DNA of 43,978 bases from Candidatus Gastranaerophilales bacterium. Its GTDB lineage: Bacteria; Cyanobacteriota; Vampirovibrionia; Gastranaerophilales; Gastranaerophilaceae. A model generated the notes under the pieces. The model saw only the letters and a list, made by a program, of their open reading frames with translations. It made no database searches and was not told the origin of the DNA. How positions within the stretch are numbered: the first letter of the stretch is position 1; the number at the start of each line of letters is the position of its first letter. The position numbers and the translations under genes are program-made. Below, one piece after another: positions 1 through 43,978 of the stretch. The stretch lies in assembly GCA_947588745.1 (NCBI GenBank), contig CANPYW010000016.1:1-43978 (forward strand). The letters are read 5' to 3'.

Positions 1-774
1 CATACCGAAGCTTCGGTCGATTTGGCACGATTATCGGGGTTGACTCCTGCTGCGGTTATTTGCGAAATAGTAAATGACGACGGTACTATGGCCCGACGTG
101 ATAATTTAATGCTGTTTGCAAAAAAACATAATCTTAAATTTATAACGGTTGCACAGCTTATCGAATACAGACTTCAAAAAGAAATGTTTATGAAAAGAGA
201 AGCCGTTGCAAATCTGCCTTCCGATTTCGGTGATTTTAAGGTGTACGGGTATGTTAATCAAATGGGAGGTGCCGACCAGGTCGCAATTGTTAAAGACGAC
301 GGCTCGGATAAAATTCCTATGGTGAGAGTTCACAGCGAATGTTTAACCGGTGATATCTTTCATTCCAAAAGATGTGATTGTCAAAATCAGCTTGAAACAG
401 CACTCAGAACTATTAACGAATACGGAAAAGGTGCGTTGGTTTATATAAGAGGGCATGAAGGCAGGGGCATAGGTCTTGTTAATAAGATTAAGGCTTATGC
501 ACTTCAAGAAAAAGGACAGGATACCGTTCAGGCAAATATATCATTGGGTTTTCAGCCGGATTTAAGAAATTACGGTATCGGAGCTCAAATATTAAGAGAT
601 TTAGGATATACTAAATTTAAACTTATAACGAATAATCCGAGAAAAATTATTGCGTTAAAAGGTTACGGGCTTGAGATTGAGTCCAGAATTGAGTTAAAAA
701 CTCCGCTGAACAAATATAATGAGAAATATATGCATACAAAAGTTGATAAAATGCATCATTTGATTAATTTATAA
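1..774 (+). CDS. ribBA: Riboflavin biosynthesis protein RibBA (3' part): DHBP synthase / GTP cyclohydrolase II
   Basis: The gene enters from the left edge, so the start is missing; the frame is open from base 1. The first ~45 residues are the end of the 3,4-dihydroxy-2-butanone-4-phosphate synthase domain (HTEASVDLARL, DDGTMARRDNL). The rest is a complete GTP cyclohydrolase II domain. Its zinc cysteines are seen in HSECLTGDIFHSKRCDC, followed by RGHEGRGIGL, and the C-terminal YGIGAQILRDLG and TNNPRKI blocks are present. Known role: GTP to diamino-ribosylamino-pyrimidinone phosphate and ribulose-5-P to DHBP, the two entry reactions of riboflavin synthesis. A TTG at base 22 is internal, not a start. 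The next gene begins 10 bases after the stop. Confidence 0.93.
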   Translation, partial: HTEASVDLARLSGLTPAAVICEIVNDDGTMARRDNLMLFAKKHNLKFITVAQLIEYRLQKEMFMKREAVANLPSDFGDFKVYGYVNQMGGADQVAIVKDDGSDKIPMVRVHSECLTGDIFHSKRCDCQNQLETALRTINEYGKGALVYIRGHEGRGIGLVNKIKAYALQEKGQDTVQANISLGFQPDLRNYGIGAQILRDLGYTKFKLITNNPRKIIALKGYGLEIESRIELKTPLNKYNEKYMHTKVDKMHHLINL

Positions 775-784
775 GAAGGTAAGT

Positions 785-1777
785 ATGGCAAATATAACGA
801 TATACAAAGTTGAAGAATATAGTAATTACTACAAAAAAATATTTACCGGTGTCTATAATGATTTTAAAAATAATGCTGCAACGGATTATGATTTTGAACT
901 TTCACCTTTAGATTATGAACATTTCACAAAAAGTATTGAGGATGGTTTATTAAATTGTTTGATTTTATTTGAAGATGACATTCCTACAGGATTTTTGGTA
1001 TATACAACGATTATTTCAGAAGCAATTGAGCTTAATATTATTCATTGTATAGGAAATGAAAATTTGAATGCCAAAAGAAAACTTTTGCTTGTAAAGTTTA
1101 TTGAAACGGTAAGACCGCTCATGAAGGATAAAGTAATTACATATCCAATGCTTGGAAAACAAAATTCTTTTACCGATGAGATTAAAGATTTTGGATTTCA
1201 AGTTGTTAATACATCAGTAATGGGCTTTAATTTGACAAATATATCGGCTATAAACACAGCAAAAGAATTTGATTTGCAAAAACTCCCTAAAGATTATTCC
1301 GTTACGAATTGGAAAGCAACTTATTTTAAAGAGGCAGCCGATATTATACATCAGGCATTTAAAGAATCCTCGGATGCATTATATGACAGTCGTTTTCTTA
1401 CTGTTAAAGGGTGCAAAGATATCTTAGAAAAAATAACAGATAATATATACGGAAGATTTCTGCCTGAAATAACGAAAGTTTTAATTTATAAAAAGCATCC
1501 TGTAGGGGTATGTTTTGCTAATTTAACTGGCGAAACTATTGCTAATATTCCTATTTGTGCAATATTAAAAGAACACAGAAATTCCGGATTTGGTAAAATA
1601 TTATTAAAACAACTGATTGATAACCTTTTAACAACTGCAATAACCAAAGGCTGGTTATTAAAAGAAATAAACGCAAGTTGTGATTCTGATAACCGCTCTG
1701 CTGTAGGTATGTATAGCTCTGTAGGCTTTACAGAAGAATATACATACGCTCAAGCATATCATCCAAAAACTAACTAG
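785..1777 (+). CDS. GNAT-family N-acetyltransferase
   Basis: 330 aa, ATG start with an AGAAGG-type ribosome site just upstream, 10 bases after ribBA. The C-terminal ~110 residues have the GNAT layout: a beta strand VGVCFANL, the acetyl-CoA loop region ILKEHRNSGFGKILLKQL (a variant of the R/Q-x-x-G-x-G/A signature), then SDNRSAVGMYSSVGF near the end. The N-terminal ~180 residues also look like a degenerate GNAT fold, which would match two-domain GNAT proteins of this length. The substrate cannot be predicted. The gene ends with TAG and overlaps the convergent small gene by 4 bases. Confidence 0.75.
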   Translation: MANITIYKVEEYSNYYKKIFTGVYNDFKNNAATDYDFELSPLDYEHFTKSIEDGLLNCLILFEDDIPTGFLVYTTIISEAIELNIIHCIGNENLNAKRKLLLVKFIETVRPLMKDKVITYPMLGKQNSFTDEIKDFGFQVVNTSVMGFNLTNISAINTAKEFDLQKLPKDYSVTNWKATYFKEAADIIHQAFKESSDALYDSRFLTVKGCKDILEKITDNIYGRFLPEITKVLIYKKHPVGVCFANLTGETIANIPICAILKEHRNSGFGKILLKQLIDNLLTTAITKGWLLKEINASCDSDNRSAVGMYSSVGFTEEYTYAQAYHPKTN

Positions 1778-1977
1778 TTATTACTATACATTACGTGCAT
1801 TGTTGCAAGATTTTTAATTGAAATCATTAAATGCTTATTCTTTTGTTCTGCGTTTATGTTAAATATTCTTACTATTCTTTGAATTTCTTCTCTGTTTTTT
1901 CTTGTTGAAAGCTTATAAACATTTTTAACCGGTTCACGTATTGTGCCTAAAACTGCATTTAATTGTTCTTCGTTCAT
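1774..1977 (-). CDS. Small protein of unknown function (67 aa)
   Basis: I do not recognise this protein. It is accepted as a gene because an ATG is preceded by a good ribosome site (GGGAGA, 6-7 bases upstream). The product is also a normal-looking, charged, mostly helical polypeptide (starts MNEEQLNAVLGTIREP) with no signal peptide or membrane segment. It is convergent with the acetyltransferase gene and the two stop codons overlap (TTA/TAG). It is encoded alone on the minus strand between two plus-strand units. Confidence 0.55.
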   Translation of the reverse strand: MNEEQLNAVLGTIREPVKNVYKLSTRKNREEIQRIVRIFNINAEQKNKHLMISIKNLATMHVMYSNN

Positions 1978-2107
1978 TATAATCTCCCGTAACTAAAATA
2001 TTTAAACCCCTTGTATTAATATAAAGTTTTTTTGTAAACGGGAATTGCTTTTTTATTTAACAATTGTAAAATTTTATGTTACATTAATTAAAAAGGAGTT
2101 ATTTGTT

Positions 2108-2560
2108 ATGATAGTTGATTTTCTTGTAAATTCCGAAAAATATATATCTTTGCATAAAGATTTTAAACTTGTGTTTGATTATATTAAAAATCATGATTTA
2201 AAAAATATGGAATGCGGAAAGCATATTATTAGAGGTAATGAGGTGTTTTTCAATTTACAGGAGTACGATACAAAACCTGTTCAGAAACTTGAAGCACATA
2301 AAAAATATATAGATATTCAGGTGATTGTATCGGGTGCTGAATATATGGGGTATACAAATATAAATAATACTTCTTTAAAAGAAGAATATGATGAAGAAAA
2401 GGATGTTATGTTTTTATCGTCAGACAGAGTCGATAAAGTTTATGCCGATAATAATACATTTATAATATTCTTTCCTCAAGATGCTCACATGCCGGCATTA
2501 TCAGTTACAGAACCCTATCGTGTAAAAAAAGCCATTTTTAAGATATTGTTGGAACAATAA
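2108..2560 (+). CDS. YhcH/YjgK/YiaL (EbgC-like, DUF386) family protein
   Basis: 150 aa from the chosen start. An in-frame TTG lies further upstream (2045), but AAGGAG at 2093-2098 sits 9 bases before ATG 2108, and 150 aa is the usual family length. Family signatures visible are LEAHKKYIDIQVIVSG, EYMGYTN, YDEEKD and the cupin-like FFPQDAHMPAL. The His and Glu/Asp residues probably bind a metal. Family members are cupin-fold proteins linked to sugar and sialic-acid metabolism (YhcH) or the beta subunit of evolved beta-galactosidase (EbgC). It leads an operon with a TPR protein (5 bases downstream) and a GT-C glycosyltransferase, so a role in surface sugar metabolism is a reasonable inference. 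Confidence 0.8.
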   Translation: MIVDFLVNSEKYISLHKDFKLVFDYIKNHDLKNMECGKHIIRGNEVFFNLQEYDTKPVQKLEAHKKYIDIQVIVSGAEYMGYTNINNTSLKEEYDEEKDVMFLSSDRVDKVYADNNTFIIFFPQDAHMPALSVTEPYRVKKAIFKILLEQ

Positions 2561-2565
2561 TTGCA

Positions 2566-4347
2566 ATGAATGATATAAACGAATATTTAAAAAAAGCATT
2601 TGAATATAAAAATAGTAATGATAATAAAAAAGCTATAGATTTTTTCTATAAAGCACTTGCGATTGATAACGGAAGTGTTGAAATAATGTTTGAGCTTGCT
2701 CAAATGTATTCGGGGCTTTGCAAGTATGATAGAGCATTGAGTTTTTATGAACAAATTTTATCAATAGATAAAGATAATTATAAAGCAATTTATTATTCTG
2801 CAATAATGTATAGAAAAATGAATAATGATGTACAATCAGTTAAATTATTAAAAAAATTAGCTAAAACTGATTATGACAAAGAACAAATTGCTGAAGAATT
2901 ATTTTCTATTTATTTAAAGCAAAATTCATATAATGAAATTATACAAGATTATCATTCGTATTTTTCTTTGGTTAATTCATCTTTTGTCTTATATAATGTT
3001 GCACTTGCTTATGACAGACTGGGTGAAAAACAATTAGCAGATGAATTTTATAATAAATCATTTTCGGTAAATTCTAATGATGTTAAATCGGGTACAAAAA
3101 TAGTAAGTATGCTGATTGAAAAAAATAATTATGAAGAAGCGGAAAGTCTGGCAAATACATTAATCAAACATTCAGAAGATGATAATTTGATGTATTTGCT
3201 TGGTGAAATTGAATATCAAAAAGGTGATTTGGATTGTGCCGCAAAATATTATTCTTATGCAATAAAACAAAATGACAAAAATGCATTGTATTATTTTAAA
3301 CTCGGAATTATTTTTTCACTGAAAGGATTTTTTGATGAAGCGGAAACGTGTTATTGCAAAGCTACCGTTTTAGATAGTGAAAATGTTACATATAATTATG
3401 CACTTGCATATTTATACTTTACCGGAAATAAAATTCAATTGGCAGAAAAGGTTGCGGATTTTATATTATCAATTGATAAAAATAATGTTTCAACACTCGC
3501 ACTATTAATATTAATAAATTTAAAACAGAATAATATTATTAATGCGGGAAAGTTTATATCAAAATCAATAAAAGAAAATATGCAAAATGATTTCCTTTTT
3601 TACGCATATTCAATTTATTATTCGCAGTTAAACATGTGGGATAAGGCTATCAATGCAATATCTGAAGCCATAAAATTGAATGATAATTCAATAGATTATA
3701 AATATGAGCTTGCAAAAAATTTATATAATATTAAAAATTATAGTGAAGCAGAAAAAATATGTAATTCATTAATAGAAGTATCACCTAAATATATTCAGGC
3801 ATATATACTGCTTGCAAAAACAAAAATTGAAAACGGGAAAATTCCGCAGGCAAAAGATTTGTTAAACAGTGCTTTGAAGCTGGATATTAATTATTATGAA
3901 ATATATTTGCTTATGGGTGATATAAATTTCAATCAAAAACAATACGAAGCGGCACTTGAAAACTATAAAACAGCTGTTTCTATTAATCCCAAGGAAGAAA
4001 TGTATTATAAAAAAATAGCCGGCTGTTATTATGAACTTGAAAATTATGAATGTGCATATCTGTATTATAAAGAAGCATCAGAGTTTGATATAACAAATTC
4101 TGAATACAGATTTTATATGGCAAAATGTGCTGTTAAAGCAAATAATAAAGATAATGCAATAACTAACTTTTCGGTAATGAAAAGACTTGACCCATACAAT
4201 GTTGAATATATTAAAGAGTATGCACTATACTTAAAATCAATTAATGACAAACATAGTGCCGTCGAGTTGGTTAAAAATTTAATTAAGCATTCAAATAAAG
4301 AACAAAAGAAAGATTTACAAAACTTTTTGGAAATTATCAGGAAATAA
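2566..4347 (+). CDS. Large TPR-repeat protein
   Basis: 593 aa built almost entirely of tetratricopeptide repeats. About 14 units of ~34 residues carry the alternating A/Y/L-A-P-like consensus, for example YDRALSFYEQILSIDKDN, KAINAISEAIKLNDNSIDYK and YEAALENYKTAVSINPKE. No signal peptide, membrane helix or catalytic domain is visible, so it is probably a cytoplasmic scaffold. It starts 5 bases after the YhcH-like gene and ends 6 bases before the GT-C glycosyltransferase, so the three are almost certainly cotranscribed. TPR proteins beside glycosyltransferases often organise glycan assembly; that role here is inference. An O-GlcNAc-transferase-type catalytic domain is absent. Confidence 0.85.
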   Translation: MNDINEYLKKAFEYKNSNDNKKAIDFFYKALAIDNGSVEIMFELAQMYSGLCKYDRALSFYEQILSIDKDNYKAIYYSAIMYRKMNNDVQSVKLLKKLAKTDYDKEQIAEELFSIYLKQNSYNEIIQDYHSYFSLVNSSFVLYNVALAYDRLGEKQLADEFYNKSFSVNSNDVKSGTKIVSMLIEKNNYEEAESLANTLIKHSEDDNLMYLLGEIEYQKGDLDCAAKYYSYAIKQNDKNALYYFKLGIIFSLKGFFDEAETCYCKATVLDSENVTYNYALAYLYFTGNKIQLAEKVADFILSIDKNNVSTLALLILINLKQNNIINAGKFISKSIKENMQNDFLFYAYSIYYSQLNMWDKAINAISEAIKLNDNSIDYKYELAKNLYNIKNYSEAEKICNSLIEVSPKYIQAYILLAKTKIENGKIPQAKDLLNSALKLDINYYEIYLLMGDINFNQKQYEAALENYKTAVSINPKEEMYYKKIAGCYYELENYECAYLYYKEASEFDITNSEYRFYMAKCAVKANNKDNAITNFSVMKRLDPYNVEYIKEYALYLKSINDKHSAVELVKNLIKHSNKEQKKDLQNFLEIIRK

Positions 4348-4353
4348 ATTATA

Positions 4354-5829
4354 GTGGAAAAAACATCATCAAAACTAAGATATATCTATATATTTGTTTT
4401 ATTTTTAATTTTTGTTTATGCTATATATTTAAGAATAGCCAGAAATATAGATTTGAGGCCTCTTTGGCTTGATGAAGCTCCTATTGCATTGACGGTAATT
4501 AAAAATAACATATTTAACATGTTGTTTAATATTGAAGATAGTCAAAAAGCACCGCTTATGTTTTGGATAGGCATTAAGTTATCCGGTATTTGTTTCGGTT
4601 ATAAAGAAATTGCACTTAGAATAGTTCCGTTAATAAGTTCCATTTTGTCTGTCTTTGTATTTTATATTTTTTCCAAAAAATTCATAAAAAATAAAATTTC
4701 TTTATTGATTGCAAATTTCCTGTTTGCAATTAATTATCAATTAATATATTATTCGCAAGAGCTAAAGCAGTATTCAGGTGATGTGTTATTATTTATGGTT
4801 GCCTTATTATATTTTTCGTATATGGCTGATAAGCCTTTAGATAAGAAGAATTTAGAATATTTGATTGCGGTTGGAATTTTCCTTTTATTATCTTCTTTTC
4901 CGGCTTGCTTTGTTTTAGCTGCATACTTAATTTATAAGTTATTTCATCTTAATAAAGAAGAAACAAAAAATATTCTGTTTTATATATTCTTTATAAGTTT
5001 GATTTCAGTAATTTATTATTATAGTTTTTTAGCACAGTTGTATACAAACGAAATATTAACACATCTAAATTATTGGAGAATGGGCTTTTTAAATTATCAT
5101 AACAGTATTTTTGATGTGTTTAAAAATGCATATTACTATAATTTTATTCCAAGTGAAAATTATAGGTTGGGTTTAATTTTGTTTTTCGCAGGTTTTATTA
5201 TGACTGCAAAAGAAAAAAATTCGATAAATCGTATATTGATAATATCGTTGTTTATAGCTGTTGCAGCTTCGTTTTTAGGACTGTATCCATTATATAAAAG
5301 AATTCAAATATATTTAATTCCGGTATTTATAATTTTTATATTGAAGGTGTGTGATATAAAAAAAATTAAACAACAGTATTTGCTTGTACTTTTTTCGATA
5401 ATATTGCTTAATTTTGCACCAATATTAAATTTAAAATATATGGAACAAATAAATTCAAAAGATGTTTTTGAAAAATGGAATGGAAGAGAAACTTTAAAAG
5501 TTATACAAGATAATTTCAAAGATGGCGATACTTTATTGGTAAATTATCAATCTAAAAGCCAATATGAATATTATTCAAAATATTTGAATTTTAATCCTGA
5601 AAATATTATAATTTACGATTTTAGTAATAAAACGAAAGATGAATTTTTTGATTACTTGAATAACTTGGAGAACAATAAAGACTATTGGTTTTTAAACATA
5701 ATAACTTCATTTGATAATCAGGAAAGAGATTATTTGATAGATTGGAAATCTAATACGAAAAATGTAATAACAAAATACGAATATATAATACGTAGATCTT
5801 ACGTAGTGAAAATAGAAAAAAAGTGTTGA
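4354..5829 (+). CDS. GT-C fold membrane glycosyltransferase (GT39/ArnT-like)
   Basis: 491 aa with GTG start; AGGA lies ~11 bases upstream. The first helix spans residues ~9-27. The loop after it carries RPLWLDEAPIAL, the acidic D-E motif characteristic of GT-C enzymes (PMT/ArnT/GT39) that use polyprenyl-phosphate sugars. About ten further hydrophobic helices follow, then a ~120-residue soluble C-terminal domain outside the membrane. Known chemistry of the fold is transfer of a sugar from a lipid-phosphate donor to a lipid, glycan or protein on the periplasmic side; the actual substrate is unknown. It is the third gene of the YhcH-TPR-GT unit. A diverged paralogue, frameshifted, lies at 35488-37076 and shares the motif LYP-x(3)-RI in the last membrane region. 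Confidence 0.8.
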   Translation: MEKTSSKLRYIYIFVLFLIFVYAIYLRIARNIDLRPLWLDEAPIALTVIKNNIFNMLFNIEDSQKAPLMFWIGIKLSGICFGYKEIALRIVPLISSILSVFVFYIFSKKFIKNKISLLIANFLFAINYQLIYYSQELKQYSGDVLLFMVALLYFSYMADKPLDKKNLEYLIAVGIFLLLSSFPACFVLAAYLIYKLFHLNKEETKNILFYIFFISLISVIYYYSFLAQLYTNEILTHLNYWRMGFLNYHNSIFDVFKNAYYYNFIPSENYRLGLILFFAGFIMTAKEKNSINRILIISLFIAVAASFLGLYPLYKRIQIYLIPVFIIFILKVCDIKKIKQQYLLVLFSIILLNFAPILNLKYMEQINSKDVFEKWNGRETLKVIQDNFKDGDTLLVNYQSKSQYEYYSKYLNFNPENIIIYDFSNKTKDEFFDYLNNLENNKDYWFLNIITSFDNQERDYLIDWKSNTKNVITKYEYIIRRSYVVKIEKKC

Positions 5830-5853
5830 CTTTTTATTTTGAAATGATATCAT
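5826..5853 (+). promoter_or_regulatory. Sigma-70-type promoter of tRNA-Ala
   Basis: A -35 TTGACT (5826-5831) and -10 TATCAT (5848-5853) are separated by 16 bases. They lie immediately after the stop of the glycosyltransferase gene and ~47 bases before the tRNA. Confidence 0.6.
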
Positions 5854-5899
5854 AAATATACAGTCTGGTGAGTTTAGAAAGGCTTGTTAGATTATAAAT

Positions 5900-5972
5900 G
5901 GGGGATTAGCCCAGTTGGTAGAGCGCCTGCTTTGCACGCAGGATGTCAGGAGTTCGAGTCTCCTATCCTCCA
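5900..5972 (+). tRNA. tRNA-Ala (anticodon TGC)
   Basis: A 73-base cloverleaf. The acceptor GGGGGAT pairs with ATCCTCC (one G-U). The D arm is GCCCAGTTGGTAGAGC, the anticodon stem/loop is CCTGC-TTTGCAC-GCAGG with anticodon TGC, and the T arm is AGGAGTTCGAGTCTCCT. The discriminator is A and CCA is not encoded. Confidence 0.97.
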
Positions 5973-5980
5973 AAAATTTT

Positions 5981-6005
5981 AAAAGAGGCTGAAAGCCTCT
6001 TTTTT
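5981..6005 (+). terminator. Rho-independent terminator after tRNA-Ala
   Basis: A perfect 10-bp stem (AAAAGAGGCT / AGCCTCTTTT) with a GAA loop runs into a T tract, 9 bases after the tRNA. Confidence 0.85.
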
Positions 6006-6027
6006 AGTGACTTTTGGAAGTTGAGCG

Positions 6028-6083
6028 AGCGTTTTAGACTTATTTAAATTTTAAAGTAAAAATTTTAAAATCGCCAAAACGCT
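6028..6083. repeat. Inverted repeat in the gap after tRNA-Ala
   Basis: AGCGTTTT at 6028-6035 and AAAACGCT at 6076-6083 are exact complements. Between them is an AT-rich TTTAAATTTTAAA...AATTTTAAAA stretch that can also fold on itself. The rest of 6006-6229 shows no gene. The function is unknown; it could be a remnant of an element that once sat next to the tRNA. Confidence 0.35.
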
Positions 6084-6229
6084 TGTATACCCATTTAAAC
6101 CCTTTCGGATATAATTTTATTTAATTCTTGTATATTCCTATTACTTCCGGTAAAAATTATATTATCGTCCGGTTCCGGGCGTTGTGTTTCCATATAATCC
6201 GGTAATTAATAGTAATAAAGCAATTTTTA

Positions 6230-7483
6230 TTAAATTATTAACCTTTTTGTTTTGCATAATATTACTTTTTTGTTCGTTATTAATCTGAATTTTATAAGTT
6301 CATTGGCTATATCTTTTATTAATCTTTGTGCTGCCGTTTGCTTTGCTGCAATCAGATTTGCCGTTTCAACGTCATTGTTTGATATGGCTTCTCTTATTGC
6401 CGCAATATCCAAACCTTTATCTTTGAATTGCAAATACAAATTCTCGGCATTCTCTAAAGTTACCTTAAATGGAATTTCATCTTTAGTATAGGTTTGAGCA
6501 GCTTTGGTGATTAACTCATAAGCCGTTTCTTCACTTTTTACTGATTTTGCTTGTTCTTCTATTGGTCGGGTGTCTGCGGTGGAGTTTCCTTGTACTTCTC
6601 CTCGATTTTGTTCTGCATCTCCACGTATTTCGGTTGAAGCTCTGCGTATGCTCTGTTCTCGGCTTCCTCTTTCGATAGGTTCTCCGTTTTTTGATAATGA
6701 GCTGTTAAATCTCTCATTGCTGAACTCATTTGCATTGTTAGGTTCATTCTCTCTATATCTTTGTCCGTTAGTGCCATTACCACTTAACTCACTTTCTAAT
6801 TTTGTTTTGTTGTTTTCAGCTTCAACTTCTAATGGATGTTTTTTAGCTGCTTCTTTATCAGTTCGCCATAATTGGTCTAATTCTTCTATTTGTTTTGCAG
6901 CTTCTTCATCACCATTTAAAGCTTTTTGAAACTGTCTTGCGTGTGCCATTTCGTGTGCAAGATTTTGTCTTATTTCATCAGATGTTAGTTCTAATCCATT
7001 AGTATATATTATTATTTTCCCGTTTTCAACTTTTGTAAAACCTTTTGTTAATTTATCACCTAACAAATATTCTAAAGGTGTATTATCAAAAGTCATTTTA
7101 CGGACTGTAACATCTTTAACATCAGCTATATTTTGAGAGATACCTCCAAAAACTTCACCAATTGTTGTATCTGTTCTTGTTTCATCTTTTATAAAATTCT
7201 CTATTGTTGAATTAATTTTTGGAACTTGTGGTTCAATAGGCTCAACGGGAGTTTGTTCTACTGTTCTTCCTGCGGCTTTACCTGTCGTCGTTTCGTTGCT
7301 CGCTATCCGAGTTTTACCCGTACGGGAGTCCGCTTTCTTCTTTACATAACCCAAAGCCATTTCACTTTCGTTCATTCCCTCATAACGATTGAAATGTTTA
7401 ACACTCTGATTGGGAACTTCACCTTTTGCTGTATCTTATCTCATCAATAAGCTTATCCATTTTGGCATTAATGTTATAAAAAA
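6230..7483 (-). pseudogene. Decayed mobile-element gene with zincin-like (HEMAH) domain
   Basis: The main open stretch (6230-7375) encodes 381 aa. It contains a zinc-peptidase signature, LAHEMAHARQ at about residues 147-156, and a downstream HPLEVEAEN that resembles the third-ligand Glu of ImmA/IrrE-type or phage-borne zincins. A low-complexity N/S/R-rich linker and a helical C-terminus follow. The frame stays open upstream of the first ATG, with sense-like residues (GEVPNQSVKHFNRYEG), back to a TAA at about 7433. Beyond this, another frame reads NINAKMDKLIDEIR. The natural reading is one longer gene broken by a frameshift near 7430-7440. Large polyvalent phage/ICE proteins commonly carry such domains, so I infer a remnant of an element near tRNA-Ala. 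No integrase is visible. Confidence 0.55.
6559..6774 (-). CDS. Possible overprinted small ORF inside the zincin pseudogene
   Basis: In another frame of the same strand an uninterrupted 71-codon stretch begins ATG at 6774 (or GTG at 6783). It encodes a charged helical protein (MALTDKDIERMNLTMQ... ending PPQTPDQ). Its composition is more protein-like than the overlapping Asn/Ser/Arg-rich linker of the 381-aa frame. It may be a genuine overlapping gene, or the original frame of a gene fused by frameshift. There is no strong ribosome site; only AGTGAG lies upstream. Confidence 0.3.
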   Translation of the reverse strand, partial: ALTDKDIERMNLTMQMSSAMRDLTAHYQKTENLSKEEAENRAYAELQPKYVEMQNKIEEKYKETPPQTPDQ

Positions 7484-7507
7484 AGGAATTGAATTATAAA
7501 TTAAAGC

Positions 7508-7672
7508 CAAAATACGCTCCGCTAAGGCAGGTGATATTGATAGAGGAATTTTGAACAATGACGAGTTAATATCACTATCCAATTTTTCACTGTCTATTGA
7601 TATTCAATCAAGAATTAGCCAAATGCTTTTATATTTGTTTAATTATAGATTTATTTATTCATTTCCTGTATA
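7508..7672 (+). pseudogene. Possible coding relic, plus strand
   Basis: One frame reads AKIRSAKAGDIDRGILNN and continues with protein-like sequence to the stop at 7672. It has no start codon and no ribosome site and overlaps the end of the neighbouring SGNH gene. It looks like a fragment of a lost gene in the decayed area after tRNA-Ala. The family is not recognised. Confidence 0.25.
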
Positions 7673-8562
7673 AATGCCGGTAAAATTGTGTTCCAAGCTG
7701 TTTCGTTAGGATGCTCATCGTTATATTGCAATTGGTATTTTTTAGAAAATAAATCTATATCTTTATCCACCAAATCACTTACATTAATTACCTTATAGTG
7801 AGAGTCTTTTTTTAATTCTTCAATAAGATTATCTTCTGTTGAAGCATAATTCAGTATAATAAATTTTAGATTTTCACCATAGTGTTTTATTGCATTTTCT
7901 CTCATTTTATCCAGCATAGTTTTGCAGAAAAACACATCATCAATTTTGTTTTGAGATTGAACGAACATAATTTTTTTAAATGATTTAAAAATAGAAAAGT
8001 TTAACAATGGATTTTTACTCCAAAAACTATATTTGTAAAAATTTCCGTCTTTGTATTTGTATCTTAAAAATTCGTGATGACCATCCATTAAATCATCAAA
8101 ATAAATACCTTTTGTTCTATTTTTATGGTCAGATATATAAATGTATATAATAGTATCGATATTTTTAACTTCTTTGTAAAAATTTTCGTCAGACAGAAGT
8201 CCGTATGCATTATTAATTCCCCAGTAAAAATCGAAAGCCTTATTATATACTGTTCTTTTTAATTTTTCAGATAATTTATATGAAAATGTTTGCCTATTTT
8301 CTAACATGTGTCCGAATGCATAAGAACATCCCATTACCAAAATCCCTTTTGAACTATCTTTATATTGTTCGCCAGCTGTTTCTCTCATATTTGGTTGGAT
8401 AGTTTCTTTGAATATATCATTATATGAGTTCTCTAATGTTAATGAATAATTTTGTATTACATTACCAATGTTACAACTTAGTGTAAAGTATGTAATTCCT
8501 TCAATTAAAAAGAAAACAATTATTACAAATATGGTATTTATTAAAATAACTTTTTTATTCAT
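7651..8562 (-). CDS. Membrane-anchored SGNH/GDSL-type protein (paralogue 1)
   Basis: 303 aa from the chosen ATG (8562); GGAG lies 6 bases upstream of this ATG, and an ATG 12 bases earlier is less well placed. One N-terminal membrane helix (residues ~4-24) is followed by an extracytoplasmic domain. SGNH block I is seen as KGILVMGCSYAFG, with GCS in place of GDS. The C-terminal block V is NDEHPNETAWNTILPAF with the catalytic-type His. Known relatives are esterases and acyl (often acetyl) transferases acting on glycans; the substrate is unknown. It is cotranscribed with the radical SAM gene whose stop overlaps its ribosome site. Three paralogues lie at 13517, 39672 and 42417. Confidence 0.65.
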   Translation of the reverse strand: MNKKVILINTIFVIIVFFLIEGITYFTLSCNIGNVIQNYSLTLENSYNDIFKETIQPNMRETAGEQYKDSSKGILVMGCSYAFGHMLENRQTFSYKLSEKLKRTVYNKAFDFYWGINNAYGLLSDENFYKEVKNIDTIIYIYISDHKNRTKGIYFDDLMDGHHEFLRYKYKDGNFYKYSFWSKNPLLNFSIFKSFKKIMFVQSQNKIDDVFFCKTMLDKMRENAIKHYGENLKFIILNYASTEDNLIEELKKDSHYKVINVSDLVDKDIDLFSKKYQLQYNDEHPNETAWNTILPAFIQEMNK

Positions 8563-8564
8563 TC

Positions 8565-9551
8565 TTAACTCCAATCAATTTGCTTTTTACACCAAAATTC
8601 ACAATCTGGCGTAAAGTTAATATACATATCTGTAATTTCTCTGGATACTTTGTCAAAATAATTTATTACATTTTTTAAACTTCCTTCAGCTTTGTTGAAA
8701 AGATTTGCACTGATATACTTAAATTCCATATCAATAAGGACTTTTTTACATCTGATTGATTTGCATTTTTCAATAAATTTTCGAGCTTCTTCTATGGAGT
8801 CATTTGTGCCGGGAATTATAATATATTTAATAAAAATATCACTTTTAGGATTATTTTGGGAAATATCAATATATTTTTTCAAATTTTTCCAAACTATATC
8901 ATAAGCTTTTACTCTTTTTATTTTTTCGTACATTTCTTTTGTTCCTGAATCAACCGAAACAATTATTTTGCTTGGAATTGTTGCTAAAGCGTATGCAATG
9001 CAGTCAGAATATTTAATTGCAGAAGTTAAATATTCGATAACACAGTTATTAAGCATTGCAAAATATGTCATATATTCAAGTTCGCCGTCAGGATATTCAC
9101 AGCATTCTCCTCCGGAAACACTAATGGCACAGCCTGGGAGCAAAAGATTTTCATTTTTGAAATTCTCTAAAATCGGTCTTATATCGTATGTGACTAAATT
9201 GTTTTGCTCCTTTTTTCTTTTTGCATCGCCTTGTGATAAGGTGCAATAGAAACAATCACAAATTGAACATTTCGTTTTATATGCTAAAGAAAGAACACTA
9301 AAACCAACTTCTTCATCCCAGTCTTGCTCTTCAAGGTTATGACATTTTTTGCATACTTCCGGAATAATACCTTCTTTAAATTTGTCAACTATTTTATTTC
9401 TCGCTTTAAGGTATATCTCTTTTGTGATTACTTCTCCGTTATATTTGTCAAAACACAGTAATTCATCAACAACTTTTGCACAGCAGAACGCAACTACATC
9501 AGGATGAAATATTAAATCCCTAAATAAAGTTTTACAACATAAAAACTTCAA
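8565..9551 (-). CDS. Radical SAM protein with non-canonical cysteine cluster
   Basis: 328 aa, TTG start with AGGAG 9 bases upstream. The radical SAM fold is supported by SVSGGECCEYPDG (the GGE motif that contacts SAM) and IIVSVDSGTKEMYEKIKRV in the middle, typical of SPASM/twitch-type members. The cluster-binding segment reads KTKCSICDCFYC. It has no CX3CX2C, but CX4CX2C or CX2CXCX2C. More cysteines lie in the N-terminus (CCK, FCCAKV, CKKCHN) and near the C-terminus (CEFWCKK) and may hold auxiliary clusters. The product modified is unknown. The overlap with an SGNH gene suggests a joint role in making or modifying a surface molecule (inference). Confidence 0.65.
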   Translation of the reverse strand: MKFLCCKTLFRDLIFHPDVVAFCCAKVVDELLCFDKYNGEVITKEIYLKARNKIVDKFKEGIIPEVCKKCHNLEEQDWDEEVGFSVLSLAYKTKCSICDCFYCTLSQGDAKRKKEQNNLVTYDIRPILENFKNENLLLPGCAISVSGGECCEYPDGELEYMTYFAMLNNCVIEYLTSAIKYSDCIAYALATIPSKIIVSVDSGTKEMYEKIKRVKAYDIVWKNLKKYIDISQNNPKSDIFIKYIIIPGTNDSIEEARKFIEKCKSIRCKKVLIDMEFKYISANLFNKAEGSLKNVINYFDKVSREITDMYINFTPDCEFWCKKQIDWS

Positions 9552-9581
9552 ATATGTGTTCTCCTTTTTATTAAATTATAC

Positions 9582-9587
9582 TATAAT
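9582..9587 (+). promoter_or_regulatory. Probable -10 box of the TPR gene
   Basis: TATAAT lies in the 62-base gap between the divergent radical SAM and TPR genes. No clear -35 is visible. Confidence 0.35.
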
Positions 9588-9613
9588 TAAGAAAATTGTT
9601 ATAGTTAAGAAAT

Positions 9614-10081
9614 GTGATTATGAATATATTTTTTTTAAAAAAAAGTAAAAAGCAGAATGAAATAGATTCAATAAAATTTGCTATGCAGTCTGAAATGGAA
9701 AAGAAAAACGGCAAATTAAACAGTGCTTTTAGGCTTATAAAAAAATCAATAAATCTTGATAAAAAAAATGATTCTTTTTACTATTTAACGGCATGTATAT
9801 TGTTTGAAAAGAGTGAATATAATAAAGCATTACAAGAGATAAATAAAGCAATAAACATTAATCCTAAAATATATTATTATTATTTGCAAAGAGCTGATAT
9901 ATATAACAAGTTGAATAATCAAAAAGCAGAAAGTGATGATATAAAATACTCTCTTGAATTAATGCCAAAATCCAAAAAATTTTATGAATATAAAAAAAAT
10001 ATATATGAAGCACAAAGTAATAAACAAATGGTGGATTTTTGCGAAAATAGGCTGGTAAATTGGGATAAATTGCTAATATAA
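9614..10081 (+). CDS. Small TPR-repeat protein
   Basis: 155 aa; starts GTG 9614 or, two codons later, ATG 9620. The upstream AAGAA is better spaced for 9620. About three TPR units are visible, for example NKALQEINKAININPKIYYY, following a Lys-rich N-terminus. There is no signal peptide. It is divergent from the radical SAM/SGNH pair and resembles the big TPR protein at 2566 in style. It is probably a scaffold or partner protein of the surface-modification genes (inference from position only). Confidence 0.7.
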   Translation: MIMNIFFLKKSKKQNEIDSIKFAMQSEMEKKNGKLNSAFRLIKKSINLDKKNDSFYYLTACILFEKSEYNKALQEINKAININPKIYYYYLQRADIYNKLNNQKAESDDIKYSLELMPKSKKFYEYKKNIYEAQSNKQMVDFCENRLVNWDKLLI

Positions 10082-10176
10082 TTTCGTTGTAAATATAAAT
10101 GAATACTCAGTTTGATTATTTGAAGCACTTAAATTGAGTATATTTTGTTTTTGAAATTTAATAATATATATTTTTC

Positions 10177-10467
10177 TTAACATTAATAAGACATGTTGAT
10201 GCAAGACTGATTACCCCTAAAAATAACCTTGAACGTTTGAATGCTAATCAAAAACCAAACCAATTTGATAAAGTAGGAAAAACTAAATCAGATTATAAAC
10301 CCTAGGATTTTGGAAAAGTAGGAAAAAGTAAAAATTTTTTTATTCCCGAATATAAAAATTACTCAATTAACTACAAATAGTTCGGTACATCTCAAGACTA
10401 TAAACCTTCCTCAAACTAGCAACAACTCGGCATTATTGCCAACAAAAATGCTTCCAATCTATCCTAA
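10177..10467 (+). pseudogene. Relic or recoded frame interrupted only by TAG codons
   Basis: One frame runs 96 codons from TTA 10177 to TAA 10465-10467. It contains three in-frame TAG codons (10303, 10378, 10417) but no TAA or TGA. Between them the translation is clearly protein-like: TPKNNLERLNANQKPNQFDK, then DFGKVGKSKNFFIPEY, FGTSQDYKPSSN and QQLGIIANKN. It includes repeated FxKVGK(T/S)K and DYKP motifs. Glutamine fits all three TAG positions. No start codon or ribosome site is seen. Either this is a dead fragment in which CAG became TAG, or it derives from a TAG-to-Gln recoded phage. The flanks (10082-10176, 10468-10517) show no gene. Confidence 0.4.
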
Positions 10468-10517
10468 AGGTTATATAACATTTATCTCAATGTTTTACTT
10501 TACATTCCCATAAAAAA

Positions 10518-10604
10518 CGGAGAGGGCGGGATTCGAACCCGCGGCAGAGTTGCCCCTGCACAAACGTTCCAGGTTTGCACCTTAAACCGCTCGGACACCT
10601 CTCC
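10518..10604 (-). tRNA. tRNA-Ser (anticodon GGA)
   Basis: An 87-base class II tRNA. The acceptor GGAGAGG pairs with CCTCTCC and the discriminator is G. The anticodon arm is CAAAC-CTGGAAC-GTTTG with anticodon GGA. A long variable arm and the T arm GCGGGTTCGAATCCCGC follow. CCA is not encoded. Confidence 0.95.
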
Positions 10605-10651
10605 AAACTTCTATTATATTCTACCTAATAAAAATTATATTGTAAATATAT

Positions 10652-11578
10652 TTAATTATATATTTGTGTTGATAAATATCTTTCTCCTATATCAGGAAGA
10701 AGTGCAACAATGTTTTTCCCTTTGTTCTCAGGTCTTTTTGCAATCAGTGTTGCTGCATAAACTGCTGCACCTGAAGAAATTCCCACAAGCAAACCTTCTT
10801 TTCTTGCCAACTCTTTACTTGCAGTGAATGCATCTTCGTTTTCAACGGCTATAATTTCATCATAAATACCGGTATTTAATGTTTTTGGTATAAAACCGGC
10901 ACCTATCCCCTGAATTTTATGTGCACCTGCTATGCCTTTAGAAAGTACAGGAGAACTTGCAGGTTCTACTGCAATTACTTTTATATCAGGATTTTTTGAT
11001 TTTAAATATTCACCTGTACCGGTGATTGTTCCCCCCGTTCCTATTCCCGCTACAAATATATCAACACTTCCGTCAGTATCTTCCCAAATTTCAGGCCCTG
11101 TTGTTTTTTTATGCATTTCAGGGTTTGCTGGATTTTCAAACTGCCCCGGAATAAAACTTCCTTCAATACTGTTTGCCAATTCTTCTGCTTTTTCAATAGC
11201 ACCTTTCATTCCTTTTTTGCCGTCTGTTAAAACAAGTTCCGCTCCGTATGCTTTAAGCAGGTTCCTTCGTTCTATACTCATAGTTTCAGGCATGGTTAGT
11301 ATTATTCTGTATCCACGTGAAGCTGCAACCGCTGCTAATCCTATCCCCGTATTACCGCTTGTTGGCTCTATTATTACGGAATTCTTTTTTAATAAACCTT
11401 TTTGTTCTGCATCTTCTATCATTGCTTTAGCTATTCTGTCTTTTACACTGCCTGCCGGATTAAAGTATTCAAGTTTTGCTATTATTTTGGCTTCTAAATT
11501 CTTTTCTTTTTCATAATTTTGAAGTTCAAATAATGGTGTTTTTCCGATTAAATCTGTAAGATTTTTATAAATTTTCAT
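10652..11578 (-). CDS. cysK: Cysteine synthase A (O-acetylserine sulfhydrylase)
   Basis: 308 aa, the usual family length. It makes cysteine from O-acetylserine and sulfide with PLP. The Schiff-base lysine is Lys46 in [12 protein letters not shown]. The substrate loop [12 protein letters not shown] and the phosphate-cup glycines [12 protein letters not shown] are present, and SSGAAVYAA near the end contacts the pyridine nitrogen. It has the CysK/CysM fold without extra domains. The start ATG is preceded by AGGAG. It is monocistronic, downstream of a consensus promoter with an overlapping palindrome, which suggests repression, plausibly by an Rrf2/CymR-like regulator (inference). Confidence 0.95.
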
Positions 11579-11590
11579 ATTATTCTCCTA

Positions 11591-11622
11591 ATACCTATAA
11601 AACCTATATATTTAGTAGGTAT
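11591..11622 (-). promoter_or_regulatory. Palindromic operator-like site upstream of cysK
   Basis: A 32-bp imperfect palindrome has outer arms ATACCTA (11591-11597) and TAGGTAT (11616-11622) and inner matching AAA/TTT and a TATA centre. It overlaps the -10 box and lies over the probable transcription start, the position of a repressor operator. The size and symmetry resemble Rrf2-family sites; the regulator is not in the window. Confidence 0.55.
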
Positions 11623-11649
11623 TATAATTCACTTTTATTTATATGTCAA
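11621..11649 (-). promoter_or_regulatory. Consensus sigma-70 promoter of cysK
   Basis: On the minus strand, TTGACA (11644-11649), a 17-base spacer and TATAAT (11621-11626) are all exact consensus. The promoter is 43 bases before the cysK start. Confidence 0.85.
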
Positions 11650-11711
11650 TTGATAATATGTATTAAATAAAAATTTTTACGATTAAGTATAATTTTTGTA
11701 TAATTATATTT

Positions 11712-13484
11712 ATGAAAAAAATTGTTTTAATTATTGTAATTCTTTTTTCTTTAGTTATAGCTTTTGATTTATCAGATGAAATCAATAGTAGTCATCGTAT
11801 TTTTAAAGTTATATCACCTGTTGAAATTTATATTGATTTTAATAAAAATTTATTATTTGATGAAGTCAATCCTTATGTAATCAACAATATTAACTATATT
11901 CAGTATGACAAGGATTATAGTGATGATAAAATTCTTGCATATTTATCGGCGGCTGAAAAGTTTTTTCTGAATTATAAAGCAAGAGAAATTTCTGATAGAG
12001 TGCTTAAAAATAAATTTGTGCGTATAAGTAATAATGCTATTTTTGTTGATAATGAGCGGTATGAAGATTTACTTTTGAATTCCGGATTTTTTTATACTGA
12101 TGATGATAATTCAAAGCGTGAATTAATTGAAAAAATTCATAAAATTCATTTAGATGATTATTATATTTATAATTTAAAAAGTAAAAAACTGCATAAATTA
12201 AGTTGCGAGCAGGGTAGATTAAGTAAAAAGTATATAATTATCGATAAAAGTTTTGTTACGAATAATTCAAGTTTTTGTAAATTCTGTTTTGGTGCAAGTG
12301 AGAATGTTTATAACAAAAATAATGATAATTCGTCTGAAAGTTACACTAAGCCTGTTATTGACGATGTTTTCAAAACTAAAAATCTGAGTATATTTTTTCT
12401 TGATTTGAATAAAATTTATTCTACGTCTAATGGTTGTACAACTTCAGCGTGTATTTACTTAAAGCAGGAAATCAATAACGCTGAAAGTTCTATTGATTTT
12501 GCCATATATGGAATAAATAATCAACCTGAAATTGTAAATGCTTTAATTCAAGCTCAAAAAAGAGGTGTAAAAATCCGGTGGGTTTGTGATTACGATAACG
12601 GTAATATTAATTACTATCCGGATACTGAAAAATTAAAACTCTACCTTACCGATTATAATACTGATAAAGATTATGAAAAAAATAATCGAGATGCTATTAT
12701 GCATAATAAATTTTTTATATTTGATAATAAAAAAGTCTGGACAGGTTCTGCTAATATTACGGGTACTGATTTAACAGGGTTTAATGCAAATTATTCGGTG
12801 TTAATAAACTCTTCCGATATAGCATCATTTTATTTACGTGAGTTTGAGCAAATGTATAATAACAAATTCCATAAAGACAAAAACTCGTTGGATAAAACAA
12901 CTGTTAAAATAAATGATAATACGACTATACTTCCTCTCTTTTCACCCGAAGATGATATTTTGAAATATATTATCGATGAAATTTCTCAAGCAAATCAATA
13001 CATTTATATTCCTATATTTTTCATTACTTCTAAAAAGCTCATACAACCATTGATAGACGCACATAATCGAGGTGTAGATATAAAAATAATTAATGATGCA
13101 ACAAATGCTCATAATAATTATTCAATTCATAAGATTTTACGCAAAAATAATATCGAGGTCAAAACTGAAAATTATGCTGGTAAAATGCACATGAAAGCTC
13201 TGATTATAGACGATAGAATCTCAATAATTGGTTCGATGAATTTTACAAAAAGCGGTAATAATTATAATGATGAAAATGTTCTCTTAATCGAAAACCCTGA
13301 AATAACAAAATACTTGAAAACGTCTTTTCTATATTTATGGAACAAAATACCCGATAAATATCTAAATATTGACCCGCCTGCGGAATCAGTATATTCAATC
13401 GGCTCTTGTACAGATGGAATTGATAATGATTTTGACGGTAAAATCGATACATCTGATGAAGGCTGTAAATATAAAAAACATTAA
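11712..13484 (+). CDS. Secreted phospholipase D-like protein with metal-binding extras
   Basis: 590 aa. An N-terminal signal peptide or anchor (MKKIVLIIVILFSLVIAF) precedes a poorly conserved N-domain. Around residues 160-195 is a HKLSC...CKFC cluster, like the small zinc-binding module often fused to nucleases. Two HxK(x)4D active-site motifs follow: HNKFFIFD near His331 with GSANIT, and HMKALIID near His493 with GSMNFT. These define the PLD superfamily. The tail DGIDNDFDGKIDTSDEGC looks like a calcium-binding loop found in surface proteins. Known PLD-family activities are phosphodiester cleavage or transfer on phospholipids or nucleic acids; a secreted nuclease or lipase is likely. It is divergent from cysK. 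Confidence 0.8.
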   Translation: MKKIVLIIVILFSLVIAFDLSDEINSSHRIFKVISPVEIYIDFNKNLLFDEVNPYVINNINYIQYDKDYSDDKILAYLSAAEKFFLNYKAREISDRVLKNKFVRISNNAIFVDNERYEDLLLNSGFFYTDDDNSKRELIEKIHKIHLDDYYIYNLKSKKLHKLSCEQGRLSKKYIIIDKSFVTNNSSFCKFCFGASENVYNKNNDNSSESYTKPVIDDVFKTKNLSIFFLDLNKIYSTSNGCTTSACIYLKQEINNAESSIDFAIYGINNQPEIVNALIQAQKRGVKIRWVCDYDNGNINYYPDTEKLKLYLTDYNTDKDYEKNNRDAIMHNKFFIFDNKKVWTGSANITGTDLTGFNANYSVLINSSDIASFYLREFEQMYNNKFHKDKNSLDKTTVKINDNTTILPLFSPEDDILKYIIDEISQANQYIYIPIFFITSKKLIQPLIDAHNRGVDIKIINDATNAHNNYSIHKILRKNNIEVKTENYAGKMHMKALIIDDRISIIGSMNFTKSGNNYNDENVLLIENPEITKYLKTSFLYLWNKIPDKYLNIDPPAESVYSIGSCTDGIDNDFDGKIDTSDEGCKYKKH

Positions 13485-13516
13485 TTTTACTCTCTATTTT
13501 AGGATAATAATCGCAT

Positions 13517-14479
13517 TTAACGTTTTAAGTCAAGTTCTCTGCTGTTTAGTAAAGGCCCAAACTTATTTGCCAAAAGATTAAATGCATATTCGTTCGGATG
13601 ACCGTCTTGTTGCATATATTCATTCCCTATCATCATTTTACCGCTTTTCCCGAATACAATTTCATTTGCATCTAAATAAATTATTCCTTTATCTTGTATT
13701 CTCTTTATAAAATTGACAGAAGGTATATATCTCCTCTCTGCATTAATTGTTGGTTCATCATATCGTAGGAATATTAATTTTGCTTTTGGATATTTTTTAT
13801 GAATATTTCGATTTATTGCTATCATTGATTTTAAAAGCAAATCTTCATCAACAACATCATAGTTTAATGTTATTTTTTCCGTATAAATGTATCTGAAAAA
13901 ATAACTCATAAACAATATTTTAAACGGACAAAACTCTTGTTTTGTGTTTCCATTATCATCAATTTTATATAAAGGTCTTATTCTTCTTTCATGAATTTGA
14001 TATAATCTTGAGTGCATTCTTGAAAAATGATTTTGTATAAATAAATATATTACATATTCGGGTTCTTTAATAGACTTATAAAATTCAGGGCTGCTTGTAA
14101 TTAAAATTGCCTCAGTTGGACAGCCACATGGTATAGCTCCATTATATACTGTTCTGTTTGTTACTTTTGACAGTAATGTATGTAATGATTTTTCTGCACT
14201 TAAACCATAGGAATATGCAAAAGAACATCCTAATAGCAATATCGGTTTTAAATTGGTTTTCTCAACTTTGTGAAATCTTTTTTCATCCAACTCTATGTTA
14301 GATGCTAAAAGATTATTATATCTCATTGTAAATGGAATTTTAATTAAGCTTCCGCCGTTTTCTATAAATTCCCTTAAAGTATAACTTTCTTGTTTAAGGC
14401 TAAGGCATAAACTTGTAATCTCAATTATTAAGAATACAATAAATACTAAAATTATATTAATTCTTATTATTTTCTTCAT
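13517..14479 (-). CDS. Membrane-anchored SGNH/GDSL-type protein (paralogue 2)
   Basis: 320 aa. One N-terminal membrane helix (residues ~5-25) is followed by an exported domain. Block I is KPILLLGCSFAYSYG and block V is QQDGHPNEYAFNLLANKF. The middle motif VIYLFIQNHFSRM matches the IYIYISDHKNR and YTLMYNHILR regions of the other paralogues. The start lies inside the 3' end of the LptD-like gene (23-base overlap), so it is expressed with the envelope cluster. Function is inferred as an esterase or acyltransferase on a surface glycan or lipid; the substrate is unknown. Confidence 0.65.
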   Translation of the reverse strand: MKKIIRINIILVFIVFLIIEITSLCLSLKQESYTLREFIENGGSLIKIPFTMRYNNLLASNIELDEKRFHKVEKTNLKPILLLGCSFAYSYGLSAEKSLHTLLSKVTNRTVYNGAIPCGCPTEAILITSSPEFYKSIKEPEYVIYLFIQNHFSRMHSRLYQIHERRIRPLYKIDDNGNTKQEFCPFKILFMSYFFRYIYTEKITLNYDVVDEDLLLKSMIAINRNIHKKYPKAKLIFLRYDEPTINAERRYIPSVNFIKRIQDKGIIYLDANEIVFGKSGKMMIGNEYMQQDGHPNEYAFNLLANKFGPLLNSRELDLKR

Positions 14480-16670
14480 TTTTATGCTTGCCTAATTTAT
14501 CCAAATAATAACGTTTTGAATGTTTTTTAAACTTTTTATTTGAATTATTATTTTCTTTTCCTAACATATTAGGATTTTTTACAACCGTCTTTTTGAATTG
14601 TATATCTGAATCTTGTGTTCCAACAAGCATTGATAGTAAGAACATTGTATTGTGCCTTATTGAATCATAGCCTATTGTAAATTTAGCATAATCAGGCCCA
14701 ATACTTACTAACACACGATTTTCCTGGAATAAATCATCGGAAGGCACATCTCTGTTCATTGCAAGTGAAGCTAAATAGCCCACAGTTAAATATCTGCATA
14801 ATTTTAAGCTTTCAATAAATACAAAATTGGAACGTCCGTAACGATATCTGTCAAATTCAAACGGAGATTGACCTGCTATAGCTGTTTGATAATATAATAA
14901 CGATTGCTTCCAAGGCCCTACTTTTGTACTAACAGCTGGCCCTATTCTGAACAGACCATGCACATCGCCTGTTGTATACGCAGAAGCTACGGTTTGTGCT
15001 ACAAGCCCCGCATTTATAGCGATGTTACCTTCGTCATTTTGATATGTATATACGGGTTTATATGTCTGTGTCATCCATCTGAAACGCCAATCCGTATCAC
15101 GTATTTCAGCACCTTTTTTATTATCAACAAATGCACCTGCCATAAATTTTTGTGAGAAATTTAACCTTAAATCCTCAACATAATCCGATCTTGAATATGA
15201 TAATTGTGCCGAATATTTTGGTTTTCTGTAGCCTAAGAACCAATCGCTCTGGTTTGTTAACCTTGAATAGTTTAACATTAATCCCGGTGCAAGTTTTTGA
15301 CGGCCTCTTACTAATACCTCGTCTGCCGATGTTCCGTATGCAACTTCGGTCATGTTATATGGGTTTCTAAATCTTGCAATACCGCCAACGCCCAATTTGC
15401 TTTTATAATACGTTAATATCGGTGCCAATTTTAATGTGGAACCGCCCGGTACATTTAATACCACGGCAGGCCCTATGTGCATACCCAATAAGCTCTGCGA
15501 ACCGAATTCGGGGAAGTTTGTTTCAGCACCTATGTGCTGCTTGTTCGTTACTATTTTTAAAGCCGGAACTGAGGCAACTTTTACATTCTTTAAATAAATA
15601 TCCGCATTTCTTATATTTATTACTTCGTGGTCATCCTTTGCATCGATTATGATTGTATCTGCTTTTAATTTATATACACCTTTTTCTGTATTTAGACCGG
15701 TTATATCCGTTTCAAACACGTGTCCTTGATCTACATAAGAAGAAAACGACCTTGCACCGAAACTTAGTACATCATCTTTTAATATTTTTGCAACACCGTC
15801 ATATTCTTCTATTTTGTCCGAGTATATATAAGCTTCATTTGCAGCTAATTTAATATCTTCGGTTTTTGTTATAGGTTTTTCAAACCATCCGTCAGGGTTT
15901 TTTAAATCAATTTTTACGAAATCACCCTCTGTTATTGTTCCATTTGATATTAAAATAACATTTTCTATTGCTCTTAATATATTCTTGTCATAGTCAAATA
16001 TAATTTTATTTGCACTGATTGATGTATCGATGTTCTTAAATGTTACTTTCGCATTTCCTTTTGCTTCAACTTCATATCTGTCTGGGAAATATTCCATGTA
16101 ATCTGCCGTTAATTCAATATTGGGATCAATTACGGGTTCATCATTTTCTTGCTTCTGTTTATCTTTGTGCAAAAAAGGAACAGCGGCTTTTATTTTTTCT
16201 TTTAAACTCGGTTCATCCTTTTTAGCTGCTTTTTCAATTGCTTTTTGTTTTTCTCTTTCTTCTTTATTAAGTTCTTTTTCTAAATTTTTTTTGTATAAGA
16301 CTTCATCTACATCTTCGTCTGCTTCAATTAATTCTTTATTTTTGTCTTTGTTTCTGAAAATACTCAAAAACTTATTATCGGATTTTATATCGGTTTCGTT
16401 TTCAGCAGGTTCTGCTATTATATTTGTTATGATTTCTTCCTGTTGATTTTCTTTCTTCACCTTTTTTTGTTGTTTTTTATTTTTAATTAAATTGAAAAGA
16501 GTATCATTTTTATTAATTACGGTATCATCTTCATTAATAAATTCAGGGTTTAAATTCGAATAAAAAGGATCAATGCCCGTTTCCGGATAGTAATCAACGG
16601 CATCGGCTTTTAAAAATGTCATAAATAATACTGCAATTATTATATAAATTTTAGTTTTCAATTTTATCAT
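14457..16670 (-). CDS. lptD: LptD/OstA-like outer-membrane assembly protein
   Basis: 737 aa. A signal peptide (residues ~1-24) is followed by ~110 residues rich in Lys and Glu. An OstA/LptA-type beta-jellyroll starts around ELTADYMEYFPDRYEVEAKG, the classic opening of that fold. A long region of alternating beta strands ending near the C-terminus fits a beta-barrel. Known function of the family is inserting lipopolysaccharide, or in cyanobacterial relatives a similar glycolipid, into the outer leaflet. This implies an outer membrane. Its ATG follows the M23 peptidase stop by 2 bases (TAAGGATG), so translation is coupled. The charged N-terminal insert is unusual for LptD. Confidence 0.75.
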   Translation of the reverse strand: MIKLKTKIYIIIAVLFMTFLKADAVDYYPETGIDPFYSNLNPEFINEDDTVINKNDTLFNLIKNKKQQKKVKKENQQEEIITNIIAEPAENETDIKSDNKFLSIFRNKDKNKELIEADEDVDEVLYKKNLEKELNKEEREKQKAIEKAAKKDEPSLKEKIKAAVPFLHKDKQKQENDEPVIDPNIELTADYMEYFPDRYEVEAKGNAKVTFKNIDTSISANKIIFDYDKNILRAIENVILISNGTITEGDFVKIDLKNPDGWFEKPITKTEDIKLAANEAYIYSDKIEEYDGVAKILKDDVLSFGARSFSSYVDQGHVFETDITGLNTEKGVYKLKADTIIIDAKDDHEVINIRNADIYLKNVKVASVPALKIVTNKQHIGAETNFPEFGSQSLLGMHIGPAVVLNVPGGSTLKLAPILTYYKSKLGVGGIARFRNPYNMTEVAYGTSADEVLVRGRQKLAPGLMLNYSRLTNQSDWFLGYRKPKYSAQLSYSRSDYVEDLRLNFSQKFMAGAFVDNKKGAEIRDTDWRFRWMTQTYKPVYTYQNDEGNIAINAGLVAQTVASAYTTGDVHGLFRIGPAVSTKVGPWKQSLLYYQTAIAGQSPFEFDRYRYGRSNFVFIESLKLCRYLTVGYLASLAMNRDVPSDDLFQENRVLVSIGPDYAKFTIGYDSIRHNTMFLLSMLVGTQDSDIQFKKTVVKNPNMLGKENNNSNKKFKKHSKRYYLDKLGKHKNEENNKN

Positions 16671-16672
16671 CC

Positions 16673-17803
16673 TTATAAAAAGTTTTTCGGATTTTGTGGT
16701 TTTCCGTTTATTCTGACTTCAAAGTGACAGTGAGGTCCTGTTGAATATCCTGTTGAACCTGATAATCCGATTACTTGTCCTTTTGTTACATTTTCACCGG
16801 CAGAAACTTTCGGCTGCGACATGTGTGCATATAAAGTTGTTGTAGGTGCTCCCGTACAGCTTCCGTGATCCAGGATAACAACTTTTCCGTATCCGCCATA
16901 CCAGCCTGAATATATTACACGTCCTGAATTCGAAGCCTTTATCGGAGTTCCCATAGGTACGGCATAGTCAATACCAGTATGGAATATTCTTGATTTGAAT
17001 ATCGGATGAGTTCTCCAGCCAAACGGAGATGAAATACGACCGTGTACAGGCAGTATAAACCCTCCACCCGATATAACTACGGTGCTGTGTCTTGTTGATT
17101 TTGCAATTAACGATGCTAATCTGTCAGACTGGCGTTTTAACTCTCTTTCAGAGCGTTCATAAGCCTTTTTATCTCGCTGTATTTTTTCCAGCATAGATTT
17201 ATTTTGGTTTATTGTTTGTTTTATTGTATAGCTTTCATTATCTATATCGCTTATTATTTTTGATAATTGACGTTTTTCCTTTTCTACTCTCTGTTTGAGC
17301 AAAGAAATGTGCTGAGCTTCTGATTTTAGCTCTTTCATCTTCTCTCTGTCAGATTTTATAATTAAATTTTGATAGTATATTCTGTCCAAAAATTGGCTTA
17401 CACTATCTGTTGATAATAATAAATCAAGTATTAAAGTATGTTTTGTTTTATAAATACAGCGAATTCTTTGTGCTGACAGGTTTTGTCTTTGATTATACTG
17501 CATGATATATGAATTTAAGTCTTTTTGTAATGCAATAATATTTTCCTGTTTCGCTGCGTATTGTGCTTTTGAATTTCTTAAAGCACGTTTGTTTATCTCC
17601 AATTTTTGCTGATTTCTGCTTAATTTGTTGGTTTCTTGCCGTTCTAATATTGATAAAGATTTTATTTTTTCTTTTAATGCAACTCTTTTTTGTTCTACTC
17701 TTTTTCGTTGCATAACATTATCTGCATAGCAAAAGTTGCTTATACCGAAAAATAAACATGCAACAACTAGTATAGATATTAACTTTTTATTTAAAAATTG
17801 CAT
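16673..17803 (-). CDS. EnvC-like murein hydrolase activator, M23 peptidase domain
   Basis: 376 aa from ATG 17803, with GGA upstream; a TTG four codons earlier is possible. A signal peptide is followed by a long coiled coil (~30-240) of the EnvC/PcsB kind (QKRVALKEKIKSL..., QEKRQLSK). A LytM/M23 domain ends the protein, with RISSPFGWRTHP, the zinc ligands in FHTGIDYA and HCHFEVRING, and the active-site His in LYAHM. All zinc residues are present, so it may itself cut peptidoglycan cross-bridges instead of acting only as an amidase activator. It is the middle gene of the envelope unit, between a tiny membrane protein and the LptD-like gene. Confidence 0.88.
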   Translation of the reverse strand: MQFLNKKLISILVVACLFFGISNFCYADNVMQRKRVEQKRVALKEKIKSLSILERQETNKLSRNQQKLEINKRALRNSKAQYAAKQENIIALQKDLNSYIMQYNQRQNLSAQRIRCIYKTKHTLILDLLLSTDSVSQFLDRIYYQNLIIKSDREKMKELKSEAQHISLLKQRVEKEKRQLSKIISDIDNESYTIKQTINQNKSMLEKIQRDKKAYERSERELKRQSDRLASLIAKSTRHSTVVISGGGFILPVHGRISSPFGWRTHPIFKSRIFHTGIDYAVPMGTPIKASNSGRVIYSGWYGGYGKVVILDHGSCTGAPTTTLYAHMSQPKVSAGENVTKGQVIGLSGSTGYSTGPHCHFEVRINGKPQNPKNFL

Positions 17804-17822
17804 TACATATTCCAATATTGGC

Positions 17823-17921
17823 TTATCTTAACAAGAAAATCATTGAGCCGAACGTCCATAATAAAAAGCACAATGTAATTGTTAGTATTATTGCTTTTCG
17901 GTGTTCTCTAAAAAATTCCAT
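17823..17921 (-). CDS. 32-aa single-helix membrane protein
   Basis: A short gene, MEFFREHRKAIILTITLCFL..., ending FLLR and a TAA stop. AGGGAT lies ~8 bases before the ATG. The composition is a charged N-terminus (EFFREHRK) then one continuous membrane helix, so it should insert in the inner membrane with the N-terminus in the cytoplasm. Its stop is 19 bases before the M23 peptidase ATG, making it the first gene of the envelope unit. Small helical proteins often regulate or assemble a membrane complex; the function here is unknown. Confidence 0.6.
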   Translation of the reverse strand: MEFFREHRKAIILTITLCFLLWTFGSMIFLLR

Positions 17922-18004
17922 TATATCAAATCCCTAATATTCTGCTACTAATATAATTTTACCCTAAAAAACACATGAAACAAATTTTTAACCTGTTTTT
18001 AACA

Positions 18005-18535
18005 TTAAATTTTGTATATCTTTTTTTCTGTAACTATATAATCACATTGTATATCGTAACTTTGGGGATAAATTGTATCCACAAGTAATTCTTCATAAGT
18101 TACAAAAACTTTTATACAATCTTTTTTTAAATGATTAAACAGTCTGTCATAATAGCCTTTTCCGTACCCCAGTCTGTATCCTGATTTATCAACGGCTATT
18201 GCCGGTGCTATAACCATATCTATTATATTGTAATCATCAATGTTTTCGGTTGTCGGTTCGGTTATGTTAAAACTTCCTTTTTTAAGTTCGTTTTTATTAT
18301 ATTTACATATATCAAGTATTTCACCGTTTACTCTTGGTAAATACCACGTTTTTTTAGGCAATCCCAAACAAAATCTAATATCAGGCTCATATTTTAAAGG
18401 ATAATATGTCAGAATATGTTTTGTTTGCTCAAATTCTTCAATGGTTAATAAATTTTTTATTATACCCTCATCTTTTTTTTGTGAGCATATTAATTTTCTT
18501 TTTTGTATTAAATTTGTTCTTAACTCGTTTTTCAT
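18005..18535 (-). CDS. ygfA: 5-formyltetrahydrofolate cyclo-ligase
   Basis: 176 aa, the normal family length. It converts 5-formyl-THF to 5,10-methenyl-THF using ATP, recycling a folate storage form. It is recognised by LPRVNGEILDICKY, the ATP/Mg-binding run VIAPAIAVDKSGYRLGYGKGYYDR, and the N-terminal RTNLIQKRK that contacts the nucleotide. The start ATG lies just after the terminator of the upstream gene and lacks a strong ribosome site. No partner gene is adjacent. Confidence 0.92.
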   Translation of the reverse strand: MKNELRTNLIQKRKLICSQKKDEGIIKNLLTIEEFEQTKHILTYYPLKYEPDIRFCLGLPKKTWYLPRVNGEILDICKYNKNELKKGSFNITEPTTENIDDYNIIDMVIAPAIAVDKSGYRLGYGKGYYDRLFNHLKKDCIKVFVTYEELLVDTIYPQSYDIQCDYIVTEKKIYKI

Positions 18536-18550
18536 GATTTTATGCTAACA

Positions 18551-18578
18551 AAAAAGAGGACGTTTAAGTCCTCTTTTT
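18551..18578 (-). terminator. Rho-independent terminator after the phosphorylase-like gene
   Basis: A perfect 11-bp stem AAAAAGAGGAC / GTCCTCTTTTT with a 6-base loop. It has T runs on both strands, so it can stop transcription in either direction. Confidence 0.88.
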
Positions 18579-18588
18579 AATTTGAATT

Positions 18589-20277
18589 TTACTTTATGTT
18601 TGAAAATGTCCAAGCATCGGTAGCCGGGGTGGTAGCTGCTTGATAGTCTTGATCAGAAACACCGCCTTCATCAGAACCATGTGCAATGGGTTTATACAAT
18701 CTGTTATAGTATTCTATAACCATTCTGTCAGAATTGAAGTAAGCTTCTGCTGTTCTGATTGCCTGACGCATCATTGTAGCCCATTTTGTCTTGTCATTAT
18801 AGTATGTAGGAATAATTTGATTTTCAATTATATCCATCATACATTCGTAATCTTTTCTGTGTCTTTCTTCCCAAGGTATATTGTCATCCAAGCCCGGATA
18901 TTCAATTGTATATCCGTTTATGCCGGGGAATGTACCTTCTACAGTCCAGCCGTCAAACGTTGACAAGTGCAATGCCCCGTTTGCGTTTGCAGACATGCCT
19001 GATGTCCCCGAAGCTTCAAATGGTCTTAACGGCGTATTCAACCATATATCGGAAGCACGTTTTAATTTTCCGCTTAAATCCAATTCATACCCTGTTAATA
19101 CAACAACATTTTTCATCGAATACGAACTTCTTAAAATTTTGTTGAACATTTCTTTTCCGATAACATCATCGGGGTGAAATTTACCCGCAAATATTAATTG
19201 GACTTTATTTTCGTTCAATAATTTAAGAATTCTGTTTTCATCCATAAATATTAACCATGCACGTTTGTAGTCGGCAAATCTTCTTGCCCATGTGATTGTT
19301 AATACATTCGGATCGAGTCTTTTACCTACGGTATTTGCAATAAACTCAAATACTTCTTTCTTCATTTCTTTTTTAGCTTCTAATAAAGCTTCAAGATTAT
19401 CTGTTTTCATTCTGTCATCTTGCCAGTAATGAAGATTTACGGCATTTGTAATAGCACGTATAGGACATCTGCCTTCTACCCATTTCCACATTTTGTTGGA
19501 AACTAAGCCATGGAGCTGAGATACGGCATTTGCCAATCTTGACATTCTAAGTGCCGCAACCGTCAATGAGAATTGTTCTCCACCTAATTGAACGGCTTTT
19601 TCTCTTGAACATCCTGCAAAGAAACCGCCTTGAAGCAGATTATCTACCCAGTGTACTTCATTTCCTGCGGCAACTGGTGTGTGTGTTGTAAATACAACTT
19701 TTTCTTTTACTTTTGCCAAGTCACCGTTGAATTCATTTAATAATTCGAATGCGGCAGGTAATGCGTGACCTTCGTTCAAATGTACACAATCGTATTTGTA
19801 TCCGATTTTATTTAAAAGTCTGATACCTGCTATACCCAAAACAGTTTCCTGAGCAATTCTAATTTTTTCATTGCCGTCGTATAGCTTGTGCGATATTGAC
19901 CTTGCCCATTCTGAGTTTTCTTCTAAATCCGTTGTTAAGAAATAAACAGGACAAGTATCAAAGATAGCCGGTTCCAGTTTAAATGCTTTAACTTTTACTT
20001 TTTCACCATAAACTTCAATCTCAACAAATTCGTTGATATCTGTTAAAAAGTCATAGTGTTTTCTGATATATGCAACTTCTACGTTGCCTTCATGATCAAT
20101 TCTTTGGTTATAATAGCCGTAAGACCATAACATTGTTACACCTACCATTGGCATTTGTAAATATCCTGCCGATAGCATGTGCGAACCTGCCAAAAATCCT
20201 AACCCTCCGGAATATGTTGCGATAGATTGGTCTATTGCTATTTCCATCGAAAAATATGCTACGTTTGGTAATCCCAT
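18589..20277 (-). CDS. glgP: Alpha-glucan phosphorylase family protein lacking the PLP lysine
   Basis: 562 aa. ATG 20277 is chosen because AAAGGAG lies just upstream; an ATG 12 codons earlier is less likely. It belongs to the short GT35 type: AYFSMEIAIDQSIATYSGGLG, CVHLNEGHALPAAFEL, WARRFADYKRAWLI and DIWLNTPLRPFEASGTSGM. Known activity is phosphorolysis of alpha-1,4-glucan (glycogen/starch) to glucose-1-P using PLP as acid catalyst. The PLP lysine follows SGTSGM in the family, but here the residue is Ser429 (SGTSGMSANANGALHLS, codon TCT at 18991-18993). Unless another lysine replaces it, the enzyme cannot carry PLP by the normal bond. It could be a non-phosphorolytic transferase, a regulator or inactive. 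Confidence 0.8.
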   Translation of the reverse strand: MGLPNVAYFSMEIAIDQSIATYSGGLGFLAGSHMLSAGYLQMPMVGVTMLWSYGYYNQRIDHEGNVEVAYIRKHYDFLTDINEFVEIEVYGEKVKVKAFKLEPAIFDTCPVYFLTTDLEENSEWARSISHKLYDGNEKIRIAQETVLGIAGIRLLNKIGYKYDCVHLNEGHALPAAFELLNEFNGDLAKVKEKVVFTTHTPVAAGNEVHWVDNLLQGGFFAGCSREKAVQLGGEQFSLTVAALRMSRLANAVSQLHGLVSNKMWKWVEGRCPIRAITNAVNLHYWQDDRMKTDNLEALLEAKKEMKKEVFEFIANTVGKRLDPNVLTITWARRFADYKRAWLIFMDENRILKLLNENKVQLIFAGKFHPDDVIGKEMFNKILRSSYSMKNVVVLTGYELDLSGKLKRASDIWLNTPLRPFEASGTSGMSANANGALHLSTFDGWTVEGTFPGINGYTIEYPGLDDNIPWEERHRKDYECMMDIIENQIIPTYYNDKTKWATMMRQAIRTAEAYFNSDRMVIEYYNRLYKPIAHGSDEGGVSDQDYQAATTPATDAWTFSNIK

Positions 20278-20444
20278 TGGTTCTCCTTTATTTATCTGAA
20301 CATTATTTACCATCTAGTACCTTATAACAATAACATAACAAAAAAGCAACTTTTTCTCTACATATTTTATTTTTTAATTTTACATATTTTTGTTGTTTAG
20401 GTTAAAATAGTTGTGATTACTGTAATATTTTTTTAAGGAACTTT

Positions 20445-21065
20445 ATGAAATTAGCTGTATTTGATTTTGATTCTACATTAATGCAAGGTGAAACTTTAGA
20501 ATTTATTGCAAAAGATTTTGGCATCGAAGCTTTAATGAAACAGATTACCTCGGAAGCCATGGAAGGTAAAATTGACTTCTTTGAAAGTCTGATTAAGCGT
20601 GTTTCTCTATTAAAAGGTGCAAGCCAAACTAAAATAGAAAAAATTTGTTCGGAGCTTCCTTATACAAAAGGGGCAAAAGAAACCGTTTCGGAACTTAAAA
20701 AAATGGGATATAAAGTTGTTTGTTTTTCGGGTGGCTATGAAACTGCAACTATTCCAGCACAAAAAATTTTGGGTTATGATGCCCAATTTTCAAACATATT
20801 TCATTTTAAAAACGGCATGTTAACGGGGATGTTGGGTGGAGAAATGATGTTCTCGGACAGTAAAGGCAAAATGTTAAAGCGTTTACAAACCATTTTAAAT
20901 ATAAACGAAAATGATACTATTACCGTAGGTGACGGTGCAAACGATTTAAGCATGTTTTATTATGCCGATAAAAAAGTTGCTTTTTGTGCTAAACCGGTTT
21001 TAAAGCGGCAGGCAAATATTATTATCAAAAATCGTGATTTAACCGAATTATTAAATTTTGTTTAA
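20445..21065 (+). CDS. serB: HAD-IB phosphatase, phosphoserine phosphatase-like
   Basis: 206 aa; ATG with AAGGA 6 bases upstream. HAD motifs are complete: DFDSTLMQGET (nucleophile Asp), SGGYE (motif II), a lysine in KGKMLKRL (motif III) and VGDGANDLSM (motif IV). SerB family members hydrolyse phosphoserine in serine synthesis. Length and motifs fit SerB without the ACT domain, though related HAD-IB enzymes use other substrates. It is divergent from the phosphorylase-like gene and ends convergent to the glmS unit. Confidence 0.85.
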   Translation: MKLAVFDFDSTLMQGETLEFIAKDFGIEALMKQITSEAMEGKIDFFESLIKRVSLLKGASQTKIEKICSELPYTKGAKETVSELKKMGYKVVCFSGGYETATIPAQKILGYDAQFSNIFHFKNGMLTGMLGGEMMFSDSKGKMLKRLQTILNINENDTITVGDGANDLSMFYYADKKVAFCAKPVLKRQANIIIKNRDLTELLNFV

Positions 21066-21138
21066 CTTCAAAAATTCGTTTTTTTCACCCTTCTCCCTTT
21101 TAGTACCCTGTTTCTTTGCAGCAAAGTCGGATTTTTAA

Positions 21139-21297
21139 TTATTCCGTCGTTGCTACGGTTAAATAATAATAACCATCTTTAGCAGAAACTATTGCCCATC
21201 TTAATACATCAAAACCCATTTTTGCAAGTTCTGTTTCAATATATTCGCTTGTTAACTTTTGTGGGATTTTTATTTTTACTTCTTTTGTCGTAATCAT
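21139..21297 (-). CDS. 52-aa protein translationally coupled to glmS
   Basis: A short gene, MITTKEVKIKIPQKLTSEYI..., ending TVATTE. Its ATG overlaps the glmS stop by one base (TAATG), the usual arrangement for translational coupling. The product has the balanced composition of a small soluble alpha/beta protein (LAKMGFDVLRWAIVSAKDGY). I do not recognise a family. Coupling suggests it is made in step with the hexosamine enzyme, but a functional link is inference. Confidence 0.65.
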   Translation of the reverse strand: MITTKEVKIKIPQKLTSEYIETELAKMGFDVLRWAIVSAKDGYYYLTVATTE

Positions 21298-23144
21298 TAT
21301 TCTACCGTCACCGATTTAGCCAAATTCCTCGGCTGGTCTACGTCTTTACCTAAAAATTCCGCAATATAATATGCCAATAATTGAAGCGGTACGCAAGCTA
21401 CTGCGGGTGATAATATCTCGCTTATTTTGGGTATTTTTATAACCGCATCGAACAAATTTGCTATATTGCCGTCATCTGATGATGTTAACGCAATGAGTTT
21501 TGCATTTCTCGCTTTAGCTTCTTCGCTGTTTGAAAGTATTTTTTCATAAGTTATTCCGCCGGGTATTAAAATTGATAGTACGGGCATTGTTTCATCCAGC
21601 ATTGCAATAGGGCCATGTTTGAGTTCTCCCGCCGCATAACCCGTTGCGTTTATATAACTTATTTCTTTTAGTTTTAAGGCACCCTCCAGTGCTGTTGCAA
21701 GATTTACGCCCCTTGCTATGTATATAAAGTTTTTATATGAAGAAAACTGTTTTGCACAAGCCTGAATTTGCGTTGTATCCGATAAAATCTCTTCTATTTT
21801 TGCGGGAACTTGAATTAACTCATGTTTTAAGTTCTTTATATATTCTTTATTCGTATGTGTTTTGATTTCCGCAAGGTATATTGCAAGCAGATAAAAAGAA
21901 ATCAGTTGTGCCGTATAAGATTTTGTTGCGGCAACGCTTACTTCAATCCCTGCATTTACCGGAATTAAACTGTCCGCAAGTCTTGCCATGTTGGAATCGG
22001 GTCTGTTTGTTATTATAAGAATATGAGCACCTTTTTCTTTTGCTTGTTTTATTGCTGTTATTGTATCTGCCGTTTCGCCGGATTGAGAAACACCTATAAC
22101 AAGTGTTGAAGCATTCGTTGTTGTTTTTCTGTATATATATTCGCTTGAAGCTTCAACTTCAACCGATATTCCCGCCAAATCTTCAATAATATATTTACCG
22201 ACCAATGCGGCATGCAACGAAGTTCCGCAGGCTATAATCTCGATTTTGTTCAGGTTCTTTAGTGTTTCCGCATTAAGCTTCACTTCGTTTAATATTACGT
22301 TTGCATCTATATCGTATAATTTCCCGCTTAATTCGTTTCTGATAACATCGGGCTGCTCATGGATTTCTTTTAACATAAAATGCTTATAGCCGAGTTTGCT
22401 TAATGAAACAGGCTCCCAGGGTAATATTTCTATTCTTTTTTCAATAATATTTCCGTTTATATCGGTTATTTTAACTCTATTTTTTGTTACAATGGCAATT
22501 TCGTTATCGTCCAAATAAATTGTTTTCTTTGTATATTCTATAATAGCTGGAGTATCACTCGCTATAAAATTCTCATTTTCGCCGATACCTATAAGCATTG
22601 GAGCATGTTTTCTTGCTCCTATTATTTCATCGGGCGAATCTTTATGCATTACGCAAATAGCATAAGCACCTTGAAGTTTTTTTACTGAATTTCTGACTGC
22701 ATTTTCTAAATTCTTTGTATTTGCGTATTCGTGTGCAATTAAGTGTGCAATGGTTTCCGTATCCGTTTGAGATTTGAATATACAGCCTTTTTTTATTAAT
22801 TCTTCACGTAATTCTTTATAATTTTCAATTATCCCGTTATGAACAACTGCAAGTTTTCCGCAATTGCAGGTATGTGGATGAGCATTTACAAGCGAAGCAC
22901 TGCCATGAGTAGCCCATCTGATATGTCCTATACCCGATACGGGGTTTTTTAATTCAGATTTTCTTTTCTCGAGTTCATTTTTTAAATTGACGAGTTTCCC
23001 CAGCGATTTATATATCTTAATTTCATTCTCATCTCTTAATGCTAAACCCGCAGAATCATACCCTCTGTATTCAAGATTGGTAAGTCCTTTAAATATAACG
23101 TCTGTTACATTCCTGTATCCGATATAGCCTACAATTCCGCACAT
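21297..23144 (-). CDS. glmS: Glutamine-fructose-6-phosphate aminotransferase (isomerizing)
   Basis: 615 aa, full length. It makes glucosamine-6-P from fructose-6-P and glutamine, the entry to UDP-GlcNAc for peptidoglycan and surface glycans. The N-terminal glutaminase has Cys2 exposed after Met removal (MCGIVGYIG), with EYRGYDSAG and GHIRWATHG. Two SIS sugar-binding domains follow: ACGTSLHAAL, GVSQSGETADT and GYAAGELKHGPIAML. The C-terminus LAKSVTVE is the family-typical end. AGGGGA precedes the ATG. The 111-base upstream gap is too small for a glmS ribozyme and none is seen. Confidence 0.97.
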   Translation of the reverse strand: MCGIVGYIGYRNVTDVIFKGLTNLEYRGYDSAGLALRDENEIKIYKSLGKLVNLKNELEKRKSELKNPVSGIGHIRWATHGSASLVNAHPHTCNCGKLAVVHNGIIENYKELREELIKKGCIFKSQTDTETIAHLIAHEYANTKNLENAVRNSVKKLQGAYAICVMHKDSPDEIIGARKHAPMLIGIGENENFIASDTPAIIEYTKKTIYLDDNEIAIVTKNRVKITDINGNIIEKRIEILPWEPVSLSKLGYKHFMLKEIHEQPDVIRNELSGKLYDIDANVILNEVKLNAETLKNLNKIEIIACGTSLHAALVGKYIIEDLAGISVEVEASSEYIYRKTTTNASTLVIGVSQSGETADTITAIKQAKEKGAHILIITNRPDSNMARLADSLIPVNAGIEVSVAATKSYTAQLISFYLLAIYLAEIKTHTNKEYIKNLKHELIQVPAKIEEILSDTTQIQACAKQFSSYKNFIYIARGVNLATALEGALKLKEISYINATGYAAGELKHGPIAMLDETMPVLSILIPGGITYEKILSNSEEAKARNAKLIALTSSDDGNIANLFDAVIKIPKISEILSPAVACVPLQLLAYYIAEFLGKDVDQPRNLAKSVTVE

Positions 23145-23255
23145 ATTTTTCCCCTATATATCTCTTATTTTTATATAATACATTATACAAAACCGAAATG
23201 ATATTAAGTTTTTATTAAAATTTGATATTAATTAATGTATAATGTTTGAGTAAAT

Positions 23256-23663
23256 CTATATCAACTTTTGAAATTTTATACCGTTATTTGTTTCAATGTA
23301 TGTATGGATTTTTTGAATAACAGCTGGTGAAAAATTGTAACTATTATCTATTGGTACAATTTTTATAAAAGAATTATATCCGTCTTTTGTTGATATTGAA
23401 GCCAGAAACTCTTTAGTTGCCACTTTAAATAATACACTTCCGGTTTGAAATTGTATTTCTTCTATTAAATAGTGATGTTCGTTAATTGCCGCAAGTAAAA
23501 GATAAAGCAAATTTTCGGATGATGTTTTATATGATTTTGAAAAATCATATAAATTTGAATTCGTTTTTATTATGCTTGCCTGCGGAACAATGGCATCCGC
23601 ATAGCATTCATTTTTAATTAAAAATGAAGTAAATACAAATAAAATAATTAATAATTTTTTCAT
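23256..23663 (-). CDS. Small exported protein of unknown function
   Basis: 135 aa. It begins with a clear signal peptide (MKKLLIILFVFTSFLIKNECYA) with a probable cleavage after CYA. The mature part is a small mixed alpha/beta domain (ENLLYLLLAAINEHHYLIEE, VLFKVATKEFLASIS) with no cysteines. No family is recognised. Its start overlaps the polA stop by one base, so it is read with polA, though a functional tie to DNA replication is unlikely for a periplasmic protein. Confidence 0.65.
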   Translation of the reverse strand: MKKLLIILFVFTSFLIKNECYADAIVPQASIIKTNSNLYDFSKSYKTSSENLLYLLLAAINEHHYLIEEIQFQTGSVLFKVATKEFLASISTKDGYNSFIKIVPIDNSYNFSPAVIQKIHTYIETNNGIKFQKLI

Positions 23664-26530
23664 TAATTCTCCATCCAGGATTTGCCGGTAAAAATATCAA
23701 TCTTTAACGGAACTAAAAATGGCTGATTTAGTTCCATGGCATTTTTGACGATTGTTTTTACATCCTCAATTTCAGTATTAACCGTTTCTATAACAAGTTC
23801 ATCATGCACTTGTATGATTATTTTTGATTTAATGTTATTTTTTATAAAATCATTATAAACTCTTACCATGGCAAGCTTCATAATATCGGCTGCCGTTCCC
23901 TGAATTGGTGCATTAATAGCGGCTCTTTGAGCAGCTTCCTGTATTTTCCCATTTGTACTCATTAAACCTGAGCTTAAATATCTTTTTCGTCCGTAAAGTG
24001 TTTCAACATAACCATTCGAGTATGCAAATTTTACTGTATTTTCCATATAATTTTTTATATCGGGGTATGAAGCAAAATACCTGTCAATAAATTCTTGTGC
24101 CTCAATTGGCGATATACCCAGCTGAGAAGCCAAACCGTATCTCGATTGACCGTATACTATCCCGAAATTTACAGCTTTTGCTTTTGCACGCATTTCTTTT
24201 GTAACTTGCTCGGGCGGAACATCGAATATTTTGCTTGCAGTTGAGGTATGAATATCCTCATCACTACAAAACGCTTCTATTAAATTATCATCTCTTGAAA
24301 TGTGAGCTAAAATTCTTAATTCTATTTGTGAGTAATCCGCTGAAACTATAAAATCATCAGGGTTCTCAGGCACAAATGCTCCTCTTATTCTGTTGCCGAG
24401 TTTTGTTCGTGCGGGAATATTCTGCAAATTTGGATTGGATGATGATAACCTACCTGTTGTAGTTATTGTTTGATTGAAACTTGTATGAATTCTCTTATCG
24501 TCGGAGCTTCTTAATTCCGGCAGAGTATCTACATAAGTACTTTTTAATTTTGCAAGATGTCTTTGTTCTAAAATATCCTTTGCAATTTGATATTCTTCGG
24601 CTAATGTTTCCAATACTTTTGCACTCGTTGAATACCCTGATTTAGATTTCATTCCCTTTGCTTTTAGGTTTAATTTCCCAAAAAGTATATCTCCCACTTG
24701 TTTTGGAGAATTAATATTAAAATTTTCGCCGGCCTGTTCATATATTTTTGCTTCAACAACATCTAAACGTTCTTTTATCTCTTTTTCTATTTCGCTCAAA
24801 CAGTTTATATCTATGCTTGCACCGTTTTCTTCCATATTTACAAGCACTATGGTTAAAGGAACTTCAATGTTGTAAAGTAAATCAAGCTCTTTTTCATCAA
24901 GATTTTTTTGCCAGTATTCGGTTAATAGCAGTGTCGCAAATGCATCATCGCACGCATAAGATGCCGCATCTTCTATATTTACCGTTTCTATTGAAAAAGA
25001 TGATGAACTGTTTTTTAATAATTGTTCATATTCCACCATAATATAATTAAGATAGTCGCTTGCCTGTTGTTTTAGACCGTGCTTCCTTGAAGAATCTTTT
25101 ATATAACTTGCAAGCATTGTATCGAAAATTACGTTATTTAATGGCATTTTGTGTTTGTTTAACACGTGCATGTCAAATTTGGCATTTTGAAGTGTTTTGG
25201 CTGTATTTTGGCTGCTTAAAACTGGTGCAAGCTTGATTTGAACCGTTTCTAAATCCAATTGTTTGCCTACGGTATGAAAAACGGGTATATAGTATGATTT
25301 AACCTTATCATCCGCATTTTCGTCTATTTTAACCCTGTTATTTTTCATCTGTATTTGTTTTGAATATGCCAAAGATATACCCACAAGGTCACATTCCAAC
25401 GGATTTATTCCCGTTGTTTCAACGTCTATTGAAAATAAAGTTTGGTTATTTAATTCTTTTATTAAATTATCAAGTTTTTCTTCCGTATCAACTACAAATT
25501 TTTCGTGGTTATATTCTTTATGTGAAGAACTTACAAGAATTTCGCCCAAATCTAAACCGAGCTGCTTTTGCGGTGATGACGTTTTACCTTCATTATTTAT
25601 ACAATTTTGTTCAATTTTTGGTTCTAATGAACCGATTTTAAACGGTTTTAAAAGTCTGTCTGCATTTTTTAAAAAATTATAAAACTGATTTTTTTTGAAA
25701 AATTCTATAACTGCTTCATAATCGGGCATTTCCAATTTTGAACATTCAAAATCATAATCTATATCAAGATTTCTTTGTATTGTGGCAAGTTCTTTACTCA
25801 ATATCGCAATGTCTTTACCTTCAACAAGCTTTTTCTTTAATGCTTTTTCCGTTAAATCATCAATATTTTCATATATTTGTTCAAGCTTATCAAACCTTGC
25901 AAGTAGCTTACAAGCTGATTTCTCGCCTATTCCCTTTATCCCGGGAATATTATCCGACGTATCTCCGCTTAATCCTTTATAATCCGTAATCTGGTAAGGA
26001 TATACTCCCATTTTTTCATATACTTTATACCAGTCATACTCAACAAGTTCACCCTTGGAAGGCATAATGACTTTTATAAAACCGTCTTTGTCTACAAGTT
26101 GGAATGAATCCCTGTCGCCCGTTAATATATATGTTTTATGCTGTTTTTGCTTGGCTTTTGTTGCTATCGTACCTATAACATCATCCGCTTCATACCCTTC
26201 TTTTGTATATATCGGTATGTTTAATGCGTTTAAACCTTCAATTATTAATGATAACTGACTTCTTAATGTATCAGGCATGCTTTCTCTGTTTGCTTTATAT
26301 TCCGAAAACATTTCGGTTCTGTATGTATGCCTTGATACATCAAATGCAACAGCTATTGCATCGGGTTTTATGTCTTTGTTTTGAAGCAAATCAAAAAGTG
26401 CTTTAAAAAAACCGAATACCGCCCACGTAGGCTGATTATCTGAGGTTTTCATTGCGGTTCGTTCAAGTGCGAAAAAATATCTGTAGCATAGTGCGTGTCC
26501 GTCAATTAATAAAAAATTTTTATCCTGCAT
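23663..26530 (-). CDS. polA: DNA polymerase I
   Basis: 955 aa with all three domains. The N-terminal 5'-3' exonuclease has DGHALCYRYFFAL, YEADDVIGT and DTSDNIPGIKGIG. The 3'-5' exonuclease retains FSIDVETTG around residue 367 and is probably active as a proofreader. The polymerase has motif A SADYSQIELRILAH, motif B AKAVNFGIVYGQSRYG and motif C VQVHDELVIE (written here as IIQVHDELVIE). It works in Okazaki fragment maturation and gap repair. GGGA lies 7 bases before the ATG. The 3' end overlaps the small exported protein gene by one base. Confidence 0.97.
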   Translation of the reverse strand: MQDKNFLLIDGHALCYRYFFALERTAMKTSDNQPTWAVFGFFKALFDLLQNKDIKPDAIAVAFDVSRHTYRTEMFSEYKANRESMPDTLRSQLSLIIEGLNALNIPIYTKEGYEADDVIGTIATKAKQKQHKTYILTGDRDSFQLVDKDGFIKVIMPSKGELVEYDWYKVYEKMGVYPYQITDYKGLSGDTSDNIPGIKGIGEKSACKLLARFDKLEQIYENIDDLTEKALKKKLVEGKDIAILSKELATIQRNLDIDYDFECSKLEMPDYEAVIEFFKKNQFYNFLKNADRLLKPFKIGSLEPKIEQNCINNEGKTSSPQKQLGLDLGEILVSSSHKEYNHEKFVVDTEEKLDNLIKELNNQTLFSIDVETTGINPLECDLVGISLAYSKQIQMKNNRVKIDENADDKVKSYYIPVFHTVGKQLDLETVQIKLAPVLSSQNTAKTLQNAKFDMHVLNKHKMPLNNVIFDTMLASYIKDSSRKHGLKQQASDYLNYIMVEYEQLLKNSSSSFSIETVNIEDAASYACDDAFATLLLTEYWQKNLDEKELDLLYNIEVPLTIVLVNMEENGASIDINCLSEIEKEIKERLDVVEAKIYEQAGENFNINSPKQVGDILFGKLNLKAKGMKSKSGYSTSAKVLETLAEEYQIAKDILEQRHLAKLKSTYVDTLPELRSSDDKRIHTSFNQTITTTGRLSSSNPNLQNIPARTKLGNRIRGAFVPENPDDFIVSADYSQIELRILAHISRDDNLIEAFCSDEDIHTSTASKIFDVPPEQVTKEMRAKAKAVNFGIVYGQSRYGLASQLGISPIEAQEFIDRYFASYPDIKNYMENTVKFAYSNGYVETLYGRKRYLSSGLMSTNGKIQEAAQRAAINAPIQGTAADIMKLAMVRVYNDFIKNNIKSKIIIQVHDELVIETVNTEIEDVKTIVKNAMELNQPFLVPLKIDIFTGKSWMEN

Positions 26531-26678
26531 AATTTGTCCCGAAAAGTCTGATAATAAATATTTTATTTTATTTACCGTTTTTGCACAATAATTGAATAAA
26601 AAAATGTCACATTTGTTTATTCCGTTTACCGATTTATTATTTTAATAATCAATAAATACTTGGTAAAAAGGAGTTATT

Positions 26679-26984
26679 ATGATTCAACAATTAAATGAAA
26701 ATAATTTTGACGAAAATGTAAAAGACGGAGTAAAATTTGTTGCGTTTACAGCCGATTGGTGCGGTTTTTGCCAAAAACAAAAACCCGTTTTGGAAGATAT
26801 TTCAAACAATAATATTTGGGTTGGTGATGTTAATGCGGATGAAAATCCTAAATTAACAAAAAAATACGGGATACAAGCTTTTCCCTCATTCCTGCTTTTT
26901 AAAGAGGGTAAGCCTATTGCACAATTTGCGGGGTATAAATCAAAATATGATCTATTAAATACACTGCTTTCCTATTTAAAATAA
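26679..26984 (+). CDS. Thioredoxin-family protein
   Basis: 101 aa with no signal peptide, so cytoplasmic. The active site is WCGFC (Cys28 and Cys31), against WCGPC in classical thioredoxin. The cis-proline lies in IQAFPSFLLFKEG and the final helix is standard. Replacing Pro by Phe in the redox loop normally raises the potential and shifts partner choice, so this may be a specialised disulfide reductase instead of TrxA. AAAGGAG lies 7 bases before the ATG. It is monocistronic and ends in a hairpin terminator. Confidence 0.88.
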   Translation: MIQQLNENNFDENVKDGVKFVAFTADWCGFCQKQKPVLEDISNNNIWVGDVNADENPKLTKKYGIQAFPSFLLFKEGKPIAQFAGYKSKYDLLNTLLSYLK

Positions 26985-26990
26985 TTAATA

Positions 26991-27015
26991 AGCCGAAGTA
27001 ATTCGGCTTTAATTA
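26991..27015. terminator. Bidirectional terminator between thioredoxin gene and the convergent membrane-protein gene
   Basis: An 8-bp stem AAGCCGAA / TTCGGCTT with a GTAA loop, followed by TAATTATT. It overlaps the end of the minus-strand gene by a few bases. Confidence 0.7.
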
Positions 27016-28118
27016 TTCCTGTAGCCTATTCCCGCTCTGTAACCCGATACTGTATACATAACGGGCAGTGCAGGTTCAATCCATTTAAGCCCCGATAATA
27101 AAGAAACAGTTGCTATATCATCCGTATGAAGGCATATATCCAAAGGTTCCGGAGTTCTCTCCTTATGAGAGTCATCTTCATCTTTTATTTGATTTTTATT
27201 GTAATAATTTTTTATAAATGGACTTTTTTTATGATTTATAAAGTCAATATCTAAAATATCCGTTAAATTATCTTCAATTTTTTCTTTTTCTTTTTTGTTT
27301 TTTGTAAATACCTGACAAACAGGTTCTATAACCTTATTACCTATAATATTGGCAATTTTGCTTCCGCCGATTATACCGGTCGTAATTATTCCCGCCGTCA
27401 TTCCTAATGCCCTTGCACTCTTTGAACGTATTCCGGCTTTTTCAAGTAATCCCAGTGCAATTCCTGCACCTACATTACACATAAATATATTTGCAAGATA
27501 TTGATATGTTCCTTCTTTTACTTTATCGGGAACTTTTGATTTCCAATTTTCTTTATCGACCATTTTATCTGCAATAATTCCACCCGCTATACCGCCCAGA
27601 ACAGGTATTGCACCATATATTGAAAGGTATCCTATTTCGGAAAATATATCTTTGGCTTTTACGTTTTCAGGGTCCGGTATTAAATCTTTTAAAAACTTTT
27701 TTCCTTTTTCGCTTTCGTTAAAATTTTCAAAAAGATGTTTTACTTCTTTAAACTTTAATACCTTATTTTTACCTTTTTCAATAATTTCTGTAGTTGTTTT
27801 ATCGGGATTCATTTCTTTAATGAAAGTATCGCAAAGCTCTTTATTCTTTTGTTTTATTGTGTTTAGTGTGTTTGGTAAAGGACGTTTTGTAATTTTAGAA
27901 GCCGCATACGGAGCGGAAAGTGCTGTTGCAACCGTTGCTCCCATTATTATAGATGTCTTTAAGGCATGTTTTTTTCTGTTTTCTTTATTTTGTTTCTTTA
28001 TATCATTTATTGTATAAGCACAGGCACCGGCTGTTAATATTGCGGGAACGGCTTTTTGAAACTTTGATACCAATATCGGCTGGTCTAAAAACTTCCCTAA
28101 AACTTTAAAATTGTTCAT
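27009..28118 (-). CDS. Predicted membrane protein of unknown function
   Basis: 369 aa from ATG 28118; an ATG 12 bases earlier directly abuts the AAAGGA ribosome site, so 28118 is slightly favoured. Hydrophobic, Gly/Ala-rich segments lie at about 20-35, 55-75, 165-185, 205-225 and 235-265, with charged loops between (KKQNKENRKKHALK, TKNKKEKEKIEDN). The C-terminus ends in a tail containing HTDDIATVSLLSG. No family or catalytic motif is recognised. It is divergent from the nrnA-like gene. The internal repeat of Gly-rich helices could suggest a membrane-inserted or membrane-remodelling protein, but this is weak. Confidence 0.6.
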   Translation of the reverse strand: MNNFKVLGKFLDQPILVSKFQKAVPAILTAGACAYTINDIKKQNKENRKKHALKTSIIMGATVATALSAPYAASKITKRPLPNTLNTIKQKNKELCDTFIKEMNPDKTTTEIIEKGKNKVLKFKEVKHLFENFNESEKGKKFLKDLIPDPENVKAKDIFSEIGYLSIYGAIPVLGGIAGGIIADKMVDKENWKSKVPDKVKEGTYQYLANIFMCNVGAGIALGLLEKAGIRSKSARALGMTAGIITTGIIGGSKIANIIGNKVIEPVCQVFTKNKKEKEKIEDNLTDILDIDFINHKKSPFIKNYYNKNQIKDEDDSHKERTPEPLDICLHTDDIATVSLLSGLKWIEPALPVMYTVSGYRAGIGYRNN

Positions 28119-28238
28119 TACATTTACCATTCCTTTATAATTAACGTAAAATATGTTCGATTTTTTGTCAAGAGATATTATTATGGATAATTTTATAGTA
28201 TAATAAACTTGAGAGAGATAAAGCGGAATAGAAATTGT

Positions 28239-29210
28239 ATGAAAAAGTTATTTCCCGACTTAAAAAAGCAAATAGAAAAAGCAGAGAGCATTATAATATT
28301 TTCGCATGTGAGTCCCGACGGGGATACTTTAGGTTCAAATATTGCACTAAGTTTAATGATAGAACAATGCTTTGGTAAAAAAGTAGATTCTGTTTTTGTG
28401 GGAACATTACCTGTTACATATTCATATTTACCTGATTTCTCAAGATTTCAAGATGTCCAAAAAATAAAAGACAACAAAGTATACGATTTGGCTATTGCGG
28501 TTGATGTCGCTTCCAAAGACAGGCTTGTATCTGGCAGTTTAATTTATGATAAAGCGAAATTTAAAGTTAATATTGACCATCACAAAACTAATGTCGGATA
28601 TGGAGATATAAATATCATAGATAGTGATGCGGCTTGTGTAGGTTCAATTTTGTTTAAAATTTTTAAAGATTGGAATTTAAAAATTACAAAAGATGTCGCA
28701 AGATGTTTATATACATCATTAATGACCGATACCGGCGGTTTTAAATATGAAAATACAACCCCCGAAACCTTTATGCTTGCGGCTGAATTGGTTCAACTTG
28801 GTGTATCTCCAAATCAGGAATATAGAGCTTGCTATGAAACAAAACCGCAATCTATGGTTCAATTTCAAGCATATATTGTTTCCAACACTTCATTCTATTG
28901 TGACGGAAAAATCGCAATTTCTAAAATTACCCGTAGTGATATGAGTAAATTTAATGCTACAGATGAATACACAGAGGGGATTGTGGAAGTCTTAAGAACG
29001 TCTAAAAATGTAGAAGTTGCGGTTATTCTAAAGGAAACAAAAGACGGGTATACAAAAGTAAGTTTAAGAAGTAAAACTCTTGATTTAACACCGATAGTGC
29101 TTGACTTCGGCGGCGGTGGTCATAGTTTTGCGGCTGGTTGTACCATTAAAAAGCCTATTGCTATTGCTTACGATAAACTTCTTACCCGTATTAAAAGTGA
29201 ATTGGAATGA
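28239..29210 (+). CDS. nrnA: DHH/DHHA1 phosphoesterase, NrnA-like
   Basis: 323 aa from ATG 28239; an in-frame TTG at 28209 gives a less typical N-terminus. Metal-binding motifs of the DHH family are complete: SHVSPDGDTLGS, AVDVASKDR, NIDHHKTNVGYGD and SLMTDTGGFKYENT. The C-terminal DHHA1 domain has FGGGGHSFAAG. Known members (NrnA) degrade nano-RNAs and hydrolyse pAp or linear dinucleotides from c-di-AMP. It is coupled by a 4-base ATGA overlap to the YihY-like gene. Confidence 0.88.
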   Translation: MKKLFPDLKKQIEKAESIIIFSHVSPDGDTLGSNIALSLMIEQCFGKKVDSVFVGTLPVTYSYLPDFSRFQDVQKIKDNKVYDLAIAVDVASKDRLVSGSLIYDKAKFKVNIDHHKTNVGYGDINIIDSDAACVGSILFKIFKDWNLKITKDVARCLYTSLMTDTGGFKYENTTPETFMLAAELVQLGVSPNQEYRACYETKPQSMVQFQAYIVSNTSFYCDGKIAISKITRSDMSKFNATDEYTEGIVEVLRTSKNVEVAVILKETKDGYTKVSLRSKTLDLTPIVLDFGGGGHSFAAGCTIKKPIAIAYDKLLTRIKSELE

Positions 29211-30052
29211 AAAACTATATAAAATCACTTATAAAAAAAATTATAGACCGGGATTTTTGCGGAGTAGCTGCAGAAATGGCATTTTGGTTTATTATAGGTT
29301 TATTTCCTTTTCTGCTTTTTTTAACGTCTTTGTTTGCATGGATGGGCAAGCAGACTCTTATGGTGCCTATTCTTAATTTTATTACGAATATTGCACCTAA
29401 GGATGTTTCAAATTTGATTATAAATACTCTCAATGAAGCAATGATATTTAAACAGGGTATTTTTATTGCCATATTCGGGCTTTGTATTACTATTTTCCTT
29501 TCTTCAAATGCCATTGCCGTAATTATAAAAGGTCTAAACAGAGCTTATGCAATCGAAGAAAATCGTAGTTTTATATATACGAGAGTGCTTTCCATAATTA
29601 TGGTTTTTATTAATGCTTTAGTGCTTTTTCTTACTGTAAGTTTAATAGTATTCGGCAAAGTGCTTCTTGATTTTGCCATTGAATACACCATACTTTCAAA
29701 GCTTTCCATTGATATACTTTCAATTATAAGATGGCCGGTTTCTTATTTGGCACTTGCGTGTTTATCTATTGTTAATTATTTTATTCTTCCCGCCATTGAC
29801 GGAAACGATAAAATAAAATTCAAGAGTGTTTTGCCCGGAACTTTCTTTTTCAGTTTCTTTTGGATTATAGGTTCGTGGGGGTTCAGCATATATTTAAGTA
29901 ATTTAAATACATATAACAAAGTATATGGTGCCATCGGTGCCGTTTGTATTCTTATGGTTTGGCTGTATTATACTTCATTAATAATACTTGTAGGCGGGGA
30001 AATAAATTCAAGAGTTTATAATCGTTTATCAAACTCGAATGATGACCAATAA
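29207..30052 (+). CDS. YihY/BrkB-family inner-membrane protein
   Basis: 281 aa with six predicted helices. The family start FCGVAAEMAFWFIIGLFPFLLFL, the middle NRAYAIEENRSFI and the end GAIGAVCILMVWLYYTSLIILVGGEINS are typical. These proteins were once called ribonuclease BN in error; the real function is unknown, with suggestions of transport or envelope integrity. The start overlaps the nrnA-like stop (ATGA), so the two are cotranscribed. Confidence 0.88.
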   Translation: MKNYIKSLIKKIIDRDFCGVAAEMAFWFIIGLFPFLLFLTSLFAWMGKQTLMVPILNFITNIAPKDVSNLIINTLNEAMIFKQGIFIAIFGLCITIFLSSNAIAVIIKGLNRAYAIEENRSFIYTRVLSIIMVFINALVLFLTVSLIVFGKVLLDFAIEYTILSKLSIDILSIIRWPVSYLALACLSIVNYFILPAIDGNDKIKFKSVLPGTFFFSFFWIIGSWGFSIYLSNLNTYNKVYGAIGAVCILMVWLYYTSLIILVGGEINSRVYNRLSNSNDDQ

Positions 30053-30084
30053 TGACCGAATGTAATTTTATTTCGTTTAACGAT

Positions 30085-31308
30085 TTAAACGGAGGCAATA
30101 TAACTTGTTATGAATTGTCTTGCCGTTCTTGGTGTTCTTATACCTTTTAGTGCCGCAAATTCTTCGGCTTTTTTGTATAATTCATCATTAACAGTTATAC
30201 AGCAATCATTTGCTATTTGCGATACAATATCAAGATATTCCTTTTTTGTAAGCAAAGAAAAGGTAAGTGTAATTCCAAACCTGTCAGAAAGCGAAACTGT
30301 TTCATCGATTGTATCGTTACAATGTACTTCATTTCCTTCTCTTGATGAAAAACTTTCTTTTACAAGGTGCATTCTGTTTGTTGTTGCATAAATAATAACA
30401 TTTTTGGGTCTGTCTGTGAGCGAACCTTCAAGTATTGCTTTTACGGAAGAAAAACTGCCGTCGTCTTCTTCAAACGAGATATCATCCGCAAAAATTATAA
30501 ATTTGGATGGCAGAGTCCTTAATGTTTCATATAAATCAGCAAGATAAATAATACTTTCTTTAAAAATTTGTATGATTTTTAAATTGTAATTTGAAAATTC
30601 ATTAATTAAAGCTTTTACGGTTGAAGATTTTCCGCAGCCTCTGTCCCCGTATAATAAGATGTTATTTGCCTCTTTCCCGTCCAAAAATGCTTGAGTGTTT
30701 TTCTTTATTACGTCTTTTTGATATGCATAGTTTTTTAAATCGGAAAAACTCAGGTTATCATAATATTTTACCGGCTTAATTTCTTTTTCTTTTGTATATT
30801 TAAAAGCATTGTAGCAGGCAAATATTCCATATCCGTATTTTTTATAGGAGCTTATAATATCATCAATATTAAAAGGCTGAATGTTTGAAGTGAAAAATAT
30901 AGGTAAATGTTCTATAATTTGTGCTTTTTCAGGATATTTTTTCAGAAGCGTATTTTTAATATTTTTATAATCGACTAAAACTAAAGTATCAAAAACAGAT
31001 AACTCGTATGCTGCAGTCAAAAGAAGCTGATTGTTTTCTTTTATGCAGTCGCCGCAGCCTTTTGATATTATGTTTATATCCGTATATATAAGATGTTTCA
31101 ACAGTAAGAATAAGTCTTGATTTGTATCGGCAGAATACAGTTCCGATATAAATTTTGAATATGCAGATATGATAATATCAAAGTTATTATCCTGATTTAT
31201 AGCTGTTAAAAACTCAATAAAAGCTTTAATAACGCTATTTTGGGTGACATTTTTAAAAATCGATATTAATAATAGTGATGTAATGATATTGTTCATGTTA
31301 TTTTCCAC
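30085..31308 (-). CDS. DUF815 AAA-type ATPase
   Basis: 407 aa. The C-terminal ~220 residues form an AAA ATPase: Walker A NILLYGDRGCGKSSTVKA, Walker B KFIIFADDISFEEDD, sensor-1 Asn/Thr in VIIYATTNRMHLV, and the arginine-bearing LSDRFGITLTF. These are the DUF815 features. The N-terminal half is helical and lacks known motifs. The family's role is unknown, likely an ATP-driven remodelling factor. The start overlaps the upstream radical SAM stop by 11 bases, making a uvrC-radical SAM-DUF815 unit. Confidence 0.88.
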   Translation of the reverse strand: MENNMNNIITSLLLISIFKNVTQNSVIKAFIEFLTAINQDNNFDIIISAYSKFISELYSADTNQDLFLLLKHLIYTDINIISKGCGDCIKENNQLLLTAAYELSVFDTLVLVDYKNIKNTLLKKYPEKAQIIEHLPIFFTSNIQPFNIDDIISSYKKYGYGIFACYNAFKYTKEKEIKPVKYYDNLSFSDLKNYAYQKDVIKKNTQAFLDGKEANNILLYGDRGCGKSSTVKALINEFSNYNLKIIQIFKESIIYLADLYETLRTLPSKFIIFADDISFEEDDGSFSSVKAILEGSLTDRPKNVIIYATTNRMHLVKESFSSREGNEVHCNDTIDETVSLSDRFGITLTFSLLTKKEYLDIVSQIANDCCITVNDELYKKAEEFAALKGIRTPRTARQFITSYIASV

Positions 31309-32392
31309 CGCAAATCTTTTTTAATTTATTTATGCATTTTTGCATAAATGTTTTGTTAAAATTGGCAAAATTGTGTTTAAAATTACAATTAAGCATTCTG
31401 CAGTACATTTTGCAGGTTTTTGTCATTTCTCGACATTTCTGGGAATTTTCATTTTCCCATATTTCTTCGGGTGAATTTTCTTTTATGTTGCCGACTGGCA
31501 GCATGTTAAAACAAAGACGAACATTTCCGTACGGGTCGATTGCGTAATTTGTTGAACCTACATCACATTTGATGTTTTGTAGAATGTCATCGGGATTATT
31601 GAAGAATATTTTCATTGCCTCCAGTTGTTCGTATGAATTGTATATCGAATGACCGGCCTGTTTCATTTCAATGAGTCTGTTTACAACTTCAGTTGCTTTC
31701 TTTTCCATTTCTTTATACTTTTGGCGTAGTTCTTTAGGCATTTTGTAAGTTGAAGTTGTGCAGCTTTTTTGATAAAAATACCCATGAAATGATTCTTTAT
31801 CATCCATTAATTGGAACATAATTCCGTTTATTTTATTTTTTGTTACAAATTCAACGAGAGGAATAATTTCATCAAGATTTTCGGGCAGCATTATTGTTGC
31901 TATATTTATTCCAAGCGGTTTATGTCTTTCATCACGCATTTTTTTTAGTGTAAAAATAGCATCCAAAGTTTTTTCGTAAGAACCCTCACGTCCTCTTGAA
32001 GTATCGTGTATTAAAGGATTATTTATGGCATTTAAAGATAAATTCAGTGATTCTATTGGTGAATCGGCTATTTTTTCATATAAATGTTGAATGCTGAAGC
32101 CGTTTGTCATTGAAGCTACTTTTATACCTAAAGAATGGGCATGCTCTGCAAGCTCAAAAATATCGGGTCTTAAAAACGGTTCTCCACCTGAAAAACAGAA
32201 CCAAAAACCTTCTCCCAGCCAATTTTTTAAATCGCTGAGTATTTTTTTCCATTCTTGCGTTGTTAGCTCACTGGGCATAACTTCCGAGGCCACTGTTTTC
32301 CATTTTGAGCAGGTTACGCACTTCAATTGGCATCTATCCGTTATATCAAAAGTTATTTGTTGAGGTTTTCCCAATTCTTTTTCTTTTTCCAT
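31298..32392 (-). CDS. Radical SAM/SPASM protein
   Basis: 364 aa. A canonical cluster motif CQLKCVTC sits in DITDRCQLKCVTCSKW. The GGEP motif is in FCFSGGEPFLRPDIF, and the TIM-barrel helices follow. A C-terminal SPASM region has CDVGSTNYAIDPYGNVRLC, then CREMTKTCKMYCRMLNC with enough cysteines for an auxiliary cluster. SPASM enzymes modify peptides, proteins or small molecules; the substrate here is unknown. It starts 2 bases downstream of the uvrC stop, and the DUF815 gene overlaps its end. Confidence 0.88.
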   Translation of the reverse strand: MEKEKELGKPQQITFDITDRCQLKCVTCSKWKTVASEVMPSELTTQEWKKILSDLKNWLGEGFWFCFSGGEPFLRPDIFELAEHAHSLGIKVASMTNGFSIQHLYEKIADSPIESLNLSLNAINNPLIHDTSRGREGSYEKTLDAIFTLKKMRDERHKPLGINIATIMLPENLDEIIPLVEFVTKNKINGIMFQLMDDKESFHGYFYQKSCTTSTYKMPKELRQKYKEMEKKATEVVNRLIEMKQAGHSIYNSYEQLEAMKIFFNNPDDILQNIKCDVGSTNYAIDPYGNVRLCFNMLPVGNIKENSPEEIWENENSQKCREMTKTCKMYCRMLNCNFKHNFANFNKTFMQKCINKLKKICGGK

Positions 32393-32394
32393 CT

Positions 32395-34242
32395 CTAATC
32401 CTTTTCGTTGTTTTTGTTTTGACTTTCCTTATGATAAAAATCATAAACGAGTTTTGACTGGCTCTTAGATAATAATAACATCAATTCTTCTTTTGTGAGC
32501 TTTGAAATTTTGGATGTTGAAGAATATTTTTCAATTAAAAGCTTTTTATTCTTTTTATATAATCCTTTAATATCGTCTAATTCGGAATGTGTAGCCGATT
32601 TTTCCCTTAAATGTCTGTGGAATGTTATTGCAAATCGGTGAGCTTCATCTCTTATTCTCTGAAAGAAATAAAGAGCCTGTGAATTCATCGGAAATATTAC
32701 GGATACCGAGTTCCCCGGAATAAAAACTTCTTCTATCCGCTTTGCAAGTGAAATTATATCCTGATTGCGGATGTCTAATTCGTTTAATATTTCAACCGCA
32801 CTGGATAGCTGACCTTTACCTCCGTCTATGATGATTAAATCGGGAAATTCAAGCCCTTCATTTTTTAATCTCGAATAACGTCTGAAAACAACTTCTTTCA
32901 TTGATTGAAAGTCGTCGGGCTTCCCGTTTTCCACCGTTTTTATTTTGTAATGCTTATACTCGCTTTTTTTAGGCATCCCGTTATAAAAAGAAACCAAAGA
33001 AGCAACGGTGTTTGTGCCTTGAATGTGAGATATATCAAAACATTCAACCCTGTGGGGAAATTTTTTCAGTCCCAGTTTTTCTTGAATATATGCACCCGTT
33101 TCATTGTAGTTTGATTGAATTTCCTGTAATGATTTAACTTTCATTTCCTGCAAATGATAGTTTGAATTTTTAAGTGCAAGTTCAAGTATTTCATCATTTC
33201 TTTTGCCGGTATCCGAATTGATTTTAACCTTAGAGCCTTTTCTTGAAGTTAACCATTCTTCAAAAATTTTTTTATCTTCCGTACCGAATTGTATTGAAGA
33301 AATAATTTCGGAAGGTATATCTTCTTCACTTACCATTTGATAGTATTCTTTTATAAAGTATGATATTATTTCGTCTTCGCCGTCATAATCGGATTTCGCA
33401 ATTTCAAAATCTTTTTTGTTCGTAAGACGTCCGTCCCTTATTTGTAATAAAGAAATTCCGCATAAATATTCGTCCGAACTCAGGGATATTATATCTTGGT
33501 TAATTTTGGTATTTTCGTATACAACTTTTTGTTTCTCAATGGTTTTTAAAACATCAAAATAGCTGTCACGATATTTTGCGGCTTTCTCGTATTCCTGATT
33601 GGCGGCATACTTTTCCATCATTGATTTTAATTCGTCGACAAGCTGCATTTGTTTTCCGGATAAAAACAATTCGACATTTTTGATAAGCTTTTTATAATCC
33701 TCGGATGAAATCATTTTTTGACAGGGGGCTAAACAGCGTCCTATTTGATAATAGATACAAGGACGGTCTTTGAATTTAGGTGTTTTACACTGTTTTAGCG
33801 GAAAAAGCTTTTTTAATAAATCCAGAGTAGTATACATGGATTTTGCATTCGTATAAGGCCCGAAATATTTGCCTTTAAGCATGTTTTTGTTATGTTTTCT
33901 TACAACAAGAATGCGGGGGTAGTCTTCTTGTGTTATAAGAAAATACGGAAATTTTTTATCGTCTTTTAAAAGCACGTTATATTTCGGTTTGTATTTCTTA
34001 ATAAGATGAGATTCCAGAATTAATGCTTCAATCTCCGAATTTGTAATTATAAATTCGATTTTAACAATCTGAGGAACCATAACTTTTAACTTAACGCTGT
34101 CATGTTTCTTATTAAAATAACTGGAAACACGCCGTTTAAGATTTTTGGCTTTCCCCACATAAATAACGGTATTGTCCTTATCGTAAAACTGATAAGAACC
34201 GCTGGAGTCGGGTATTAGTCGTAATTGTTCTTTTATATCCAT
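32395..34242 (-). CDS. uvrC: Excinuclease ABC subunit C
   Basis: 615 aa, full length. It makes both incisions in nucleotide excision repair with UvrAB. The GIY-YIG nuclease at the N-terminus has GSYQFYDKDNTVIYVGKAKN. A cysteine cluster (CKTPKFKDRPCIYYQIGRCLAPC) follows, then a UVR domain (MEKYAANQEYEKAAKYRD). The RNase H-like nuclease has VECFDISHIQGTNTVAS, DLIIIDGGKGQL and RDEAHRFAITFHR. The C-terminal helix-hairpin-helix (SELDDIKGLYKKNKKLLIEK) completes the protein. Confidence 0.97.
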   Translation of the reverse strand: MDIKEQLRLIPDSSGSYQFYDKDNTVIYVGKAKNLKRRVSSYFNKKHDSVKLKVMVPQIVKIEFIITNSEIEALILESHLIKKYKPKYNVLLKDDKKFPYFLITQEDYPRILVVRKHNKNMLKGKYFGPYTNAKSMYTTLDLLKKLFPLKQCKTPKFKDRPCIYYQIGRCLAPCQKMISSEDYKKLIKNVELFLSGKQMQLVDELKSMMEKYAANQEYEKAAKYRDSYFDVLKTIEKQKVVYENTKINQDIISLSSDEYLCGISLLQIRDGRLTNKKDFEIAKSDYDGEDEIISYFIKEYYQMVSEEDIPSEIISSIQFGTEDKKIFEEWLTSRKGSKVKINSDTGKRNDEILELALKNSNYHLQEMKVKSLQEIQSNYNETGAYIQEKLGLKKFPHRVECFDISHIQGTNTVASLVSFYNGMPKKSEYKHYKIKTVENGKPDDFQSMKEVVFRRYSRLKNEGLEFPDLIIIDGGKGQLSSAVEILNELDIRNQDIISLAKRIEEVFIPGNSVSVIFPMNSQALYFFQRIRDEAHRFAITFHRHLREKSATHSELDDIKGLYKKNKKLLIEKYSSTSKISKLTKEELMLLLSKSQSKLVYDFYHKESQNKNNEKD

Positions 34243-34318
34243 ATTAGTATTTTACACTATCAATATCGGGATAAAACAAAAATTACAAAATGTTGTGTGT
34301 ATTTTGTATAATTAAATT

Positions 34319-34738
34319 ATGGGTCTGAAAAGTTTTTTTTATAAATCAATTCTGAAAAAGAAATATTACAGATACGGCTCTTGTAACCGCTGCGGGGCAT
34401 GCTGCACAAAAATTTATGTTAAACACAAAAAAGGAATAATAAAAAATGAAGATGAGTTTTATAAACTCAAAAAACTTCATCCTTTTTATGCCTCTTTGGA
34501 AATTGTTGATAAAGACGAACAGGGACTCGTTTTTAAATGCAATAAATTTGATAAAGAAAAAAGAATATGTACAATACATAAATTTCGTTCTTCCATTTGC
34601 CGAAAATATCCCTCGGAAGAAATATTTAAGTTTAACGGAGTAATGTCCGAAAATTGCGGATATTACTTTAAACCGATAGAGAGTTTTCAAGATATTTTAA
34701 AAAAATTAAAAAAAGATAGTTATAAAAAATTATTGTGA
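34319..34738 (+). CDS. YkgJ-family cysteine-cluster protein
   Basis: 139 aa. The signature CNRCGACC near residue 22 is followed by FKCNKFDKEKRICTIHKFRSSICRKYP and ENCGYYF. Eight cysteines match the YkgJ/CxxCxxCC family, thought to bind zinc or an iron-sulfur cluster. The function is not established. It is divergent from uvrC and its end is close to the tRNA-Pro gene. Confidence 0.85.
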   Translation: MGLKSFFYKSILKKKYYRYGSCNRCGACCTKIYVKHKKGIIKNEDEFYKLKKLHPFYASLEIVDKDEQGLVFKCNKFDKEKRICTIHKFRSSICRKYPSEEIFKFNGVMSENCGYYFKPIESFQDILKKLKKDSYKKLL

Positions 34739-34774
34739 TATAATTAAAGCAGAAATGTTATAAACATAGAAAAT

Positions 34775-34847
34775 CGGGATGTAGCGCAGATGGTAGCGCA
34801 CTGTGTTCGGGTCGCAGGGGTCGCAAGTTCGAATCTTGTCATCCCGA
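34775..34847 (+). tRNA. tRNA-Pro (anticodon CGG)
   Basis: A 73-base cloverleaf. The acceptor CGGGATG pairs with CATCCCG and the D arm is AGCGCAGATGGTAGCGCA. The anticodon arm CTGTG-TTCGGGT-CGCAG has one G-U pair and anticodon CGG. The T arm is GCAAGTTCGAATCTTGT. The discriminator is A and CCA is not encoded. Confidence 0.95.
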
Positions 34848-34861
34848 TTTTTCCATAATAG

Positions 34862-34892
34862 AAAGGCTTTTAGTATATCTAAAAGCCTTTTT
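34862..34892 (+). terminator. Rho-independent terminator after tRNA-Pro
   Basis: A perfect 12-bp stem AAAGGCTTTTAG / CTAAAAGCCTTT with a 5-base loop, ending in TTTTT, 15 bases after the tRNA. Confidence 0.85.
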
Positions 34893-34896
34893 AACT

Positions 34897-35073
34897 TTGA
34901 TAGAAGAATATCATACTAAAAAAGAGGCAGATTTAACATTTTTAGATTTATATAATTCAGAAATGTATGCTATTACCGTTGGATTTTAACTACAAGATGA
35001 TATTACACAACTGCTTATGTTCACTGCCATACTATCTACGACAACAATTATAAGTATAAGAAAAAGTTCATAA
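34897..35073 (+). pseudogene. Decayed coding fragment after tRNA-Pro
   Basis: A frame with TTG 34897 reads EEYHTKKEADLTFLDLYN, hits TAA at 34987, then continues protein-like (LQDDITQLLMFTAILSTTT) to TAA at 35071. It has no ribosome site. It probably represents a lost accessory gene next to the tRNA; the family is unknown. From 35074 to 35287 nothing further is seen. Confidence 0.3.
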
Positions 35074-35287
35074 AGCAAAAAATAAATTACGGATATTATA
35101 TTTAATATTTTTCTGACAATGTTTAATTTTTTTATTTTATTTTCTTAGAAAATACTTGGAGAGTATACAAGTATCGTGAAAAGTTGTAATATAAACTTAT
35201 ATTAAAATAATTAGGGCATTTCGAGTGAGAGTTGTTAAAAATGTTAGTATAAGAATTCAATGTAAAAAATTGAACACTTTTGATAAC

Positions 35288-35320
35288 AAAGGAGCAATCG
35301 GTATAACCGATTGCTCCTTT
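35288..35320. terminator. Strong isolated hairpin
   Basis: A perfect 14-bp stem AAAGGAGCAATCGG / CCGATTGCTCCTTT with loop TATAA. There is no T tract (TTTGTG follows) and no intact gene just upstream on either strand. It may be a terminator or the end of an undetected small RNA. Confidence 0.45.
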
Positions 35321-35358
35321 GTGTCCTTATAGCGGATAAAATAGTTAGGAATTTGATT

Positions 35359-35448
35359 ATGAGTGAATATAAAGAAAAAATTTTTTTAACTATTAATGAA
35401 GCTTACAATGTTATTAATGAATTTGATGTTTTATCAATTCCAGGATAA
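35359..35448 (+). pseudogene. Truncated 29-codon ORF with ribosome site
   Basis: TAGGA lies about 8 bases before ATG 35359. It encodes MSEYKEKIFLTINEAYNVIN... and stops at TAA 35446. The same frame continues with sense-like SKPNIPTLFELINLIG afterwards, so the TAA looks like a nonsense mutation in a longer gene. LTINEAY resembles the start of helix-turn-helix/excisionase-like proteins, a weak guess. Confidence 0.35.
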
Positions 35449-35487
35449 TCGAAACCAAATATTCCTACTCTTTTTGAGTTAATTAAT

Positions 35488-37076
35488 TTAATTGGTTTTT
35501 ATAAATTTATAATAATCATAGAATAAGCTGTTAAAATGTTCGGATGGTTCTTTAATTGTTTCTTCTTTGTAACCCAAGGAAATAAGTTTTGCTATAACAA
35601 TATCTTTATTTTCAAGAGTAAGGTTTATGAATAATATTTTATCTTTTCCTTTTAGAGCTTGTGAAATATCAATATTATCTATAATTTCTTTATTGTTTTT
35701 ACTTATATAACTTACTAAAAAATTATTATTTGCAATATCATTTATACCAAAAACTACCTTGTTATAATGGTTACAGTATGCACAAGGAATATTCCACGTT
35801 ATTATGATTGTATTTTTATTATCTACAAATTCATCTAATTGCTTTTTTCTTTCTATAGTGTCTATAGACATAATTTTATTAGTAATTAAAGGGAATAATA
35901 CATTAATTTTTTTAATATAAAGAAAAAATGAAACAGTTAATACAATAATCATTAAAATATTTGTAATACCTATAAGTCGGTTCTTTCCGCAATAATCAAA
36001 AATTTTAAATATAATTATCATTATAGATGGAACAAGAAATAATATTATTCGATTGCAAAACGGATAAATACCTAAATACGATAGTATTAAGAAGAAATAT
36101 ACAGGTACAATCAAAAATAAACCAACAAAATTTAGTGATAATTTTTCTTTATCCCCCCCCCATTGTAATTTTTAAATTTTATACAAACTAAAAAACTTCC
36201 TATCAAAAATAATATTAAAATTGATAATAAAATGCTATTGGGAAGCATAGAAACAATAAATTTATCTGAAAATTGATATTCAAAAAAGATAAAATGTATA
36301 ATTGAATTTAAAGCTTTAAAAGAAGTCGGAGCAAAATAATATAAATCCGATAACCATTGTGTTTTTAATCCGTCATCTGTTTTCATTTGTATAATATAAC
36401 TAAAATAATTAATCAAAATAAAGATGATTGTGAAAATTTGAAAAATAATTATTTTGAAAAAATTCTCTAAATTTTTATATATAATATTTTTTAATAACAG
36501 TAAAAATGAAAATATTTCTATAGTTACAATTGCTGGAAGTGAAGAATATACCATTATTAAAGATATAAAAATATACAAAATTAGTTTTTTTAAATTAATT
36601 TTATTTATACTGTTGCTAAATACTAAGTTTAATAATAACAGCATACATAATAAATCATATGAATATGGTTTTATATAGTGAGAAAAGTATATATAACTAT
36701 AATTAAAACAATACAATACAACACAAAAAATAATAAGTAATTTATTTTTATAAACTTTTTCAAGTAATTTAAAAAACAAGAAAAAGGATATGAATTCTGC
36801 AATCAAAGAAAAAATTTTGTAAATAGGGAAGTTTAATCCCCATATTTTATAGATAAATTTAATTAAACATCTGTATAAAGGTAAAAAATTTGTTCCTTGT
36901 ATAAATTTGAAAAAAATATCATGATATGAAACAAAAGAACCATACAGACTATGACATTCATCTCCGATAATACAGTATCCGTTGTTTATAAGAGAAAGAA
37001 TTCTGAATGTAAATCCGATAATAAACAGTATTGTTATAACAAAATAGTATAAATTAAATTTATAAGTTTTTATCAT
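35488..37076 (-). pseudogene. GT-C glycosyltransferase, split at a G9 tract (probably phase-variable OFF)
   Basis: Two open pieces belong to one gene: 37076-36132 (314 aa, ATG start, ending ...NYNGGGIKKNYH) and 36114-35488. The break lies at nine C (36153-36161; G9 on the coding strand). With ten G (or seven) the frame reads through as NGGGDKEKLSLNFVGLF...VPVYFF, giving a ~530-aa protein. It has a GT-C acidic motif (IGDECHSL) after helix 1, ~11 membrane helices, an IYPFCNRI motif shared with the 4354 glycosyltransferase (LYPLYKRI), and a soluble C-terminal domain. In this state the product is truncated. Family role is transfer of a sugar from a polyprenyl-phosphate donor at the cell surface. 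Confidence 0.75.
36153..36161 (-). repeat. Homopolymeric C9/G9 tract (contingency locus)
   Basis: Nine consecutive C on the plus strand within a ~25% GC coding region, exactly where the frame breaks. It is the only G or C run this long noticed in the window. Confidence 0.85.
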
Positions 37077-37172
37077 ATTTTATATAATATTATAAAAAAG
37101 ATTATATGTATATGAAAGAATTGGGTATATGAATTTGTTTTTTATCGAAAATAAAAAAATGCACCTATTTTT

Positions 37173-37583
37173 TTAATTATATATCTTATCAATTTGTGAT
37201 TCAAGACTATCCGTATTTGTTCCGTAGCAATCTCGTAGCGTTTCTTTAAGTTCTTCACCTCTTTTGAAATAATGTACAGTACATTTTGAATTACCTTGAG
37301 TATATGTTTTTGTTAATATTGGAGTACAAATACCTTTTATGAATGAATTTTTTAATTCATTGTCCTTTTTTACACAATCTGCATAACCGTTAGGATGCTT
37401 TTTGGCAAAAAATTCTTTCTTTAGCCATTCACATTTTTCTTCAACAGTCATTGAATCATCATAAATGTAACTAACATTATATAAATTTGTATCTTGAGAA
37501 CAATAATATTGGTTTGCGGGTGTGATATTTGCACATATCAGTGCAAAAAATATGCTTAATAGAATTCCGTTTATTATTTTCAT
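37173..37583 (-). CDS. Small exported cysteine-containing protein
   Basis: 136 aa. A signal peptide (MKIINGILLSIFFALICANITPA) is followed by a mature domain with six cysteines (YYCSQ, EEKCEWL, YADCVK, GICTP, SKCTVHYF, RDCYG), consistent with disulfides in the periplasm. The family is not recognised. AAGGAG lies 7 bases before the ATG and overlaps the stop of the upstream frameshifted gene, so the two are one transcription unit. They look like related small secreted proteins. Confidence 0.6.
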   Translation of the reverse strand: MKIINGILLSIFFALICANITPANQYYCSQDTNLYNVSYIYDDSMTVEEKCEWLKKEFFAKKHPNGYADCVKKDNELKNSFIKGICTPILTKTYTQGNSKCTVHYFKRGEELKETLRDCYGTNTDSLESQIDKIYN

Positions 37584-37594
37584 TTTTGTACTCC

Positions 37595-37878
37595 TTAATT
37601 ATCTGTTTTTATTATAAATTGAGGTTGTTGTCCCGGAATAATAGTTGTACAATTCCCTTGTTCATTAAGTTTTTTGATTTTCATCATATAATCATTATTG
37701 TCCTCTATACAAGATTTTTTTATATCTTCAGGATCTATTTCTGTTTCCATGTGTTTTGCCAGGCTTACTGCCATTTGAGCAGCTTGCTGACAATCTTTTT
37801 CTGGTTCTATTCCGTTACAGTTTGACTGATGGCTAATAAGCTTAATCCGATTAGTAAACTGTTAATAAATATTTTCAT
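37595..37878 (-). pseudogene. Frameshifted small exported protein
   Basis: A strong ribosome site (AGGAGG) precedes ATG 37878. The first frame encodes a signal peptide MKIFINSLLIGLSLLAISQ and stops after 23 codons. A second frame immediately continues NCNGIEPEKDCQQAAQMAV... to ...QPQFIIKTDN and TAA at 37595. One indel near 37825-37835 would join them into a ~94-aa exported protein with four cysteines. There is no homopolymer at the break, so it may be decay or a sequencing error. Confidence 0.5.
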
Positions 37879-37936
37879 GTATTCCTCCTACTTTTTATAG
37901 TATATGTTTTAAAATCATTTACTTGGTTTATAAGAC

Positions 37937-39469
37937 CTAAGTTGATTTCATAAAATATTTCTTATTATTTTCATTTATTAAAAGTTGTATTTTTTGTATT
38001 TCTTTATAAATTTTATCTTGTTCTTCTTTGCTTTTATATTCGCCTAAAACTTTGAAACCCAAAGCATGGGAAAAATCTTTTTGTTCTTGTACAAGTTCAA
38101 TATTATATTTTTGAGGATTTAAGGCTATTTGAGAATATCTGCCAAGTCCAAATTTCCCGTATGAAATATAAAATAAATATTTATAAATTTTTTTTAAAAA
38201 GATTATCGTATCCATTGCCTCTTGATATGTTTCGGTGGGAAAATTAAAAATAACATATATTATATTTTTAATTTTTGCTTGTGCAGAATATTTTATTATT
38301 TTTTCAATATCTTGTATATTAATTCCTTTGTTAATTAAATTAAGAATACGTGGATTTGCGGATTCAAGCCCCCAAGCTATATTCTTTATACCTGCTTTAT
38401 ATGCTTTTTCTAATAATGTTTTTGAAATACGTTCAAATCTCATACTAATACTAATATTAATATTAAGGTTATTTTCAATAATTGCATCACAAAGTTTATC
38501 TAAATACTCAGGAACTACCGACTCATCTACAATATAGAAATTACTAATATTATATTTTTCCTTATAAATTTTTATTTCTTCAATTACTTTATCTATTTTT
38601 TTGACGCTAAAAGGCAGGGAATAAGACATATCGCAAAATGAACATTTGCCCCAATAGCAGCCTCTATTTACCGTTAATGGTAATTGTTTATTGCTTTTAG
38701 AAAAATCGATATCAGAAAAATCAGGTATCTTTATTTCAGATAATTTCACAGGCTTAGCCATTTTATTTTTTATAATTTTATTTTCTTTTTTATAAATCAA
38801 ATTCGGAACTTGTTTTATCGGAATTTTATTTTCAATATATTTTGCCAATTCGATTATAGAAATTTCGCCCTCACCATAAGATATGCTATGGGTATATTTA
38901 TCAAAGAAATCGGGGTATTTCATTATATTATCACTGATTCTTGTTATATAATTTCCGCCTATATTAATATGGGCTTTGGTTTCTTTTTTTATGGTTGCTG
39001 CTAGTGTAAGTCCTGCAATTAATTGGGAATCTAATCCAATTGAAATACCTATATAATCATATTGTTGTTTTTTTATTGAACAGACTATTTTTTTTATAAA
39101 ATTTAAGTAATAATTTTTTTCAGAAAATATATATTTACAAATTGCATCGTATGTTAAATCTTTGTATGGATATTCTGTATTTCTAAATACTTGGTTTGAA
39201 TTTTTATACACCTGATTAAGATTAATGAAAGATGTATCATAACCGTTTCCTCTTAATTGCCCTATTAAACTGTGAATTCCCAGTTGAGGCAATTGGGAAA
39301 AATACAATGGTGGAAATATTAATAAAAATTTTTTTCTATTACAGTTTGTATATTTAGTATCAATCCAGGGTTTCTTTAACCAATTTTGTTTAATAACTTT
39401 TCCTTCTTCTTTATTCTTATTTTTATTACTCATATTTATATTTTTAAGTTTTGAATAACATATATACAT
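37937..39469 (-). CDS. B12-binding-type radical SAM protein
   Basis: About 510 aa; starts at 39472 (TTG), 39469 (ATG) and 39433 (ATG) are possible and none has a good ribosome site. The N-terminal ~200 residues match a cobalamin-binding Rossmann-type domain (KKFLLIFPPLYFSQLPQLGI, YDYIGISIGLDSQL, HINIGGNYITR). The radical SAM domain has NRGCYWGKCSFCDMSY, a CX4CX2C form known in this class, then KYNISNFYIVDESV and WGLESANPRILNLINKG. Relatives are methyltransferases or ring-modifying enzymes of natural products, lipids or RiPPs. It is located next to an SGNH gene, so a surface-molecule modification is possible (inference). Confidence 0.75.
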   Translation of the reverse strand: MYICYSKLKNINMSNKNKNKEEGKVIKQNWLKKPWIDTKYTNCNRKKFLLIFPPLYFSQLPQLGIHSLIGQLRGNGYDTSFINLNQVYKNSNQVFRNTEYPYKDLTYDAICKYIFSEKNYYLNFIKKIVCSIKKQQYDYIGISIGLDSQLIAGLTLAATIKKETKAHINIGGNYITRISDNIMKYPDFFDKYTHSISYGEGEISIIELAKYIENKIPIKQVPNLIYKKENKIIKNKMAKPVKLSEIKIPDFSDIDFSKSNKQLPLTVNRGCYWGKCSFCDMSYSLPFSVKKIDKVIEEIKIYKEKYNISNFYIVDESVVPEYLDKLCDAIIENNLNINISISMRFERISKTLLEKAYKAGIKNIAWGLESANPRILNLINKGINIQDIEKIIKYSAQAKIKNIIYVIFNFPTETYQEAMDTIIFLKKIYKYLFYISYGKFGLGRYSQIALNPQKYNIELVQEQKDFSHALGFKVLGEYKSKEEQDKIYKEIQKIQLLINENNKKYFMKST

Positions 39470-39671
39470 CAACCGATGAATAATTTAAATTTAACATAAA
39501 AATTTATATTTGTTAAATAATAGGCAATTTAAAAACAAAAACTATTAAAGTAAGTAGCTTGGTTTTGACTATTTTTGCCAAAATTTTATAATTTTGTGTA
39601 AAATGTCTGGTTTTTCATAACATAACATCAATAATTACAATGATAAAAAACAAATAAAAAATGCTGAATAA

Positions 39672-40619
39672 TTATAAATCTAAAGCTTTTTCTAACTTGG
39701 GCATAATTTCATTCCAAGCAGAATTTGAAGGATGTGGACGGGAAATGTCGTTAGGTATTCTATCTGACGTTTTATCCATCTTTCTTCCTATTAATTCTTC
39801 CGTAGTTATTACTTTCATTCCTAATGCTTCCAGCCGTTCTTTAAATTCTTTGGAATACATTATTTTAAACATATTTTCAACATCATTTTCCTGACAGATT
39901 GAATAGATAATACCATGCGATAAATCATAGTTAATATCACTGTATATTAAAAAATAAAATTCAGTATTTGGAAACAATTTGTCCGATTGTTCTTTTATTT
40001 TTTTCATAATATTGAAAAATAATTCGCTGCGTTTTGTGAAATCTTTATCCTCGTTATAATATTTATCTATTTGAACATTCCTAATATATTGATAAATATG
40101 TGAATATTTATCAAGAAAGTTGTATTTTTGAAAAGGAATTAAGTTTAATTCTTTCAAAACATTATAATATTGCCATTTATTCCAACGCTGAAGATGATGA
40201 AACATATAAACATAAAGAATTTTTTCGGGTTTTTCAATATGTGGAAATTGTTCTTCCGCCATTAACATAGTTAAAGTATATGAAGGCCCAAAACCAGCAA
40301 ATCCGTAATTATAAGCAAATCTGTTTGTGTCTTTTGTTATTCTGGAGGTAATATTGTCTTTTTCTTCCAAACCTTGACCTTGAACATAAGAACAACCCAA
40401 AACTAAAATGGGTGGTTTTGTATATTTATCAAGATTTTCAGGATATTTAAAACTGGGAGGAAACTCAATTACATAATCGCTATAGTATTGAGGGAAAAAC
40501 TTTATTTGTTTAGATGAGATGTATTTATAACATATATATTTGTAACAACAAAAATCTCCTATTCCGTATATTGTTATCAATATTAATATGTTTATTATTA
40601 GTATTCTTAAAAATTTCAT
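39672..40619 (-). CDS. Membrane-anchored SGNH/GDSL-type protein (paralogue 3)
   Basis: 315 aa from ATG 40619 (MKFLRILIINILILITIYG); an ATG 11 codons upstream lacks any advantage. One N-terminal membrane helix is followed by an exported domain. Block I is PPILVLGCSYVQGQGL and the conserved middle is ILYVYMFHHLQRW. Block V is SRPHPSNSAWNEIMPKL with the His but no nearby Asp, so the canonical catalytic acid is not obvious. Probably a glycan esterase/acyltransferase-like protein. It is in line with the B12-type radical SAM gene 200 bases downstream. Confidence 0.65.
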   Translation of the reverse strand: MKFLRILIINILILITIYGIGDFCCYKYICYKYISSKQIKFFPQYYSDYVIEFPPSFKYPENLDKYTKPPILVLGCSYVQGQGLEEKDNITSRITKDTNRFAYNYGFAGFGPSYTLTMLMAEEQFPHIEKPEKILYVYMFHHLQRWNKWQYYNVLKELNLIPFQKYNFLDKYSHIYQYIRNVQIDKYYNEDKDFTKRSELFFNIMKKIKEQSDKLFPNTEFYFLIYSDINYDLSHGIIYSICQENDVENMFKIMYSKEFKERLEALGMKVITTEELIGRKMDKTSDRIPNDISRPHPSNSAWNEIMPKLEKALDL

Positions 40620-40723
40620 TTTTAAATTATATTCTATTGTGTTAAATAACAAAACAAGTATAGTATAGATTATGAAGATTAATCAATAACAATAAAAATT
40701 CCTCCAGGTATGGGAAAAATGTT

Positions 40724-40767
40724 TGCTGGAAGTGGATTTGAATCACTGACCTTGAGGTTATGAGTTG
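40724..40767 (-). pseudogene. 3' fragment of a tRNA-Met(CAT)-like gene
   Basis: Read on the minus strand it has an anticodon loop CTCATAA (CAT), a 3' anticodon strand, a T arm AGTGATTCAAATCCACT (one mismatch) and a 3' acceptor strand TTCCAGC. The 5' half is absent. Partial tRNA 3' ends are typical relics of site-specific integration. The remaining gap 40653-40981 shows no other gene, only an AT-rich inverted repeat at about 40927-40948. Confidence 0.45.
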
Positions 40768-40981
40768 AAAATTTCATTTTTAATAGTTTTTAATAAAATT
40801 CTCTAACTTCAAATATAGTTTAATTTTCAGACATTTAATTTTATTTATTTTTATAATAAAAGTTGATTATGTAATAATTTTTCATTAAATAGTAAATAGT
40901 ATGTCAGCATCGTTCCGATTTTTTATATTGAAATTTAAAAATTTTCAATTTTTCATTCTAAGCCGGTGAGGTTGAAAAATA

Positions 40982-41548
40982 TTAAATTTTATCTTCTAAT
41001 TCTTTTATTTTTTTTGCTGGAACTCCTGCAACAACACAATTATCGGGTATATCTTTGTTCACAAGAGAACCTGCACCTATTACGACGTTATTTCCTATTG
41101 TTACTCCGTATAGTACAACAACGTTCCCTCCAAACCATACATTATTTCCTACTTTAATAGGTTTTGCATATTCAAGACCTTTATTTCTTGTTTTATAATC
41201 TAAAGGGTGAAAAGCCGTATAAAAAGCACAATTTGGGCCAATAAAAACATTATCGCCAAATGTTATTTTTGCACAGTCCAAAATTGTAAGATTATGGTTT
41301 GAATAAAAATTTTCACCTATTTCGATATTATAACCGTAATCACAAATAAAAGGCTGTTCTATTAAAAACTGATTTTGTGTTTTCCCGAGTATTTGTTTTA
41401 TTAAATTGTTTCTTTCTGTCGTTTTTTCCGGGGATATATTGTTATACTGATAGCATAATTTTTTACAATTAATTCTTTCTTGAATTAATAACTTGTCGTT
41501 ATTTGCATCATATAATTCGCCATTAAGCATTTTTTCTTTTTCACTCAT
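40982..41548 (-). CDS. Maa/NodL/LacA-type sugar O-acetyltransferase
   Basis: 188 aa from ATG 41548 (MSEKEKMLNGELYDAND-like start); an ATG two codons earlier is also possible. The left-handed beta-helix hexapeptide family is clear: FICDYGYNIEIGENFYSNH, LTILDCAKITFGDNVFIGP, catalytic His in YTAFHPLD, then VGNNVWFGGNVVVLYGV, IGAGSLVNKDIPDN and AGVPAKKIK. It transfers acetyl from acetyl-CoA to a sugar hydroxyl. It sits directly downstream of the LarE-like gene and between two SGNH genes, fitting acetylation of a surface sugar or its precursor. Confidence 0.9.
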   Translation of the reverse strand: MSEKEKMLNGELYDANNDKLLIQERINCKKLCYQYNNISPEKTTERNNLIKQILGKTQNQFLIEQPFICDYGYNIEIGENFYSNHNLTILDCAKITFGDNVFIGPNCAFYTAFHPLDYKTRNKGLEYAKPIKVGNNVWFGGNVVVLYGVTIGNNVVIGAGSLVNKDIPDNCVVAGVPAKKIKELEDKI

Positions 41549-41584
41549 TATCATAGTCTTTCTGCCTGTTGATATTAAATTTTG

Positions 41585-42394
41585 TCATTTTAAAACTTCA
41601 TTCATACTTCCGGTTCTGTAACCTTCTAAATCCATTGTGACGTATTTAAAACCGTAACTTTTTAGTTTTTCTGTAATAATACAGCTGTGATTTAATAATT
41701 TTTTAAATTCATCTTTTGTAACTTCAATCCTTGCTATATTATTGTGAATGCGCACTCTTACTTGGCGAAATCCCATATCAATCATAAACTGTTCGGATTT
41801 ATCTACCGTTTCTAATTTTTCTTTTGTAATAGTTTCTCCATAAACAAATCTTGAAGCAAGACAAGCATAAGACGGCTTGTTGAAGGTTTGTAGTTCTAAT
41901 TCTTTTGATAAAATCCTTATTTCATTTTTAGTAAGCTTTGCATATTTCAGCGGGCTTTTTATATTGAGTTCTTTTATTGCAATCAATCCCGGTCTGTAAT
42001 CATTATCATCATCAATATTTGAACCTTCAAAAACATTTTCAATATTATTTGATTTTGCAACTTCCCAAATTTTTTTAAATAATTCTCTTTTGCATAAATA
42101 ACACCTGTTTGCGGGATTTTTGCTAAAACCTTCAATTATTAACTCATCTATCTTTATTATAAAATGTTTTACATTAATTTTTTTACAGAAATTTTCTGTT
42201 TCAATAAGCTCTCTTTTGGGAAAAGAATATGAAGATATAGTTACGGCTATAACATTATCTCTTAAAACATCCTGTGCAACTTTAAGTAAAAAAGTAGAAT
42301 CAACACCTGCAGAAAATGCAACAACGGCATTTCCTTGCTGATTTATGTATTCTTTTAATATATTGTATTTTTCAATTAACTCATTACTAATCAT
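41585..42394 (-). CDS. larE: LarE-like ATP-dependent sulfur transferase
   Basis: 269 aa. The PP-loop is AVVAFSAGVDSTFLLKVA, with Ala for the first Gly of SGGVDS. NRCYLCKRELF has a CX2C, and EGSNIDDDNDYRPG and KPSYACLASRFVYGE follow. A Cys in the last motif corresponds to the region of the sacrificial cysteine of LarE. The C-terminal half has FRQVRVRIHNNIARIEV, standard for LarE. Known LarE converts pyridinium-dicarboxylate mononucleotide to its thiocarboxylate for the nickel-pincer cofactor; larB/larC are not in the window. An orphan copy in a surface-sugar cluster may serve another sulfur insertion. Confidence 0.85.
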   Translation of the reverse strand: MISNELIEKYNILKEYINQQGNAVVAFSAGVDSTFLLKVAQDVLRDNVIAVTISSYSFPKRELIETENFCKKINVKHFIIKIDELIIEGFSKNPANRCYLCKRELFKKIWEVAKSNNIENVFEGSNIDDDNDYRPGLIAIKELNIKSPLKYAKLTKNEIRILSKELELQTFNKPSYACLASRFVYGETITKEKLETVDKSEQFMIDMGFRQVRVRIHNNIARIEVTKDEFKKLLNHSCIITEKLKSYGFKYVTMDLEGYRTGSMNEVLK

Positions 42395-42416
42395 TTTTTA
42401 ATAAATACTTATATAG

Positions 42417-43394
42417 CTACCTTAATTTTTTTACAAACTGGGGAACTACTAATTCCCAAGCTTTATAATTCGGGTGTCCCGGCTTTTGAAACGGATCATC
42501 TTTTAGTTTGTATTCTTCTTTCCATAATACATCACCAACTAAATCTTTAGTAGAGATAATTTGTATATCAGCTTGTTTTTTTATTGGTGCCCAAAATGAG
42601 GGTTCTAAAGAGTCTTTTTCTAAACCTTGTATATTACTATTTGTTAAATCATCATAAATCAATAATATAAATTTAGAGTTTGGAAAAGTTTTTATACATT
42701 CTTTATATAGTCTATTTAATTCATAATACTGATATTTCATCATTAAATCATAATTATTGGTGATTTTTCTTATAAGAAATAATTTTACAAAATAAGATTT
42801 AGAAACGTAATATTTTATTTTATCTTTAAAAGAATTATTTCTATTTTTAAAATAATATTGTTTTAAATAATATGACACTTCATAATCAGTTGTTCTTAGA
42901 ATATGGTTATACATTAAAGTGTAAACAACAAATTCCACATTATTTCTTTCTTGTTCTGTCATATAATTTTCAGAAGGCAAATAAACCAATCTACGCCAGT
43001 TGTTATAAAATCCATTGCCAAGAGCGGACATATTAAAAGTGCGGCGTTTTGTTAAAGCTTGTACTTGTGCACTAAAAGTTTTATTGATTTTAATACCCTG
43101 TCCATAAGTATACGAACAACCAATAAAAACAATATATTTTTTAAGTGGATTGTATGATATTTCTTTACAATCCCGGGTAACAAATTCTGCACCAAATGTA
43201 GAATATTCTTTATCCTCATCGTATGTTAAAAACTTAAAATGAAAATCAGGCTTTTCATAAGCTTTTTTCAAAACTAAATTTTTAAGTTTTAGTAGAGAAG
43301 AATATAAATCACAATATATAAAATTAAAACTTACTAGTTCAATTATGAATATAAGAAATATCGAGATAACTATGTTAAATAAAAATTTTTTCAT
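42417..43394 (-). CDS. Membrane-anchored SGNH/GDSL-type protein (paralogue 4)
   Basis: 325 aa; ATG with AAAAGGA 5 bases upstream. One membrane helix (residues ~3-22) is followed by an exported domain. Block I is KYIVFIGCSYTYGQGI, the middle motif is VVYTLMYNHILR, and block V is KPGHPNYKAWELVVPQF (His present, no Asp beside it). It shares architecture with the other three copies. It is preceded by a 39-aa membrane protein and followed by larE-like and O-acetyltransferase genes, suggesting one operon that modifies a surface glycan (inference). Confidence 0.65.
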   Translation of the reverse strand: MKKFLFNIVISIFLIFIIELVSFNFIYCDLYSSLLKLKNLVLKKAYEKPDFHFKFLTYDEDKEYSTFGAEFVTRDCKEISYNPLKKYIVFIGCSYTYGQGIKINKTFSAQVQALTKRRTFNMSALGNGFYNNWRRLVYLPSENYMTEQERNNVEFVVYTLMYNHILRTTDYEVSYYLKQYYFKNRNNSFKDKIKYYVSKSYFVKLFLIRKITNNYDLMMKYQYYELNRLYKECIKTFPNSKFILLIYDDLTNSNIQGLEKDSLEPSFWAPIKKQADIQIISTKDLVGDVLWKEEYKLKDDPFQKPGHPNYKAWELVVPQFVKKLR

Positions 43395-43410
43395 TGTATC
43401 CTTTTAAAAA

Positions 43411-43530
43411 CTAGTTAATAATGTAATAATAAACATACAAAACAATTATAAAAAGAAATATTAAAAAAGAAAAGGTGTTTTTTATTAAACTATAGAAAGC
43501 AAATATGTCTTTACTTTGAACTTTATTCAT
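43411..43530 (-). CDS. 39-aa single-helix membrane protein
   Basis: A short gene, MNKVQSKDIFAFYSLIKNTF..., then one long hydrophobic helix and the stop TAG at 43411. The N-terminus is soluble and charged and the helix spans ~20-38. It ends 16 bases before the SGNH paralogue 4 start, inside whose ribosome region the spacer lies, so it is in the same unit. The style resembles DUF5989-type small proteins seen beside SGNH genes, a weak comparison. No clear ribosome site is visible. Confidence 0.4.
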   Translation of the reverse strand: MNKVQSKDIFAFYSLIKNTFSFLIFLFIIVLYVYYYIIN

Positions 43531-43595
43531 ATATATTTTCAAAATGGTTATAATATAAAAACATAAAAATAAATAGAACAAAAAGACACAAAATA

Positions 43596-43621
43596 AAAGT
43601 TCCGCAGTACTGCGGAACTTT
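43596..43621 (-). terminator. Palindromic terminator
   Basis: A 26-base perfect palindrome (AAAGTTCCGCAGT and its complement). On the minus strand it is followed by TTTTATTTT, so it probably ends a minus-strand transcript entering from the right. Confidence 0.65.
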
Positions 43622-43681
43622 AAAGAAACGAAAATGAGTTTTATAAAATAATTGATTGTTGAGTTTTATGCTTGTGCGGGT

Positions 43682-43978
43682 TTTTGTTGACATTTTAGGC
43701 GGTTCGTGCGGCGGGTTTGTTTGATTTGATTTTGCCGCCTGTACATATTATTTTCGCCGTAATGCGGATTGGTTTGTCGTAATTTTTTGTTGACATTTTA
43801 GGCGGTTCATGCGGCGGGTTTGTTTGATTTTGCCGTCTGTACATATTATTTTTGCCCCGTAATGCGGATTGGTTTGTCGTATTTTTTGCCATTTTAGGCG
43901 TTTCGTGCGGCGGGTTTGTTTGATTTGATTTTGCCGCCTGTACATATTATTTTCGCCCCGTAATGCGGATTGGTTTGT
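43682..43978. repeat. Three tandem copies of a ~100-bp GC-richer repeat, cut by the window edge
   Basis: Units start with ATTTTAGGCGG-like sequence at 43692, 43795 and 43891, giving periods of 103 and 96 bases. Each contains GCGGCGGGTTTGTTTGATTT, TGCCGCCTGTACATATTATT and AATGCGGATTGGTTTGT. The copies are ~90% alike with small indels (a GATTT dropped in copy 2) that shift the frame, so it is not one coding sequence. Short AGGCGG...CCGCCT arms could form a stem in each unit. Confidence 0.85.

Follow-up and report, generated by a model that had tools for sequence, protein, structure and literature searches.

A G/C homopolymer tract splitting a membrane protein gene in a Gastranaerophilales bacterium: a probable phase-variation locus within a genome-wide tract set

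The window, a stretch of 43,978 bases with a GC content of 29.7%, is contig 16 of the host genome (G000; 1,998,657 bases in 63 contigs) of a Candidatus Gastranaerophilales bacterium. A gene for a membrane protein of about 530 residues lies on the minus strand and is split into two parts (Table 1). The first open reading frame runs up to a tract of nine G residues on the coding strand and meets a stop six codons past it; 3' of the tract, the second part is open in a different frame, and the change of frame coincides exactly with the tract. The initial annotation had reported nine C residues here, at the frame change of a protein of about 530 residues, and had calculated that one added G or two removed would rejoin the halves; position, size and frame arithmetic are all borne out by the reading of the ORFs. 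The tract is the sole C or G run of at least eight bases within the window, and dinucleotide shuffles of the window gave a mean of 0.11 8-mer matches. A chance origin of the run is rejected by these shuffles together with the Markov expectation given below for the whole genome.

Table 1. Features of the split gene and of its intact homolog in the window
Feature	Position	Strand	Evidence
Homopolymer tract, C9 on the plus strand and G9 on the coding strand, proposed slippage switch	36153-36161	-	Run scan; G10 in the L036 ortholog
N-terminal part, 305 codons, membrane protein, probable GT-C glycosyltransferase, DECHS motif	36162-37076	-	Homologs; dN/dS 0.24
C-terminal part, 220 stop-free codons plus stop, other frame, conserved IYPFxNRxxxFLIP stretch as in intact homologs	35488-36150	-	Alignment; dN/dS 0.35
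Intact distant homolog (L005) of the split gene, 491 aa, sub-threshold PMT_2 match, without tract	4354-5829	+	Homolog and Pfam comparison

A search of 363 family genomes gave matches to the split gene at E ≤ 1e-40 in eight, one of them the host. Within the genus, seven homologs are uninterrupted ORFs of 505-527 aa and one more is truncated by a contig end; in the alignment they match both window pieces in order. The tract position corresponds to a short loop of variable length between two conserved parts, and a strongly conserved stretch of the family falls in the part 3' of the tract. Neither window piece of the split gene matched Pfam or NCBIfam, and all ten proteins compared with NCBIfam were without a match. 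Below the cut-off, PMT_2 appeared in two of 12 alignment rows, L040 and the window homolog L005, with a best E of 4e-5. The homolog profile had no match among solved structures at E ≤ 1, and the structure model of the N-terminal part (mean pLDDT 44.6) was too poor for fold comparison. The DECHS motif near the N-terminus is presumably consistent with a GT-C enzyme. The GT-C part of the original label is weak, drawing on the sub-threshold PMT_2 matches of two homologs; the product is probably a glycosyltransferase of the GT-C type.

The neighboring genes had also been proposed as candidates for surface modification. Their annotations (UvrC, an AAA ATPase, a radical SAM protein and others) are mostly non-surface, and a surface gene cluster around the split gene is unsupported by them. 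A hexapeptide acetyltransferase is located at 40982-41554, about 4 kb from the split gene.

The sole close ortholog among the 363 family genomes is found in G029 (stretch L036), a genome of the same genus as the host; the remaining matches, apart from the host's own, are at most 43% identical. Identity to this ortholog is 76%; taken by halves, it is 75% over the first and 66% over the second. A comparison of tract length in related genomes, which the initial annotation had put forward, gives for this one ortholog a G10 at the equivalent place against the G9 of the host. The G029 gene is likewise split, with an offset of opposite sign, and the bases flanking the tract differ between the two genomes. 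Among 11 window ORFs compared with 10.9 kb of L036, only the two parts of the split gene match, and in L036 the ortholog is flanked by epimerase-like and acyltransferase-like ORFs (named by eye). Because the ortholog is non-syntenic, the tract has stayed with the gene. For this single species pair, with each part in its own frame, dN/dS is 0.24 before the tract (bootstrap 0.18-0.34) and 0.35 after it (95% bootstrap 0.23-0.55), values that point to purifying selection on both halves.

A pseudogene, in which a frameshift at a mutation-prone run has left the gene to decay, would agree with both known copies being OFF, no in-frame copy of the ortholog occurring among the 363 family genomes searched, and with the rarity of a gene whose close ortholog exists in one other genome of 363. 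Furthermore, a recently dead gene might give comparable dN/dS ratios. Decay is opposed by the second half, which is free of stops in both the host and G029 and keeps its dN/dS below an upper bound of 0.55, by the retention of the tract while the flanking bases and the genomic context changed, and by 28 other runs of at least eight bases in G000. Opposite registers at the two breaks, with the homopolymer preserved, are better explained by an ever-changing tract length than by a recently dead gene, and the pseudogene is a quite improbable explanation of the split.

Across G000, 29 C or G runs of at least eight bases are present, including 13 of length 10, 12 of length 9 and four of length 8, with none longer; 67 8-mer matches were counted, and one run is of exactly seven. 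The 25 runs of at least nine compare with 0.10-0.63 expected under Markov models of order 1-4 trained on the window minus its own tract. On reading the sequence, 22 of the 29 tracts fall within an ORF of at least 200 aa or at its 5' end; the two on C6 and on C61 slightly precede the first start. Of the 29, 14 are in genes whose Pfam match exceeds the cut-off, mainly for polysaccharide or surface families. These genes include TupA-like ATP-grasp proteins (4), polysaccharide pyruvyl transferases (4), a cytidylyltransferase-epimerase-glycerophosphotransferase fusion with two tracts in the one gene, and one each of an AlgX-like protein, a PMP-repeat protein, a prepilin-like protein with an N-methylation motif and a methyltransferase. 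Seven of the 22 genic tracts, the split gene aside, lie in genes without a Pfam family above the cut-off in the pieces scanned, some being adhesin-like by eye. By count, many tracts of the set, though not all, belong to polysaccharide or surface genes.

The other seven of the 29 tracts are outside real genes. In C8, C12:32693 and C39 (L054:3538-3547, L059:3494-3503 and L065:2279-2287), G9 or G10 runs are embedded in intergenic low-complexity text, and reading of the flanks found no obvious gene or promoter role. On C31 (L063:3446-3518), three C9 runs occur within 73 bp of GA-rich, repeat-like text. A tRNA-Ala gene lies to one side of them and a DUF520 gene to the other, and the mechanical ORF that contains the runs extends into the tRNA. 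At G000:C1:10974-10983 (L050:3475-3484), a C10 is positioned between TTGACA and TATAAT, which are 15 bases apart, upstream of a 975-aa ORF that is adhesin-like by eye and without a Pfam match. The Neisseria porA gene is reportedly switched by a poly-G run in its promoter, and the C1 tract resembles that arrangement; the likeness concerns this companion tract, whereas the tract of the probable glycosyltransferase gene is a coding one.

G029 has a similar set of 34 runs: 18 of length 9, 10 of length 10, four of length 8 and two of length 11. G prevails over C, with 24 against 7 of 31 tracts. In a Pfam scan that covered all but a few pieces, the tract genes comprise GT2, acyltransferase, rhamnan synthesis, AlgX-like, TupA-like, pyruvyl transferase and PMP-repeat genes, together with several radical-SAM genes and kinase-like and GNAT genes. 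Three G029 tracts are located 9 nt upstream of a TATAAT (L070:748-756, L070:3547-3556 and L084:3003-3011), and two promoter-like sites share 60-bp stretches of 88% identity, with G9 in one and G10 in the other.

Registers were tallied for tracts flanked on either side by 120 or more open nt. In G000, six are in frame, one is at +1 and three are at +2 (n = 10, including the spurious L063:3510, which adjoins the tRNA-Ala gene and is no real split gene); in G029, 10 are in frame, three are at +1 and three at +2 (n = 16, the L077, L086 and L087 rows having short 3' parts and being doubtful). All three registers are present, which random switching predicts and a fixed recoding rule does not.

Within the genus, 36 of 41 genomes contain at least one run of nine, with dozens of matches in some, and five (G021, G006, G001, G018 and G060) contain none; the tract system thus seems to be gained and lost among members of the genus. 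Poly-C of over 20 bases, with 32 where a contig starts, and long stacked C runs were seen in G013:C108 and G019:C60. These are probably sequencing artefacts, so that the tract counts of both genomes are unsafe and were excluded as evidence. Homopolymers are error-prone in sequencing, and such artefact-like runs in relatives lend something to the reading that the split is an assembly or sequencing error, the true tract being in frame in essentially all cells. This reading is contradicted by the separately assembled ortholog, which is also out of frame at another length, and by the confinement of G000 tract lengths to 8-10; it is the least probable of the explanations weighed here. If the length was miscalled because the population is mixed, such a mixture is phase variation itself.

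At the level of the class, runs of exactly 10 occur in 180 of 289 genomes and are richest in the window's family. In genus g18 of that family, 21 of 22 genomes among those listed carry them, the highest count in one genome being 169, against at most 12 outside the family. Stretches of two genomes from sister genera, G128 (L123-L132) and G146 (L133-L142), were chosen for runs of exactly 10 and are thus biased to that length: among runs of at least six, the 195 kb of G128 hold 20 of length 10 and three of 11, and the 200 kb of G146 hold 34 of length 10, one of 6 and one of 8. Most of these runs are flanked by C. Prepilin-like N-termini with an upstream tract account for 13 of 21 in G128 and 19 of 30 in G146, mostly with the tract 21-33 nt past the ATG. 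Measured against the nearest ATG only, 16 of 17 classified tracts in G128 and 22 of 24 in G146 place the gene at a single out-of-frame offset; for a few tracts, an in-frame start exists. Stretches chosen irrespective of tracts are less uniform. G095 has four tracts, all of length 10 and in all three frames; G133 has three, of which the one classified is of length 11 and in frame; and G136 has two of length 10 and one of 13.

It is possible, as a tentative reading, that the extreme G/C-run surface variability of the family exists in two regimes: the genus of the host, with mixed-frame tracts of 8-11 that would form a very large phasome, and sister genera with near-fixed G10 prepilin leaders, in some genomes mostly at one out-of-frame offset. 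If true, the second regime would mean either a stock of silent pilin genes, any of which a single slip could bring to expression, or a recoding signal on G10 used across the genome.

Long G runs can slip, and programmed frameshifting or polymerase slippage could yield some full-length enzyme without any change in the DNA. The single offset that predominates among the classified 5' tracts of G128 and G146 is the observation in its favor, as a fixed recoding rule would account for it. Opposed to it are the offsets spread across all three frames in G000, G029 and the sister genome G095, and the host and G029 copies of the gene, which need corrections of opposite sign. For the split gene, programmed frameshifting was rejected on these opposite offsets, which do not follow a fixed one, and it is a highly improbable source of the full-length protein.

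Taken from sequence comparison, the locus is very probably a poly-G/C simple-sequence contingency (phase-variation) locus, seen in the window in its OFF state. The phase variation by tract slippage that was first suggested for it is supported by the sister tract of other length and register, by the purifying selection and by the 28 other runs. Slipped-strand mispairing at replication would lengthen or shorten the intragenic G/C tract. In ON daughter cells, the two halves would be joined into the membrane glycosyltransferase of about 530 aa; in OFF cells, translation would stop soon after the tract and the conserved second half would be lost. Extra glycines, if few, should be harmless, since the loop that holds the tract varies in length. 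Meanwhile, the tracts across the genome, coding ones and at least one in a promoter-like spacer, should vary surface glycans and adhesins from cell to cell. We infer slippage within populations, inactivity of the enzyme when OFF, its substrate and a benefit against phages or host immunity.

Lost mismatch repair is the background of such loci in Campylobacter and Helicobacter. In the host, MutS1 and MutL genes were found over the cut-off and are open over 903 and 604 codons, respectively, the TAA reported within the MutS1 match lying at its end. Among 41 genomes of the genus, the cut-off is exceeded by MutS1 in 39 and by MutL in 37. Because both host genes are present and open, lost mismatch repair is ruled out as the background here, and their presence questions the need for a mismatch-repair-free lineage in such loci.

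Several known systems resemble this locus. In Campylobacter, slipped-strand mispairing at poly-G/C tracts is established and tract lengths peak at 9 (53%) and 10 (26%) (PMC6321876); its phasome, like the present set, has G/C runs within ORFs and some outside, with lengths of about 9-10 and mixed ON and OFF states. Unlike Campylobacter, the host is a non-photosynthetic relative of cyanobacteria with MutS1 and MutL. The sortase-dependent pili of Bifidobacterium breve (PMC9187656) are likewise a surface structure of a gut commensal subject to slippage at an intragenic G-tract. There, pilus clusters are concerned and slippage was measured, whereas here a probable glycosyltransferase gene belongs to a much larger tract set and slippage is deduced. 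The Akkermansia capsule locus cps1 also switches a surface polysaccharide of a gut commensal randomly on and off, but by DNA inversion of an invertible element and not by tract slippage (PMC13343947). For the present lineage, a single-cell genome from a termite gut is reported to have two genes split by frameshifts (PMC5877343); the passages on them name no homopolymer, and the case was left out of the evidence. No report of phase variation in Gastranaerophilales or Melainabacteria was found in the open-licence PMC literature; the mechanism is known, and the lineage and the scale appear unreported.

Most known cases of homopolymer phase variation come from mucosal pathogens, with a few from commensals. 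Gastranaerophilales are common but little-studied gut bacteria, and with a large poly-G/C set individual cells would carry different surfaces, which bears on resistance to phages, recognition by the immune system and the comparison of strains. In that case, "broken" surface genes in assembled Gastranaerophilales genomes should not be taken as lost.

Tracts are also found in paired and tandem gene copies. Two G000 genes (L056:3188-3456 and L067:5047-5315) have in common a 269-bp 5' segment, 99.3% identical, whose 3' end reaches into the tract, a C8 in the out-of-frame copy and a C9 in the in-frame one. The two diverge immediately 3' of the tract, with partial similarity resuming some 1 kb later, as though the tract served as a joint or a portable switch. 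Tract-bearing paralogs of the split gene also occur in G026 (L044, L047, L096 and L099); several stand in tandem, their C9 or C10 is at a different site, and one of them is out of frame.
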